The notes beneath the pieces are model-generated. The model ran no database searches. It had not been told where the DNA came from and was given only the letters and a program-made list of their open reading frames with translations. From positions 124,001-188,000 of the forward strand of contig NZ_CP025057.1 of NCBI RefSeq assembly GCF_002813555.1: a stretch of 64,000 nt of DNA, given 5' to 3'. Made by a program: the position numbers and the translations under genes. This document shows, piece by piece, positions 1 through 64,000 of this stretch (the first letter of the stretch is position 1; every line of letters begins with the position of its first letter). The DNA comes from Spiroplasma floricola 23-6. Its GTDB lineage: Bacteria > Bacillota_I > Bacilli_A > Mycoplasmatales > Mycoplasmataceae.

Positions 1-1
1 A

Positions 2-1588
2 CCAAAAAAACAAAATGAAAAGTTTTTTTATAAATTAAAAAACTGATGACCTTTTTCTCGTGTTAGTGGAAGGATCATTATAGCATATGCACTTGCTATT
101 ATAATTGGAGGTTTTTTACTTTCAATTCCTGGAGTTGTAAAGGATTCAAATAACTATTGAAACTTTATTACTGGAATGTTTACTGCATCAAGTGCAATAT
201 CAGATACTGGTATTACAATTGTACAAACAAATACAGGATATTCATTTATTGGGCAATTATTAATTATTATTATGTGTCAAATTGGAGGTATTGGTATACT
301 GACAATTAAAATATCACTTTTAGTTATGATTGGGAGAAAAATATCTCTGGATGATCAAAATATAGCCTCATCAGAAAGAGGTAACAATAGTTTATCAAAT
401 ACAGTGGAAATGATTAAAGATGCATTTATTTTTTTAATTGGTTTAGAAATAGTTGGGTCAATTATTCTATTTTTTGGATTTTACTTTACTCCAATTGATA
501 TTAATAATTTAGATGTATCAAAAGATTCTATTACAAATGCTTATAATGATTTTGGAAAATCTCTTTGAGCAGCTATTTTTCACTCTATAAGTGCTACAAA
601 TAATGCAGGATTTGATATTGTAAGTGGAACTTCACTTGTTCCGTACAATCAAGCAGGTTCAGCTGGATATTTAATACAAGTGACTTTTTTATTTCAATGA
701 GTTATTGGAGGTTTGGGTTATCCAACTTATCATGATATTAAGAAAAAAATTAAAGCAAGAAAACAAGGAAAAACTGTTAAATTCTCTCTATTTACTAAAT
801 TAAATTTTATAACATATATAACACTATTTATATTAGGCCCAATATTGGTTTTTTTAACTGAATGATTAACTGTAGAAAATAGTAAAATTCTATTAGATGG
901 TGTAGAGCAAAAGTATACTAAAATGATGGATGGGGGACAAGTTGTTGAAGTAAAAAAATGAATACCAACTGGTTGAAAACCTACAAATGTTTGAATAATG
1001 GACTTAATTTTTAATGTCTCTTCTACAAGAAATGCTGGTTTTGCAACAGTTGATGTTAATAACTTTACTGCTGGAAGTAAATTCATATTATCCATTTGAA
1101 TGTTTATAGGAGCTGCTCCTTCCTCAACAGCAGGAGGAATTAGAACAACTACTTTTGCAATATGTATTTTAGCTATTTTCTCAATTATAAGAAATAAAAA
1201 GTCAGTAGAAGCTTTTAAAAGAAAAATTCCAGATGAAACTGTAAAAAGATCATTTGCTGTAGTATTTATTTCATTCTTTATTGTTATTACAAGTATTTTT
1301 GTAGTTTATTTAGATAGTAATAAAATGCTATATGGAACTGACACTACTGAACATACAGAAGCAACTATTATTAAACTGATAATGTATGTATGTAGTGCTT
1401 TTGGAACGGTTGGGTTTCAACCATTTCCAAATGAACAAATAATTCAGTTGGGTGTTTTAAGCAAAATTATGCTAGTTCTTACAATGTTTATAGGACAATT
1501 AGGTATTTCAAATACATTACTTGCTTTTGTAAAACCTAAAAATAAACAGAATTATGGATATTTGGAAGAAGAAGTTACTATAGGATAA
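2..1588 (+). CDS. ktrB: KtrB-type potassium uptake channel subunit (5' end outside window)
   Basis: Membrane subunit of a Ktr/Trk K+ uptake system, which needs a cytoplasmic KtrA partner not seen in this window. The reading frame is open from the first bases, so the true start lies upstream. All four selectivity-filter loops of the SKT superfamily are visible with their glycines: SDTGI, NNAGF, RNAGF and GTVGF. Several hydrophobic segments surround them. In-frame TGA codons (for example before AAIFHS and before MFIGAA) are tryptophans. The protein ends in GYLEEEVTIG at a TAA. The next gene also encodes a cation transporter, so the locus is devoted to ion homeostasis. Assignment to KtrB rather than TrkH rests on the general size and the mollicute context. 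Confidence 0.9.
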
Positions 1589-1722
1589 AATTATCTCAAA
1601 AAATTGAGGAATCCATTCATTTTTAACATTTATAAATGTTATATAACCAAAAAAAGTTTGACTTTTAAATTTAAAGTTGTATGATAAGGTGGTTAAGATT
1701 TTAAATCTTTTGAGGTGTCAAA

Positions 1723-4482
1723 ATGAATATAAATGAAAATAAAAATGAGTTATCAGATGTAAAAACTGATAACGTATCTTTAAATCAAGAATGATATAAA
1801 CTTTCAAATAAAAAAATATGCAATATTTTTGAAGTTAATCCTGAAACTGGATTGAGTAATAAAGAAGCTAAAAATAGATTAGAAAAATATGGTCGAAATA
1901 TTCTTCCTAAAAGTAAAAAAACTAACTGATTTAAAATTTTTCTATTGAGTTTTTTAGATCCGTTAAGTTTAATTATGATTTTATCTGGATTGGTTTCTGG
2001 ATTGGTTTCTATTATTTCACAAAAAATTGAAGTAGTTGATATAACAGGTTTAGTTATTATTTTAGTTATAGTTTTAACTAACTCTATTATTGCAACTATT
2101 CAAGAAGTTAAATCATTAAATCAAGTAGCACATTTAAATGAAAATAAACAAACTGCAATTGTTTTAAGAAGTTCAAAAAAAACTGAAATAGATATTGAAG
2201 AATTAGTTCCAGGTGACATAATCTTTGTAAACTCTGGAGGTTTTGTTCCTGCAGATACAAGAATTTTAGACAATCAGTTACTAAAAATTGATGAATCTGC
2301 TTTAACTGGTGAAAATGAACCTGTTAAAAAAATCTCTGATTCTATCAAAGAAAAAAATTTGATGTTGGGAGATCAAAAAAATATTGCATTTATGTCAACA
2401 TTAGTTATTGAAGGAAAAATGATGGGTGTTATTTTTGGAACAGGGCAAGAATCTGAAATTGGTAAAATTGCTACAAAAATTACAGGTCATAAACCTGAAA
2501 AAACTCCACTTGAAAGAAAAGTAACTCGTTTAACAACAATAATAGGTTTAACTTCAATAGTTCTAGGACTTATATTATTCTTAATTTCTTACTTCTTGTC
2601 AGATAGAATTCATGATGTACAACCTGGTAAAGCAGATATTAAAAATCTTCTTCTTATTGCAGTTTCTTCTGCTATTTCTTTAATTCCTGAATCATTAACA
2701 ATTATTGTCAAAATTTGTTTAATGGTTGCTACAAAAAAAATGGCAAGAAAAAATGTTATTATTAAAAATCCAAAATCAATTGAAACATTAGGAAATGTTA
2801 ATGTTATTTGTTCAGATAAAACAGGAACATTAACACAAAACAAAATGACAGTTGATAAAATCTTTTTAGATTTTAAAGAAGATGATTATAATAACTTTGA
2901 TAAAACAAAATATAATGATCTAATTAACTGTATTACTTTATGTAGTGATGCAATTGTGGAAAAAGAAAAAATTGGTAGTGCCACTGAAATCGCAACTATT
3001 GAATTTGTTAAGAAATTTAATATTAATTATAAAAGCATTAGAAAAAATAACGAAAGATTGGATGAAATTCCATTTGATTCAAAAAGAAAATTAATGACAA
3101 CAGTTAATAACGTTGATGGCAGAAAAATGGTTTATGTTAAAGGTGCTGTTGATTATCTTTTAGATATTTGTACTAATAAATTAATAGATGGAAAAGTAAC
3201 TCCTTTAACACAAGAAGAAAAAACCAAAATTAATGAACAATTATATAGTTTTGCTAAAAGAGGGTTAAGAGTTTTAGGTTTTTCTCAAAAAGATATAACT
3301 GAAGAAAAACAACGTTATGAAAATAATTTAACTTTCCTAGGTTGTGTAGCTATTATTGATCCACCAAGAGAAGAAGTTAAAGCATCAATTGAAGAAGCAA
3401 AATCTGGGGGAATTCGTGTAATTATGATTACAGGAGATCACAAAATTACTGCTTTTGAAATTGCTACAAGATTAGGTATTACAGATGAAAACTTTGATGG
3501 TGTTTTAACAGGACAAGATATTAATGAATTATCTAATGAACAATTAAAAGAGAGACTTCAAAGAACAAATGTTTTTGCAAGAGTTAATCCAGAGCATAAA
3601 GCACTTATTGTTGATTTACTTCAAGAAGATAACAACATTGTTGCTATGACAGGAGATGGAGTAAATGATTCACCAAGTTTAGTAAAAGCAGATGTTGGTA
3701 TTTCTATGGGAATAACAGGAACTGAAGTTGCAAAAGGTGTAAGTGATGTAATATTAGCAGATGATAATTTTAAAAGTATTATTTCTGGGGTTAATTCAGG
3801 GAGAAATGTTTATGAAAAAATTAAGTACTCAATTTCTTTTTTAATTGCAGCAAATATAAGTCAAATTTTAACTTTATTATTAATATTGGCAATTAACCAA
3901 GATATTGCTTTAAATTCAGTAAATATATTATTCCATATATTTATTATTGAAACAATTGTTGCTGTTCCAATCGGAATGCAAAAAGAAAGAAGAGGTGTTA
4001 TGAAAAATCCACCTCCAACTCATAAAAAAGAAAGTTTATTAAAGGGAATAAGAAGTCAAATTATTATAACTACTTTATTTAATACTTTGTTTGCAGTATT
4101 AAATTATGAAATAGCTGTTTGATGATTCAATGATGATTTTCAAACTGCTGCAAAATTTGGTAAAACTGGAGTTTATATAGCAATTATGTTCTCTCCAATA
4201 TTTTATTCAATTCTTTATAATAATTTCTTTTTACCTATTAAATCAACAAGACAAAATAAAGATGTAGATAAATATAGACCAAATAAATGATTATTAATAT
4301 TAATGCTTGTAGCATTTGTTTTTACTACATTAACATTAATACCAATTGAGAAAGTCAATACGTTCTTTGACTTTACAACTGTTGGATTAAATCCTTGATT
4401 AGCATTAATATTCTTTATTAACTCATTATTACCAACTGTATGTATTTATGGAACTTATAAATTATTACTTAAATTAATTTAA
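1723..4482 (+). CDS. Cation-transporting P-type ATPase (P2 type, 919 aa)
   Basis: ATP-driven cation pump of the plasma membrane. An actuator-domain TGE lies at residues 195-197, the phosphorylated aspartate is D365 in DKTGTLTQNK, and TGDGVND hinge and MITGDHK motifs follow. The M4 segment carries PESL where SERCA-type pumps have PEGL. About 919 residues with a C-terminal block of helices matches the usual P2 length. The start at 1723 has a good GAGG site at 1712 and gives a normal N-terminal cation-ATPase domain (NPETGLSNKEAKNRL). A reading that begins later, inside the first helix, would lose that domain. The likely ion is Ca2+ or Na+, which the sequence alone does not decide. A hairpin terminator follows the stop at once. 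Confidence 0.9.
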
Positions 4483-4489
4483 TAATTAC

Positions 4490-4517
4490 AAAGGGTACCT
4501 TTTTGGGTACCTTTTTG
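4490..4517 (+). terminator. Rho-independent terminator after the P-type ATPase
   Basis: AAAGG(G)TACC, a short T loop, then GGTACCTTT and a run of T, beginning eight bases after the stop codon. One G is bulged in the stem. Confidence 0.8.
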
Positions 4518-4565
4518 TTTATAAAAATATATAATTTTTACTAGAATAAAAAGTAGAGGAGAAAT

Positions 4566-6389
4566 ATGGAAAATATAGAAATAGAAGTTGGTAAGGGAAA
4601 GTTTTTTAAAACTTTGGCCTACTATTTTGCAAAAGAATGAAAATTATCATTAGCTATGTTATTTTTATGCTTAATGTTTGTTGTATTGCATTTGTCATTG
4701 CCGATATTAACTTATCAAATGACTCTTGCAATAACAAGTGATAAAAGTGGTTCTAAAGAACCAGTAAAAAACATAATAACAGATCTTTGAACTGATGATT
4801 GGGGAATGTTAATTTATTTATCAATTGGTATTGTTATCTTATATTGTATACTTTCTTTTATTTATGACTATTTAGCATATATTATGGGTCGTAAAATTGA
4901 AATAAGTCTAAGAAATAGAGCTCTTGAAAACTTAGTAAGACAAGACATCTCTTATTATTCAGATAAAAAAATTGGAGAGATTTTAACTAAAATAGTTTCT
5001 GATACACAAATAGTTGGTGATCAAGCAGTTCAAGTACCTTTACAATTTGGTTTATCATTTTTTGAAATTATTGGTGCAGCTATTTTAATGTATATTTTAA
5101 GCTGACAGTTAGCATCAGTAACTGTTGTTACTTTTGCAATAATAATGTTCTTAATGATGTTTTGTTTTTATGCAACTAGAAATAAAGTTGTAAAAGTAAG
5201 AGAAAGCATTACAGAAATTAATGGAAATGTAACAGATAGAATTGCTACAGTAAGACTTATTAAATCATCAGGTACAGAAAATTATGAAACTGAAAGATTT
5301 AATGAAGTACACAAAGATTTTTACAAAAAGTCTAAAAAAGTGGGTACAAGATTAGCACTTATGTTAACAACAATGTGAGGTGGAACATTTGTTCTACAGT
5401 TTGCAACTGTAATTGCAACTATGTTAATTTATGGAAATCAAGGAGCAGGATCAGATTTCTTAAAAAATAGATTTGCAGCTTACAATTTAGCACAAGGACT
5501 TATGATAGGGCCATTATTTAATGTTATGGCTGCTCTATTTGGTTTAGCTCAGGCTTCAGTTGTAGCTCAAAGAGTTGATGATACAATTAAGGCTAAATCA
5601 ATATTAAATTCTCATTATTGAGATGGAGAAATTGTAGATTCAATAAAAGGAGATATCTTATTTAAAGGTGTAGAATTTGAATATCCTGAAAAACCAGGAA
5701 AAATTATTCTTCCAAAATTTGACTTCAAATTTGAAGAGGGAAAATCTTATGCTTTTGTTGGGGAAACTGGAAGTGGTAAATCAACAATTGCAAAATTATT
5801 GTTAAGATTCTATGATCCTTCAAAAGGAGATGTAATTATTAATGGTAATACAAATTTAAAAGATGTTAAATTATCTAGTTACTTACAACATGTCGGATAT
5901 GTTGAACAAGATCCTCAAATTCTTTATGGTGATGTTTTTGAAAATGTTAAATATGGTTCTTTTAATGCAACAAATGAAGAAGTTATTGAAGCATGTAAAA
6001 AAGCAGAACTGCATGAACTTGTTATGACATGACCTGGTCAATATGAAACTATTTTAGGAGAAAGAGGTTTCCTACTAAGTGGTGGACAAAAACAAAGATT
6101 AATTATTGCAAGAATGTTTCTAAAAAATCCAGAGGTTCTAATACTTGATGAAGCAACAAGTGCTTTAGATAATATTGTGGAAAAAGAAATCCAAGCTAAA
6201 TTAGATTTATTGATGAAGGGTAGAACTACAGTGACTATAGCTCACAGATTAAGTACTATTAAAAATGCTGATGAAATTATAGTTTTAGGTGGAAATGGTA
6301 AAGGAATAGTTCAAAGAGGTAAATTTAATGAACTAAAATCTCAAGATGGTCATTTTAAAAGACTTTATCAAGCAGGTTTAATTGATTAA
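4566..6389 (+). CDS. ABC transporter, fused permease and ATPase (607 aa)
   Basis: Half-transporter of the type I exporter class (MsbA/LmrA-like), expected to work as a dimer in the membrane. The first ~330 residues form the six-helix domain. The ATPase follows with Walker A GETGSGKST near residue 399, LSGGQ near 504, Walker B VLILDEATS and the H-loop TIAHRLS. An AGAGGAG site at 4555-4561 sets the start at 4566. Four in-frame TGA codons encode Trp. It has no partner ABC gene next to it, consistent with a homodimer. Substrate is unknown; lipid, peptide or drug export are the family options. Confidence 0.9.
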
Positions 6390-6499
6390 CAATCATAAAA
6401 TATAGAACATTTAATATATATTTTGTAAAGCAATTTACACTTAAAAAATATATTTTGAATGTTTTTTATTTTACTAAAAATTTTTTATGTGTAAATTAG

Positions 6500-6530
6500 T
6501 ATGCTTTTTTTTTTTTTTTTAATATACAAT
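6500..6530 (+). promoter_or_regulatory. Putative promoter with a T16 homopolymer in the spacer
   Basis: Sixteen consecutive T residues (6505-6520) run directly into AATATACAAT, which holds a -10-like TATACA or TACAAT (6523-6530), twenty bases before the start of the next gene. The tract therefore sits where the -35/-10 spacer should be. The -35 itself is poor. Confidence 0.5.
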
Positions 6531-6549
6531 AAAAAAAAGTGGGATAAAT

Positions 6550-7287
6550 ATGAGAAATAGTAAATTAAATATAAATTGAATAGTGATTTTTTTATTATTT
6601 TTTTTAACTTTACCTATCCAAAAAATTTTATATAATAAGAGAGCTATATTAATAACTTCACTAATAATTAATCTTTGATTAATAATATTTACTTTATATT
6701 TTGTAACAAATTTTATTATTAAAATTTTTAAATATACTGAAGAATATAAATTTGAAATATCGAGAAAAAATATATTTAATATGAGTAATTTAAATAATAA
6801 TTTTAGATTTTTTATTTCTCTATTTGTTATTTTTCTTCTTTTCTTTTTATGTGCAGTTTTTACATATAATTCAATTCAAAAAACTAATGTTGCCTATGAA
6901 GAGATGTCTTGATGAAGAGCTTATAGATTTTATAAATATATTAATTTTTCTTATATAAATAAAATTTTCATAATGTTTATTGTGGCTTTAAATGCCTTTC
7001 TAGTTTTTTTAATTTGTTATGTTTTTATGTGTTTTTTAATATACACAATAATTAAAACTGCTATTATCTCAAACAAAAATTTTATAAATATAATTTATAA
7101 AAACTCAGTAAAGTTAAATTTGATTTTAAAAAGTATTTTTGAAAAAATCAAAATTAAAAAAATTAAAAAAATACTGAACATAAATTATTGAGATAAGGTT
7201 TTAGCCTCAATAATAATTTTAGAAACGGATAAATTAAGAGTTCATAAAATGGAAACTGATCCACCAGATCGATCATTATATTTTTAA
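6550..7287 (+). CDS. Small multi-pass membrane protein, function unknown (245 aa)
   Basis: I do not recognise this family. The protein has about four hydrophobic segments: near residues 10-22, 36-58, 88-105 and 135-165. Lys/Asn-rich loops separate them, and the basic C-terminal tail ends in DPPDRSLYF. Codons at the in-frame TGAs (for example INW near residue 10 and the WW at ~120) read as Trp. The ribosome binding site is weak (GTGGGA). The gene sits downstream of the T16 tract and only 70 bases before the large lipoprotein gene on the same strand, so it may belong to the same surface module. Confidence 0.7.
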
Positions 7288-7357
7288 AAGTAGAATAATT
7301 AAATTGACATTTTATTGTTTTTTTAGGTACTTAGCAATTAAGGAGAGAAAAAATAAA

Positions 7358-9628
7358 ATGAAAAAGTTATTAAATGTACTTGCTGTAATGGTTTTAGTTG
7401 GTTCATCTGCTACAGTTGTTGCTTGTGGAACAAAAAAAAGTGGAAATGATAATAATGAAAAACCTAATACTAATGAATTACAAAAAGAAATGCTTCAAGG
7501 AGCAGAATTTATATCAAGATTAATTATTGGGGGAAGACATGAAAATTTAAATTATAATATTAATGAAATACTTTCAATGTTTTTAACACCTTCACCATCA
7601 GCTATGAATATGCCTATTTCATATAAAAATGGAGATAAAAACATAAATTTAGGAACAAATATAAGTAGATTTAAAAATTACTTAGCACCTTCTTTAACTA
7701 ATTATAATAGTGAAAATTATGCAGGAATGTTTGCAAGCTATATTATGGGTATGTACGACAATGATTTTTATGAAAGTATGATTAATACTGGAGAAGATGG
7801 TGCATACTATTTTAATGATACATTTTCTACAACTGGTAACCAAGGTTACAATAAGAAAAATGGAAATAATGCAATGGGATATGCAGCAGGTTTAGGAAAG
7901 GACATTAATTTATCTGATAATGAAGAAAGAAGGAATTTAGCTTGAGGAATACAAGATACAGGAGCACTTTCAAACTACTTATTAAATTTAGGATTTGATG
8001 GAGCAAATCCAACAGATACAAATGGTACTTCTTCACCTAAAAGTAGTGCTACAGAAAAAGTTGGTACTAATGGTTCAGGATATGCTTGATATAATTCTAT
8101 ATTAATGAAAGGATCAGCAACAAGAAGTAAAGATTATAGTGGTATTAAAATAGCTCAAAGTAAATTAAAAGATCAACAATTTCAAGCAGCTAATGCTGAT
8201 AAAAAATCAAAAATAAATGGTAAAGAATTTAACTCAACTGGAGGATTAATAACAAAAGTTGCTGGAGAACAAAATATTAATGGTTACATAAGTTTATTTG
8301 GGTCAATGCTAGATAATATTTCAGATACTAAAAATGGAGCATTAGTACTTTCAGAATTTATGAATACTTTATTTCCTATGATTAATACAAAAAAATCAGG
8401 ATTAGGAGCAATTGGGAATTCTAATAATGTTTCACAAGCTGTTGGTTTAACAATGACAAGTGGTGTTTGAAAGGGAATAAAAAATTTGGAAGAGAATTCT
8501 TTAATAACTAGCGAAGCTTTAAAAACAAAAATAAAAAGTTTAGATAAAGCTCCTACATATTCTTTTCTTGGAATGGATATTCCAAAATTAAGTAGTTTAT
8601 ATAAAGATGCAAAAAGAGATAAGGATAAGAGATCTACCAATGCAAAAGATATTGTGGAAATAATAGATGAGTTAATAAAAGTTTATCAAGAAAGTTCTAA
8701 TAAAAAAGAGTTTAATGAGCAGTTTTTCTGAGGAGAAAATGCACCATTTAAAGAAGCTTATTCAAAAATTATGGAGTATACTGGTCATGATAATTGAAAA
8801 GAAACAATGATAGGTCAAAATGATGATGGAGGTATTAATCTTCTTAAATTGGCTCAAAGTTTTTATAAAATGTTAACAGAAGATAAAACTATAAGTCAAT
8901 TTGAATTAATTATTGAAACTTTTAAAGATTCTGAGACTTTTAGAGATCTTTCTACATCTGAAAAAAATAAATTTTTAAAATTAATAGGATGAACTGAAAA
9001 GGGATATGAAGAAGATTCATTAGCAGGTAGAATCTATAAAGGTTTTACTAATGAAGAAAATACAGGTCAAAAAGACTTTAAAAGATTTTTTGCTGGTTTT
9101 AAAGATTATGTAGCAAAAGCTATGAAAGAGGTACATGATCCTGTATTAAAATACCTAGTTGAGGATGACTATTGAAAAGTTAATGATTTCAAAATAAATA
9201 CTACAAGTAATACTCAATTAGGGGGAAAAATGGAATTCACACTTGACTATAAAGGTATTGGTGATGTAACTTCAACAGCAAGTGAACAAACAGAAAAAGT
9301 TACAGTAGGAAAAAAATTTAATCCATATCAAACAATTGCTAAAAACCAAGAAGATAAATGAACAGATAATTTAAAAGAAAAATTGGATCCAGAAAAAGTC
9401 CAAAACTCAGGAAAAATTTTAGGATATGGAGAAAATGGACCTATAAAAAATGAACAAGACTTAATTAAATATGATGGACTTGGAAATTATCAAGATTACA
9501 ATAATGTTCAAAACTCTTATAAAATAATTTGAGAAAATATCTCAAAAAACTCTGAATCACCTTATTGAGTAATTACATCTGTTAAATGTTTTAATAAAAA
9601 CGGACAAGAATTCTATAATATTTATTAA
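7358..9628 (+). CDS. Large surface lipoprotein (756 aa)
   Basis: Secreted lipoprotein: the N-terminus has a basic start (MKKLL), a hydrophobic stretch and a lipobox ending VVAC at Cys-24, so mature protein is expected to be lipid-anchored on the outer face of the membrane. An AAGGAGAG site at 7340-7347 fixes the start at 7358. A start 54 bases upstream would put non-signal residues first. The rest is polar, Asn/Lys/Gly-rich and low in recognisable domains. A perfect TTGACA lies at 7304. It is followed after six bases by a giant FtsX-type permease, and the two very probably act together, as such lipoprotein-permease pairs are common in mollicutes. Substrate is unknown. Confidence 0.85.
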
Positions 9629-9634
9629 TAATTA

Positions 9635-12600
9635 ATGCTTTTATTTAAAAACGGTTTAAGAAAATTACTAAAAGACTATGTCCAATTTGGAATTTATTTG
9701 ATACTAATAACAATTTCTGTTGTTTTTACTTCAACTTTTGGTATTGTTTCTTCAAATCTTGTTAAAAAAAATAATGAAATAAATAGAAATTATGAAAAGT
9801 TTGACTATTCATTTAGATACACATCAAGTGCTTATAAATCTAATGATACTCAAACTTTTACTCCGTGATTTGCATTTAACATAGAACTAATAGAAAATCA
9901 AAAAGGTAATTATTTTCCGACCTTAACATTTGGTGAAAAGGGAGTATTGAAAAATTATATTTTCACTGAAGGTTGTGAGAAAAATGAAACTCAGTGTTAT
10001 GAAAGCTCATATATAAAAGATGGTAATAAAGAATTTATAAATTTCCACTTTGGTGATGTAGAGTCAAAATTGAGCAGTGATAAAACTAAACCATATATTC
10101 CAAATTCTGAAAAAGCAGTTTTAAATTATACCACTGAACAAAAAATAGATATTGTAAGAAAAGCTGAGTTTGGAGATCTTTTTAGATTTAATTTGGATTC
10201 AGAAAATTTTAAAAACTCATTAATTGGTAAATTATATGAGAAATATAATAGTTTTAGAGACGAGAAATTATCTAAAGAGGGTGAAAAAACAGCTTTAGAT
10301 ATATTTAACTATATGTTTTATTTAAACAACTCTGCTATAACTGACTCAATAAAATTAGATTTATTAGATTTTATGAAAACTAATAATAATCCAGAAGATT
10401 ATTTTAAAAATAAGACTTTAGGAGAGATTGATCAAAGCGGAAATTATAGATTTACGAAAAATCCAATAAAAGTTGATGGTAAGAAAGCTTGAAATAATGA
10501 AGAGGTTAATCTTTTCTCAAACAATGCAAGTTTCTATATAAATAAATTTGATAATAAAAATATTTTTTATACAAAATTAAATAACAATGGTTATATTATT
10601 TCAGATAATCATTTAATACATAGAAATTGATTTTCTACATACTTTAATTTATTAGGAGATTTAACTAATTTTAAAATTAGATCTTCAAATGAAGCAGTTA
10701 AATGAGATTCAGAGGGGAAAAAATATAGATATATATCTTCTTTTTACAATACAAGTGTGATAGGTTCTGATAAAAAAGAAACTCACTTTTATAATGAAGA
10801 TATATTAAAAATTTATACAAGAACATATAATGAAAATAGTTTAACAGAAAACTCATTTTTAACATCAAGTGGATATGCAAAATATCATGATATGGAGTTA
10901 GGAAAAACTTATAATATTTTTCCTGGCTCTGATAAAAAATATGTAATGGATGGAACTGCTGTTGATTCATTAAACATATATCCTACAATTTATGAAGAAG
11001 ATTTACTAACAAATCAAGAAAATGAAGCTATTTATTATATTAGTAGCACAATTTTTAGTAAACAGTTTAATCAAGAGGGAGAAGAGAAAAGCTATCAAGA
11101 TGTTAGTAGAACTTATTTAACTTATAATAAAAAACCAAAAAAACATAAAAAGCATATAAATGAAATGAAAGAAGATATAAATTTATTTCAAACATATTTT
11201 GCAGATAATGTTTCTAATTTAAATAAAGTAAGAGATAGTATTACTTCAACTAACAAATCAGAAAAATTATCAAGAGCTAAATTCCAAGCTTATGCAGAAA
11301 CAAAATTACTAAACATGAGAAATAGTTTATTTTTTGGAGTGGTTAGGTTTTTTCTATACTTGGCAATAATATTTTGTATTATATTTGCTCTATCTCTTTG
11401 TTTTGTAGTTTATAATATTTTTAAAAAAATTCTTATTTCACAAAGAAGTCAGATAGGAAATTTAAAATCTTTGGGTGTATCAAATTCTAAAATTATATTT
11501 AACTATATTTTATATATGACCTTTCCAATAATTTTTTTAGTACCTATTGGCTGAGCAATAAGTTTGTTTTTACAAACTTCTCTTATGAATATTTTTGAGA
11601 GATATTTTAATATTTCTTCAACTTTTTCAATTAATTGGCAGTTATTATTAATTGAATTATTAGCTTTTATAGGTATTATTTCTTTATTAGTTTTTGTTAC
11701 GAGTTACTTTACTGTAAAACAAAGTCCTTTGGTACTGTTACAACCAAGTAAAAGTCATAAACCTAATTTAGTAATTTCTAAATTCTTTTCAAAAATAAAA
11801 ATAAATCATTTTACTTCAAAATTAAGATTAATAATTATATCTTCTGCTGTAAAAGATTTAACAATATTCTTTTTAATACTTTTCTTTTCAAGCTCTGTAA
11901 TAACAGCAGCTTCATTAGCTCCACATACATTGAAAAACATGAAAAATGAGTACTATAGAAATATTAAATATAATAATGATTTTAATTACTCTGGAATTGT
12001 TGTAAATAACCCATTAACAAGATATTCTTTTTATCAAATGGATGAAAAGAATAAAGCTAAAAGTAATTTAAACGCCTCTGTATTTAATCCCTTAATTGGA
12101 GTAGATAATAAATACAAAGATTTATATGATTACAACTATTGAAATTCAGATCAAATTAAAAAGGCCGAGTTTAGAAAGAATTTTGAAAATATAGTTTATA
12201 ACAATATTTTAACTTTTAAAGGTGGAACTCTTTCAACAGGTATTATGGATCAAATGGTAGAGATATCTAATAAGATTGATAACTCATCATCGAAATTAGT
12301 TCAAACAACTTTTAATAACTTTTCTTGTACAGTAATTCCTCAATTATTTGGTCAATCACCTATAACAGAAGAGTCAAATTATAATAGTTGTATTAAAAGT
12401 ACATCTAATAATATCTTGCCTTCAACTATAAAAGAGCTTTGAGATAAAGATGATAACGAGTTTAAAAACTTTACATTTAATTTCTCAAATATCTCTGTTG
12501 ATAAAGATAAAGATGAAATGTATACAAGATTTAACTCTAAAGTTGATAATTTAAAAAATACTCCAGTTACTATTTATGGTTTAAATTTGGATTCAAATTT

Positions 12601-13933
12601 AAATAATGTAATTATTAAAAATAAAAATAAAATTAAATATGATGAGTCTTTAGAGTATATTCCAGTGTTAATTAATAAAAAAACTGTTTTAGAAGGTATA
12701 AAAATTGGAGATGAATTCAATTTAAATACACCATCTCAGTTTTTATCAACAGTGGATCAAAATAATCAACTAAATGTTTTAAATTCAGATTCATGAAAAT
12801 ATCAAAATGATAATTTATATTCAATGGATTTAAGTAGATTTACATATTTGAGTGATCAAAGAAATAACTTATATTTTAAAAAATCAGATAATGAATATTC
12901 AAAATATTATAATATGGCAAATATAGAACTTCATATTAGAAAAAGTTTAATGGATGATAATGCTTTATTTGAAAAAGTAAATCAAGAATACAAAGAGTAT
13001 TCAAATAAACAAAATATTTTTACTGAAAGCAGTGATAAACAATCTTATGTAGTTAAACCCTTTGATATTTATACTTATGAAAAGGATGGAATAACTCAAA
13101 AAGAAATAGGTTTAGAAACATTAATGATGGGAGGAACAAATAATTGATTTAATATAGCTTTAAAAAATGGACTATTAACAAATAAACTTGTAGATTTAAA
13201 AGGCTATAAAAAAATAAAAGTCGTTGGTATTGAGCAATTATATGATGGCAATAAATTATATATGGATCAATTGTATGCAAATAAATTAATGGGTATTAAT
13301 GAAAGTTTTGATATAAGAAAAAACTTTGAAAATGGTTCATCAATTAGCATATGAAGTAATGCAAAAATGAGTAATAATATTCAAAATGCAGATCAAATGC
13401 AAAGACTAATATTAAATACTTTCAATGGGAATAATGCTACATTAGGATTTGATAAGTATATGGATCAAGCGATAGGTTCTGCAGATTACATCAATATTAA
13501 AAAAATAGCAATGAATAATTTGATTACTTCTATTGTATCTCTTTCTGTTATATTTATTTCACTTTCGCTGATAACAGCTATTATAATTATTTATTTAATT
13601 ACAGATATGTTTGTTGGAAGATATAAAAGATTTATGAGTTATATGAGAATTCAAGGATATTCTATGAAAGAAATTAATTCAATAATGCTATGAATCTTTT
13701 TACCTATAACTATTCTTGCAGTTGTAATAGGAATACTTACTATTTTAAGTCAAATATTCTTAATAATACCTAAAGTATTATTGTCTATAAATATAGCTGT
13801 TCCAATGATTATTGGTTGAGAAGTTATTCCAATTGTATTAGTATCAGGAGTTCTAATATTTTTATTAGGATATATTGTAGTTATGTTATCTATTAAACGT
13901 ACTAAACTCTCATCTTTAATTGGAAATGAGTAG
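9635..13933 (+). CDS. Giant FtsX/MacB-type ABC permease (1432 aa)
   Basis: Membrane subunit of an ABC system with two FtsX modules. One helix lies near residues 17-38, followed by a large external domain (to ~565). Three helices (about 567-595, 617-640, 665-690) come next, then a helix near 740-760 opening the second half, a second external domain to ~1290, and three more helices (about 1295-1322, 1350-1380, 1393-1418). This 1+3+1+3 pattern is the duplicated MacB/LolCE-like arrangement. About 20 in-frame TGAs encode Trp. The start has no clear ribosome binding site and lies six bases after the lipoprotein stop, suggesting translational coupling. No ATPase gene adjoins it; one must be supplied from elsewhere. 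Confidence 0.85.
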
Positions 13934-13954
13934 TTTTAAGAAGGCATTTTTTTC

Positions 13955-13985
13955 AAAAATCACACTTAATAATGTGGTTTTTTTT
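13955..13985 (+). terminator. Terminator after the FtsX permease
   Basis: AATCACA, a nine-base loop, TGTGGTT (one T·G pair) and a long T run. Confidence 0.75.
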
Positions 13986-14013
13986 GTTTTTTTTCAAAAA
14001 AATAAAAAATTTC

Positions 14014-14043
14014 TTGCTTTTAATATTATTAATATGCTATTAT
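14014..14043 (+). promoter_or_regulatory. Promoter of the first tRNA cluster
   Basis: TTGCTT (14014-14019), 18-base spacer, then TATTAT (14038-14043) preceded by an extended TG. The predicted start is about 15 bases before tRNA-Asn. Confidence 0.6.
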
Positions 14044-14065
14044 GAATAGGTAGAAATCTATCTAT

Positions 14066-14141
14066 GGCTCTTTAGCTCAGTTGGTAGAGCAACCGGCTGT
14101 TAACCGGTTTGTCGCAGGTTCGAGTCCTGCAAGAGCCGCCA
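14066..14141 (+). tRNA. tRNA-Asn (GTT)
   Basis: Full cloverleaf: GGCTCTT pairs with AAGAGCC, the anticodon loop holds GTT, the T arm has GGTTCGAGTCC, and the encoded CCA ends at 14141. Confidence 0.95.
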
Positions 14142-14148
14142 TTTTTAT

Positions 14149-14224
14149 GGCCTGTTGGTGAAGCGGTCAACACACACGGTTTTCATCCGTGCACACACGG
14201 GTTCGAACCCCGTACAGGCTACCA
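14149..14224 (+). tRNA. tRNA-Glu (TTC)
   Basis: GGCCTGT pairs with ACAGGCT (first pair G·U). Loop TTTTCAT gives anticodon TTC. T arm GGTTCGAACCC and encoded CCA. Confidence 0.95.
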
Positions 14225-14246
14225 TTATTATTTTTATATTTTTTTT

Positions 14247-14322
14247 GGAGTGTTAGCTCAGTTGGGAGAGCTCCTGCCTTACAAGCAGGCGGTCGGCGGT
14301 TCGAGCCCGTCACACTCCACCA
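14247..14322 (+). tRNA. tRNA-Val (TAC)
   Basis: GGAGTGT/ACACTCC acceptor; loop CTTACAA gives TAC; encoded CCA. Confidence 0.95.
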
Positions 14323-14330
14323 TTTTTTTT

Positions 14331-14406
14331 GCTGATGTGGCTCAATTGGCAGAGCAACTGACTTGTAATCAGTAGGTTGTAGGTTCAAGTCCTATCATCA
14401 GCACCA
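14331..14406 (+). tRNA. tRNA-Thr (TGT)
   Basis: GCTGATG acceptor pairs with the CATCAGC 3' strand; loop CTTGTAA gives TGT; encoded CCA. Confidence 0.95.
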
Positions 14407-14419
14407 TGTAAGAAATCAT

Positions 14420-14442
14420 CAACCATAAATGGTTGTTTTTTT
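14420..14442 (+). terminator. Terminator after tRNA-Thr
   Basis: CAACCAT, loop AA, ATGGTTG and T7 close the first four-tRNA transcript. Confidence 0.8.
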
Positions 14443-14593
14443 ATTAATAAGTTTATCTATAATTTACTTATTTATAAAATAAAAATGATTTAAGCGAATA
14501 ATTTATTTAAAAAATAAAAGAATACTTATAAAATTTAAATTAAGTATTTTAATAAAATAAAAAAAATGTTATTATAAATTTGTTATTTTTAAC

Positions 14594-14669
<76 letters not shown>

Positions 14670-14674
14670 TTCAT

Positions 14675-14759
14675 CCGGAATTGGCGGAATTGGCAGACGC
14701 ACCAGACTTAGGATCTGGCGTGGTAACACGTGGGGGTTCAAGTCCCTTATTCCGGACCA
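14675..14759 (+). tRNA. tRNA-Leu (TAG)
   Basis: Class II tRNA with a long variable arm. CCGGAAT pairs with ATTCCGG; loop CTTAGGA gives anticodon TAG; encoded CCA. Confidence 0.95.
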
Positions 14760-14770
14760 TAAAGAAAGTT

Positions 14771-14792
14771 AATCACGAAAGTGATTTTTTTT
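14771..14792 (+). terminator. Terminator after tRNA-Leu
   Basis: AATCAC-GAAA-GTGATT stem with tetraloop followed by T8. Confidence 0.85.
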
Positions 14793-14907
14793 ATATTTTG
14801 GAAATATTTTTCATTTTTTAAAATTTTTATTTTTTTCCATATATATATGTGAATATTTTTATAGTGTATTATTTAATCGAAATACCAAAAGAAGGAGACA
14901 AATTGAG

Positions 14908-15936
14908 TTGTTTAAATATAAAAAATATAGATATAATTTTGTAAAAATTATTATAACAATATTGTTACTTCCGCTAATAATTTTCAAATCAAATAAAGTT
15001 TTTAGTAATTATAAGATGTTTTGTTATACTTATCCACGTTTTGGAAAATATGAATCAAAAAATGGAGAGTATAAAAATTTAGAAACTGAAACTAATTGCT
15101 TGGATTACTATTATTGAGATATAAAAAAAATGAATATTAAGCAAAACTCTTTTTCCAAACAAAATTTAAAAGAATTTTCAATTGATACATCTAAAGGTCC
15201 AATTAGCTGTTTGCAAGCAAAAAATAAAAATAGTAAAAAATGAGTTATTGGTTTACATGGATGAACAGAAGATAAGTATTTAGCTTTAAGACTTACAAGT
15301 CATTTTTACGATCAAGGTTATAATGTATTAACATTTGATTCATTTGCTCATGGAAAAACTTATGGTGAATATACTGATATTGGATTTTCCAGTGTGGAGA
15401 TAATTAACTCAATAATTAATTTTTTAAAAGCAGAAGATGATATATCAGTTATTGGTTTAATTGGAAATAGTATGGGAGCTTCAACTTCTATTCTTTATTC
15501 ACAAATTGGAAAATATAAAGTTGACTGAGTTGTAGCTGATTGTGGTTTTAGTGATATTAAAACACAATATAGATATTACGTTCAAAATAACTTTTTAAAA
15601 AAATCTTGATTATTTAATACATTTAGATTTACTTCTAAGTTTAGTAAATTGACAAAAACAAATCAAAGTAAATATAATTTACTTAAAAAAATGAGGGAAA
15701 ATAAAAATATACCTATATTTTTTATTCATGCAAAAGGAGATACTTTTATTCCTTTTGAAATGAGCTTAACTATGTTTAATAAAAAAATAAAGTTTGAGAA
15801 AGATGTAATAAGTCAATTTTGAAATCCAATCGGATCAGAGCATGTATATGTTTTAAGTGATTATAATGATGAATATATTTCAAAGACTTTATTTTTTGCA
15901 AAAGAAAGTGAAAAAAATAAAAATGAAACAAAATAA
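14908..15936 (+). CDS. Membrane-anchored alpha/beta hydrolase (342 aa)
   Basis: Serine hydrolase of the alpha/beta fold. The nucleophile elbow is GNSMGAS with S188. An aspartate in HAKGD (D278) and a histidine in GSEHVYV (H312) complete a plausible triad, and HGW near the first strands forms the oxyanion loop. A hydrophobic helix at about residues 12-27 would anchor it to the membrane. The start is TTG at 14908, chosen because a strong GAAGGAGA site lies ten bases upstream and no ATG is as well placed. The following permease gene begins inside its last codons. Substrate is unknown; esterase or acylglycerol lipase are possible. Confidence 0.8.
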
Positions 15937-17323
15937 AAAAATGGGTTTTTGAACGGTACTTGCTTTAACACTTACAGCAACTATTGGTTCAAGTGTAATA
16001 ATATCGTTTTCAAGTGTTTTTGGCTCTGTAGGGAGTAATCCACTTCTTATGATTATTGCTTGAGTAGTAGGAGGATTAATAATTCTGCCTGAAACTTTTT
16101 TAATGGTTGAACCTGCAATTTCTTTTAAAGAGAATGGAACTAATTATAGTTGATTGAAAAGATCTAATTGAAAAATAATGGCCTTTTGATTTGGATGAGT
16201 TTTAACTCTTTTTGTATCTGCATCTGCTATAGCAACTAGTTCTTTAGCATTATCTAGTATAACAGCAGCTCTTTTAAAAATTGATAATATATATTTTATA
16301 AAGTTTTTTGCTATAGCAATATTAGCTGTGATTGGTTTAACACAAATATTTATAAGAAATAGCTCACAAGTCACACAGTTTGTCTTTTTAGTTATTAAAA
16401 GTTTGCCAATTATTTTAATTCTTATCTTAGCAGTTATATTTGGAACTAGTGATAATTTATTAAATGGAAAAAATATGACTCAAGATTTAACAAAAATTTA
16501 TATGTCATCATTAATGCTAATTCCAGCTATAACTTTAACTTCATTTGCATATTCAGGAACAGAGGTTCCTACGTATGTAGCAGGAGAAATTGATAAGCCA
16601 GAAAAAACAATTCCAAAATCAATTTTAATAGGAGTAGCAGTTGTTATTGTAGTTTATCTAGTTTATATTGTTGCAATTCTTTCAATTGCAAAAAACTCTA
16701 GTGAATTAGAACAAAGTGGAATTAGTGGATTTAGTGCAATTCCAAATTGGGTTAAAATCATGTTTAATGTTCTTGCAATACTACTTTTTGCAGGATCTAT
16801 AAATTCATTTTTACTATATCAATCAAGATTAGTATATAAAATGGCAGAAGAAAAGGACTTACATAATGTCTTTTTAAAAACTAATAAATTTTCTAGTCAA
16901 CCTTATTTATCAATGTTATTACTTATGTTAGTTGCAGTATTTTATATTGTATTTAATCAAATAATAGAATTGCTAAATTATTTTGCTCTTACAGTTAGTT
17001 TACTAAAAGTTTTAATGATTACAAATGTGATTAACTTAAGAAAAAAAGATGAAAGCTATATAAAAATTTATAAACCATGAGTTTTTTGAACTTTTGTAGT
17101 TTTTGGTTATTTGACATGTTTTTTAACATTAGCAGGTTCTATAATTAATCTTGTATCAATTGTAAAAGTTGCAGGAATAGTTGAAATTTGAAAACCTCTT
17201 GTTATGATTTCTATAATTTTATTAATTTTTCCAGTAGGTTATTTAAAATTTTATTTACAAAATAAACTTGCAAATAAATCAAAAGAAGAATCAGAAAATA
17301 AAATTGAAGAAAAAAAATTATAA
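15923..17323 (+). CDS. APC-superfamily amino-acid permease (466 aa)
   Basis: Twelve-helix amino-acid/polyamine/organocation transporter of the plasma membrane. The first helix carries the unwound TIGSS segment where the family has a GxG motif. FAYSGTEVPTYVAGE and the EKTIPKSILIG block after helix 6 are typical of the APC family. The chosen ATG overlaps the hydrolase gene by 14 bases, and an in-frame ATG at 15941 is an alternative. Many TGA tryptophans are present. A terminator follows directly, so hydrolase and permease form a two-gene transcript. Substrate cannot be told from sequence. Confidence 0.85.
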
Positions 17324-17325
17324 AA

Positions 17326-17352
17326 AAAAGCAACTTTTTGTTGCTTTTTTCT
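17326..17352 (+). terminator. Terminator after the APC permease
   Basis: AAAGCAAC, T5 loop, GTTGCTTT and a T run, three bases after the stop. Confidence 0.85.
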
Positions 17353-17396
17353 TTTTAATTATATATATTCATTTTTAAGAAAAGTTTGGAGAATTT

Positions 17397-17498
17397 ATGA
17401 GAAGCATTATTTTATCAATACAAGTTAATAAAGTTTATGTGAAAAATTCAATAATTTCTCACTCTTTTCAATTTTCTAAAATATTTATATTTAATTAA
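17397..17498 (+). CDS. Possible leader peptide upstream of the uracil-type permease (33 aa)
   Basis: Short ORF beginning MRSIILSIQV with a GGAG at 17388-17391 and ending at a TAA directly before a hairpin with T7. It has no recognisable domain. Its place between a terminator and a transporter gene suggests a regulatory leader. Chance occurrence is possible, since AT-rich DNA gives few TAA-free stretches but short ones do arise. Confidence 0.35.
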   Translation: MRSIILSIQVNKVYVKNSIISHSFQFSKIFIFN

Positions 17499-17499
17499 T

Positions 17500-17525
17500 C
17501 AACCATTTTATTGGTTGTTTTTTTG
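17500..17525 (+). terminator. Terminator or attenuator before the uracil-type permease
   Basis: CAACCA, loop, TGGTTG and T7. It lies one base after the leader stop and about 20 bases before the permease ribosome binding site, so it could attenuate the permease rather than end a separate gene. Confidence 0.65.
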
Positions 17526-17556
17526 TAAATTTTTTTAGTAATAGAAGGAGAAAAAT

Positions 17557-18978
17557 ATGGTAGAAGATAAAAAAATAGATTTAGTTCTTGAACCACATCA
17601 GAGACCCAAAAACTTTGGTCAATGAGCTATTTTATCTATTCAACATGTATTTGCTATGTTTGGTGCCACTGTTTTAGTACCAATAGTTATTAGTCAAATA
17701 GCAGGTGAAGAGGTAATTAATATTTCTATGGCCTTATTTTGTTCTGGGATAGGAACATTAATTTATATAGCTTTAACAATGGCAAAAGTTCCTATTTATT
17801 TAGGAAGTAGTTTTGCTTATATGACAGTGCTTGGAGCAGGTTGAAAGCAATGACATAATTCAATTTTTATTGCTGTATTTGCAGTTGGTGTTGTTTATAT
17901 AATTATGGGATTTGTAATTCATTGAACAGGAATTAAATGAATTAAAAAAGCCTTTTCACCAATTGTAGTTGGTCCTATAATAATAACTATTGGACTTAGT
18001 GCAGTTCCAAGTGCTCTTGGAAATATTGGATTTGTAGCTGGAACAGCTACAAATAATGATGGAAGTGTTGCAAATGCATGAGGTAATTATCCTCAATGAT
18101 TGGCAATTATAATTGGTGTTGTAACATTTCTTGTAGCTACAATTTGTATGTTGAAAGCAAAGAGTTTCTTGAAAGTAATTCCAATTCTTATGGCTTTAGC
18201 AATTGGATATGTATTATGCATAATCTTGCACTTTAGTTTAATAAAAACTGATTATAATATTATTCAAACTGAATATATTACAAACACAAAAGAATGACAA
18301 TGATATCCTAGTTTTAAAAAAGTATGAGATGTAGATCCAAAAACTATTGGTCCTGCTCTTGTAGCAATTGTTCCAATATCAATGGTTACAATGGTAGAAC
18401 ATTTGGGAGATCATATAAATATTGGAACTATGACAGGAAGAGATTTTATAAAAAATCCTGGAATAAGTAAAACATTAATTGCTGATGGAGTGGCAATGAG
18501 TTTTGCAGGTTTAATTGGAGGTCCAGCAAACGCAACATATGCAGAAAACACAAGTGTTGTGGGTTTAACAAAAGTTGCAAGTGTTTGAGTAACTGGTCTT
18601 GCTGCTGTGTTTGCCATAATTATGAGTTTTATAGCTCCAATCAATCAGATAATTAGAATGATTCCAGCTCCAGTAATGGGTGGAATAAGTTTAATGCTAT
18701 TTGGAATGATTGCTTCTAATGGAATTAAAATAATGCTAGATGCAAAAGTAGATTTGAAAAATGCAAAGAATCTTGTTGTCTTATCAGTAATTTTAGCTAT
18801 CGGTGTAGGTATGTCAATAATGCAAAAAGATATTGAATTAGGTTCATTCCACATTACAGGATTATTCTTAGCAACATTTTTAGGAGTAACTTTAAATTTA
18901 TTACTTCCAAATCACGATAATGCAGGTATTTTGAGTATTTTTAAAAGAACCAAAAAGAATGATAAAAATAAAGAATAA
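17557..18978 (+). CDS. uraA: Uracil/xanthine permease, NCS2 family (473 aa)
   Basis: Proton-coupled nucleobase transporter with about 12-14 helices. NCS2 landmarks are present: EHLGDH (E281) and GGPANATYAENTSVVGLTKV (E330), which resembles UraA/PyrP more than the xanthine/urate branch. PHQRPKNFGQW near the start is also characteristic. An AGAAGGAG site at 17543-17550 sets the start. Mollicutes scavenge all nucleobases, so the role fits. A possible leader ORF and attenuator precede it and a terminator follows. Uracil as substrate is likely but not certain. Confidence 0.85.
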
Positions 18979-19061
18979 TAAATAATATATGTATAGTACT
19001 TAAAAATAATTAAGTTTTAGCAAAAATTTTAGTTAGAATCTAGAAAATAAAATAATTAAAA

Positions 19062-19092
19062 GTGATTCTTAATAAAATAGAATCATTTTTAA
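19062..19092 (+). terminator. Terminator after the uracil-type permease
   Basis: GTGATTCT, a loop of about nine bases, AGAATCAT and T4. It lies about 90 bases after the stop. Confidence 0.65.
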
Positions 19093-19126
19093 TCTATAAT
19101 TTATATTAGTAAATTGAGGTGAAAGA

Positions 19127-19960
19127 GTGAAATTAAAAGAAAATGTTCTTATTTTTTCAGACTTAGATGGAACTGCTTTGGCTAGCAATCATAAGTTTAG
19201 TGAGGAAACTAAAGAAATTGTAAGAAAAGTATATAAGAAAAATTACTATTTTATACCAGTAACAGCGAGATGCACAATGGATACATTTGAACAACAATCG
19301 ATTTATTTAGAATTAGATAAATTAAAGGGTATTGCATCGGCTAATAATGGAACTCATATATATGATTTCAAAGAAAATAAGTGAATTAGACAAGAATATA
19401 TCAGTCAAGAAACTTTAAAAGAAGTTTTTGATATTACTTTTGGAAAAGTAGGAAAATATAAAGCTCATTTTATTGGAGATGATACTTATTTTGTCTATGG
19501 ACATGGTGAAAATTCAAGATATTGAAGTGATATCATGGGAACTGAATATAAAGTTGTTCAAAATTTTAAGGATATAGATAAAAAAATAAATCACATTACT
19601 ATAATTCTTGAAAAAAATCCAAGTGATAAAAGTATTGAAGAATTTTATAAAGATTTTTCAAGTATCTTAAATGCACTTGATATAATTAAATATACAGATA
19701 GAGTTTATGAATTAGCAATTAAAGATATTCATAAAGGGTCTGTGGTTAAGGAAGTTTTAAATTATTTAGGATTAAATGAGTCAAATACAACAACAATTGG
19801 ATTTGGAGATAATTTTAATGATTTTGAACTAGCTACAAAAGTCGATATTTTTGTAGCAATGGAAAATGGTTTGCAAAAACTAAAAAACATTGCAACATTT
19901 ACAACTAAAACAAATGATGAAAATGGTGTTGCTAATTTTATTGAAAAAAATATATTATAA
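19127..19960 (+). CDS. Cof-type HAD-IIB phosphatase (277 aa)
   Basis: Cytosolic sugar-phosphate or flavin-type phosphatase of the HAD superfamily. Motif I is FSDLDGT near the N-terminus, and motif IV GFGDNFNDFELA with two aspartates is near the C-terminus. The cap between them is type C2. The start is GTG at 19127 after GAGGTG (19116-19121). It is followed by thioredoxin and a second HAD gene in the same direction with gaps of 12 and 22 bases, so the three are probably cotranscribed. Motif I is DLDGT, not the commoner DMDGT. Substrate unknown. Confidence 0.85.
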
Positions 19961-19972
19961 AGGAGAAAAAAG

Positions 19973-20278
19973 ATGGCAGTAAAAGTTATTAATACAGTAG
20001 AAGAATTTGATGAAGAAATAGCAAAAGATATAACAGTTGTTGATTTTTATGCAGAATGATGTGGACCATGTAAAATGATGGCACCAATATTTGATTTAAC
20101 TTCAGAAGAAGAACAATCAGTTAACTTTGTTAAAGTGGACACAGATAAATTACCAGAAATAGCACAAAGATATAACATTATGTCTATTCCAACTTTAATT
20201 TTGTTTAGAAGAGGCCAAGTTTCTAAACAAAATAGTGGATTTATGTCAAAAGAAATTTTAAAACAATTTATAAAATAA
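19973..20278 (+). CDS. trxA: Thioredoxin (101 aa)
   Basis: Small cytosolic dithiol-disulfide oxidoreductase that keeps protein thiols reduced with NADPH-thioredoxin reductase. The active site WCGPC is at residues 29-33, its Trp encoded by TGA. The cis-proline loop IPTLILF is intact and the length is standard. AAAGGAG lies ten bases before the ATG. It sits between two Cof-type phosphatases in one run of genes. Confidence 0.95.
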
Positions 20279-20300
20279 AAAAATAGGAGAGTTAAATAAG

Positions 20301-21116
20301 TTGATTAAGTTAATAACGCTTGATGTTGATGGAACATTAGTTAAAAGAAAGAATAAAGTCTCAAAATCAAACATAGAAGCAATTAAAGAAGCAAGAAAAC
20401 AAGGGATAAAAATTTGTATTGCAACAGGTAGGAATATAACTAGAACAGAAGGAGTGGCTAAATCAATTGGTATAGATTTAGCGCAAGAATATTTGATAAC
20501 TCTTAATGGCGGAGCAGTTTACAAGTATGATGGAAATTCTGTTCCTAATTTAATAGAGGAACATTTATTTACTTTAGAAGATTTTAAATTTATTTATGAT
20601 AAAGCTAAAGAAAATAAATTAAGTACTTTTAGTTATGCAAAAGATCCAAAAATTTCTTATGTGGTTAAAAAAAATCTATTTACATATGTTTTAAAAAAGG
20701 TTTCACATCGAAAACTTATAAAATATGATAGAAATACAATAAAAGATACTTCATATAAAATAATAGTTTATGGAAATTCAAATGGTATTGCTAAATTAAA
20801 AGAAGAAATTAAAGATAAAGAATATGAAATGTTTTCTTGAAGTTACGTACCGCATTCTTCAAATATTGAAATAAACCCAAAAGGTGTAGATAAATTATAT
20901 TCACTACAAAAAATTGCAAAAATCTATGGAATTAAACCAGAAGAAATTATGTATTTTGGAGATGGAGACAATGATAAAAGATCTTTGGATTGAGTTGGTC
21001 ATAGTGTTGCAATGGGAAACTCAAAAAAGGATTTAAAAAGTATTGTCAAAAATACAACTAAATCAAATAAAAAACATGGAGTTGCTTATTGAATAAAAAA
21101 GGAAATTTTAAAATAA
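20301..21116 (+). CDS. Cof-type HAD-IIB phosphatase, second copy (271 aa)
   Basis: HAD phosphatase with motif I LDVDGTLVKR, motif II IATGR, and motif IV FGDGDNDKRSL. The start is TTG at 20301, supported by AGGAGA ten bases upstream and by motif I beginning at residue 6. It is only distantly similar to the copy at 19127, so a recent tandem duplication is unlikely. A strong terminator follows. Substrate unknown; family members act on sugar phosphates, pyridoxal phosphate or flavin nucleotides. Confidence 0.88.
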
Positions 21117-21150
21117 AAACATTACAGATAATCATTTGTAATGTTTTTAT
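21117..21150 (+). terminator. Terminator after the HAD gene
   Basis: AAACATTACA, loop, TGTAATGTTT and T-rich tail immediately after the stop codon. Confidence 0.85.
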
Positions 21151-21183
21151 TTTTATATATTTTATAAAAAAATGAATTATATG

Positions 21184-21189
21184 TATAAT
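21184..21189 (+). promoter_or_regulatory. -10 box of the polyamine operon leader transcript
   Basis: TATAAT preceded by TATG, an extended -10. The same ATATGTATAATAA string occurs before the mgtA leader. The predicted start is about 25 bases before the leader ORF. Confidence 0.55.
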
Positions 21190-21219
21190 AATGTTATGTA
21201 AAAACAAAGGAGAGTTACT

Positions 21220-21345
21220 ATGAACTTGAGAAAAGTAATAAATATTAATCAATATTTAATTTCAGAATGATTTAACGTAGTAATTACTCGTGTTGAATGA
21301 TTCGAAAAAGTTTTAGAGACTGAAATGCTCCTCCTGATTGCGTAA
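21220..21345 (+). CDS. Leader peptide upstream of potA (41 aa)
   Basis: Short ORF with an excellent AAAGGAG at 21207-21213, starting MNLRKVININ and ending LLLIA. Two TGA codons encode Trp (both in EWF contexts), which is hard to explain for random DNA. Its TAA stop lies inside a GC-containing hairpin (21340-21366). It precedes the polyamine transporter operon by 57 bases. No known domain. I infer a regulatory leader, possibly one that senses polyamine or translation status. Confidence 0.6.
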
Positions 21346-21366
21346 TGAATTTTAATAAAATTACGC
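21340..21366 (+). promoter_or_regulatory. Hairpin across the potA leader stop codon
   Basis: GCGTAAT and ATTACGC form a 7-bp stem. An inner AATTTT/AAAATT can extend it in an alternative register. There is no immediate T run, so it is not a plain terminator. The leader's TAA is in the 5' arm. Confidence 0.6.
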
Positions 21367-21402
21367 GTTAAAAATTTAATATTTTTTAAAGGAGAACATA
21401 TT

Positions 21403-22461
21403 ATGAACAACAATAATAATATTTTAGAGATTAGAAATCTTACTAAAAGTTATGATGGAAAAGTTGTTTTAAAAGGTGTTAGTTTTAATATTAAAGAAGG
21501 AGAATTTATAACTCTTTTAGGACCCTCAGGGTGTGGAAAAACAACTACTTTAAATATTATTGGAGGAAGAGAAAAACAAGACTCTGGTGAATTACTATTT
21601 GAAGGAAAAGATTTAACTCCTATTCCAAGTAATAAAAGACAAATTAACACAATCTTTCAAAACTATGCTCTTTTCCCTCATTATGATGTTTACGATAATA
21701 TTGCTTATGGATTAAGAATTAAAAGAATGAAAGAAGATTTAATTACAAAAGAAGTAATGCAATATATTAAAAAATTTTCATTAGAAGGTATGGAAAATAA
21801 AAGAGTTCATGAATTAAGTGGTGGTCAAAAACAACGTGTGGCTATTGCAAGAGCTCTTATTTTGAAACCCAAAATTCTACTTTTAGATGAACCAATGTCA
21901 GCTCTTGATGTGCAATTAAGAAAAAGAATGCAAGATGAATTAAAAGAATTACAAGAAGAAATCGGAATTACTTTTATTTTAGTTACTCATGATCAAGAAG
22001 AGGCTTTAACACTAAGTGATAGAATTGTAGTTATGAATGATGGACAAATTCAACAAATTGGTTCACCAGAAGAAATTTATAATGAACCTGAAAACAGATG
22101 AGTTGCTAATTTTATAGGAGTTTCAAATGTAATTGATGATGGAGAATTTGTAAAAGATTTAAAAGTAAAATTTGATGGAAAAGAATTTGACTCTACTGAT
22201 AAAGGTTTTGGAGAAAATGAAACCAATATTGATATAGTTTTAAGACCAGAAGATTTACAAATATTGCCACCAAATAAAGGCTATTTTAATGGTACTGTAG
22301 AAAATATAATTTTCAAAGGTGTACATTATGAAATTACTATTAAAACAGAAAATAGATTTTATACAGTGCATACAACAGAATTTCATGATTTTGATAAAAA
22401 AGTTTCTATTAAGTGAAATCCAGAAGATTTACATGTAATGTGAAAAGAAATAGATGAATAA
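21403..22461 (+). CDS. potA: Spermidine/putrescine ABC transporter ATPase PotA (352 aa)
   Basis: Cytoplasmic ATPase of the polyamine importer. Walker [10 protein letters not shown] is at residues 40-48, signature LSGGQ at 138-142, and the Walker B sequence ends [11 protein letters not shown]. The ~110-residue C-terminal part is the regulatory TOBE-like domain (IVLRPEDLQ). AAAGGAG lies eight bases before the ATG. It overlaps potB by eight bases in an operon potA-potB-potCD. Polyamine specificity is inferred from the whole operon. Confidence 0.93.
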
Positions 22462-23464
22462 TTTAGACAACGAAAAAAACATTATTGATCAACAAAATAA
22501 TGTTGAAGTTGAAAAAGAATTAGACGACATTGAAAACATTGAATCTGAAGGAACAGAAATAGAAATAGAAGTACCAAAAATTAAATTTAAAGATAAAGTA
22601 GCTGATTTTAAAATAGTAAAAGGACTTAAAGGAAAAGTTTGACCTATATTATTGCCTTTTATGGTAGTTATGGGATTTTTAGTTGTGCTTCCTTTATTAG
22701 GAATTATTATATTCTCAATTGTTGAAGCAACAGGCAATAGTATAAAATTTAAATTAGATTTTTCAAATTTTGTAAATCTTTTAACATCAGGATCTATTCT
22801 TTATGTCTTATTTTTATCTTTACTTTATGCTTTTGTTGCAAGCATAATTTGTGTAGCTTGTGCATATCCAATAGCTTTGATTATGGCACAATTGAAAAAT
22901 AAAATGCTTGCAAAAAATGTATGAGTGTTAGTAACTTTGCCAATTTGAATAAGTATGATTTTAAAAATACTTGGACTTAGAAGTTTATTTCTATTAATTT
23001 CTCCAAGTGCTTTAGGAACTCCAATTGCAGTCATTATAGGTATGGTTTATATGTTTTTACCTTTTGCCATATCTCCAATTTATAATGCAATTGAAAATCA
23101 AGATAGAAATTATTACTTGGCAGCACTTGATTTAAAAGCAAGTAAGTCAAAAGCTTTTTGACATACAACTTTTAGACAATCATTACCAGGAGTTTTTGCT
23201 GGATTTACTTTAGTTTTAATACAAGCAGCAACTTCTTTATTAATTGTTAGATATATGGGTGATGGAAAAATTAAATTAATAACTTCAATTATTGAGAACT
23301 ACTTCTTTAGAGGTACGGACTTTACATTTGGAGCAACTATAGCAATTGTTCTTGCATTACTTTTATTTGCAATTATGGGAATTATGAAATTAATTTCAAA
23401 TAAATTCGAAGTGAAAGGAGCATCAAAAAAATGAAAAAATTCTTCAAATCAAGTTACTTCTTAA
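22454..23464 (+). CDS. potB: Spermidine/putrescine ABC transporter permease PotB (336 aa)
   Basis: Integral-membrane permease with about six helices, preceded by an unusual acidic N-terminal tail of ~50 residues (many Glu/Asp/Asn). The EAA coupling loop is present as NYYLAALDLKASKSKAF, followed by RQSLPG. The ATG overlaps the potA stop region, so translation is coupled. The last 34 bases overlap potC. Typical PotB is about 280 residues, and the excess is the N-terminal tail. Confidence 0.9.
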
Positions 23465-26400
23465 TAATGATGGCATTTATTTATGTGCCAATAGCTGTTA
23501 TGATTGTTTTTTCATTTAATTCTGGAAATAGTACTAGTAGCTGAAGTGGATTTAGTTTAGCTTGATATTCAAAACTAGTTTCAAATTCACCATTTATGAA
23601 ATCAATAACAGTATCACTATTTGTTGCTATGGTATCAACATTAATATCACTGGTAATTGGAATGATGGCTGTTGTAGGACTTACAAAAATTAGAAAAAGA
23701 TCTGCAGATAATTGAGTAAGAATTGCAAATATTCCACTAGTTAATGCTGATGTAATTACAGCTGTAGGATTAATGTTATTATTTGTTCTTGCAGGGGTAA
23801 AGTTTGGAATAATAACTTTAATTGCAGCTCACGTTTCATTTAACGTGCCTTATGTAATTATTACAGTTCTTCCTTTTATGAATAGAATTGATAAAAACAT
23901 TCTTGAAGCATCAAAAGATCTTGGAGGAAATCAAAGACAAACTTTTTATAAAGTAGTTCTACCAATCTTAACTCCTTGTATAATTACTGCAGCTGCAATT
24001 TGTTTTGCAATGAGTTTTGATGATTTTATTATTTCTTATTTTACAGGTGGAGGACAAACAAACGTTTCTACTTTTATTTATACTGCAAAAAGAATGCAAC
24101 CCTATATTAATGCTTTTGGAACATTATTAGTAGCTTCAATTGTAGTTATTATTTTAATTTGAAATATAATCCAATTTTCTTTACAAAAATCAAAAGATGT
24201 TAAGTTACAAATTAAAAAAGGTGAATATAAAATTAAAACAATTAGTAAAATAGAAAATGAAATTAAATATTTAGAAAAATGTCTTTTAGCAGGAACAAAA
24301 ATAAAAAAATCTAGAAACTTAAAACTTTTAGCACAGTATAAATTACTAAAATTTCAATTAAAAATACTAAATAATAAAAATAATAATAAAAAAATTAGTA
24401 AATTAGAATGAAAAAAAGCAATTATCGCTGATGAAATTAGAAGTGAAAAAAGATATTTTACTGTATTTAAAAAATTGAATATTAAAAAATCTCAAATTGA
24501 ATTAAAAATCTCAAAAATGACTAGTGAGAAAAAAATTAAAAAATTTAATCAGGTTTTATTAAAATTAGATCAAAAAATTAATAAATATGAAAAAGAGATA
24601 GAATGAATCAACAATAGAAATGAACACGATAAAGAAAGAGCTTTAGAAATTGGACAAGAAATTATTGATTTAAGAGAAGAGTTGGAGATATTAGATAATC
24701 CAAGCTCTAAATTAATTTCTTGATATAATAAAAAAATTAAAACTCTTTCAATTAAAAGAGATCGATTATTAGAAGGAAGAAATCAATATAAATTAAGAAC
24801 TACTATTGAAAAACTTGCTTTAATGCAAAAAGAAAATACTGAAAAAAGTGATGCAAAATATGAACAATATAAAACAGTTAAAGAAAAAGTATTTAAAAAA
24901 GTTTCAATTGTGGAATTAATAGATAAACAAATAGAACTTTTAAATAAAGAAGATGTTAATTACGAAATAAAATTAAAAGAATTGCAAACTTTAAGAGAAA
25001 CTAAATTAAAAGATGCAATAGAAAAACTAAACTCTAAATTAACTATAAAAGAAGAAAAACTTGAGAAAGTTAATAATTATGTAAAAGCTAAAAAAGATAA
25101 ATATTTCCCAGATGTTTTGGAAGAAAATTATGTTCCAAAATCAAATAAATGAATTAAAAGAAACTGAAAACAACTTACAATGGGAACAGCTATTTTAACA
25201 TCATTTTCTTTATTAACAACAGCATATATAATGAACAATATTTATGATTTGGTTATTGGAAATTGAGGAAGCTATATTGATGTTAATTTAATTACAAAAT
25301 TTGAAAAAGAATATGGCTATAAAGTCAATTATCAACAATATGATTCAAATGAGTCATTATATAATAAAACTTACACATTTAATTATGACATTATGGTTCC
25401 AAGTGACTATATGGTTCAAAAATTGGCAACTGAGGGTGGTTTACAAAAAATTAATTGATGTAAAGTAGATAAAATTGTAACATCAGAATCTAAAAGATTA
25501 GGTAATTGTGATGATCCAAAAGTTCCACCAGTTGGAGAAAGATTAACTTATGATAAAACTTTAGAAGAAGCTCATCAAAATTACAAATTTAAGGATATAA
25601 ATGGTGAACATGTTAATTTAATAGATTATTCAATTCCCTGATTTTGAGGAGATGTAAGAATTGTCTTTAATCTAGCAGATTATAAAAATGGAAATTTTGT
25701 ATTTAACGAAAAACTACGCAATTTTCTTTTAGAAAGTAATTTAATTAAAAAAGGTGAAACTGTAAATGAACCATATGAAGTTATTGAAGAACAATTATCA
25801 TGAGATATACTTTGACAAGCAGCAGCGCAAGGATTTAATTTAGCTTTAAATGAAGATCCAAAAAATGTATTTATGTATGGTTTTCAAAAATTATATGGAA
25901 CAGTTGAAGCAAAAGCTGATTTAAAAGTTGGCAATAAAGTGATTAGTAAACAACAACAAATAGATCAAGTTTCAAAAGAAATTGAAAAACTTGTAGGTTA
26001 TAAAAATGTGGGATTATATGGAGATGAATTAATTGATAAAGTTCATGACAAAGATTTTGATATTGCAGTTATGTATAACGGAGATTTAATTTATGCCAAC
26101 CAAGATGATTATGAAAGTGAAAAGGAAAGTGAAGATGATGTACTTGCCTATAGTGATGAAAAAAAAGCAGAAGACTTTAAATTTGCAATGATCTCTGGAG
26201 TTCCTGGAAAACTACTACCTCAAAGTGAGGATAAAAAAGTAACTATAGATAATAAAGTTAAAACAAATGAATCTACAAATTTATGAAGTGATAATTTAGT
26301 TATTTCAAGTACTAATAATCATTTAAAAGCTACTTATGATTTTATTAATTTTATGTATAATGTGGAATCACAAAAAGCTTTAATAGATGAAACAGGAATG

Positions 26401-26559
26401 CCTACTGGTTTTGAAGAAATGATAAAATATGGTAAAGAAAAGGGCAATGAATGAGAAAAATGATTCTCACCTCAAAAAGGAGATTCATTTAATTTTGATG
26501 AAAAAATGGACAATTATTTAGTAGATAAATATAATAAAATTATTTCAACTAAACATTAA
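23431..26559 (+). CDS. potCD: Fused PotC permease and PotD polyamine-binding protein (1042 aa)
   Basis: Two subunits in one chain. Residues 1-250 are the PotC permease with six helices and the EAA loop (ILEASKDLGGNQRQTF). Residues ~255-570 are highly charged, Lys/Glu-rich and predicted coiled coil. A helix at about 580-602 returns the chain across the membrane. Residues ~610-1042 are the PotD-like binding domain (YDIMVPSDYMVQKL and IPWFWGD motifs). The fusion replaces a separate lipoprotein-anchored PotD. It is a known mollicute variant, but the coiled-coil linker is long here. GAAAGGAG at 23413 supports the ATG. A strong terminator follows. Confidence 0.92.
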
Positions 26560-26605
26560 TTTGAAATATTTTAGATATTACTTTTATTTAAAAATGTATT
26601 AATAT

Positions 26606-26657
26606 AAAACCTATGAAAATAGAATTCCTATATGGATGTAATTTTCATAGGTTTTTT
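26606..26657 (+). terminator. Terminator of the polyamine operon
   Basis: A 14-bp stem (AAACCTATGAAAAT and its complement) with a loop of about 20 bases and T6. Confidence 0.85.
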
Positions 26658-26712
26658 AATTTTTAGTTTATATTTATTTCTTATTATATTTCTAGTTTTT
26701 ACTTTTTTTTAG

Positions 26713-26718
26713 TATAAT
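26713..26718 (+). promoter_or_regulatory. -10 box of tRNA-Cys
   Basis: TATAAT, thirteen bases before the mature 5' end. Confidence 0.5.
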
Positions 26719-26730
26719 CATTTAAGTAAT

Positions 26731-26805
26731 GGTACCATAGCCAAGAGGCTAAGGCATGGGACTGCAACTCCCTGATCGTCGGTTCGACTCCGACTGGTAC
26801 CTCCA
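26731..26805 (+). tRNA. tRNA-Cys (GCA)
   Basis: GGTACCA/TGGTACC acceptor, loop CTGCAAC giving GCA, encoded CCA. It is transcribed alone, with its own -10 and terminator. Confidence 0.95.
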
Positions 26806-26815
26806 AATAGATAAT

Positions 26816-26841
26816 AAAGGAGTTTAAATTACTCTTTTTTT
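26816..26841 (+). terminator. Terminator after tRNA-Cys
   Basis: AAAGGAGT, TTAAATT loop, ACTCTTTT and more T. Confidence 0.75.
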
Positions 26842-26879
26842 ATTTATTTTGCAAAAAAGATACATATTGCTTTTTAATT

Positions 26880-26888
26880 TGCTATAAT
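26880..26888 (+). promoter_or_regulatory. Extended -10 upstream of the main tRNA array
   Basis: TGCTATAAT. A second TATAAT at 26939-26944 lies closer to tRNA-Arg, so the array may have two start sites. Confidence 0.45.
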
Positions 26889-26970
26889 AAATATTGTCAA
26901 TTTTGTAGAAAATTGGTAAAAAAAAGAACAAAATGTAATATAATATTTTTGGTTGTTTTCAGAAAAAAAT

Positions 26971-27047
26971 GCGCCCTTAGATCAATTGGATAGATCGTTT
27001 GACTACGGATCAAAAGGTTAGGGGTTCGAGTCCCTTAGGGCGCGCCA
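26971..27047 (+). tRNA. tRNA-Arg (ACG)
   Basis: GCGCCCT/AGGGCGC acceptor; loop CTACGGA gives ACG (A34 normally becomes inosine); encoded CCA. First gene of a nine-tRNA array. Confidence 0.95.
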
Positions 27048-27090
27048 TTATTGAGAGCAATTATGAATATTATTAAATATTCATAAACTT

Positions 27091-27167
27091 CGGGAAGTGG
27101 CTCAGCTTGGTAGAGCATTCGGTTTGGGACCGAAGGGTCGCAGGTTCGAATCCTGTCTTCCCGACCA
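27091..27167 (+). tRNA. tRNA-Pro (TGG)
   Basis: CGGGAAG acceptor pairs with CTTCCCG; loop TTTGGGA gives TGG; encoded CCA. Confidence 0.95.
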
Positions 27168-27192
27168 TTTAATTTAATATTATTTTATATAT

Positions 27193-27268
27193 GGGCCCGT
27201 AGCTCAGCTGGGAGAGCACCTGCCTTGCACGCAGGGGGTCGACGGTTCGATCCCGTTCGGGTCCACCA
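27193..27268 (+). tRNA. tRNA-Ala (TGC)
   Basis: GGGCCCG/CGGGTCC acceptor; loop CTTGCAC gives TGC; encoded CCA. Confidence 0.95.
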
Positions 27269-27273
27269 TATAT

Positions 27274-27350
27274 GGCGGGGTAGCTCAGCTGGTTAGAGCG
27301 CTCGGCTCATACCCGGGAGGTCAAGAGTTCAAGTCTCTTCCCCGCTACCA
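27274..27350 (+). tRNA. tRNA-Met, elongator (CAT)
   Basis: Loop CTCATAC gives CAT. The acceptor GGCGGGG/CCCCGCT and overall sequence resemble the Bacillus elongator tRNA-Met, not the initiator. Confidence 0.9.
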
Positions 27351-27375
27351 TATATTTTATTGTTTTTATTATTTT

Positions 27376-27452
27376 GGACCTTTAGCTCAGTTGGTTAGAG
27401 CATCCGGCTCATAACCGGATGGTCATTGGTTCGAGTCCAATAAGGTCCACCA
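27376..27452 (+). tRNA. tRNA-Ile2 (CAT, lysidine type)
   Basis: Anticodon CAT, but the body (GGACCTTTAGCTCAG start and GGTCC end) closely matches the Bacillus tRNA-Ile2, whose C34 is converted to lysidine by TilS to read AUA. Confidence 0.85.
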
Positions 27453-27496
27453 TCATGATGACTCTATTATGATCATGAAGGGGCATAACAAAATAC

Positions 27497-27589
27497 GGAA
27501 GATTACCCAAGCCTGGCTGAAGGGGTCGGTCTTGAAAACCGAGAGTCGGGGAAACCCGAGCGGGGGTTCGAATCCCTCATCTTCCGCCA
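27497..27589 (+). tRNA. tRNA-Ser (TGA)
   Basis: Class II tRNA with a long variable arm. GGAAGAT/ATCTTCC acceptor; loop CTTGAAA gives TGA; encoded CCA. Confidence 0.95.
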
Positions 27590-27596
27590 TTTTTAT

Positions 27597-27672
<76 letters not shown>

Positions 27673-27675
27673 TTT

Positions 27676-27752
27676 GGCCCCATAGCGAAGTTGGTTATCG
27701 CGCCTCCCTGTCACGGAGGAGATCACGGGTTCGAGTCCCGTTGGGGTCGCCA
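27676..27752 (+). tRNA. tRNA-Asp (GTC)
   Basis: GGCCCCA/TGGGGTC acceptor; loop CTGTCAC gives GTC; encoded CCA. Confidence 0.95.
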
Positions 27753-27757
27753 TTATT

Positions 27758-27833
27758 GGTTTTGTAGCTCAGTTGGTAGAGCAATTGATTGAAGCTCAAT
27801 GTGTCGGCGGTTCAATTCCGTCCAAAACCACCA
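27758..27833 (+). tRNA. tRNA-Phe (GAA)
   Basis: GGTTTTG/CAAAACC acceptor; loop TTGAAGC gives GAA; encoded CCA. Last gene of the array. Confidence 0.95.
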
Positions 27834-27849
27834 TTTATGAAATTAAGAG

Positions 27850-27873
27850 GACGTCAATAAATGACGTTTTTTT
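27850..27873 (+). terminator. Terminator of the tRNA array
   Basis: ACGTCA, ATAAA loop, TGACGT and T7. Confidence 0.85.
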
Positions 27874-27905
27874 ATTGAAAAAGATTTAAAAAAATTTAAT
27901 TTCTG

Positions 27906-27934
27906 TTGAATTTTAAATGTTAATATTCTATAAT
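27906..27934 (+). promoter_or_regulatory. Promoter of tRNA-Ile (GAT)
   Basis: TTGAAT, exactly 17 bases, TATAAT. This is the clearest sigma-A type promoter in the window. Confidence 0.7.
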
Positions 27935-27947
27935 TAATATTGTTTTA

Positions 27948-28024
<77 letters not shown>

Positions 28025-28040
28025 TTTAAAAAATTTATTT

Positions 28041-28062
28041 CACCCTGAAGGGGTGTTTTTTT
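28041..28062 (+). terminator. Terminator after tRNA-Ile
   Basis: CACCC, TGAAG loop, GGGTG and T7. Confidence 0.85.
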
Positions 28063-28075
28063 CTTTATATATATG

Positions 28076-28081
28076 TATAAT
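28076..28081 (+). promoter_or_regulatory. -10 box of the mgtA leader transcript
   Basis: TATAAT within ATATGTATAATAA, an extended -10 shared with the potA leader promoter. The 5' UTR before mgtA would be about 160 bases. Confidence 0.55.
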
Positions 28082-28098
28082 AAGATAGTTTAGAAATG

Positions 28099-28210
28099 AG
28101 GTGGTAAATATGAGTATTCCTTCCGTCGAACAGTTAAATATATTAATAAAAGAAAATACGGTAAGAAGTATTGCTAATTTGCCACCTATTTTTGTGTTGT
28201 CAAAATAGGT
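28099..28210 (+). promoter_or_regulatory. mgtA: Two-state RNA leader of mgtA
   Basis: Three segments can pair in two exclusive ways. AGGTGGTAAAT (28099-28109), which contains the leader ORF's ribosome binding site, is complementary to ATTTGCCACCT (28177-28187) with one G·U pair. The overlapping ACCTATTTT (28184-28192) is also perfectly complementary to AAAATAGGT (28202-28210), which is followed by TTTT. Either the leader's own start is masked, or a terminator-like hairpin forms before mgtA. Confidence 0.6.
28110..28208 (+). CDS. Leader peptide upstream of mgtA (32 aa)
   Basis: Short ORF beginning MSIPSVEQLN with a strong GAGGTGGT six bases upstream. It ends in a TAG located in the 3' arm of the terminator-like hairpin. 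Its length and place 39 bases before a Mg2+ pump recall the enterobacterial MgtL idea, but the peptide is unrelated in sequence. No domain is recognisable. Confidence 0.55.
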   Translation: MSIPSVEQLNILIKENTVRSIANLPPIFVLSK

Positions 28211-28247
28211 TTTAAAATTAGCTTTCATAAATAAGGAGAACGATGTT

Positions 28248-30965
28248 ATGAAAACTAATAAAAAAAAGTTAAATAATAATTATAATAATCAAATAGCAGA
28301 GTTTGTAAATTTGGATCAAACTCAGGCATTAAAAAAATTGGAAGTTTCAAGTTTTGGACTATCAGATACAGAAGTTGAAGCTCAAAAAAATAAATTCGGA
28401 AATAATAGTTTAAAAGAAAAAAAATTTAATTACATATTATCATTTTTTAGGTCACTTTTTAGTCCTTTCAATTTAATATTGATAGTAATTGATACTTTCA
28501 ACTTTTATAAATATGCAACAGCAAAAAATGATGATGGTATTCGTTCATTGGAACCATCAGATTTAGTTGCAGCATTACTTGTTTTAACTATGATTATAAT
28601 TAGTACAACAATATATTTTGTTCAAGAAATTAGATCATTTCATGTTATTAGAAAAATGACATATGAAAATAAACATACATCAAAAGTAGTTAGAAATATT
28701 GATTTTAAAGTTAAAGATATTGATAATGCAAATTCAATTAAATTAATTAAAGAGCATGAACAAATTGAAAACTCAGAACTTGTTCCAGGAGATTTAATTT
28801 ATGTTTCAAATGGAGATTTAATTCCTGCTGATGTAAAAGTTATTTGATCAAATAACTTATATTTGAATCAATCTTCTTTAACAGGAGAAGCATTTCCTGT
28901 TCAAAAGAAAATAACAAATGAAAAAGAAAGTTATTTAGAATATCAAAATATTTGTTATATGGGAACAGAAGTAGTTTCAGGTTCTGCATTATGTTTAGTA
29001 ACTCAAACAGGAGAAAAAACTTATTTTTCTGCAATTAATGATAAAGTTACAGAGAAAAGGGGAAAAAACTCTTTTGAAAAAGGAGTTGCAAGAATTACAC
29101 TATTGTTAATTTCATTTATGTTAGCAGTAACACCAATTGTTTTTTTAGTTTTTGGTCTAAGACCAGGAGAAATTGATGATAGATGATTTGCAGCTGCAAT
29201 GTTTGCAGTTTCAATTGCTGTTGGATTAACTCCAGAAATGTTACCAATAATAGTTACGGCTAATCTATCTAGAGGTTATTCAAAAATTAAAAAAGAAAAT
29301 GTTATTGTAAAAAATTTAAATGCTGTACAAAATATGGGAGCAATCGATATTTTATGTACAGATAAAACAGGAACAATAACAAGTGGAGAGATTAATTTAG
29401 ACCATGTATTTGATATTAAAAGTCAAAAAAATGAAATGATAGAACATATTTTATATTTAAATAGTTATTTCCAATCAGGATTTCAAAATCCAATAGACCA
29501 GGCTGTATTGCTTAGTAAAAAAATAAATGCACCAAATATTGATGAATATACAAAAGAATGAGAAATTCCTTTTGACTTTAAAAGAAAGATATTATCAGTA
29601 ATTTTATCTAAAAATAATGAAAAAGAAATTTTTACAAAAGGTGCAATTGAAGAAGTATTAAAAGTGTGTAACCGTATTTATATTAATGGCGATATTGTAA
29701 AAATTACTCAAGAACATATTGATAAAATAATCAAAAAAGCAGATGAGTATAATAACGATGGATTTAGAGTTATAGGAATAGCTCACAATCATTTAAAAGA
29801 TGAAGATGTTGAAGAGGAATTAGTATTTTATGGATTTGGTACATTTTTTGATGAACCAAAAAAAACCTCTAAAAAAATTATTAAAGAATTAGCTCAAAAA
29901 GGAATAGCAACAAAAGTTCTTACAGGAGACAATGAAGTTATCACAAGAGCTATTTGTGGAAAAGTAGATTTTAAAATTGAAAAACTTTATACTGGAAAAG
30001 AAATTGAAGAAATGAATGAACACCAATTGCACAAAGCAGTTCTTAGAGGAAATGTATTTGTTAAATTAAGTCCGATTCATAAATCAACAATAATCAGAGC
30101 TTTAAAAGAACAAGGTCATGTTGTTGGATTTATGGGTGACGGAATTAATGATGCTCCAGTTTTAAGAGAATCTGATGTTGCAATATCTTTTGATGAAGCA
30201 TCAAATATTGCAAAAGAAGCAGCAGATATTATTTTAATGGAAGAATCATTGTTGCCAATTAGCCATGCAGTTCATGAAGGAAGAGTATCGTTAGCAAACA
30301 TATTAAAATATATTAAAGTTACAATTGCTTCAAACTTTGGAAATGTTTTAAGTGTTCTTGTTGCATTATTTTTAACAATGGCAGAACCAATGCAACCATT
30401 ACATTTACTTACACAAAATTTATTATATGACATAGTAATGTTTGCCTTTATCTTTGATAAAGTTGATAAAAAATTTACAGATAAACCAAGACCATTAAGA
30501 ACAAAAAACATTATATGATTTACAGTTATAAATGGTCCAGTTAGTTCAATATTTGATATTTCAACTTTCTTAGTATTGTTATATGGATACCATATTGTTC
30601 AACCAGGAATTGGTTCAGGAGTTGGAAAACCAGATCCTGCAGCATTAGCTGTATTTAATGGTAGCTGATTTGTTGTAGGATTGATGACTCAAACTGCAGT
30701 AATGCAAATGTATAGAACTGAAAAAATTCCATTTATTCAATCAAATGGTTCATGACAAGTTTCTGCATCAACAGTTCTTGTTTGTTCATTAGCTGTAATA
30801 GTTCCTTATGGATTTATGAGCATTCCTGCTGTTAGTGAAGGTATGGGAATGGGTGTTCCACCATTAACATTTTTACCAATTGCCTTATCATTTGTAGTAG
30901 CATATATGTTCTTAGCACAAGGAGTAAAAATGCTTTACATTAAAAAATTTAAAGAATGATTATAA
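28248..30965 (+). CDS. mgtA: Magnesium-translocating P-type ATPase MgtA (905 aa)
   Basis: P3B-type Mg2+ importer. The N-terminal domain (residues 1-60) is followed by the first helix pair, the actuator SLTGEAFP, the phosphorylation site DKTGTITSGE with D372, and the hinge GFMGDGINDAP. The segment VGLTPEMLPIIV in M4 and the C-terminal six helices are typical of MgtA/MgtB and distinguish it from Ca2+ pumps. AAGGAG at 28233 supports the ATG. The complex leader suggests control by intracellular Mg2+ or translation. A terminator overlaps the stop region. Confidence 0.93.
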
Positions 30966-30995
30966 AAAGTTTAAACAAAAGTTTAAACTTTTTTT
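30965..30995 (+). terminator. Terminator after mgtA
   Basis: AAGTTTAAAC, AAAA loop, GTTTAAACTT and T run. Confidence 0.85.
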
Positions 30996-31189
30996 AAACT
31001 CTTAAAAATATATTTAAATATAACTATTTTAGATATATTTACTAAATTAGTACTATTGATAATCTTTCTTTAAAAAAGAAGATATAGCAATTCTAAGTTG
31101 TTAGCTATATTTAATTAACTTCTTAAATAGTCTATTTGAAACAATATATATTTAATGTAAAATAATAAAGTTATAAAAGAGGTAAGAAC

Positions 31190-33607
31190 ATGGAATTTTC
31201 ACATAAGGCAATTGAAAAAAAATGACAAAAATTTTGAGAAGAAAATAATACATATAAAACAACAAGCAATAAAGAAAAAAAAGCATATATTTTAGATATG
31301 TTTCCTTATCCAAGTGGAGCAGGACTTCATGTTGGTCATCCCAAGGGATATACTGCAACTGATGTTTTTGCAAGAATGAGAAGAATGCAACAATATGATG
31401 TTTTACATCCAATTGGATGAGATGCTTTTGGACTTCCAGCAGAACAATATGCTTTAAAAACAGGAAATGATCCAAGAGAATTTACAAACAAAAATATTAT
31501 TACTTTTAAAAATCAGTTAAAAAAACTGGGATTAAGTTATGACTACAATAAAGAAGTAAATACAAGTAATCCGAATTATTACAAAATTACACAATGAATA
31601 TTTCAACAACTTTATAAAAAAGGATTAGCAGAAATAAGAGAAGCTAATGTTAACTGATGTGAGGGATTAGGAACTGTTCTTGCAAACGAAGAAGTTAGTT
31701 TGGAAAATGGAAAAATGGTTTCGGAAGTTGGTGGTTTTGAAGTAATTAAAAAACCTATGAAACAATGAGTTTTAAAAATTACAGAATATGCAGATAGATT
31801 ACTTGAAGGTTTAGATGAATTAGATTGACCAAGCTCAGTTAAGGAAATTCAAAAAAACTGAATCGGAAGATCAGAAGGAGCAATAATTAGTTTTGATGTA
31901 AAAAACAGTGATGAAAAAATTGCTGTATTTACAACAAGAGCAGATACTATTTATGGAGTATCTTATATTGTATTGGCACCAGAAAATAATTTAGTTTTAA
32001 AATTAACTACTAAAGAAAATAGAGAAAAAATAGAAGAATATATTGAAATTACTAAAACAAAAGTGGATGTTGAAAGACAAGATGATTCAAAAGAAAAAAC
32101 GGGAGTTTTCACAGGAAGTTATGTAATCAATCCAATTTCAAAAGAAGAAATACCTGTTTGAGTTGCTGATTATGTATTAAACGATTATGCAACAGGAGCT
32201 GTAATGGCAGTTCCAGCTCATGATGAACGTGATTGAAAATTTGCCACAAAATACAATTTATCACTTAAATATGTTTTAGAAACACAAGATAAAACAAAAG
32301 CATTTGTTGGAGAATCTCCAATAGTGAATTCAGATTTTTTGAATGGATTAAATAGAAAACAAGCAATTAAATTAGTAATTGAAAAGCTCGAAAATGAAAA
32401 TAAAGCAGAAAGAAAAGTTAATTATAAGTTAAGAGATTGATTGTTTTCAAGACAAAGATTTTATGGAGAACCTTTTCCTGTCATTTTTTTAGAAGATGGT
32501 CAAATTGCTTTAATAGATGAAAAAGATCTTCCTTTAGAGTTGCCAAAAACTGATTATATTAAACCATCAGGAACTGGTGAATCACCGTTGGCTAATCTAA
32601 CTGATTGAGTTAATATTACTTATAAAAATCAAAAAGCAAAAAGAGAAACAAATACAATGCCTCAATGAGCTGGAAGTTGTTGATACTACTTAGCATATAT
32701 TTTAGCAACAGGACCAAATGAATTTATGGATATTAAATCAAAAGAGGCAATGGAATTATTTAAAAAATGATTGCCTGTTGATTTATATGTTGGTGGTCAA
32801 GAACATGCTGTTCTTCATTTACTGTATGCAAGATTTTGACACCAGGTATTATTTGATTTAGGAGTTGTTCCAACAAAAGAACCATTTCAAAAATTAGTAA
32901 ATCAGGGAATGATTTTAGCTGATAATGGCGAAAAAATGAGTAAATCAAAGGGCAATGTAATTAATCCTGATGATATTATAGAATCACATGGAGCAGATAC
33001 TTTAAGATTATATGAAGTATTTATGGGACCTATTGAAGCATCACTTCCTTGAAGTTATAAAGGACTTGATGGAGCAAGAAAATGATTAGATAGAGTTTAT
33101 AGAATGATTGATAATTTGGATCTTACAAATGAAAATAATCATAATTTAGATTATGTTTACAATGATGTTGTGAAAAAAGTTACTCAAATGATCGAAAGTT
33201 GTAAATTTAATACAGCAGTTTCTCAACTAATGGTATTTGTAAATGCAGTTTATAAAGAAAAAGCTCCTGTATATAAAGAATACATTTTGAATTTTATTAA
33301 AATGCTTTCAGCTTACGCACCTCATTTAGCAGAAGAGTTATGAGTTAAAACAGGAAACTCTGGAAGTGTTTGCTTGCAAACTTGACCAACTTATGATGAA
33401 TCTAAGTTATTACTTTCAACAGTTATAATTGCAGTTCAAATTAATGGGAAATTAAGAGCTACATTTGAAATTAATAAAGGAACTGAAAAAGATGAATTAA
33501 TTGCTTTGGCAAAACAATTAGATAATGTAAAGGAACAAATCAGGGGAAAAGAGATAGTAAAAGAAATAGCTGTTATAGATAAAATTGTAAATATTGTTAT
33601 AAAATAA
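31190..33607 (+). CDS. leuS: Leucyl-tRNA synthetase (805 aa)
   Basis: Class I aminoacyl-tRNA synthetase charging tRNA-Leu. The HIGH-type motif is HVGH at residues 47-50 and KMSKS is at 582-586. The editing domain between them shows [14 protein letters not shown], so post-transfer editing is probably active. The C-terminal anticodon-binding part and the last ~60-residue domain are complete, and length is normal for bacteria. AAGAGG at 31177 precedes the ATG. In-frame TGAs fall at conserved Trp positions ([11 protein letters not shown]). No T-box is visible upstream. Confidence 0.96.
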
Positions 33608-33632
33608 CACCTTTAATAGGTGTTATTTTTTT
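33602..33632 (+). terminator. Terminator after leuS
   Basis: AATAACACCT, TTAAT loop, AGGTGTTATT and T7; it overlaps the stop codon. Confidence 0.85.
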
Positions 33633-33642
33633 ACTTTGAGCA

Positions 33643-33648
33643 TATAAT
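33643..33648 (+). promoter_or_regulatory. -10 box of the ferritin gene
   Basis: TATAAT directly after the leuS terminator, 16 bases before the ferritin ribosome binding site. Confidence 0.45.
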
Positions 33649-33679
33649 AAAAATTATTAAAAAGAGGAGGAAGATTATA

Positions 33680-34204
33680 ATGGATAAATTAATTTTAACT
33701 AATCTACAAGATTATATTAATGAACATATTAAAATGCAATTAAATTGTTTTAATTTAAGTAAAAAGTGTGATGAATTAGGATATCCTGGCTTTACACACT
33801 TTTTTCAAGTGCAAGCTCAGGATGAATTCTTACATCAAAGAAGAATAATCAACTATCTTTTAGACAGAGGACAAAATTATAAAATCGGCTCAGTAGAAAT
33901 AACTACTCCTGATTTAAAAAATATAGAAGATATTTTAAAAGAGTATATTAAATGTAGAACTCATTTTGCAAATATTACAAATGAATTTACAAATAATGCA
34001 AAAGAGAAAATGGATTTTACAACAGTTAAATTTTATGAATGATTCTCTATTGATTTCTATGAAGAAATATCAGAAACAAATGATTTATTAGATTGAATTA
34101 AAATGTCTAATGGAAATCATTATGCAATTGATAAAAAAGTTTTAGGAAGAGAAAATCCAGATACACTAGCTGTAGTTGATCCTTTTGCTCCACATCAAGA
34201 TTAA
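33680..34204 (+). CDS. Ferritin-like protein with altered ferroxidase site (174 aa)
   Basis: Four-helix ferritin fold of normal bacterial length. A gap-free hand alignment to E. coli FtnA keeps the E50/H53 pair (AQDEFLH, residues 46-52) and the FxxW..EE pattern of helix D. It places Q20, R93 and F126 where FtnA has the iron ligands E17, E94 and Q127. The cage may therefore store iron differently or serve another role such as DNA or metal binding. GAGGAGG at 33664 fixes the start at 33680; an earlier in-frame ATG at 33620 would translate terminator DNA. A transporter gene follows after 15 bases. Confidence 0.85.
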
Positions 34205-34219
34205 TTAGCAATTATAAAT

Positions 34220-35335
34220 ATGAAAAATGACAAAAATATTTTTTCTAATTTACCAATTGCATTAACAGGTTGTGCTTTAGGGGTAATGACTTTAACTAAT
34301 GCTTGAAAGTTATGAGTAAATAATCAATTTAAAGATAGTTATAATTTTTCCAATATATTTGGAATGATTATAACTAGTAGTGGTTTTTTATTACTAACTT
34401 TGTTCTTAACTTTAATAATTATTAAATATTTATCAAAACCAAAAATTTTTGTTACAGAATTTAAATCACCAATTATAGGTTCTTTAATACCAACTTTATT
34501 TATGGCAACTTTTTCTTGAACTGCTTTTTTAAATTCAATTAAAGTTCCATGATTAGGAGAAATAATTTGATTATTGGTACTTTTAATTTTTATTATTTAT
34601 ATAATTTGCTTTTCAATTTATTATATAAAAAACTTTTCTTGAAAATCTGTTTATCCTTCTTGATTTGTAGTTTGAGTAGGAATAATAGTATTTTGTGTCA
34701 CAGGCTCAACAATGGGAAGTTCAGATACAACAATTGGTTTAACTATTGATCAACAAAAAAATTTTAAAGAGTTTTTGCAATGTTTATCTAAAGTTATTTG
34801 ATATTTTGGATTTAGTGCATATCTTATATTACTGCCAATAGTTTTAATTAAAGTTTTATTTATTCAATTAAAAATTAAAAGTAATGAATTTCCTACTTAT
34901 GGAATTTTTGGAGCACCTGCTAGTTTGTGTTTAGCAGGTTATCTAATTGCTTTTTTTAACACAACAAATAAATTAGGAGAACTTCAAAAACCAATAGTCC
35001 TATTTTTATTTATTTTAGGTATTATATTTATAATATTTGATTACTTAATTATAATTCCAATAATGACTAAGAAATTTATTCCACTTTTTGCTTGCTTTAC
35101 ATTTCCTTTAGCCATAACTTCTTTTGCTTCAGAAAAATTATCTCAATTTTTAATAAGTGATAATAATAAAACTTTTTCTAATATTGTTCACTGAATTAGT
35201 TTTGTGGAAATAATAATTGCTAGCTTGTCAATTTTATATGTTACTTTTGGTTTAATAGTTTTTTCAGTTAATAAACTAAAATATGAACCTAATAATAAAG
35301 AAGTAAATAAAAAATTTTTCAAATGATTTATTTAA
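34220..35335 (+). CDS. TDT-family transporter (tellurite-resistance/dicarboxylate type, 371 aa)
   Basis: Ten-helix membrane protein of the TehA/Mae1/SLAC1 superfamily. The start SNLPIALTGCALGVMTL matches the first helix of TDT proteins, and helices follow at regular spacing with short loops. Family members carry malate, other dicarboxylates, sulfite or chloride; the substrate here cannot be told. There is no strong ribosome binding site at the ATG, which is 15 bases after the ferritin stop, so it may be translated by coupling. The tail ends FFKWFI with TGA-encoded Trp. Confidence 0.8.
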
Positions 35336-35359
35336 AACTACTCTAAAATGTATGAAATG

Positions 35360-35386
35360 AATAGGTATTTATGCCTATTTTTTTTT
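35360..35386 (+). terminator. Terminator after the TDT transporter
   Basis: AATAGGTA, TTTA loop, TGCCTATT and a T run. Confidence 0.85.
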
Positions 35387-35418
35387 AACTCATTCCACTT
35401 CTCTAGATAATTTTTATG

Positions 35419-35532
35419 ATGCTAAGAATAAGTTTAAGGGATAACAAATCAATAGATTTCAATTTAGATAAATTAGAGATATTAGGGTTAAAAGATGTAA
35501 ATCACAAAACACTAATGGAAAAAAATCATTAA
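35419..35532 (+). pseudogene. Short orphan ORF, possibly a gene remnant (37 aa)
   Basis: An open frame (starts MLRISLRDNK) without a ribosome binding site. Its amino-acid pattern looks protein-like (SIDFNLDKLEILGLKDV). It sits alone in a 300-base gap between the TDT gene and a secreted-protein gene. It may be the end of a decayed gene or a chance ORF; the rest of the gap (35533-35690) is AT-rich with no further signal that I can support. Confidence 0.2.
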
Positions 35533-35714
35533 AAATAAAAATATAAAATTTTTTTAAAATTTATTAAAAATGAAAAATAGACTTTTTATTTTCATTTTTT
35601 CTATTAATCACTTTTATAAAAGATTGCTTTTTTAATTTTATAAATTAATATTTTATTATAACAATCATGTCTTAAGGTTGGTAGGGTGGGATGCTGAAAG
35701 AAAGGTATTTGTAT

Positions 35715-36614
35715 ATGTTAAAACTTTTAAGTCTTATAGGAACATTAGGAGTTTCTACTTCTGCTGTTGCACCAGTTATTATGTTAGAACAAAATATTAA
35801 TGATAATATTTCAATTCGTGTTGAGGCAGGAATAATGAGAGTTAATGTAAATAATAGTAAACATTTTGATAAAGATGGAAAAATAATTGTTGGTACATAT
35901 GATTATAAAGAAGTGCTAATAAAAGCAATTGAAGAACAAAGAGCCTTCAACAAATCAAATAATGTAACTAATTTTGTCATTAAAAATAGTATTGTAAGAC
36001 TTCCAGGTATATCATTTGATGGAACAATAAGAGTTGGTCGAACACTTACAGAAGTAATTAATGCAAAGAATTATGAAATATTGAATATGAATGTTACAGT
36101 AGATAAACTAGACAATTGAGGAAATTATACTTATGCTATTAGTTATGAAGCTATAGCAGATGGAAAAATGATTGGAGAAAATCTTTATGGCTATCAAAGA
36201 CTTCAATCTTTAGCTGATTTCCAAATTAAACCTGGATATAATATGATATTTGAAACAGAATATAATATATCAGAATCAATTGAACATACTGATACATTAT
36301 TTAACTCAAATATTTATTTACCAGATTTAGGTATAAATTTTTTATCAGAACAAATAATTGACATGTTTAATTCTGAAAAAAATACTTTAAATGATCAAGC
36401 AATTAAATATATTAATTCTACTTTAAAAGTTAAACTGAATGTTGTTGAATCTTTAAATGTTTATAAAGCAGTTTCTAATAATAATGATTCTTTTTCAATA
36501 GGAGAAGCTTATTCAAATCAAGAATATGTAAAAGATCAATATTTTTATGTCTCATTTAGTTCAAAAGATGCAATTGGAACATTTAATATGTTAGTAAGTA
36601 ATAACAAAAAATAA
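35715..36614 (+). CDS. Secreted protein with lipoprotein-like signal but no lipobox Cys (299 aa)
   Basis: The N-terminus (MLKLLSLIGTLGVSTSAVAP) matches the usual Spiroplasma signal sequence, but the VVAC lipobox is replaced by VAPVIM, so it should be cleaved or anchored by other means. The start at 35715 is chosen for the signal and for GAAAGG at 35700. An in-frame ATG at 35691 adds eight residues and has a poorly spaced site. The remainder is rich in Asn, Ile and Lys with two similar beta-rich halves (VNVNNSKHF; VKLNVVESL). I do not recognise a domain. A terminator follows. Confidence 0.7.
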
Positions 36615-36619
36615 AGCAT

Positions 36620-36651
36620 AAAAATGATTTATATCTATAAATCATTTTTTT
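36620..36651 (+). terminator. Terminator after the secreted protein
   Basis: AAAATGATTTATA and its complement with a two- to three-base loop, then T7. Confidence 0.85.
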
Positions 36652-36738
36652 ACTTTTAAAGTATTATTTAAATATTGTCATTATTAATGTATTAAGAATC
36701 TCTATTTGCTAGTTAATTTTTTTAGTTTTTAAAAATGT

Positions 36739-36744
36739 TATAAT
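36739..36744 (+). promoter_or_regulatory. Extended -10 of the helicase operon
   Basis: TGTTATAAT, 31 bases before the start codon, with an AGGGGG site in between at 36760. Confidence 0.5.
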
Positions 36745-36774
36745 AAGAAGAGTGTAAGATAGGGGGCCAATTTT

Positions 36775-39700
36775 ATGTCAAACATAATTGAAAATAATGG
36801 TGTTAAAGAAATAATTTTGGATTTCTCATTTTTACAAAATGTTCAATTCAAAGATAACCCAGCAACTTTAGATCAAATAATAGAAGAGTTAGGTATTAAA
36901 GGCATTTCAACATGTTTAGATTTTCAAAACTTTTTAAGAAACTCTCTTGCTAAAAAATCATTTATATGTCTTTTAGATGATAAAACTAAGCAGTTCTCTA
37001 AAAAAGATAAAAATAAAACTTCATATAATGGAATTTTAAGAATAGAGTTTGATTTTAAAAATCAATCATTGTTATCTGATGGAACTTATTTAGGATTTTA
37101 TGTTAATATAGATACCAAAAATGCATCATTAACAATTAGCTCTATATTTGTAACAAGGTTAAAGCCAATTGCTCAAGAGTTTGAAACAATGATTCAAGAA
37201 TCACAAATACTTATAATAAGAAATCAAGGACAAATCAAAGATGATGAGTTAATAAGACGAAATGTATTAAATTCATCAAATATTTTAGAAATTGGAAAAC
37301 TATTATCAACTTTTGAAGAAGAAAGAGAAAGATGATCAAACTATTTAGACTTTTGTGAAGATTTACTTAAACTAGAAAGAAAAAAGTCGCTTCCATATTT
37401 AGGTGTTAATTATTCAAAAGCAATTAAAATTGATAAACTTCATTTTGAGAGCGACTTATTAACATATGAAAAAAAGAATTTAAAATCAAAAAGTCTTAAA
37501 TATTTAGATATAAAAGCAGAGAGCTTATTAAAAAGTAAAGATATATCTTTTGATTTTACAAATATTGTAGTATTAGATTTACTTGTAGATGATATTGATA
37601 AGGTTAATAAAATAAAAAAGACAAAGGAACTCTCATTAGTTTCTATTAATAAAAATAAAAATATTAAAACTACTCATGAACTTGTTAAAAATATTCATGA
37701 TATTTTTGATTTTGATTTTGAAAAAACTAAAGATATGCAAAATATTTTAAATGTTTCTACAATGTTAGGAGTTTTAGAAGACTCAATTAGTTTTGAAGAA
37801 TATTGATTAAAAAATATGGAAACCATTTTTCTTGGTGAAAATAAGGAGCTAGAGTTTTTATTAAAAGAAAATCCAAGAGAAATGAAAGAATGACAAATAA
37901 AAAAAATAGTTTTTGAAATTGAACAAGAATTTAATGAAGAAATATTTGAAGTAAAAAATAATTTGGACTATTTAAGTTCAGGTTATATTGCCTATACAGG
38001 AATTGGAGATGATATATTAATTGAACGCTCTAAACAGGTTATTAAAAAAATATCTGAGGGAAATACTAAAAATCCATATCTTGTAAATTACTTATTTAAT
38101 ACAAAATTAGTTGAATTATCTGAATTATCAGATGATATTAAAATTAATGATGAAGAGTTTCAATTTGATTTAAACTATGAGCAAAAAGAAGCTGTTAGAA
38201 AAGCTGTAAATACAAAAGATATTTTTATTTTACAAGGTCCACCAGGAACAGGAAAAACACAGGTAATATGTGAAATAATAACTCAATTATCAAAATTAAA
38301 TAGGAAAGTATTACTATCAAGTCAAAATCATGAAGCATTAAGAAATGTAGTTAATAGATTACCACTAGATCCAAACTTAAATAAAATTAGATTAACAAAT
38401 CAATTAAATTTAAAAACACAAGATACTAATAATTTTTCTCCTGATAGAGTTTTATACAATTATTATAAATCAATTGGTAAAAAGGCATTTGATGACATGA
38501 GTAATGATGAAAAAACAATTGAGGAGTTTTATTCTTATAAAAGTGATTTAGAGAATTTAATTAATATAAATAAAAGTTTTAATCAAAATAATAAGCAAAT
38601 AAAAACTTTACAAGAGGAAATTGATAAATTAAATAGAGAAATAATCTCTTTTAAAGAAAAAAAATTGGATACTATAAGAATTAAAAACAGCTTAAAAGAA
38701 GAGTTAATTAATATAGAAAATTTAATAGAAGTTTTAGAGACTAAAGATTTTTATTCAACAGTTAAAGTAAGTGAAAAAATTGAAGAATGTTTTAAAAATA
38801 CAATACAATATGAATTAGAGAATTTCATTTATAAAAATCTAAACTTTAATCCAAAGGATTTTCAAAATATTTATTTTTTAATAAAAGAAGTTGTAAATGA
38901 GATTTATTATAAAAATGAATTATTTATTGAAATAAGAAACGCTAAAAATAATGCCAATAAATTTAGAAGAAATGCAGATTTTGATTTAGCAGAAAAAGAA
39001 GAAAGTAAAATTTTGGGTTTCCAACAAATTATAAATCTGGATAATAGAATTACCGAATTGGAAAATCTATTCTCAATTTTTATTTCATCTTTAAAAAATT
39101 TAAAAATGGAAGCTGAGTTAGATTTACAAGATGAAGTAAATATAAACTTATTTGACTCTGATTTAAATCAACTTGAAATTAAAAAAAATGAATTAGTGAT
39201 TTCAAGAAATAACTTAATTGAAAATTCAGGTGGAAATACAAAAGAACTTAGAGATTTAATCAAAACAGTAAATTATAAATTTAATATAAATTTAGGTTTA
39301 GATGCTATGGATTTGGAGAATCAAGTTAAAGGAGAATTAAAAAAACTTGAAACTAAATTGCAACAAAGTAAGAAAAGAAAAGAAAATTTCTTTCAGATTT
39401 ATACAGAAATAATTAAATATCTAAAAGATAACTATAAAATAATAAATAATTTTAAAGAGGAATTAGCTTCAGCAGATTTTACAAATCAAATGTTTAAAGA
39501 TAGTCAAAGATATATAAAAACAGTTTTAGATAATCTAGTTAATGTTTACTCCATGACTTTAACTTCAACAAACTTATTTAAATTTAATAAGAATAATTTT
39601 GCCAATAAACTTGGATTAGAGGAGTTAAATTTAAAAAATATGAATGTTGATGTTGTTATTATTGATGAAGCGTCTAAAGCAACTCTATTAGAAATTTTAA

Positions 39701-40635
39701 TGCCATTGATTTATGGTAAGTCTTTAATTTTAGTTGGAGATTATAGACAACTTCCTCCTATTCTTAAGTTACAACCAAATGATGTTGAACAAGTAAATGA
39801 ATTTTTTAATAAAGATTATAGTTATAATTTGATGTATGAGTTACTTGATGAGTCAGCTTTTAAAAAGTTAATTAGTGCAGGTAATAAAACAATAACTACT
39901 TTTTTAAAAACCCAATATAGAAGTCATGAACAAATTATGAATGTTGTTAATAAATTTTATGAAGGAAATTTGAAAGTAGATTCTCAAGTTAGTAATCAGA
40001 AAAGACATGATTTAAAAATAACTAATAGCTCTGGAAAAAATATTATTGATTCACGCAGTTCTGTTTATTGAATTGACTCATCTAAAAACTTACAAAATGA
40101 AATAAATTTTGAACAAGGAGAAGAATATTCAACAAGCTTATTTAATGAATTAGAATTACAGATAACTAAAAAACTTTTAAATAAAATAAATGAGGCAGTT
40201 AAAGAAAAAAACTCAAAAATAAAACCTTCAGTAGCTATAATAAGTTTTTATGGTTTACATGTAGAGAAATTAAAAAGAGAAATAAATTTAAAAAAATATG
40301 AAAATATTAATATTATTATTAACACAGTTGATGATTTTCAAGGTAAAGAAGCTGATTATGTTTTAGTTAACATTGTAAGAAATCCAGAAAAATTATCAAA
40401 CAAATCGGGAAGAGAATTTTTAAAAAAATATGAGAGAATAAATGTTGCTTTTTCAAGAGCAAGAGAATTATTAATAATTATTGGTGCTCAAAGAGCTGTT
40501 AATGATATTACTGTTAAAATTCCAACTATAGAGAATCCTAATGTTTCAAACAGTTATCAAGTTTATGCAGATATAATTGCAAAGTTGGATTTTGAAGGTT
40601 GTCTATTAAAACCCATTGATATTTTGGAGGACTAA
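36775..40635 (+). CDS. Upf1-like SF1 helicase, first gene of an uncharacterised operon (1286 aa)
   Basis: DNA or RNA helicase of superfamily 1B (AAA_11/AAA_12 type). The N-terminal ~460 residues are unassigned. Walker A GPPGTGKT is at 488-495. The Walker B sequence VVIIDEAS has its Asp at 964, followed by motif III GDYRQLPP (988-995), motif IV QYRSHEQI, motif V DDFQGKEADYV and motif VI VAFSRAREL. About 470 residues, largely coiled coil, separate motif I from II, much longer than in UvrD-type enzymes. All catalytic motifs look intact. The next gene starts three bases after the stop. Upf1-like helicases recur in bacterial conflict systems, but the exact role here is unknown. Confidence 0.88.
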
Positions 40636-40638
40636 AAA

Positions 40639-42906
40639 ATGATATTTAATAAAATTGAAATTCTATATGATAAATTATATTTAGCTTTAAAAATTAAATA
40701 TTCAGAAATTAGAAAACCAACATTTATGGAATTTTTGATTTTATTAATTATTATAGAATATCCAAATAAAAGAAAAACTCTATCAGAAATTTTGAAACAG
40801 GATTTTAATATATTAAATCAAACAGTGTTTGAAAAAGCTTTAAGAGATTTAATTAACTTTAAAGTTATTGAGGTAAATAAAATTAGACTGAGTGTTGATT
40901 TATTAAATATGAATATTCCAATTAATAATTTTAAAATAAAAGAACAAATTGAACAAAAATTCAAAACTGGAGACTATACAATTTCTCAAGATAATAAGAC
41001 TCAAGATTTTAAATATTTTTTTGATCCAATTACAAAGGAAATAGAAGTTTTAAAAGAAATTAACTGAGATAAAAGAATAACTGATTTAAAATTTAGCCAC
41101 AAAATTAATATTCCAGTTGAGTATTCACAAATTAAAAATAAAAATTTAATTTCATCTAAACTAAGTGAATTAGTTAAACAAGATCAAAATTTATTTGGAG
41201 AAAACTGTGTTTTAAAAAATATCTCAATTGACGATGAATTAATAGAAAATATTAGAGCATTTGAAGAATACATAAAAACAGAAAATGTCGCAATAGAAGC
41301 TTCAATAGAAATTTTTAATAACGGGGCTTTTAAAATTAAAACAGATAATAACTTCTTTAATAATTATCTAAGATTAAACTCTGAAATCTCATTAGAAATT
41401 TTAAAAGATGTTTTAAATAAATATGATGAAAAATTAAAAAAAATATTTGTTCCGGAGATCTCTTTTAAAGACAAACACAAATTTATTTCATCTCCAGAAC
41501 TGTTATCTAATTTAAATGTGAAAACAAATTATAATTTACTTTTAATAAATGATCAATTTATTAAGTCAGATACAGAGATTATAAAGAATAAAGATTTTAC
41601 TAAAAATATTCAAATTATTATTTTTTATAACTCTAAAAGAAATACTAAAGTTACAGATATAGTTGATGACAAATTAATCTTTTATGTTGATTATATTGAT
41701 AATGAAGTTTTGCAATCAAACTCATTTATTTATTTAGATTCTCAAAATTTAATGAATGGTTTTTTAGTAGCAAATAAACTAGTTGAAATTATAAATTTGA
41801 ATATTCCTGTTTTTTTCTTATACAAAAATCCAACAGATCCTTTAAACTTAGTTTCACTATTTAAATCAAATATTAAAAATGCTTTAGAAAAGTTTGAACA
41901 TTCTTTATTAAATTCAAATTATAAAACTTCAATGAGCATATATATAATTTTGGAGAGACTTAGTTTAGAAAGGGAAGTAATTGCAATTCTAGAAAAATTT
42001 TTATTAGATACTGTAAATAGTGGATCAAACTATATTGAAATGAGAAATTATTTATTAGAATCAGAAAATAGAAAATTATCTTTAACTCTTGAAAAAATAG
42101 CAAAAGATTTAATTATAGATATTTCAAAAAATAAATCAGATGAAGAGATGTTTGAGATAATTAAAAATTATGAATTTAAAGACTCAAAAAATATATTAGA
42201 TATTTTTAATAAAATTGATGTAGAAAATAATATTGAAAATATATATAAAATGAATCATTATTTACAGGAAAATTCAATTGATGGCTGAAAATTTAATGTA
42301 AAGAACTCTTTGATAGTATTAACTAATTATTTTAAAAATAATAATAGAGCTGAAATGTTTAATGATAATAAATATAACTCAGATGTTTGAATTCAACATG
42401 CAAATACCTTAAATTTAATTGGAAAACTAACTAAAGAGTTGTATATGTCTAACTATCAATTTGTAGAAGATAATTATAGTAGATTATTGACATCTTTAAT
42501 AGATTTAGTTAAAAACTCATTAGATATAAAAAAACTTGATACTTATTTAATTAATTTGTCTGAATCTCTAGTTGATTTTTATAAAACATATTACAAGTAT
42601 AAAATTACTGAACTTCAAACTCTTTTAAATACTAGTATAAATTACAAAGTCCAACTTATTGCAGGAAAATATATTAATAATATTGAACAAGCTTTAAATA
42701 AATTTTTAGATAAAAGTATATATAATATGCCAATTGAGTTAAAATTAGAATGAGTAAAAAATATTGAAAATAAATCAGATGAAGTTGAAAAAATTTTAAA
42801 AGATGATGAACAAACTTATAAAATAGCTCTTAATATAATATTTGGTAAAAAAAGAGAATATACAGAAGATGATTTAATAAAATATACTACTTTATTTGGA
42901 GGATAA
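40639..42906 (+). CDS. Uncharacterised protein of the helicase operon (755 aa)
   Basis: I do not recognise this protein. Residues about 28-80 (FMEFLILLIIIEYPNKRKTL and following) have the helix-turn-strand pattern of a winged-helix DNA-binding domain, ending DLINFKVIEV. A central alternating strand/helix region (NIQIIIFYNSKRN; NSFIYLDSQNLMNGFLVANK; IPVFFLYKN) resembles a PLD-nuclease or Toprim-like alpha/beta fold without clear catalytic residues. The C-terminal ~350 residues are helical. GGAGG within the helicase's last codons is the ribosome binding site, so the two genes are translationally coupled. No signal peptide or membrane segment. Confidence 0.75.
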
Positions 42907-42911
42907 TAGTT

Positions 42912-44006
42912 ATGAGTATGACAGCTGAAGAAATTTTAGTTAATTGTGAAAAGCAATTTAATTTTATAAAAAAAGATATTGATTTTTTAATAAAGTATAT
43001 CAATCAATTAATAGATGAATGTAAACAAATTGATAGTTCAGGATATTTTAAAAAACAAATAGAGCAAATCTTAGAAGAATTAACTAAAGAACAAATGGAT
43101 TTAGCTAAAAATACCTATGAAAGAGAAGTCTCTTCTAACACTCATGTTGCAATTGAAACATATAATGAAATTCAAAGATATGCAGAAAGAAAAAGAGAAG
43201 TTATTGCCGATTTTAAAGCAAAAGTATTCTGTTTCAAAAAAGATGTTCTTGAAAAAGAACAAGAAAATTTATTAAAAGCATTAGATAAAAATGTATTTGA
43301 AGATATAGAAAACTTAAAAAACTCTTTGATTGCTAAGTATTCTAACTCTGAAGATAAATTATATATAAAAAGATTGTTTGAACAAAACCAGCACACTTTG
43401 ATTAATAAAAAAGACAATGAGTTATATGACTTTGTTTTGCAAAATTTAAAAAAATATAAAGCCTCAAATAGTTCTATTGTAAAAGAAGTTGTTTCTTCTT
43501 CAATTGATCTTTACAAAGATGATCAAGATATTGTAAATTCTATAAAACAAGATGCAAAAGAATTTATGAGTTTAATTAACTTAATTAATTTACAAGGTAA
43601 TATTAAAGATTATTTTCTGAAATCATCAAAAACAGCAGAGCAAGAAGCTGTAAGAAAAGATAATGTAATAAAAATTGTTAAAGCTATTAGAGAGGTTGGG
43701 TATATTGTTAATGAAGACAATATTAGAAAACTAGCGGAAAAAAATTTAGTTCTAATTCATGGAGAAAAGTTAAGTGGGGAAACTGCAGACTTTGCTGTAA
43801 GATTAGATGGAAGTTTTGTTTATAATTGAGAAGGTTTTGAAGATCATAAACATGATGTTGATGCTCAAAATTTTCTTAATAAACTTAAAGAATTTAATCT
43901 TCACTCTAGTGATGAATTTAAAAAACAATATAGAGAACCAAAATATATTGCTAAAAATAAAAAAATAATTAAGGATAAAAATACTAATTCTAATTCAAGT
44001 AAGTAG
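42912..44006 (+). CDS. Uncharacterised coiled-coil protein of the helicase operon (364 aa)
   Basis: I do not recognise this protein. The first ~150 residues are charged and heptad-rich (EQILEELTKEQMDLAK), strongly suggesting a long coiled coil; residues ~150-300 are helical. The tail, after VLIHGEKLSGETADFAVRL, is polar and ends in a Lys/Asn-rich stretch. The GGAGG site lies in the end of the preceding gene, five bases away. Possible scaffold or adaptor for the AAA+ ATPase that follows (inference only). Confidence 0.72.
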
Positions 44007-44014
44007 GTGAGAAA

Positions 44015-45820
44015 ATGAGTGTAAAAAGAGAATTAAATCAGTTAAAAAATTTAATAGGTATTAAAAAAGCCATTATTATTGAAGGAAATATAGATGATAT
44101 TTATGAGTTCGAGGGTAATTACATTAATATTCATGAAATTATAATGAATATTTTTGATCAAAAGAATTATTTGGATAAATTTGTTTTTGATCAAAATTCA
44201 GGCTTAAAAGGAAAAAAGATATCTAATTTAATTTTACACTCAGTTTCTGAAAATCAAGGTGACTCTATTTCAAATGATTTTGAAGAGTTATTTTCTAATG
44301 ACAATGAGTCTGAAAGTTCTGATTCTTTAGTGCTAAAAAAACCGATTGATTTTTTTAAGATTTTAAATAAGAATATTAATAGAGAAGATGAAAAAAAAGT
44401 TGGTTTTATAGCAGATTATACAAATTATGTTTTTAGTGATCAGGGATTGGATGTTGATGATAGAAGTGTTCTTACAGAATTTTCAAAAACATTAAAAGAA
44501 TCTAATTTTTTAATTTCCAAAATTGATGAATTAACTAACTGTATAATTTTTTTAACTAAAAAAATCAATCAGTTACCACCAAGTTTATATTTAGATAATC
44601 CAGAAATAATAATATTAACTTTACCAAAACCAAGTAGAGATGAAAGAAAAGAATTTTTAGCAACAATTAAACCAAGAGTTCAAGTGATAGATATAGCAAG
44701 TGAATTTAACAATATTGTTGATGCAACAGAAGGTTGAACTTTGAAAGAAATCTCACATTTTGCAAAATTTAGTTGCAATTTTGAAAGCCCCTTAAAGTTT
44801 AATAAAATGTTCAATATTTATAATTATGGAGAAAAAGTTTCTCCATGAGAAGAATTAAGTTATGAAAAAATGTTGAAGATTAAAGAACAACTTTCATCAA
44901 AAGTTATTGGACAAGATGAAGCAATAGAAAAAGTAGCGAAAGTTATTTATAAGGCATATACTGGTTTAACTGGTATAACTTATTCTTCAAAAAGAAGTAA
45001 ACCAAAAGGAACTTTATTCTTTGTTGGCCCAACAGGAACTGGTAAAACAGAATTGGCAAAAGCTATTACAACTTTTCTTTTTAACGATGAAGCAAATCTA
45101 ATTAGATTTGACATGTCAGAATATGGACAAGAAAACTCAGATCAGAAATTAATAGGAGCACCTCCCGGTTATGTTGGTTTTGAAGGTGGAGGACAACTTA
45201 CAAACTCTGTAAAAGCAAGACCATTTTCAGTAATTCTATTTGATGAAATTGAAAAGGCAAACCCAAAAATATTTGATAAGTTTTTACAAATATTAGAGGA
45301 TGGTAGATTAACAGATAATACAGGACAAACAGTTAGTTTTAGTGAAACTTTTATTATCTTTACTTCAAATATAGGAGCAGCTGATGTAAATCCAAATCAA
45401 AACAAAGAGAATGTTTATAATGAATTTATTAAAAGAGTTCAAGATCATTTTACAAATGAGTTAAATAGACCAGAACTTTTAGGAAGATTTGGAAACAATA
45501 TTGTTCCATTTAATTTCATAAGTGATTTAAGTTTAAAATCTAAAATTATTCGCCAAAAAGTAAAACCAATACAAATTGCAATCTATGAAAAATATAAAGC
45601 AGAATTACATATTGATTTAAATGATCAAAATTTAATTGCAATTATTTTAAGAAATGCAGATGAGAGACGTGGAGGACGTGATGTGTTAAACTCATTAGAA
45701 ACAAATTTAGTTGATCCTCTCTCAGAATTTATTTTTCATAATTTACAAAATATTAGACAAGGAACTAAAATTTTAACTTCTCATAAAGAGGGAAAAATTA
45801 ATTTTATAATAAATGGCTAA
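44015..45820 (+). CDS. ClpB/ClpA-like AAA+ ATPase with degenerate first module (601 aa)
   Basis: Two AAA+ modules. Module 1 (about residues 1-270) has no Walker A lysine: its first strand reads GIKKAIIIEGNIDDIY, and the Walker B-like segment is VGFIADYTNYV, so it is probably non-catalytic. Module 2 is a Clp D2 domain: IGQDEAIEKVAKVI, Walker A GPTGTGKT (338-345), pore loop GAPPGYVGFE, Walker B VILFDEIE (406-413), sensor 1 IIFTSN and RRGGRDV in the C-terminal lid. The classical ClpB N-domain and M-domain are absent, so it is not the housekeeping chaperone. A threading or remodelling role is expected. The next gene overlaps by eight bases. Confidence 0.87.
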
Positions 45821-46409
45821 TTTAAATATTGGAAAATTTTTAATGAATAGTGAAATTGAAGGTCCTGGAACAAGATTTGTAATATGATTTCAAGGATGCA
45901 ATATTGGGTGTAGAGGATGTTCAAATCAAGAACTACTTGCACTAGAAAAAAAAATGTTTATGCCAAATGAATTTATTTATGAGAAAATATTAGAAGCAAA
46001 GAAAAAATTTAATATTGAGGGTATAACTTTAATAGGGGGAGAACCCTTTTTACAGCCTGATGGTTTAAAAGAACTTGTTCAGTGGAGTCAAAAAAATAAT
46101 TTAACAGTAATTTGTTTTACGGGATATATATATGAAAATTTACTAGAAGAACATAAAGAAATACTAGAGTGCATTGATATATTAATTGATGGACCTTTTA
46201 TTATGAAACTGTTAGATAAAAATAGAAGATTAATTGGAAGTAAAAACCAAAGAGTTATAAAAATAACAAGTGTGTATAAAGATTGTGATTATTTTGATAA
46301 ACCTCATTCAGAAGTAGAAATTCAAATTTATAACAATAGAATTTCAATGAATGGTGATGGTGTTGTTTTCGATAATGAAGATGGAGAATTTAATTTCAAT
46401 ATAAAGTAG
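45813..46409 (+). CDS. NrdG-like radical-SAM protein of the helicase operon (198 aa)
   Basis: Small radical S-adenosylmethionine enzyme. A CxxxCxxC cluster motif is formed by C29, C33 and C36 (CNIGCRGC), followed by the GGEPFLQP motif that contacts SAM. Overall it resembles the anaerobic ribonucleotide reductase activase NrdG, but no nrdD-like glycyl-radical protein lies nearby. Instead it overlaps the AAA+ gene and appears to be part of that unit. Its target is probably a protein encoded in or near the operon. No clear ribosome binding site precedes its ATG, so expression depends on coupling. Confidence 0.85.
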
Positions 46410-46418
46410 GGAAAAAAA

Positions 46419-46460
46419 GTGAGATTTTTAGTTAGAAGTATGAATGATTTTTATTCCTAA
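46419..46460 (+). CDS. Possible 13-codon leader ORF
   Basis: GTG start (MRFLVRSMNDFYS) seven bases after an AGGGA, with its stop in the 5' arm of the hairpin that masks the next gene's ribosome binding site. Too short to judge alone; listed for its position. Confidence 0.3.
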   Translation: MRFLVRSMNDFYS

Positions 46461-46488
46461 TCCTTTTTTATTTATAAAAAGGAAGGAA
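46454..46488 (+). promoter_or_regulatory. Hairpin that buries the ribosome binding site of the 46.5-kb membrane protein
   Basis: TTCCT-AA-TCCTTTTT pairs with AAAAAGGA-AGGAA: a 13-bp stem with one two-base bulge and a seven-base loop. The 3' arm contains AGGAAGGA, the only good site for the ATG at 46496. Confidence 0.6.
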
Positions 46489-46495
46489 AACATAA

Positions 46496-48331
46496 ATGGA
46501 AAATAAAAAAAATATAATTTTTGATATGACAATAAGCGCAATGCTATTATCAGTTGGTATCTGTTTAAAATTAACTTTTTTAGCTTTGCCAGGATTTGAT
46601 TTGACTTTAATTATAATTCTTATTACAGGACTATTTTTTAAGTCAAATATATCTATAATTTCAACTGCTGGAATATCTGCTTTAAGTTTTTTAATATCAA
46701 AAGATATTATTCTTTGAGCATCAACAATCACTGTATATTTATTATTAAATATTTTTCTTATTATTATGAGAAAAATAATTTTAAAAAATAATGCTATTGC
46801 TTACATTATTTTACCTATTTTTGGTTTAATGATAACAACATTTTATTTAATAATTTCAATATTAGTTTATGGAAAAATAAATGGTTACTCAATGTATTTG
46901 GTTCATTTACATGAAGCTTATATAATATTTTTTATGTATTGTATTTTAACTCCAACTATTTTTAAAAAAATATTTCAAGTTATGACTCATTTGAATTATA
47001 AATATTCAACTATTTTTAATAAAAGTTTTAAAAAATATATAGAAACAATAGAAGATAGTACTTATAAAGTAAGTGACAAAAAAATTAATTATAATGTTCA
47101 GTTAGTATCAATGATTTTCTCAATGATGCTATTAATTTGCTATTTTAGTTTTGTACCTTATAAAATGGTAACTGTACTAAATAACATAAATTATTTGGCA
47201 ACTATTATTATAGTTCCTCTATTAATGTTATTTGTAACTCCACTTTGAATGAAAAGTGCGAAAAAAATAGGTAATTTAAATATGCTCAAAATTAACTCTG
47301 TGGGTTTACTATTAGCAATTATTTTTACATTTAGTTCTTTTACATCACAAAAGTATAACATTACATTAGCTTTTTCAATAACTGGTTTAGTTCTTTTTGG
47401 TGTATTCATTGCAGGTTTTTTACCTATAAATATTGAAACTATCAAGAGCTATGAATATAGAAATAAGTTAAAAAATAAAACTTCAAAATATAACTCTATT
47501 TTTGGTTTTTTACTATTGCCATTACCATTTCTAATTAATTATTATCTTGGAAGTATTTATGTTTTAATATTTTTTATGCTGATTTCAATTTTAATTTTAT
47601 TTCTACTAATGCTTAATAAAAATATTATGTTGGATGGTAATGTTTTAAATATTGATAGAAATTCATTTTCTACCCTTAAGAAAAAGAAAGTATTTTTTTT
47701 AGAAGTATTGGTTCAGAACTACTTTATAGGATTTTTTAAATTTTTAGATTTATCATTAGTTTTATTCTATTTTATAATATTTGACAATAATAAAATTTTT
47801 ATCGAATGAAATAATAAAAATGGTATTGTTCTTATATTTTTGGTTTTAGGCTTTTTGAGCAAATATATAGCTCAAGCAATATTTGCAAATATAAAATACA
47901 ATAATAAAAATATTAATAAAATAGCAATGTTAGTAACTATAGTTTCTGTTTTAACTTTTATTGGATTTTTGGTATTAAATTATTTTCTTGTTACTAAAAA
48001 TGTAAATTACTATTACTATTCTTTATTAACAATACTAATGTTTATTTTTGGAGCTAGTTATTCTATTATTGAGAAAACAAAAGCTAAGACATTCAGATCT
48101 ATTGTTTCTGAAAATGAATTTTCTTTAGCTATGATAATAGATCATGTAGCAGGAAATGCCTTTTTTTCTTTAATTATTACTGCAATATTTTTTACAACTA
48201 TGTTATTAATAAAAAATTCATTGATAGGTTTAATAATTTTACTTACATTATTTATGATAATTGCTTTAATTATGATGTCTATAAAAATAACTCTAAATAA
48301 AAGACAAAAAAATAAAACTATTTCTCTATAA
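46496..48331 (+). CDS. Multi-pass membrane protein, ECF S-component-like start plus a long permease part (611 aa)
   Basis: Residues 1-165 form about five to six helices whose first (MTISAMLLSVGICLKL) resembles substrate-binding S components of ECF vitamin transporters. A charged loop (~170-200, around YIETIEDSTYKVS) follows, then about ten to twelve more helices to residue 600. No ATPase is encoded. The second part could be a separate MFS-like carrier fused to the first, but I see no diagnostic motif. The genes beyond it encode folate one-carbon enzymes, which hints at a folate-related substrate (weak inference). Translation is probably controlled by the upstream hairpin. Confidence 0.65.
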
Positions 48332-48576
48332 TATATTTAAATAATTTATTTATCTCTTTTTTAAGTATACTGAAAATAGGTCTTATTATTTAAAACATCA
48401 GAGTTGTTCTTATATGTTTAATCAAAAACCGAAAAAAATGTATCTTAATTTGATTAAATCTAGAGTTATACTGAATACTAACTCTTTATAGAATTTATTA
48501 AAATGGGAATAGTGCATAAAATGTCTATAAATATGAATTTGAGTAAAAGTTGGATGTATAATGGATTTTTGGAAAA
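48332..48576. other. Gap with no convincing gene
   Basis: AT-rich spacer. It contains an isolated hairpin AGAGTTA (48462-48468) / TAACTCT (48479-48485) and two short ORFs on the + strand (48414-48491 and 48503-48601) without ribosome binding sites. The second uses TGG for Trp and runs into the terminator. They may be decayed sequence. Confidence 0.4.
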
Positions 48577-48618
48577 AAATAAAAAGCTTATTAATAACTA
48601 ATAAGCTTTTTATTTTTT
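48577..48618. terminator. Bidirectional terminator between the 46.5-kb gene and folD
   Basis: AAAAAGCTTATTA, ATAAC loop, TAATAAGCTTTTT, flanked by A on one side and T on the other, so it can serve both converging transcripts. Confidence 0.8.
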
Positions 48619-48647
48619 AAATTTTTAATGTTTAAATTATATTTAAT

Positions 48648-49496
48648 TTATGAGATATTTTCCTTTTCTTTATACAAAATAAAAGTATTTTGTAACAAAC
48701 AAGCAATTGTCATTGGACCAACTCCACCTGGTACTGGTGTAATATATTTTACAATTTTTGAAACCTCATCAAATTTAACATCTCCAGAATATTTGCCGTT
48801 CAGAAAATTTGCTCCAACGTCGATAACTATCATGTTTTTATTAACAAATTTTTTTGTTACTAAATTTGCTGCACCAGCTGCACTTATTAAAATATCTGCT
48901 TTTTTACAAACTTCTTCTATTTTTTTTGTTTTTGTATTACAAGTAGTAACTGTTGCTGATTTATTTATTAGCATATTAGTTAATGGTTTTCCAACAATAT
49001 TGCTTCTTCCAATAATAACAACATTTTTTCCACTCAGATCAATATTTTTTCACTCTAAAAGTTTTAAAATTCCTAAAGGAGTTGCAGGATATATTTTTGA
49101 ATTATTTAACATAATATTTCCTAAAGTTAAAGCATTAAAACCATCAACATCTTTTAAAGGAGATATGAAATTTGTAATTTCTTTTTCATCAATATGCGAA
49201 GGTAAAGGTAATTGTACAATTAATCCATCTACTAATAAATCTTTATTAATTTTTTCAATTTCTTTTTTTAAATTCTTTTCACTTATATTTTCATCAAATT
49301 TTTTAAGTTCCCCAATTATACCAACTTTTTGACAAGCTTTTAATTTGTTTTTTATATATTTATTACTTGCTAAATTATTTCCAATTTGAATAATAATAAG
49401 TTTTGGTTTTCTTTTTGCTTTTAATTGCTCTATACTATTTTTGAGGTTAGTATTTAGAATTTGAGCGTATTCTTTGCCATCAATAATTTTGCTCAT
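48648..49496 (-). CDS. folD: FolD, methylenetetrahydrofolate dehydrogenase/cyclohydrolase (282 aa)
   Basis: Bifunctional cytosolic enzyme interconverting methylene-, methenyl- and formyl-tetrahydrofolate with NADP. The catalytic segment NKYIKNKLKACQKVGI, the loop VQLPLPSHID, the cofactor motif GRSNIVGKPL and the C-terminal PVPGGVGPMT are all present. Length is standard. Reading from the complementary strand, AAAGGA lies eight bases before the ATG. It is divergent from fhs with only 43 bases between start codons, and together they cover the formate-to-methylene-THF branch. Confidence 0.95.
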
Positions 49497-49539
49497 GATT
49501 TAAATCCTTTCTAAAAAAGATATTCTAAAGGTGATTATA

Positions 49540-51102
49540 ATGGAAAAAATATTAAAAGCATTAAGTAAGTTCAAAATTAATCAAAATGATTATGAATTTT
49601 ATGGCAAAAAAATAGTAAAAATTGATTATGAAAAGTATATGAAAGATAATAAAGGAAAATTAATATTGATGACTTCAATAAATCCAACTCCAGCAGGAGA
49701 AGGAAAAACAACAACAGCAATTGGATTAGCTGATGGTTTGCAATATATAGGGAAAAATGTAATTTTAGCACTTAGAGAACCAAGTTTAGGTCCTGTTTTT
49801 GGAAGAAAAGGAACAGCAACTGGAGGAGGAGAAAGTGAAGTTATACCAATGGATGAAATAAATTTACATTTCACTGGAGACTTTCACGCTATTACAACAG
49901 CAAATAATTTAATTTCAGCTCAAATTGATTCAGAAGTTTATTGAAATACAGATTTAAAAATTGATTCAAATAAGGTAGTTTGAAAAAGATGTATGGATGT
50001 AAATGACAGAGCATTAAGAAGAATAGAATTAAAAATAGGAAGTAAAATATCAAGAACTGAAGAATTTACAATAACAGCTGCAAGCAATATGATGACTATC
50101 TTGAGTCTGTCAAAAAATATTAAGGATTTAAGAGAAAGATTAGATAATTCACTAATAGCTTATAATTTGAATGGAAAAGAAGTTTATTTAAGAGAACTAA
50201 ATATCACAGGGTCATTGATGGCTATTCTGAAGAAAGCTATTCAGCCAAATCTTGTTTTAACAAAATATGATACACCAACTTTAGTGCACTGTGGTCCTTT
50301 TGCAAATATAGCAACAGGAACAAATTCAATAATTTCAACAAAACTAGGGTTAAGTTTAGCCAATTATTGTATAGTAGAGTCTGGTTTTGGAAGTGATTTA
50401 GGATTTGAAAAATACATGAATGTTATAAATAATGATAATGACTTAATTCCTGATTGTACTGTAATGGTAGTTACTTTAAGAGCGTTAAATTTACACAATG
50501 ATTTTGAAAATAACTTTGATCATTTAGAGAAACATTTAAAACATATAACTCAATACAATTTAAATTTGATAGTGGCAATTAACTTTATTCAAGGAGATAG
50601 TGAAGAGCAATTAGGAATTTTAAAAAGATGATTAGATGAAAATAAATATAACTGAGAAATGAATAAAGCTTATACTGATGGAGCTAAAGGTGCAGAAAAT
50701 TTAGCACAAAAAGTTGTTGAACTTTGTGAAATAAAGCAAAATTTTAAAAAGCTGATAAATTCAAATGAAACAATAGAAGAAAAAATTGAAAAAGTAGTTA
50801 AAAATTTCTATTATTTAAAAACCTTTAAAATCACTAAAAATGCACAAGAAAAAATAAATGCCATTAAAAAAACTAAATATTCACAGCTGCCAATCTGCAT
50901 GGTTAAATCTTCAAATTCAATTGATGGAAATGATTTAAAAGAGCCAAATTATGAAATGATAATAAAAGATGTTAATGTAAATACAGGAGCTAAATTTATT
51001 CTTGTTTATACTAATAATGTAATGAGCATGCCTGGTTTGAACAAAAATCCTAATTCAAAAGATATAGATTTAGAGAACGGAATAATTGTTGGACTTAAAT
51101 AG
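49540..51102 (+). CDS. fhs: Formate-tetrahydrofolate ligase (520 aa)
   Basis: ATP-dependent ligase making 10-formyl-THF from formate. The phosphate-binding loop reads [16 protein letters not shown] near residue 50, and [18 protein letters not shown] follows. LREPSLGP and the later [10 protein letters not shown] and [13 protein letters not shown]-type (here [12 protein letters not shown]) blocks are conserved. At 520 residues it is slightly shorter than the usual ~555, typical of mollicute copies. AAAGGTG sets the start at 49540; a GTG nine bases upstream is part of the binding site. Mollicutes use formyl-THF for initiator tRNA formylation. Confidence 0.95.
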
Positions 51103-51140
51103 AAATTTGAAATATAATATTTTTATTAAAAGGAATATAA

Positions 51141-51174
51141 AAAAAAGAAAACATAAGAGTTTTCTTTTTTTTAA
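51141..51174. terminator. Terminator between fhs and the converging S66 peptidase gene
   Basis: AAAAAAGAAAAC, ATAAGA loop, GTTTTCTTTTTT. Confidence 0.75.
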
Positions 51175-51217
51175 TTTTCAATTACCATATCTTTGGATAT
51201 AATCTAAAATTAATTTG

Positions 51218-52288
51218 CTAGTTAACTATATTTTCTATTATAGAAATATTGTCTTTTTCAAAATCTATTTTCATAAGACAATTATAAGGAATTATAGTTC
51301 TTGGATAACTATGACCAAAATTCATATTTAAAACAATAGGTAAATTATACTTTTCAGAAATTTTATTTAGTATATTTTTATATTCAAAATAAAAGTTATT
51401 ATCTTGAGGTTTACCTACAATAAGAGCTTTTATATATTTAAAAATCTTCTCCTTTTCTAAGCACATAATCATACGCTCAAAATCTTTTGGTGATGCAGAT
51501 TCTTCACTAGTTTCTATAAAAAATATTGTCTCTTTTAAGCTCTCTGTTTTTGGAAATATATTATATTTTTTTCAAATATCTTTTTGGTCAGCATATCTTT
51601 TTCCTGTCAATCCATCATATAAACTTTCTAAACAACCTCCAAAAAGCTTACCAACTATTGTATTCTTATCATTTAAAAAGTCATATCCATTTTCTTCAAT
51701 ATGTTTTAATCTAGATGTATTAAGTGATTTAATTGAGAAATCCTTTCTCTCTTCAAATCACTCAGCACTAGATTTAATGTCTATATTATTTTCTGAACTA
51801 AAAAGAACTTCAAAAGCTTTTTTAGAATAAATTAACATTTCTTGATCAAGTTCTGCAAAATCACTTAGAAAACTATGTCCATAAAAAGTATTAAGCCCTA
51901 GTTTATTAAACATTAAATGGTTATTTGTAGAATCAGAAAAACCTATAAAAATTTTTGGATTTTTCTTAACTGATTCTATAAAATCCTTATCATCAAGTAA
52001 AAAAAGTATGGTCTTATAAGTATCTTCACCACCAATTGCACATAATATAGCTTTGATTTCAGAGTTCTTAAAAGCATCTTTTAAATCTTTTGCTCTTTGC
52101 TCAGGGTGTTCCTTTATATATTTAGAACCTTTTAATGTCGAGTTCATAAATACGGGTTCAAGTCCAAATTGTTTTAATCTCTTTGTACCAATTTCAAGTT
52201 GATGACTATAAAAATCTTCTCCTAATATACCAGAAGAAAGACTAACTATTGCAATTTTATCTCCTGGTTTTAATTTATTTGGTTTCAT
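51218..52288 (-). CDS. S66-family serine peptidase, LdcA/MccF-like (356 aa)
   Basis: Serine peptidase of the LD-carboxypeptidase family. The nucleophile elbow is IGFSDST with S118; GGCLESL supplies the Glu and NMNFGHSYPR the His of the Ser-Glu-His triad. The N-terminal KLKPGDKIAIVSLSSG is diagnostic. The family removes D-Ala from murein peptides (LdcA) or cleaves microcin C adducts (MccF). Mollicutes lack peptidoglycan, so a detoxifying or peptide-salvage role is more likely. Length and the S118 position are closer to MccF. It lies alone, convergent with fhs and divergent from scrA. Confidence 0.9.
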
Positions 52289-52430
52289 TATTATTACTCC
52301 TTACTTTAATAAATTAAATATATCATTTTTTTAATATCTGTTAAAAAATATATATTTTTCTGCCTATGATTATAGGTTATTTGATTTTCTCCAAAAAAAA
52401 TATTTTAGAAAGAATAAAATGAATTTGTAA

Positions 52431-52468
52431 AATTATTTCTATAAAAATAAATTAATTTAGAAATAATT
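52431..52468. promoter_or_regulatory. Inverted repeat in front of the sucrose operon, putative operator
   Basis: AATTATTTCTA (52431-52441) and TAGAAATAATT (52458-52468) are a perfect 11-bp inverted repeat with a 16-base centre, ending six bases before the AGAAAGGA site of scrA. Confidence 0.5.
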
Positions 52469-52488
52469 CTATAAGAAAGGATATAAAA

Positions 52489-54057
52489 ATGGGAGTATTA
52501 AAAGTAAAAGCAGAGTCTGAAAATTATCAAGATTACAAAATTTTAAGAGACTCTGTTGGAGGCTCAAAAAATATTGATTCTATTAATAGATGTTCTACAA
52601 GAATTAGAATAGTTTTATTAGATATTTCAAAATTAAATGTAGAGGCTTTAGATAATACTGTATTATTTAAAAAGTATGTAATAAAAGAAAATACTTTACA
52701 ATTGTTAATTAGCAAAGATATAGAAAAGATAACAATAGAGTTTTTAAAAGTTTTAAAAATATCTTATGATTCAGTACCAAACGACTTTGACATTAGTATC
52801 ACAAGAAAAGATAAAATTTTTAAAAGATTAACTGATGGAATTTCAATAATTATGAAACCTATAATTCCTCTTTTAATAACGTTGGCAATAGTTTCTACTT
52901 TGGCAAATATTTTTACAGGTATAAAGTTTGGAGCACAGACTTTAGCTGAATTAAATAAGCCACTTGAAGTTATAGGAAATATATTTCTAATGCTACAAGA
53001 TGCTTTAAATTTAGCATTTTCTGTATTAATACCATGATCTATTTTTAGATTAATGAAGGGTAGTGAAGCAATTGGTATTTCATTGGGAGTTGTTTTATGT
53101 TTTTTCCAATTAGCAGGAATAACTCAAATTATTGACACAAATAGTACTACATTTCATTGACCATTAGCTTTTATTAAAAATGGAGAAGGGTGGGCACAAG
53201 AACAAGGTTATCCTTGAAGAATCTCTCTAGAAGCTCAAATTTTACCATTAGTAGGAATAAGTTTTATTGCAGTTTATTTAGAAAGATTATTTACTAAAAA
53301 AAGTATTCCAGTCTTTAAAGAAATGGTTGCCATTCCTGGGATTACAATAGTAACATTCTTTTTATCAATACTTGTTATTGCACCAATTGGTGTAATGATT
53401 ACATTTGGAATTAATTATGGAGTTCTTTGAGCAACAACAAATTCAATTGCCAAATATATATTTAACCCATTATTTGGTTTAACCCTACCTTGAATGGTTG
53501 TTACAGGATTTATTCAAATATTTGTTGTTGTAAATATGCAACAATTCACAATGTACAAAGGTACAACTATTATGCCAATGTTTACACAATTAAACATTGC
53601 TGTTGCAGCAAGTGTATTGGCTGTATCAATTATTAATAGAAAAAATAAAGATGTTCAATCAGTTTCAATACCTGCTTACTCTTTAGCTTTCATAAGTGGA
53701 TCTACTGAACCTGCCTTATTTGGAATAGGCTTAAGATTCCTATATCCAGTACTTGCAGCAAGTATTGGAGCTGCTACTGGAATTATTATTACAACTTTTG
53801 CAGGAATAGGGTGTACATTGGGAAATGCATCTCTATTAATATTCTTATCAATAACTCAAAACTCATCAGTTTTAGAAAACTTGAATATTAAAACAATTGC
53901 AGGAGGACCATACTTGTGAATGGCAATTGCAATTATAGCCACATTTATTGTTACTTTTGCAATGACTTTCATATTCTCAAGAATTAAATACTTTAAAAAT
54001 ATAAACGATAATGTTTTAGAAAGAGACTTTGGAGGAAAACTAAATGAAATTAAATAA
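52489..54057 (+). CDS. scrA: Sucrose-type PTS permease IIBC (522 aa)
   Basis: Phosphotransferase permease that imports and phosphorylates a disaccharide. IIB occupies residues ~15-90 with the phospho-accepting C35 in INRCSTRIRI. IIC spans ~105-510 with ten or so helices and the family motif GSTEPALFGIGL. There is no IIA domain, so IIA must come from a separate Crr-like protein. AGAAAGGA supports the ATG. It overlaps scrB by 14 bases. Sucrose is inferred from the hydrolase partner; trehalose or beta-glucoside IIBC are close relatives. Confidence 0.85.
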
Positions 54058-55492
54058 AAATATATTATGAAATAAATATAATGAACATAAATCAGAAGAT
54101 ATTAATAGAGCAAATAAACTTGTTAAAGAAGATAAATACTACAGACCAAGTTATCACATTGCTCCACCAAATGGATTATTAAATGATCCAAATGGGTTAC
54201 TATATAAAGATGGTTATCATTATATTCATTATCAATGAAGTCCTATTCAACCTTATCATGGTTATAAACATTGAATGCTTTTAAAAACAAAAGACTTTGT
54301 TAATTATCATGACTTAGGAGTTTCTATTGTTCCAGAAATTGAAGATGAAATTCACGGAGCTTTTTCTGGATCAGCATATGAAGATGAAAATGGAGATGTA
54401 ACAATTTACTATACTGGAAATATTGAAGATGGAAAAGGAACTATGCTAAGAGAAGTTCAAATTGCAGCAGATTTTAAAGATGAAAAGGTTGTAAATAAAA
54501 AAACTGTAGTAGAACATGATGAAAAATTATTCACAGCACATGCAAGAGATCCAAAAATATTTAAATATAATGGTAAAAGTTATCTGATATTTGGAGTTCA
54601 GTGTAAATCAGATATGAAAGGTGGACTTGCTTTTTATAAGCAAACTGAAAAAGACAAATTTGAGTTTGACAGAATTCTAAAGCCAAGTCTAAAAGATGAT
54701 TATGGTTATATGTGAGAATGTCCAAATCTAGATTATATTGATGGCAAATACTTATTCTTTATATCCTCAGAAGGTTGATTTAATGAATCTGATAGATATG
54801 AATTAAATGGTTCAAGAAATGTGGTTTATACATTAATTGACGATTTAGATTTTGCAAATAATAAATTAAATGAAAAAGAGCCTTTAAAAATGTTAGACTA
54901 TGGTCACGATTACTATGCTCCTCAAACCTATTGGGCTAACAATAAGTTGTTGTCCATTGCTTGAATGGGAGCAGTTGATGTACAATATCCAACAGATGAA
55001 TATTCATGACACTCAATGCTTTCAATTCCAAGAGAAATAAATATTGAAAAAGGTAAATTAATTCAAAAACCATACAGTGATTTTAAAAGTAATGTTTTAA
55101 AAAATTCAAAAGAAGTTAGTGTAGATAAATTAAAATTAAATAAATCTCTTCATTTAGAATTTGATTTAATAGGGCAATTAAGTTTAGAGATTGTAAATGA
55201 TCAAGGACAAAAAGTAGAAGTTTTATTTAACAAAGATGAAATAATTATTGATAGAACAAAACAAACAGCTGCTCCAAAATGAGACTTTGAAAGTTCAAGA
55301 CAAGAAAAAAGACTTTGTGATTCACAAAAAGTAGAAATATACATTGATGCATCTTCAATTGAGATATTTTGCAATAATTATGAAACTACTTTTACTTCAA
55401 GATATTTTGTAAAAGATGCAAATCAGATTAAGTTTAATAAAGAAATTAAAGTTCAAGTTTCTGATATTAAGGATATGAAGATCACTAAATAA
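54044..55492 (+). CDS. scrB: Sucrose-6-phosphate hydrolase, GH32 (482 aa)
   Basis: Cytosolic glycosidase splitting sucrose-6-phosphate into glucose-6-phosphate and fructose. The three GH32 blocks are present: NDPNGL (nucleophile Asp), ARDPKIF (transition-state Asp) and MWECPNL (acid/base Glu). The N-terminal beta-propeller is followed by a beta-sandwich from ~residue 330. GGAGG sits in the last codons of scrA, so the two are coupled. No signal peptide, as expected for a PTS-linked enzyme. A hairpin terminator follows. Confidence 0.93.
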
Positions 55493-55501
55493 AAAAATAA
55501 A

Positions 55502-55553
55502 AGAAAATATAAAAAGGAAAGTTATAATAAAAACTTTTCTTTTTATATTCTCT
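55502..55553 (+). terminator. Terminator after scrB
   Basis: Long stem, roughly 20 bp (AAAAAGGAAAGTT core) with one G·U pair and a loop of eight bases; T-rich downstream. Confidence 0.7.
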
Positions 55554-55587
55554 TTAAAATGAATTTATTTATTTTAAAATAATTAAT

Positions 55588-55617
55588 AAAAAATCACCAA
55601 TAAAGGTGATTTTTTCT
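55588..55617. terminator. Bidirectional terminator before nox end
   Basis: AAAAAATCACC, AATAAA loop, GGTGATTTTTT; usable from both directions and likely ends the nox transcript. Confidence 0.8.
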
Positions 55618-55668
55618 TTTAGACTTAACAAAAGTATTTTCTTCTATCAAGTTTTTCTAATTTACTAA

Positions 55669-57027
55669 TTATTTTTTAAAGTAGTTTAATCCTAATACTT
55701 CTAAACCAGCTAATGTAATAAAATTATATGGTTTGTTAAAGTGTGGTAAGAAGAAAATATCTACTAATGGTAATTCATCAATTGTTAATCCTTTTTGAAT
55801 ACCTAATGCAAACATATACATTATTTCAGTATGATTATTTACACTAGCAACTTGTGCTCCAATAATTTTTCTTGATTTTTTTTCTCAAATAATTTTTATG
55901 TATACATCTTTGTAAGTTGACATAAACTCTGGTCTATCTGAATCTTTAAACATAATTTCTTCAGCATCAATTCCAAAACGTTTACATGCTTCCATTGATA
56001 TACCAACTGAAGCCATTTTTCAACCAAATACTTCAATACCATTTGCTCCAGTAAATCCAGGACTTTCTAAAGCATTGCCTTTAACTATGTTAGCTGCTGC
56101 TAAAATTCCTGTTCTTACAGCTGTTGTTGCCAAAGCAATTTGTGTGTCTTTTTTCAATGAACAATTATAAACTTGTGCACAATCTCCAACTGCATAAATA
56201 TCTTTGTTTGAAGTTTGCATAAATTCATTTGTTTTAATTGCTCCTCTTTCATCAAGATCAATTACTCCTTCAAGTAATTTTGTTTGAGGGACAACTCCAA
56301 CTGAAAACACAACATAATCAACTTCAATTGTTCCTTTATCAGTAACTACTTTTGTTACTTTTCCATCTTTTCCTTCAAATTTAACAACTTTCTGTCCTAG
56401 TGCTAAATTAACTCCTTTTTCTTTGATAGTTGTTTCAACCAATTGTGTAAATTCACTATCATAATACACTGGCATAATTCTGTCAGCAATATCAATAAGT
56501 GAAACTTCTTTTCCACTTTTAACAAATGCATCTACCAATTCAACTCCAATATATCCTGCCCCAACTACTGCTACTTTTTTAATAGCTTTATTTTCATTTG
56601 CTGCTTTAATTACTTTAGCATGGTGATAATTTTTACAAATTTGTATACCTTCTAAGTCAATTCCTTCAATTGGAGGAAAAATTGGTCAAGTACCTGATGC
56701 AATAACTAATTTATCGTAGTTATCATCAAATTCTTCTCCTGTTTTCATATTTTTAACTCTTACAGTTTTTTTCTTTGCATCTATTCCCACTCATTTATGT
56801 TCCATTTTTACGTTAATATTTTCTCCTGCAAGAATTTCTGGAGATGCATAGAATAATCCATTTGGATCTTTAACTTCTCCTCCAACTCATAATGCTATTC
56901 CACAACCTAAAAATGATATATTATCATTTTGATCATATGTTGTGATATCCATTTTAGAGTCTAATCTTCTTAGAGTTCTAACAGCTGTTGTACCAGCATG
57001 ATTTGTCCCTATAACTATAGTTTTCAT
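55669..57027 (-). CDS. nox: NADH oxidase, water-forming (452 aa)
   Basis: FAD enzyme of the pyridine nucleotide-disulfide family that reoxidises NADH with O2. The N-terminal FAD site includes GTNHAGTTAV, and the redox cysteine is C42 in SFLGCGIAL. A second nucleotide fold is AVVGAGYIGVEL, and VGDCAQVYN is the conserved FAD-contact near residue 285. The C-terminal dimerisation domain is complete. AAGGAG precedes its ATG on the complementary strand. CoA-disulfide reductase is the main alternative; the HAGT start favours Nox. Confidence 0.92.
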
Positions 57028-57152
57028 TTACTTTGCTCCTTTATCTTTTTATATTATAATAATATATGAAATCTAGGGGCTTAATTAAAATTAATGAAAA
57101 AATTTTTAAAAAAATAGGAAAAATTAAAAAAAATTATTGAGGTGGTATATAA

Positions 57153-57878
57153 GTGTTTTTAAGAATTAATGGAGATATTAACTATTATTTAAGAAGATCA
57201 AGTTTTATCAAATATTTTGATGAGCATAATTTATCTAGAAAATCAAAATGATATATTAAAAGAGTGGAAAAAAAGGTAAATGATAAAAATACATTTACAT
57301 ACTTTAAATATTGAATTCTTTGAAGATGAATTAATTTGCACTTTAAACTATCTGAAAATTTTGTTACAAAATTAAATAGAAATATTAAAAAATTAAGTTT
57401 AACATTAACTTCAAGAGAAGAAAAATTTATACGAGATTTAGAAGAATTAATTTTTAATTCTTGAAGACCTTTAAAACAACTACCTGTAAAATTTGATTTA
57501 GAGAGAAAAGAAAAAATAAATCTAATTCAAACAAATGTTAATATTCATAACTATAGTCCAGAAAAGAAAGAAAAAAAGCTTAAATTGCTTGGTAAATTTG
57601 ATTGCTATTTCTCTAATTTTAATATTTATTTGACTGATAATAATCAAAAAGTTATTAAAATAATTAAAAATAACTCTATAAGTGAAGCTTATATTGAAAC
57701 TTTTGGTGTTGTTATTATTACAGATGAAGCAAAATTTCTATTTAGGGGTAAAAATAGATTATTAACATGTGTATTATTACAAAGAATGATACCAAGATTA
57801 AACTTAAAATTAGAATCTACAGAAGACTTATATAATTATTTTGACTTTTGAAATAAACTAGTTCTAAAATTTAGTTAA
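57153..57878 (+). CDS. Conserved-looking hypothetical protein (241 aa)
   Basis: I do not recognise the family. It starts with GTG at 57153 after GAGGTGGT, giving MFLRINGDIN. It is soluble, very basic, with aromatic-rich patches (FKYWILWRWINLHFK) and a C-terminal beta-rich part (ISEAYIETFGVVIITDEAKF, FLFRGKNR). The last ten codons follow a TGA-encoded Trp. It is followed after 25 bases by nagB, so the two could be cotranscribed. Confidence 0.72.
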
Positions 57879-57903
57879 TATATATTTATAGGAGAAATAA
57901 GAT

Positions 57904-58629
57904 ATGAAAATTATTAAAGTTACAGATAACAAAGAAGCAGGAAAAGTAGTAAGTGATTTAATTCTTAAGGAAGTTAAATCAAAATCAAATATAGTTTTAG
58001 GATTGGCAACTGGAAGTTCACCAATCACTACATATGAAAATATTATTTCAAAATCAAAAGAAGAAAACATTGATTGAAGTAATGTTACAACTTTTAATTT
58101 AGATGAATATAAAGGTTTAGAATCAACTCATAATCAGTCATATAGATATTTTATGAATGATAAGTTGTTCAATCATATAAATATTAAAATGGAAAATACT
58201 TTTGTTCCAAGTGGAATGATTAATTCAAATGAAGAAGCACAAAAATATGATGAATTAATTTTAAAACATGGAGGAATAGATCTGCAATTACTTGGTTTGG
58301 GAATTAATGGACATGTTGGTTTTAATGAACCTGGAAGTGATTTTGAAGGTTTAACTTCAATTGTAGATTTAACAAAATCAACAATTGAGGCAAATTCAAG
58401 ATTCTTTGATAATGAAAAAGATGTTCCAACAAAAGCAATCTCAATGGGATTAAAATCAATTATGAATGCAAAAAAAATTATTTTAATTGCAACAGGAGAG
58501 GCAAAAGCACTAGCTGTAAAAAATTTAATAGAAGGACCAATTTCAAAGGATTGACCTTGCTCAGTTCTTTTAAATCATTCTGATATAACTGTTGTTATTG
58601 ATAATGAAGCAAGTAAACTATTAAAATAA
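57904..58629 (+). CDS. nagB: Glucosamine-6-phosphate deaminase (241 aa)
   Basis: Converts glucosamine-6-phosphate to fructose-6-phosphate plus ammonia, feeding amino sugars into glycolysis. LGLATGSSP binds phosphate, NLDEYKGL carries the first catalytic Asp, and GLGINGHVGFNEPGS carries the catalytic His. Length is normal. GGAGAAATAAG precedes the ATG. NagA is not in the window. Confidence 0.95.
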
Positions 58630-58671
58630 AAAATCCCTTTAATTAGAATGCTAAGAAATTAATAAAGAGAA

Positions 58672-58710
58672 ATATTTAAAAAAGAAAGTTATGCTTTCTT
58701 TTTTAAATAT
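58672..58710 (+). terminator. Terminator after nagB
   Basis: A 17-bp stem (ATATTTAAAAAAGAAAG and complement) with a five-base loop; the T run lies inside the 3' arm. Confidence 0.7.
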
Positions 58711-59189
58711 AATATAGAGTCTCCTTAGAATTAAAAAATATTTCAAAAAATTTTTGAAAAAGTATATTAAAACTGCTATTCAAACTAAAATTACTGTTCT
58801 AAGAGTTTATTAATAATAAAGTAGATATTAAATATATAAATATTAAAATAGTGGAGTTATAATTAAACTATTCCGATAATAAATTAAATAAAATCTTATT
58901 TATTTAAGTTTAAAAATATAATTAAAAGAAACTTAAGAAATATATAACTAATAAATATTTTATTATGGAATTTAAAATTAAAGAGTATAACTAATAAAAA
59001 AAATTATTTACTATTTTATAGAATTTTATTTTAAGAACTCATCACTACAATTATTTTAAAAATTATAAAAATATTATTGTAACTATTTTTAGTGATAAGC
59101 TAAATTTATATATCAATTATATCTATATAAGTTAAGAGTTTTTTAAATTAGATTTTAAAATTAAATAATTTATAAAGAAGGGTAAAGTT
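58711..59189. other. AT-rich gap before the DUF6119-like gene
   Basis: About 480 bases with no open frame of note and very few G or C. The one structure seen is an inverted repeat ATCACTA (59041-59047) / TAGTGAT (59090-59096). Its composition differs from ordinary spacers here. Confidence 0.45.
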
Positions 59190-61070
59190 ATGGAAATTAA
59201 AAAGAAATTTAGAATTTATAAGATTGATAAAGAAAAATTTAACTCAATTATAGAAAATGAAGAAGATGAAAAATATAAAGAAAAAATTTGCAGTTTAATA
59301 ATCGATGAAGTAATAAAAAATAACAATCTTGATAAAAAAGACAGTAACTTTGTAAAAATAAATAAATTAGATAATCAGAGAAAAAATGAAGAAGGGAATT
59401 TTTATTTATTAGTTTATAAAAAACAAAGTGATCCTAATTGAATACAAGGCTTTATTGGAAAAGAAATAGAAGAATATAATGAAAAAAATCAAAAAAATAA
59501 AAAAGAGATTATGGATTTGAAAAATAATAAGCTTTCCTTTTTATTACTTAAGCCAGTTAATGATGACATATATGCTTCAACAGGAGGGAATGCAAGTAGT
59601 TATATAAGTCAATTTATTGTAAGAAATTTTGGTACTGAAATAATATGCAAAATTTATGATGAAGACGATAATGTTTTCGAAGGAATAAAACAAACTTACA
59701 ATAAAGGTAAAAGACAGTATAATGCTTTTTATAATAGAAGACCCTCTAATTATAGAAGTGAGAGAACATTTTGGGATAAATTTGGAGGTGCAAGAGTTAG
59801 AATTAAAAATCAAATTGCATGTGATTTAGGACTTATTTCACAGGAAGATTTAGAAGAAATGGATCAAAAAAATGATAGTGAATATATTAAAACAAGAATA
59901 GAAGCAGGCGATTCATTAGAAATTAAAGAAACTATGTCCATAGAAAAGTATTTTTCAATAATGTCAAAAATAGATGAAATAGATAAATTACCTTTAAAAA
60001 TTCTTTTATCAAATTTCATTGATGTAAATGAAGAGGGAATAAAGAACTCTGATTTATTCACAAAAATGCATGATGAAATGAGCAATAAACTAAGTGATTT
60101 AAATAAAAGAGATATAATTTATTCAAAAATTTATATTAATTTCTATTTATATGAAAATTTTACTAAATTTTCTAATTATCAACTTTTAGATGATAAAGGA
60201 AGAGAAATTCTATCTAGTAGAAATGCTATTGAATTTAATGATATTTTTGAAGAGTTTATTAAAAATTTTAAAAAAGATCCTGATAAAATTTCTCGTACTT
60301 CAATAGAAACTTTTTTTAATAAATGAAAATTAAAAATTTATGAAGATAATGGAAATGAAGTGCTAAATGCGAAAATTAAAGATACTATAGAGGTTGAATA
60401 CTATTTTGAAGAACATCAAAAGACTTTTTATTTGGAAAATGGAAAATGATATTCATTAGCTAATAATTATATAAATTTAATTAATCAAAATATAAAAAAA
60501 TATTTTGAAGATAATCAAAAAAAAATAGACATCTTAAAACAAAACAGTCAACTAATGAATTTAGAAAATATTAATAACGAATCAGAATATAATAACCAAT
60601 TTAATTCAATTAAAGCAAATGAATTAAAAGGTATAATACACAGTGATCAAGTTACTATTAACAAAGTAGAAATCTGTGACTTAATATTTATTTCTGAAAG
60701 TAATCAAATGTATCTTATATGTAATAAAAGTGAACCATCCGGGAAAGGATCTAGAGATTTATTTTCTCAAATTAAAGCATCAGCTCTTTTGATGAATTCT
60801 TCTAATCAAGAATTTAAAAATGAATATTACAATACATTACTTCAAAAAGGTAAAATAACTAATAATATTTCTAAAGAAAGGTTTATAGAATTGTTGAATA
60901 ATTCTATATATGTATGTTCTTTTATAAAGAGAGAACTAACTCAAGATACAAATTCTATATATTCTAAGATTATGTTTTTAGAAACAAAAGAGGAATTAGA
61001 TAAAATGTTGAAAGATTTAATTTTGTTTAGTCCACAAATTGTAAAATCAAATAATGATAAAGATGAATAA
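59190..61070 (+). CDS. DUF6119/TIGR04141-like sporadically distributed protein (626 aa)
   Basis: Large soluble protein. The segment at residues 507-534 (LICNKSEPSGKGSRDLFSQI and following) resembles the Lys-rich S..LFxQ..S signature of the DUF6119 family, and YLENGKWYSLANNYI before it fits the same family's C-terminal half. The N-terminal half contains GGNASSYISQFIVRNFG and RTFWDKFGGARV, plausible but not decisive. AGAAGGGT precedes the ATG. It stands alone, in an island more AT-rich than its surroundings, and uses TGG codons where neighbours mostly use TGA. The family is sporadic, often near defence genes, with unknown function. Confidence 0.6.
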
Positions 61071-61133
61071 AAAAAGCAAGAAATTATTTTAATTGTAATA
61101 AGAGAGGAAAAAGTTCAAACTGTTAAAAAAAAA

Positions 61134-61160
61134 GAAATCCCTTAAAAGGGGATTTTTTAT
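61134..61160 (+). terminator. Terminator after the DUF6119-like gene
   Basis: AATCCCTT, AA, AAGGGGATT (one bulged G) and T6. Confidence 0.75.
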
Positions 61161-61228
61161 TTTGGAAAATATCAATATTGAATATGGTGTAAAATTATTA
61201 AGTAGTTACTAAAGGAGTATATAAAATA

Positions 61229-61978
<750 letters not shown>

Positions 61979-61984
61979 TTTAAT

Positions 61985-62803
61985 ATGAATTACAAAATTT
62001 TAGCACTAGATATGGATGGGACTACTTTTAAAGCATTAGATGACATTGTTATGGAAAATGTTGAACCTATTAATCAAGCTATTAAAAAAGGAATAAAAGT
62101 GGTTTTTGTTACTGGAAGACCAATTCATACAAAAATAAATAGACTTGAGCTTTTTGATTTTTCAAATGATGGAGCAATTTTTGTTGCATTTAATGGAGCT
62201 CTTATTTATGATTTAAAAAATAAACAAGTAGTTGATGCAAATCCTATAGATAAGCAAACTGTTTTAAAAGCTTTTGAACTTTTAAAAACATCAGAGGAAT
62301 TTAAAGAAATCGAACTTTGAGCTTACACAGTTGATGACACATTAAGTTACATAAATAGACCTATAAAAGGATCAAAAGTTTTAGAACACGAAACACATTT
62401 TTTTGATTATGAACCAGTAGTTTTTACATCTGATATGGAAATGTTAGATTGTCATAAAATTCTTGTAATGAATACAAATATTAAGTTTGTCAAGGAATTA
62501 AGAAATTTAGGTTTAGAAGTTTCTTGAACTGAGGGTTCATTGGCAGGAGAAGTAACTAAAAAAGGTATAAATAAAAAATATGCTTTAGAATTTTTATCAA
62601 AAAAATTCTCAATAAATAAATCAGAAATTTTAGCAATGGGTGATGGAGCAAATGATTTACCTATGTTTGAATATGCAGGTTTATCAATAGCACCAGCAAA
62701 TGCTCATCAAGAAATAAAAGATAAAGCAACAGTAGTTTCTGAATATACTAATTTAGAAGGTGCAGTGGCAAAAGCAATTAATAAATATATATTAGGAGAA
62801 TAA
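61985..62803 (+). CDS. Cof-type HAD-IIB phosphatase, third copy (272 aa)
   Basis: HAD phosphatase with motif I LDMDGTTFK, motif II FVTGR, and motif IV MGDGANDLPMFEYAG. It lies six bases after tpiA and two before gpmI in a glycolytic operon, which hints at a role on phosphorylated sugar intermediates or damaged metabolites. Substrate unknown. Third distant member of this family in the window. Confidence 0.88.
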
Positions 62804-62805
62804 AC

Positions 62806-64000
62806 ATGAAAGCAAAAAAACCAGTAGTATTGGCTATATTAGATGGATGAGGACTTGCAGAACCAGGTAAAGGAAATGCTGTTCTTCAAGCAAATATGGA
62901 ATTTGTAGAAAGTTTAAAAAAAGAATACCCATGAGTTTCATCACATGCAAGTGGTGAATGAGTAGGATTACCAGAAGGACAAATGGGTAATTCAGAAGTT
63001 GGTCACATTCATTTAGGAGCAGGAAGAATTAAATATGAATCTTTATCATTAATTAATAAAGCAATTTCTGAAAATAAATTTGATTCAAATGAAGAAATTC
63101 AAAAAGCAATTAAAAACTCTTTAGATAAAAATAGTGCATTTCATATTATGGGATTATTTTCAGATGGTGGAGTTCATTCACATATGAAACATATGTTTGC
63201 AACATATGAATCAGCAGCTAAAGCTGGAGTTAAAGAAATCTATTTACATTTATTTACAGATGGAAGAGATACAAAACCAACTGTGGCATTAAATTATTTA
63301 AAAGAATTAAACACATTAATTGAAAAATATAAAGTTGGTCAAGTAGCATCAATTTCAGGAAGATTTTATTCAATGGATAGAGATAAAAGAATGGAAAGAG
63401 TTGCTGAAGGTTACAAATCAATGGTCAATAGAAATTGTGAAAACTCATTTACAGATCCAGCATCATATATTCAATCACAATATGATTTAGGAAAAGATGA
63501 TGAAGGAATTATTCCTGCATATAATTCAAATTGTAATAATGGTTATGTTAAAGAAAATGATACTGTTGTTTTTATAAACTTTAGACCAGATAGAGCTATT
63601 CAAATGGCAAGTACATTTACAAATCATGATTATGCTGCATGAAGTGATGCTTCATTTAAAGATTTAACTTTCTTAGGAGATAAAATTTATTTCCTATGTA
63701 TGATGGAATATTCAGATTCAGTTAAAACAAATCATATTGCATTTAAATCAATTGAAGTTGTAAATGGTTTAGGAGAATGATTAAGTAAAAAAGGATATAA
63801 ACAGTTAAGAATTGCTGAAACTGAAAAAATAGCACATGTTACTTTCTTTTTTGATGGGGGAAAAGATTATTTTAAAAATGGTCTTGCAACTCAAGAAGAA
63901 ATTAAACTTGATGGAGCTTCAATTGACTTAATTGCATCTCCAAAAGTAGCAACTTATGATTTAAAACCAGAAATGTCAGCTGTTGAAATTACAGATAAAT
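62806..64000 (+). CDS. gpmI: Phosphoglycerate mutase, cofactor-independent (3' end outside window)
   Basis: Mn2+-dependent enzyme converting 3- to 2-phosphoglycerate. LAILDGWG at the N-terminus has the first metal-binding Asp, and [14 protein letters not shown] contains the phosphorylated serine S63. [20 protein letters not shown] and NFRPDRA are conserved substrate-binding blocks. The reading frame is open to the window end at ~398 codons, whereas the family is ~510 residues. AGGAGA within the HAD gene's last codons is its ribosome binding site. Confidence 0.95.

Follow-up and report, generated by a model that had tools for sequence, protein, structure and literature searches.

The mgtA gene of the wall-less mollicute Spiroplasma floricola 23-6 raises the question of whether production of a magnesium pump is governed by the short leader that precedes it and, if so, in which direction. 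The gene is found on the forward strand at positions 28248-30965 of the window, by which we mean the whole 64-kb stretch of DNA that was studied, taken from a genome of 1.28 Mb on one contig. It encodes a Mg2+-translocating P-type ATPase of 905 amino acids, which in a profile search scored 843 bits with TIGR01524 (cut-off 611), and since its frame contains seven TGA codons for tryptophan it is read in genetic code 4. A contig scan of genomes gave Spiroplasma sp. TIUS-1 as a named close relative, with 68% identity in MgtA.

Genomic setting and leader ORF

In the 5' to 3' direction, the locus consists of a tRNA cluster that ends at 28024, an intrinsic terminator (28041 onwards), a TATAAT box, the leader and mgtA. 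Further upstream, a single frame at 23431-26559 carries an ABC permease domain and a solute-binding domain linked by a long coiled-coil-like stretch, and looks, on reading, like a spermidine/putrescine PotC-PotD-like fusion. The genome encodes one MgtE and EF-P, while neither CorA nor a covariance-model match to the M-box (RF00380) was found in it. A low-threshold Rfam scan placed no family over the leader, the region returning only tRNAs and chance matches, which agrees with the earlier note's view that no M-box fold is visible. Across the whole genome nothing scored above the TIGR00767 cut-off for Rho, the top score being 50.6 bits against 509; two weak Rho matches, in adjacent frames of 454-471 codons, were rejected as probable ATP synthase subunits.

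The leader has its own candidate promoter, a forward-strand -10 box TATAAT at 28076-28081 that is conserved in family loci. An exact TATAAT lies 30-40 nt 5' of the leader ATG in 40 of 44 of these loci, against 8% by chance, so that the transcript very probably begins 5' of the first pairing segment described below, with a likely start at about 28088. A start downstream of 28110, which the earlier note regarded as fatal to its proposal, is thus not what the conserved box points to. A sigma-70 scan that included -35 boxes did not detect this promoter, whereas the TATAAT-only test did; the promoters of Mesoplasma florum consist of TAWAAT plus an extended element (PMC7745072).

The leader ORF, MSIPSVEQLNILIKENTVRSIANLPPIFVLSK, runs on the forward strand from 28110 to 28208 and has 32 codons, beginning MSIPSVEQ and ending at a TAG stop (28206-28208). 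Its start, with proline at residue 4, is kept in the genus and the nearest sister genera (MSIPS, MNIPL, MAIPS), and among close relatives all indels within it are multiples of three, which gives it the appearance of a translated frame. No sequence similarity to MgtL was found, as had been noted earlier. In 20 of 22 groups at least one proline falls within residues 2-16 (p 2e-8, uncorrected for relatedness), and aspartate, glutamate and proline are about three times denser there than in the later residues. The leaders of sister genera carry early motifs such as DNPEP, TPEPEP, DFPDPES and SPES; in the peptide of the window the early proline and acidic residues are Pro4 and Glu7 only, and acidic residues are few overall. 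Codon 5 (28122-28124, forward strand) is the rare serine codon TCC, and an early TCC is conserved across groups, being present within codons 2-17 in 20 of 22 of them, though it makes up 1.3% of serine codons as counted within the 64-kb window. The sole tRNA-Ser found within the window has the anticodon TGA, so that slow decoding of TCC is possible; alternatively, the early TCC could provide a further pairing, of UCCUU with AAGGA of the mgtA Shine-Dalgarno (SD) sequence.

Two mutually exclusive pairings, conserved in the family

Segment A, AGGTGGTAAAT (28099-28109, forward strand), comprises the SD sequence of the leader and its spacer, and pairs with segment B, ATTTGCCACCT (28177-28187, forward strand), within the late leader codons. 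The helix was described in the earlier note, and its 11 contiguous pairs, one of them G-U, are found exactly there. It dominates the minimum-energy fold of the RNA from 28088 to 28247 (z = -2.0), and its duplex energy of -16.5 kcal/mol was equalled in 0 of 300 shuffles (z -4.8), with a mean z of -3.0 over 49 leaders, related sequences included. Of the 32 short ORFs of the window that follow an SD, this one has the strongest such pairing (mean -7.9, sd 3.4).

The competing structure consists of two parts. The tip is a helix of nine perfect pairs around the leader stop codon, formed between ACCTATTTT (28184-28192, forward strand) and segment C, AAAATAGGT (28202-28210, forward strand). Beneath it lies an outer stem, P1, that is absent from the earlier note, in which eight pairs join GCTAATTT (28173-28180) to AAATTAGC (28215-28222), both on the forward strand, and close the hairpin tipped by B/C. 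As P1 encloses B/C, the fold that competes with A-B is a single long hairpin from 28173 to 28222 with the leader stop inside. A-B and P1 have the four nucleotides 28177-28180 in common, which prevents the two from forming completely at the same time, and their arms overlap or abut across leaders.

Both structures are preserved in relatives. A comparison of eight close relatives shows pairing in 88 of 88 A-B cells (100%): segment A is fixed, five positions of B switch only between Watson-Crick and wobble (G-U) pairs, and the pairing is kept even where the peptide changes from LPPIF to LSLFF. Two-sided changes in this helix appear at larger evolutionary distance. With 16 leaders aligned to one register, pairing is seen in 136 of 144 A-B cells, compared with 108 +/- 5 when B is exchanged between species with no account taken of phylogeny. 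A variety of pairs occurs at positions 4, 6, 7, 8 and 9, with AU, UA, GC and GU all used. P1 is paired in 64 of 64 cells (100%) in eight relatives, and B/C in 91.5% of cells in close relatives, where two of its pairs show two-sided changes; this tip is kept only in part in the group L008-L010. The earlier proposal hinged on covariation of A, B and C in relatives, and such covariation is present. In a species-swap permutation with one leader per divergent group (n=17), in which phylogeny is ignored, native A-B pairing gave -13.6 against -10.8 +/- 0.5 and P1 gave -13.0 against -7.7 +/- 0.7, with 0 of 20000 permutations reaching the native value in either case. The swap test and the register pairing together mean that the helices are kept although peptide and spacer diverge. 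We judge it highly probable that the leader is a real, conserved attenuator, and with both folds preserved across the family a genuine on/off switch for the pump is very probable.

Leaders that combine an SD, an ORF and an A-B helix are found ahead of mgtA throughout the family. Of 60 family genomes, 59 have a match to MgtA; some of the genomes we take to be those of Mesoplasma florum L1 and the Mycoplasma mycoides group, and upstream regions were examined for one or a few mgtA copies per genome. In almost every group, both of the genus and of several sister genera, the mgtA copy nearest to the query has in front of it a leader ORF with an SD of the type GAGGTG(A/G)T. By the criteria used, no leader was found at some paralogues and genera (for example L031, L042, L044, L052, L053, L063 and L069-L073), and a comparable leader is absent at six mgtA loci of non-mollicute Bacilli. 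A literature search, with most subscription journals outside its coverage, gave no description of an mgtA leader from Spiroplasma or from mollicutes.

Were the leader ORF a small gene in its own right, with A-B serving only to autoregulate it and mgtA uncontrolled, it would be expected that A-B covers the leader's own SD, as it does; such a gene is nonetheless very improbable, in that the RNA pairings outlast a peptide that becomes unrecognisable from one genus to the next, the leader always lies directly before mgtA, and P1 extends into the mgtA spacer. An RNA that senses metal directly, with A-B and P1 abutting and crossing to form, in some species, an H-type pseudoknot of Mg2+-dependent stability and the ORF secondary, also appears improbable, if less extremely so. 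The order of A, P1 5' arm, B and P1 3' arm would permit it in L012, L015 and L017, where the arms do not overlap, but they overlap in most species, including that of the window, so that both cannot form fully. Moreover, no conserved unpaired nucleotides of a ligand-binding type were seen, the ORF start and early proline are conserved, and there is no Rfam match.

Proposed polarity and output of the switch

We consider it reasonably probable that this stretch attenuates mgtA in cis through translation of the leader ORF, with A-B as the OFF state and a ribosome at the leader start as the ON state. In the nascent RNA, A-B, which joins the leader SD to late leader codons, would compete with P1-B/C, which joins late codons to the spacer ahead of mgtA. 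Where the leader start is not occupied by a ribosome, A-B would form once B leaves the RNA polymerase, shutting the leader SD and leaving a helix followed by a U-rich stretch; the 3' arm of P1 would stay unpaired and, in some relatives, may then cover the mgtA SD. A ribosome that initiates, or pauses within the first codons, would instead cover A and let B pair with the spacer, whereupon mgtA would be transcribed and translated. The conserved Pro4 with the rare TCC of Ser5, or the D/E-P motifs of sister genera, are the candidate sites of pausing or abortion through which the signal may be sensed, and that signal is presumably Mg2+, given the identity of the gene as a Mg2+ ATPase. The earlier note's proposal that leader translation selects the fold fits the mutually exclusive pairings with the leader SD and the in-frame indels, from which we infer the choice itself.

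The assignment of A-B as the OFF state follows from two features, namely a U-rich stretch that is found after B and not after P1, and a freed P1 arm that masks the mgtA SD in some species. Immediately after B is the sequence ATTTTT (28188-28193, forward strand), a possible termination point of the A-B hairpin. Across the family, the 10 nt after the B core contain 5.9 T, compared with 3.7 for leader positions chosen at random (0 of 5000), the maximum lying exactly there, which fits an A-B terminator. The hairpin is of an unusual kind for this role, with a loop of about 67 nt and a tract of 5 U only, and a pattern scan for GC-rich, short-loop intrinsic terminators gave none in the leader; part of the U tract is alternatively able to pair with the A-rich stretch preceding the SD.

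The opposite polarity, which goes with the terminator-like hairpin of the earlier note and resembles MgtL, has efficient translation of the leader covering A so that B/C-P1 acts as a terminator or barrier and switches mgtA off, while in an untranslated leader A-B forms, the leader SD is locked and mgtA is on. It would have the same sign as MgtL, where completed leader translation represses (PMC11282234), and in the window B/C is indeed a perfect 9-bp hairpin followed by TTTT. We regard it as rather unlikely, since B/C is partly lost in L008-L010, the U tract lies behind B with none behind P1 in most species, and, where the mgtA SD is masked, it is P1 that engages the anti-SD arm. Of the terminator-like hairpin in the earlier note, then, the pairing, its nine pairs and the enclosed stop stand; a terminator role for B/C is less supported, the U run behind P1-B/C being weak and the U-rich stretch following B.

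In our preferred reading, with A-B as OFF, a second output would be access to the mgtA SD. The spacer closes this SD beyond shuffles in 7 of 22 groups, and as the closing sequence is located in or beside the P1 3' arm, formation of P1 would open it. When the leader start is blocked, the SD is predicted to be more open in several groups, among them L012 (0.41 to 0.91), L013 (0.01 to 0.59) and L017 (0.28 to 0.80); in the group L024-L026 it is predicted to close instead, and in the M. florum-like group covering the leader start is not predicted to open it. Sequestration of the SD by the spacer was not significant in the swap test (1124 of 20000). It was rejected as a universal output, because in the window's clade the SD (AAGGAG, 28233-28238, forward strand) is predicted to be accessible, at 0.81 unpaired, in every state of the leader; the output there would thus be termination or something unseen.

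Known magnesium leaders and other mollicutes

The logic of the element resembles that of Salmonella mgtQ and mgtL, yet it is a separate, Rho-free design unlike the known magnesium switches, and the parallel is functional, not homologous. In Salmonella mgtQ, competing pairings, 1:2 with 3:4 versus 2:3, have been shown by experiment, and in E. coli and Salmonella early acidic and proline codons abort translation in low Mg2+ (PMC11282234; for mgtQ, PMC8092293). The mgtQ-mgtB attenuator (PMC8092293) is similar in having a short ORF, with proline at codon 4, before the gene for a Mg2+ P-type ATPase, in the competition of pairing 1:2 with 2:3, and in that early ribosome trouble frees region 2, as in the model proposed here. 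Its region 3 masks the transporter SD, as in 7 of the 22 relative groups, whereas in the window's clade the SD is unmasked. It differs in that mgtQ is an 8-codon ORF inside an operon with region 1 within the ORF, while here region 1 is the leader's own SD, and in having no sequence relation to the Spiroplasma leader.

MgtL of Salmonella and E. coli (PMC11282234) is likewise a leader ORF directly upstream of mgtA, and has an EPDP-like motif of early proline and acidic codons that destabilises ribosomes and is resembled here by the early motifs in the leaders of sister genera; it works through Rho, for which the host genome has nothing above the cut-off. The M-box (RF00380) also serves Mg2+ transporter genes in Bacillota, whereas the Spiroplasma element needs an ORF instead. 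With no Rho above the cut-off and no M-box detected in the genome, both the Rho-dependent MgtL mechanism and the M-box drop out as explanations. To our knowledge, MgtL does not use late leader codons to close its own SD. The mgtM and mgtP leaders of the mgtCBR operon (PMC3641672) share proline-codon ORFs, alternative stem-loops and a Mg2+ transporter operon, but are two tandem, enterobacterial ORFs that respond to ATP and proline. Within the Bacillota, the vmlR leader of Bacillus subtilis also combines transcription and translation attenuation, but senses antibiotics and belongs to another gene class (PMC9226507).

In further mollicute families, mgtA is preceded by leader ORFs that differ in sequence. 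One family (L096-L099, L108, L131, L132) has leaders of the type MELQSSER, whose early codons can pair with the spacer (for example GAGCGA with UCGCUC) as an alternative to a CUCCU/AGGAG hairpin formed at the mgtA SD, which would be a similar switch laid out differently. A third family (L087, L102, L103, L111, L138-L149) has leader ORFs such as LDVHLNESS, MDPWSC and MGQEPYDEF, some starting with TTG, and in L147 a perfect A-B-like helix joins GGTGGTTTTTCAT to ATGAAAACCACC. A second group of mgtA paralogues (L051, L056, L058, L059) has leaders beginning MLGQQEQSG, with a long SD-pairing segment, GATAATCACC, near or beyond the leader stop.

Tentatively, mollicutes, with neither a recognisable Rho nor an M-box here, may have evolved a translation-based Mg2+ sensor independently of the enterobacteria, one that couples pausing or abortion in low Mg2+ to a switch arm made of the leader's own SD and that is used family-wide. 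That early proline, acidic or rare codons would be the points of pausing or abortion in such a sensor is a suggestion we put forward with similar reserve. If true, it would show how Mg2+ uptake is regulated in bacteria with almost no transcription factors, and would represent a second, Rho-free and apparently convergent case of Mg2+ sensing via the translating ribosome. Its use across the family would apparently include Mesoplasma florum and the Mycoplasma mycoides group, the source of the minimal cell, and a natural regulated leader would thus be available in organisms that are used as near-minimal cells.

Follow-up and report, generated by a model that had tools for sequence, protein, structure and literature searches.

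A conserved five-gene unit of Spiroplasma floricola combining a Upf1-like helicase, a ClpB-like ATPase and a radical-SAM enzyme, with a possible origin in a mobile conflict system

Five closely packed genes of Spiroplasma floricola 23-6 encode a Upf1-like helicase, two proteins of no evident family, a ClpB-like AAA+ ATPase and an NrdG-like radical-SAM enzyme, which raises the question of whether such dissimilar products form a single machine and what this machine would act on. The window, that is, the whole stretch of 64,000 nucleotides analysed here (NZ_CP025057.1, positions 124,001 to 188,000), includes them as follows, with positions counted from its first letter.

36739 to 36774, + strand: leader 5' of gene 1, with a -10-like TATAAT (36739-36744) and a ribosome-binding-like AGGGGG stretch, from reading of the sequence
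36775 to 40635, + strand: gene 1, 1286-aa SF1B helicase of the Upf1/IGHMBP2-like type (Pfam AAA_11/AAA_12, PADLOC MkoA, PDB matches, motif survey)
40639 to 42906, + strand: gene 2, 755-aa protein of an effector-carrier family (profile and motif comparison with relatives)
42912 to 44006, + strand: gene 3, 364-aa protein with the conserved C-terminal segment GETADFAVRLDGSFVYNWEGFEDHKHD (alignment, motif survey)
44015 to 45820, + strand: gene 4, 601-aa AAA+ ATPase with a ClpB D2-like C-terminal domain (Pfam AAA_2, ClpB D2)
45813 to 46409, + strand: gene 5, 198-aa NrdG/PFL-activase-like radical-SAM enzyme (Pfam Fer4_12, Radical_SAM), overlapping gene 4 by 8 bases

All five ORFs are read with genetic code 4, in which UGA encodes Trp, and this reading exactly reproduces the coordinates, strand, gene sizes and gaps of 3, 5, 8 and -8 bases given in a preliminary description; reading with table 11 breaks every one of them, with 4, 4, 1, 2 and 1 in-frame TGA. 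Pfam likewise agrees with the domains first proposed for genes 1, 4 and 5 and with the absence of a family for the 755-aa and 364-aa proteins, neither of which has a Pfam or NCBIfam match. One promoter-like element before gene 1 and no terminator within the unit had also been claimed. The TATAAT is indeed present and a sequence scan found no sense-strand terminator inside the five genes; however, the region is AT-rich and holds no more promoter-like hexamers than chance would give (79 observed vs 84.6 expected from shuffled sequence).

The gene order is the same wherever the unit is found: Upf1-like helicase, variable protein, gene 3, ClpB-like AAA+, NrdG-like radical SAM. In neighbourhoods of about 18 kb, it is kept in all Spiroplasma-type genomes examined. 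Two loci carry extra genes between genes 3 and 4, and in one other the sequence is of low quality and the ORFs are broken. Across the family, gene 3 was detected in 38 of 60 genomes, these being 38 of the 39 genomes of five genera (20/20, 13/14, 3/3, 1/1 and 1/1), and in none of the 21 genomes of seven other genera of the same family. We infer that the former are the Spiroplasma genera of GTDB and the latter those of the Entomoplasma, Mesoplasma and mycoides type. Besides the single genome of the five-genus clade devoid of gene 3, two genomes hold an additional four-gene copy. Such a four-gene form (HEL-U755-U364-AAA), without the radical-SAM gene, is scattered in mycoplasmas, where profile alignment reveals distant homology of gene 3 and gene 2 (E 7e-7 and 2e-4, respectively) and where a DNA methylase and a ResIII protein adjoin one copy.

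A search of 346 genomes at class level adds four Bacilli with the unit, one of them with gene 5 split into two ORFs, and a fifth with part of it. The five-gene unit is also found in 1 of 291 Clostridia-class genomes. A Mollicutes genome outside the family carries it as well; the AAA+ there shares 89% identity with that of a Bacilli copy and is nested in the tree among Bacilli copies, which points to a recent transfer from Bacilli. When plasmid proteins were searched with a Bacilli AAA+ query, full-length relatives were returned, and five kinds of proteobacterial plasmid carry the unit, from Photobacterium toruni, Polaromonas naphthalenivorans, Moellerella wisconsensis, Acinetobacter sp. and Leisingera thetidis. 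It is annotated there, in order, as AAA domain-containing, PIN domain-containing, hypothetical, AAA family ATPase and 4Fe-4S single cluster domain-containing proteins. Restriction-modification genes, ArdA, MazF, DarT, integrases and transposases are its neighbours, some of these plasmids are conjugative, and one copy lies near repABC. Gene 3 was found in 0/369 genomes of the class to which Burkholderia belongs, a sample without positive control; 0 of 50,697 phage records match over 80% of the AAA+, and viral sequence searches with genes 2 and 3 return no match. AAA+ alignment scans of genome and viral contigs are dominated by ordinary Clp D2 domains. The co-occurrence check proposed at the outset places the five genes together not only in Spiroplasma-type genomes but also in other Bacilli, in Clostridia and on plasmids of Proteobacteria. 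As the same order recurs in many genomes, the arrangement is far above chance, and its recurrence in distant genomes and plasmids rules out accidental co-directional neighbours.

In the trees of genes 1, 4 and 5, the Spiroplasma-type copies, which are monophyletic and partly syntenic, form one clade with 99% SH-aLRT each time, and the Bacilli copies and the mycoplasma four-gene copies stand apart from it. The congruence of the helicase, AAA+ and radical-SAM trees indicates that the genes of the unit are inherited or travel together, the deeper branching order being unsure because of long branches and composition shifts. The Walker A, Walker B and arginine finger of gene 4, the Walker A of the helicase and the three cysteines of CxxxCxxC in gene 5 are intact in 20/20 Spiroplasma-type copies. 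Calculated against one relative, dN/dS values, rough as dS is near 1, are 0.085 for the AAA+, 0.068 for the radical SAM, 0.14 for the helicase, 0.15 for gene 3 and 0.21 for gene 2, so that genes 4 and 5 are slightly lower than the reference fhs (0.096). The evidence that all five products are parts of one conserved system is strong. The preliminary description had joined helicase, AAA+ ring and radical-SAM enzyme into one machine; the conserved order and the congruent trees uphold the single system, and these three parts fit it. The glycyl-radical role assigned to the last of them finds no support, as detailed below.

Gene 1 displays the helicase motifs GPPGTGKT (Walker A), DEAS and RINVAFSRA and has SMUBP-2, Dna2, Sen1 and Upf1 among its PDB matches. 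It scores 310.8 bits against PADLOC MkoA (E 6e-93) and 189 bits against TIGR00376 (IGHMBP2 family), below the cut-off of 348.9; its N-terminal ~450 aa are without family assignment, and a long insertion is nested in the core. In gene 4, a ClpB D2-like domain starting at residue ~280 follows an N-terminal part of ~280 aa without assignment that is conserved in the family. Its score against TIGR03346 (ClpB) is 266 bits vs a cut-off of 1232, with the D2 region alone aligned (query 282-597), and the nearest PADLOC defence models, PDC-M37B (113 bits) and DolB (79 bits), match mainly over the same common domain.

Gene 2 is the variable member of the unit. In the Spiroplasma-type set, the first ~140 aa are best kept and the C-terminal part evolves fast (12-66% identity). 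Proteobacterial gene 2 proteins end with a PIN_4 domain in 5/5 cases (28-85 bits), and those of the Bacilli type with RN-x3-H in 5/5, which is the RNase motif of HEPN domains. DUF4145, a family of the HEPN superfamily, matches five members of the gene 2 set (best E 4e-5), and RN-x3-H is kept in 2/11 mycoplasma copies. None of 20 Spiroplasma-type copies shows a PIN match or a C-terminal HEPN motif: all 18 copies of the main group are without RN-x3-H, and the two remaining copies yield one match, which is located elsewhere and has no N. The window copy has no R-x4-6-H in its C-terminal 140 aa. RNA cleavage by this copy is therefore unsupported. In profile comparison, the gene 2 proteins of Spiroplasma and of Bacilli align over ~370 columns of the N-terminal part (E 1.7e-7), and those of Bacilli and of Proteobacteria over ~210 columns within the N-terminal ~1-240 (E 1.6e-6), the C-termini not being aligned. 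Since the PIN and HEPN C-termini differ on a common N-terminal region, gene 2 appears to be an adaptor with exchangeable effectors. A PDB profile search with gene 2 gave no match, and single-sequence structure models of genes 2 and 3 (mean pLDDT 36 and 43) are unusable.

Nearly all members of the gene 3 family begin with MS and carry the C-terminal pattern A-x-F-x-V-x-L-D-G-x-x-x-Y-x-F-x-G-Y-E-G, continued by x-x-C-x-K-D in Bacilli and Proteobacteria and by an H-x-H-D-like sequence in the Spiroplasma type; in most relatives the segment displays Y-x-G-x-x-C. A resemblance of gene 3 relatives to DUF2997 is weak (E 0.05) and a hint at most, and in the PDB profile search the matches are weak and involve helical proteins, most of them designed. 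A glycyl-radical site was considered in gene 3 and rejected as unlikely, since several copies, that of the window among them, have D, N or E in place of the glycine of Y-x-G.

The reading that we favour, with a probability of about 0.6, is that the five genes encode one machine derived from a mobile, Mokosh-like conflict system acting on RNA. RNA is proposed as the substrate from what is known of the Upf1, PIN and HEPN families. A constant chassis that exchanges its effectors, a patchy spread and plasmid carriage beside mobile and restriction genes are usual for conflict systems. The ancestral role was probably directed against phages or mobile elements.

For the spiroplasmas themselves, it is conceivable, if on balance doubtful, that the unit is a housekeeping complex devoted to RNA or ribosome surveillance, or to remodelling of a cell-specific assembly, which has kept only its ancestry from a conflict system and no longer has any defence role. 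Indeed, most defence systems do not reach a near-universal vertical presence such as 38/39 genomes of five genera vs 0/21 of the seven others, and the monophyly and partial synteny of the copies, the absence of RNase motifs and the strong constraint on genes 4 and 5 all suit such a function. However, gene 2 evolves fast, as conflict effectors or sensors do, one genome of the clade is without the unit, and two hold the extra four-gene copy.

Carriage on plasmids, in one case near repABC, and a nuclease mounted on an ATPase chassis would suit a module maintaining plasmids or mobile elements by addiction or incompatibility rather than a defence system. This explanation is improbable, because the unit is chromosomal and stable in spiroplasmas and Pfam recognises no antitoxin-like partner among the five proteins.

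Less probable again is a genuine Mokosh system of type I or type II that has gained further genes. The helicase is close to MkoA (311 bits), and two proteobacterial gene 2 proteins match MkoB residues ~9-209 collinearly (E 1e-5 and 1e-4), a weak N-terminal match found in 2/30 gene 2 members. However, Mokosh is defined by a kinase (the serine/threonine kinase MkoB in type I) and/or a PLD-family nuclease, separate or fused (PMC11672841), both missing from the five proteins, and the MkoB family search in the genome sample gives matches from the kinase half only.

Gene 5 bears the cluster motif CNIGCRGC, has PFL-AE among its PDB matches and scores 104.3 bits against TIGR02491 (NrdG), below the cut-off of 126.1. 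The same genome encodes a class III ribonucleotide reductase, with NrdD at 600.0-602.1 kb and NrdG directly after it (pair at 600.0-602.6 kb). The earlier statement that no nrdD-type partner is present thus holds for the neighbourhood and not for the genome. As the NrdD-linked NrdG is above the cut-off (172.6 bits) and gene 5 below it, gene 5 is a second, apparently system-dedicated enzyme, and it is dispensable as an NrdG since NrdD has its own elsewhere. No glycyl-radical partner ORF occurs within the operon, and Gly_radical (PF01228) is absent from the genome in a search with positive controls. The proposed activation of a glycyl-radical subunit is given up on these grounds, namely the lack of PF01228 in the genome, the separate NrdG of NrdD and a gene 3 motif without a suitable invariant glycine. 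That gene 5 is merely the NrdG of the anaerobic reductase, lying in the operon by accident, can be dismissed almost entirely: its NrdG-like family and the NrdD of the genome speak for it, but NrdD is directly followed by its own enzyme, and gene 5, besides its score, groups in the tree with enzymes of five-gene units from other phyla.

In the favoured reading of an RNA-directed machine of conflict-system origin, the Upf1-like helicase would engage foreign or abnormal RNA. Gene 2 would dock on the helicase through its N-terminal region and deliver the effector, a PIN or HEPN domain that would cleave the RNA. Gene 3 may serve as scaffold, with a conserved C-terminal segment that genes 4 and 5 contact or use as substrate, while the ClpB-like AAA+ ring would remodel or reset the gene 2/gene 3 assembly. 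The dedicated radical-SAM enzyme would mature a protein of the system, with the C-terminus of gene 3 as first guess, rather than an external glycyl-radical enzyme; no other RNA-targeting complex known to us employs a radical-SAM activase. As the four-gene form has no radical-SAM gene, the core machine may work without gene 5 in mycoplasmas. In the Spiroplasma-type lineage, the unit would have been fixed early and inherited vertically without a recognisable RNase, so that it would now either work through some other effector or form a standing complex for RNA surveillance or remodelling. The missing RNase motifs, the near-universal presence and the strong constraint on the ATPase and radical-SAM enzyme together suggest an unrecognised effector or a domesticated role.

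More speculatively, the unit may represent an undescribed five-gene immune family in which a Mokosh-like helicase chassis with exchangeable RNases is licensed by a radical-SAM modification and a ClpB-like remodeller, and from which spiroplasmas captured a copy, lost the nuclease and made a lineage-wide RNA-surveillance complex; we regard this version as tentative. The unit would enlarge the helicase-plus-nuclease branch of bacterial immunity by an apparently undescribed conserved system in which the ClpB-like ATPase and the dedicated radical-SAM enzyme are unusual, and of which PIN and HEPN versions occur naturally and allow comparison. Spiroplasmas would possess a nearly universal uncharacterised complex, missing from the other genera of their family, as a mobile conflict system apparently turned into a core genome component.

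No published description of a five-gene system of this kind was found in open-licence literature, in line with the initial remark that no named system with this exact gene order was known. Several known systems have parts in common with it. Gene 1 shares core motifs and PDB matches with the Upf1/IGHMBP2/Sen1 SF1B helicases but differs from the IGHMBP2 family by its sub-cut-off score, its additional N-terminal region and its core insertion. Gene 5 resembles NrdG and the pyruvate formate-lyase activating enzyme, small radical-SAM activases with CxxxCxxC, but is distinguished by its score, the absence of an adjacent glycyl-radical enzyme and its system-specific clade. Dodola (DolA/DolB; PMC11514479), with which PDC-M37 is paired as a duplicate (PMC11811056), includes a ClpB-like AAA+ ATPase in a defence operon, the sole feature in common with the five-gene unit. 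This likeness concerns mainly the common D2 domain; Dodola is a two-gene system without helicase, nuclease carrier or radical SAM, and PADLOC detects no DolA match among the five proteins. Ternary conflict systems associate SF1 helicases with PIN domains and, in one subsystem, a radical-SAM enzyme, the passages of PMC7159879 concerned not describing the five-gene set. A plasmid operon of Aristaeella (kinase/FHA/PP2C/DUF4011-helicase) has a related pair of AAA+ and radical-SAM proteins, but its partners are kinases, FHA and phosphatase, and its AAA+ falls outside the five-gene clade. Mokosh (MkoA/MkoB, MkoC) is built on the same COG1112/Upf1-like helicase chassis, and gene 2 and MkoB possibly have an N-terminal region in common. 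Whereas Mokosh relies on a Ser/Thr kinase or PLD nuclease, neither of which Pfam finds in the five window proteins, the five-gene unit adds the AAA+ ATPase, gene 3 and the radical-SAM enzyme, with a PIN or HEPN effector in its relatives.

Two features lie 5' of the helicase gene that opens the five-gene unit:

window 35691-36614, an ORF of 307 aa directly upstream of the unit
window 36621-36650, an A+T-rich hairpin followed by T's, between this ORF and gene 1

The 307-aa ORF gave no family match, and its position is not conserved in most relatives.

The sibling genus g5 includes two genomes (loci L050 and L052) in which two or three additional genes separate gene 3 of the unit from the AAA+ gene. 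At L032 (G150), ORFs are fragmented over the entire stretch and, because those outside the unit are broken too, the breaks look like sequencing error rather than pseudogenes.

Some Spiroplasma-type genomes include an additional mycoplasma-like four-gene copy, that is, the form without the radical-SAM gene, as found at L060 (G070), L064 (G091), and L070 (G079), the last of which looks decayed. A protein with a Mac-1 domain (PF09028), encoded at L063:4395-6593, adjoins a mycoplasma four-gene copy. The five-gene unit itself has been transferred recently, apparently across genetic codes, the AAA+ protein of L054, from a member of the Mollicutes that reads UGA as Trp, being 89% identical to that of L102, from a member of the Bacilli using the standard code.

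In the window's genome the gene for NrdD stands in tandem with one for a canonical NrdG (G000:C1:600022-602639; L295:5023-7640), and its class III ribonucleotide reductase therefore has an activase of its own. Related AAA+ genes, often accompanied by radical-SAM genes, are also found in other operons, namely L114 on an Aristaeella lactis plasmid and L117-L125, where their partners are Ser/Thr kinases, FHA, PP2C, and a DUF4011 helicase, or else a helicase of ~2100 aa. The AAA+/radical-SAM pair looks like a portable module.
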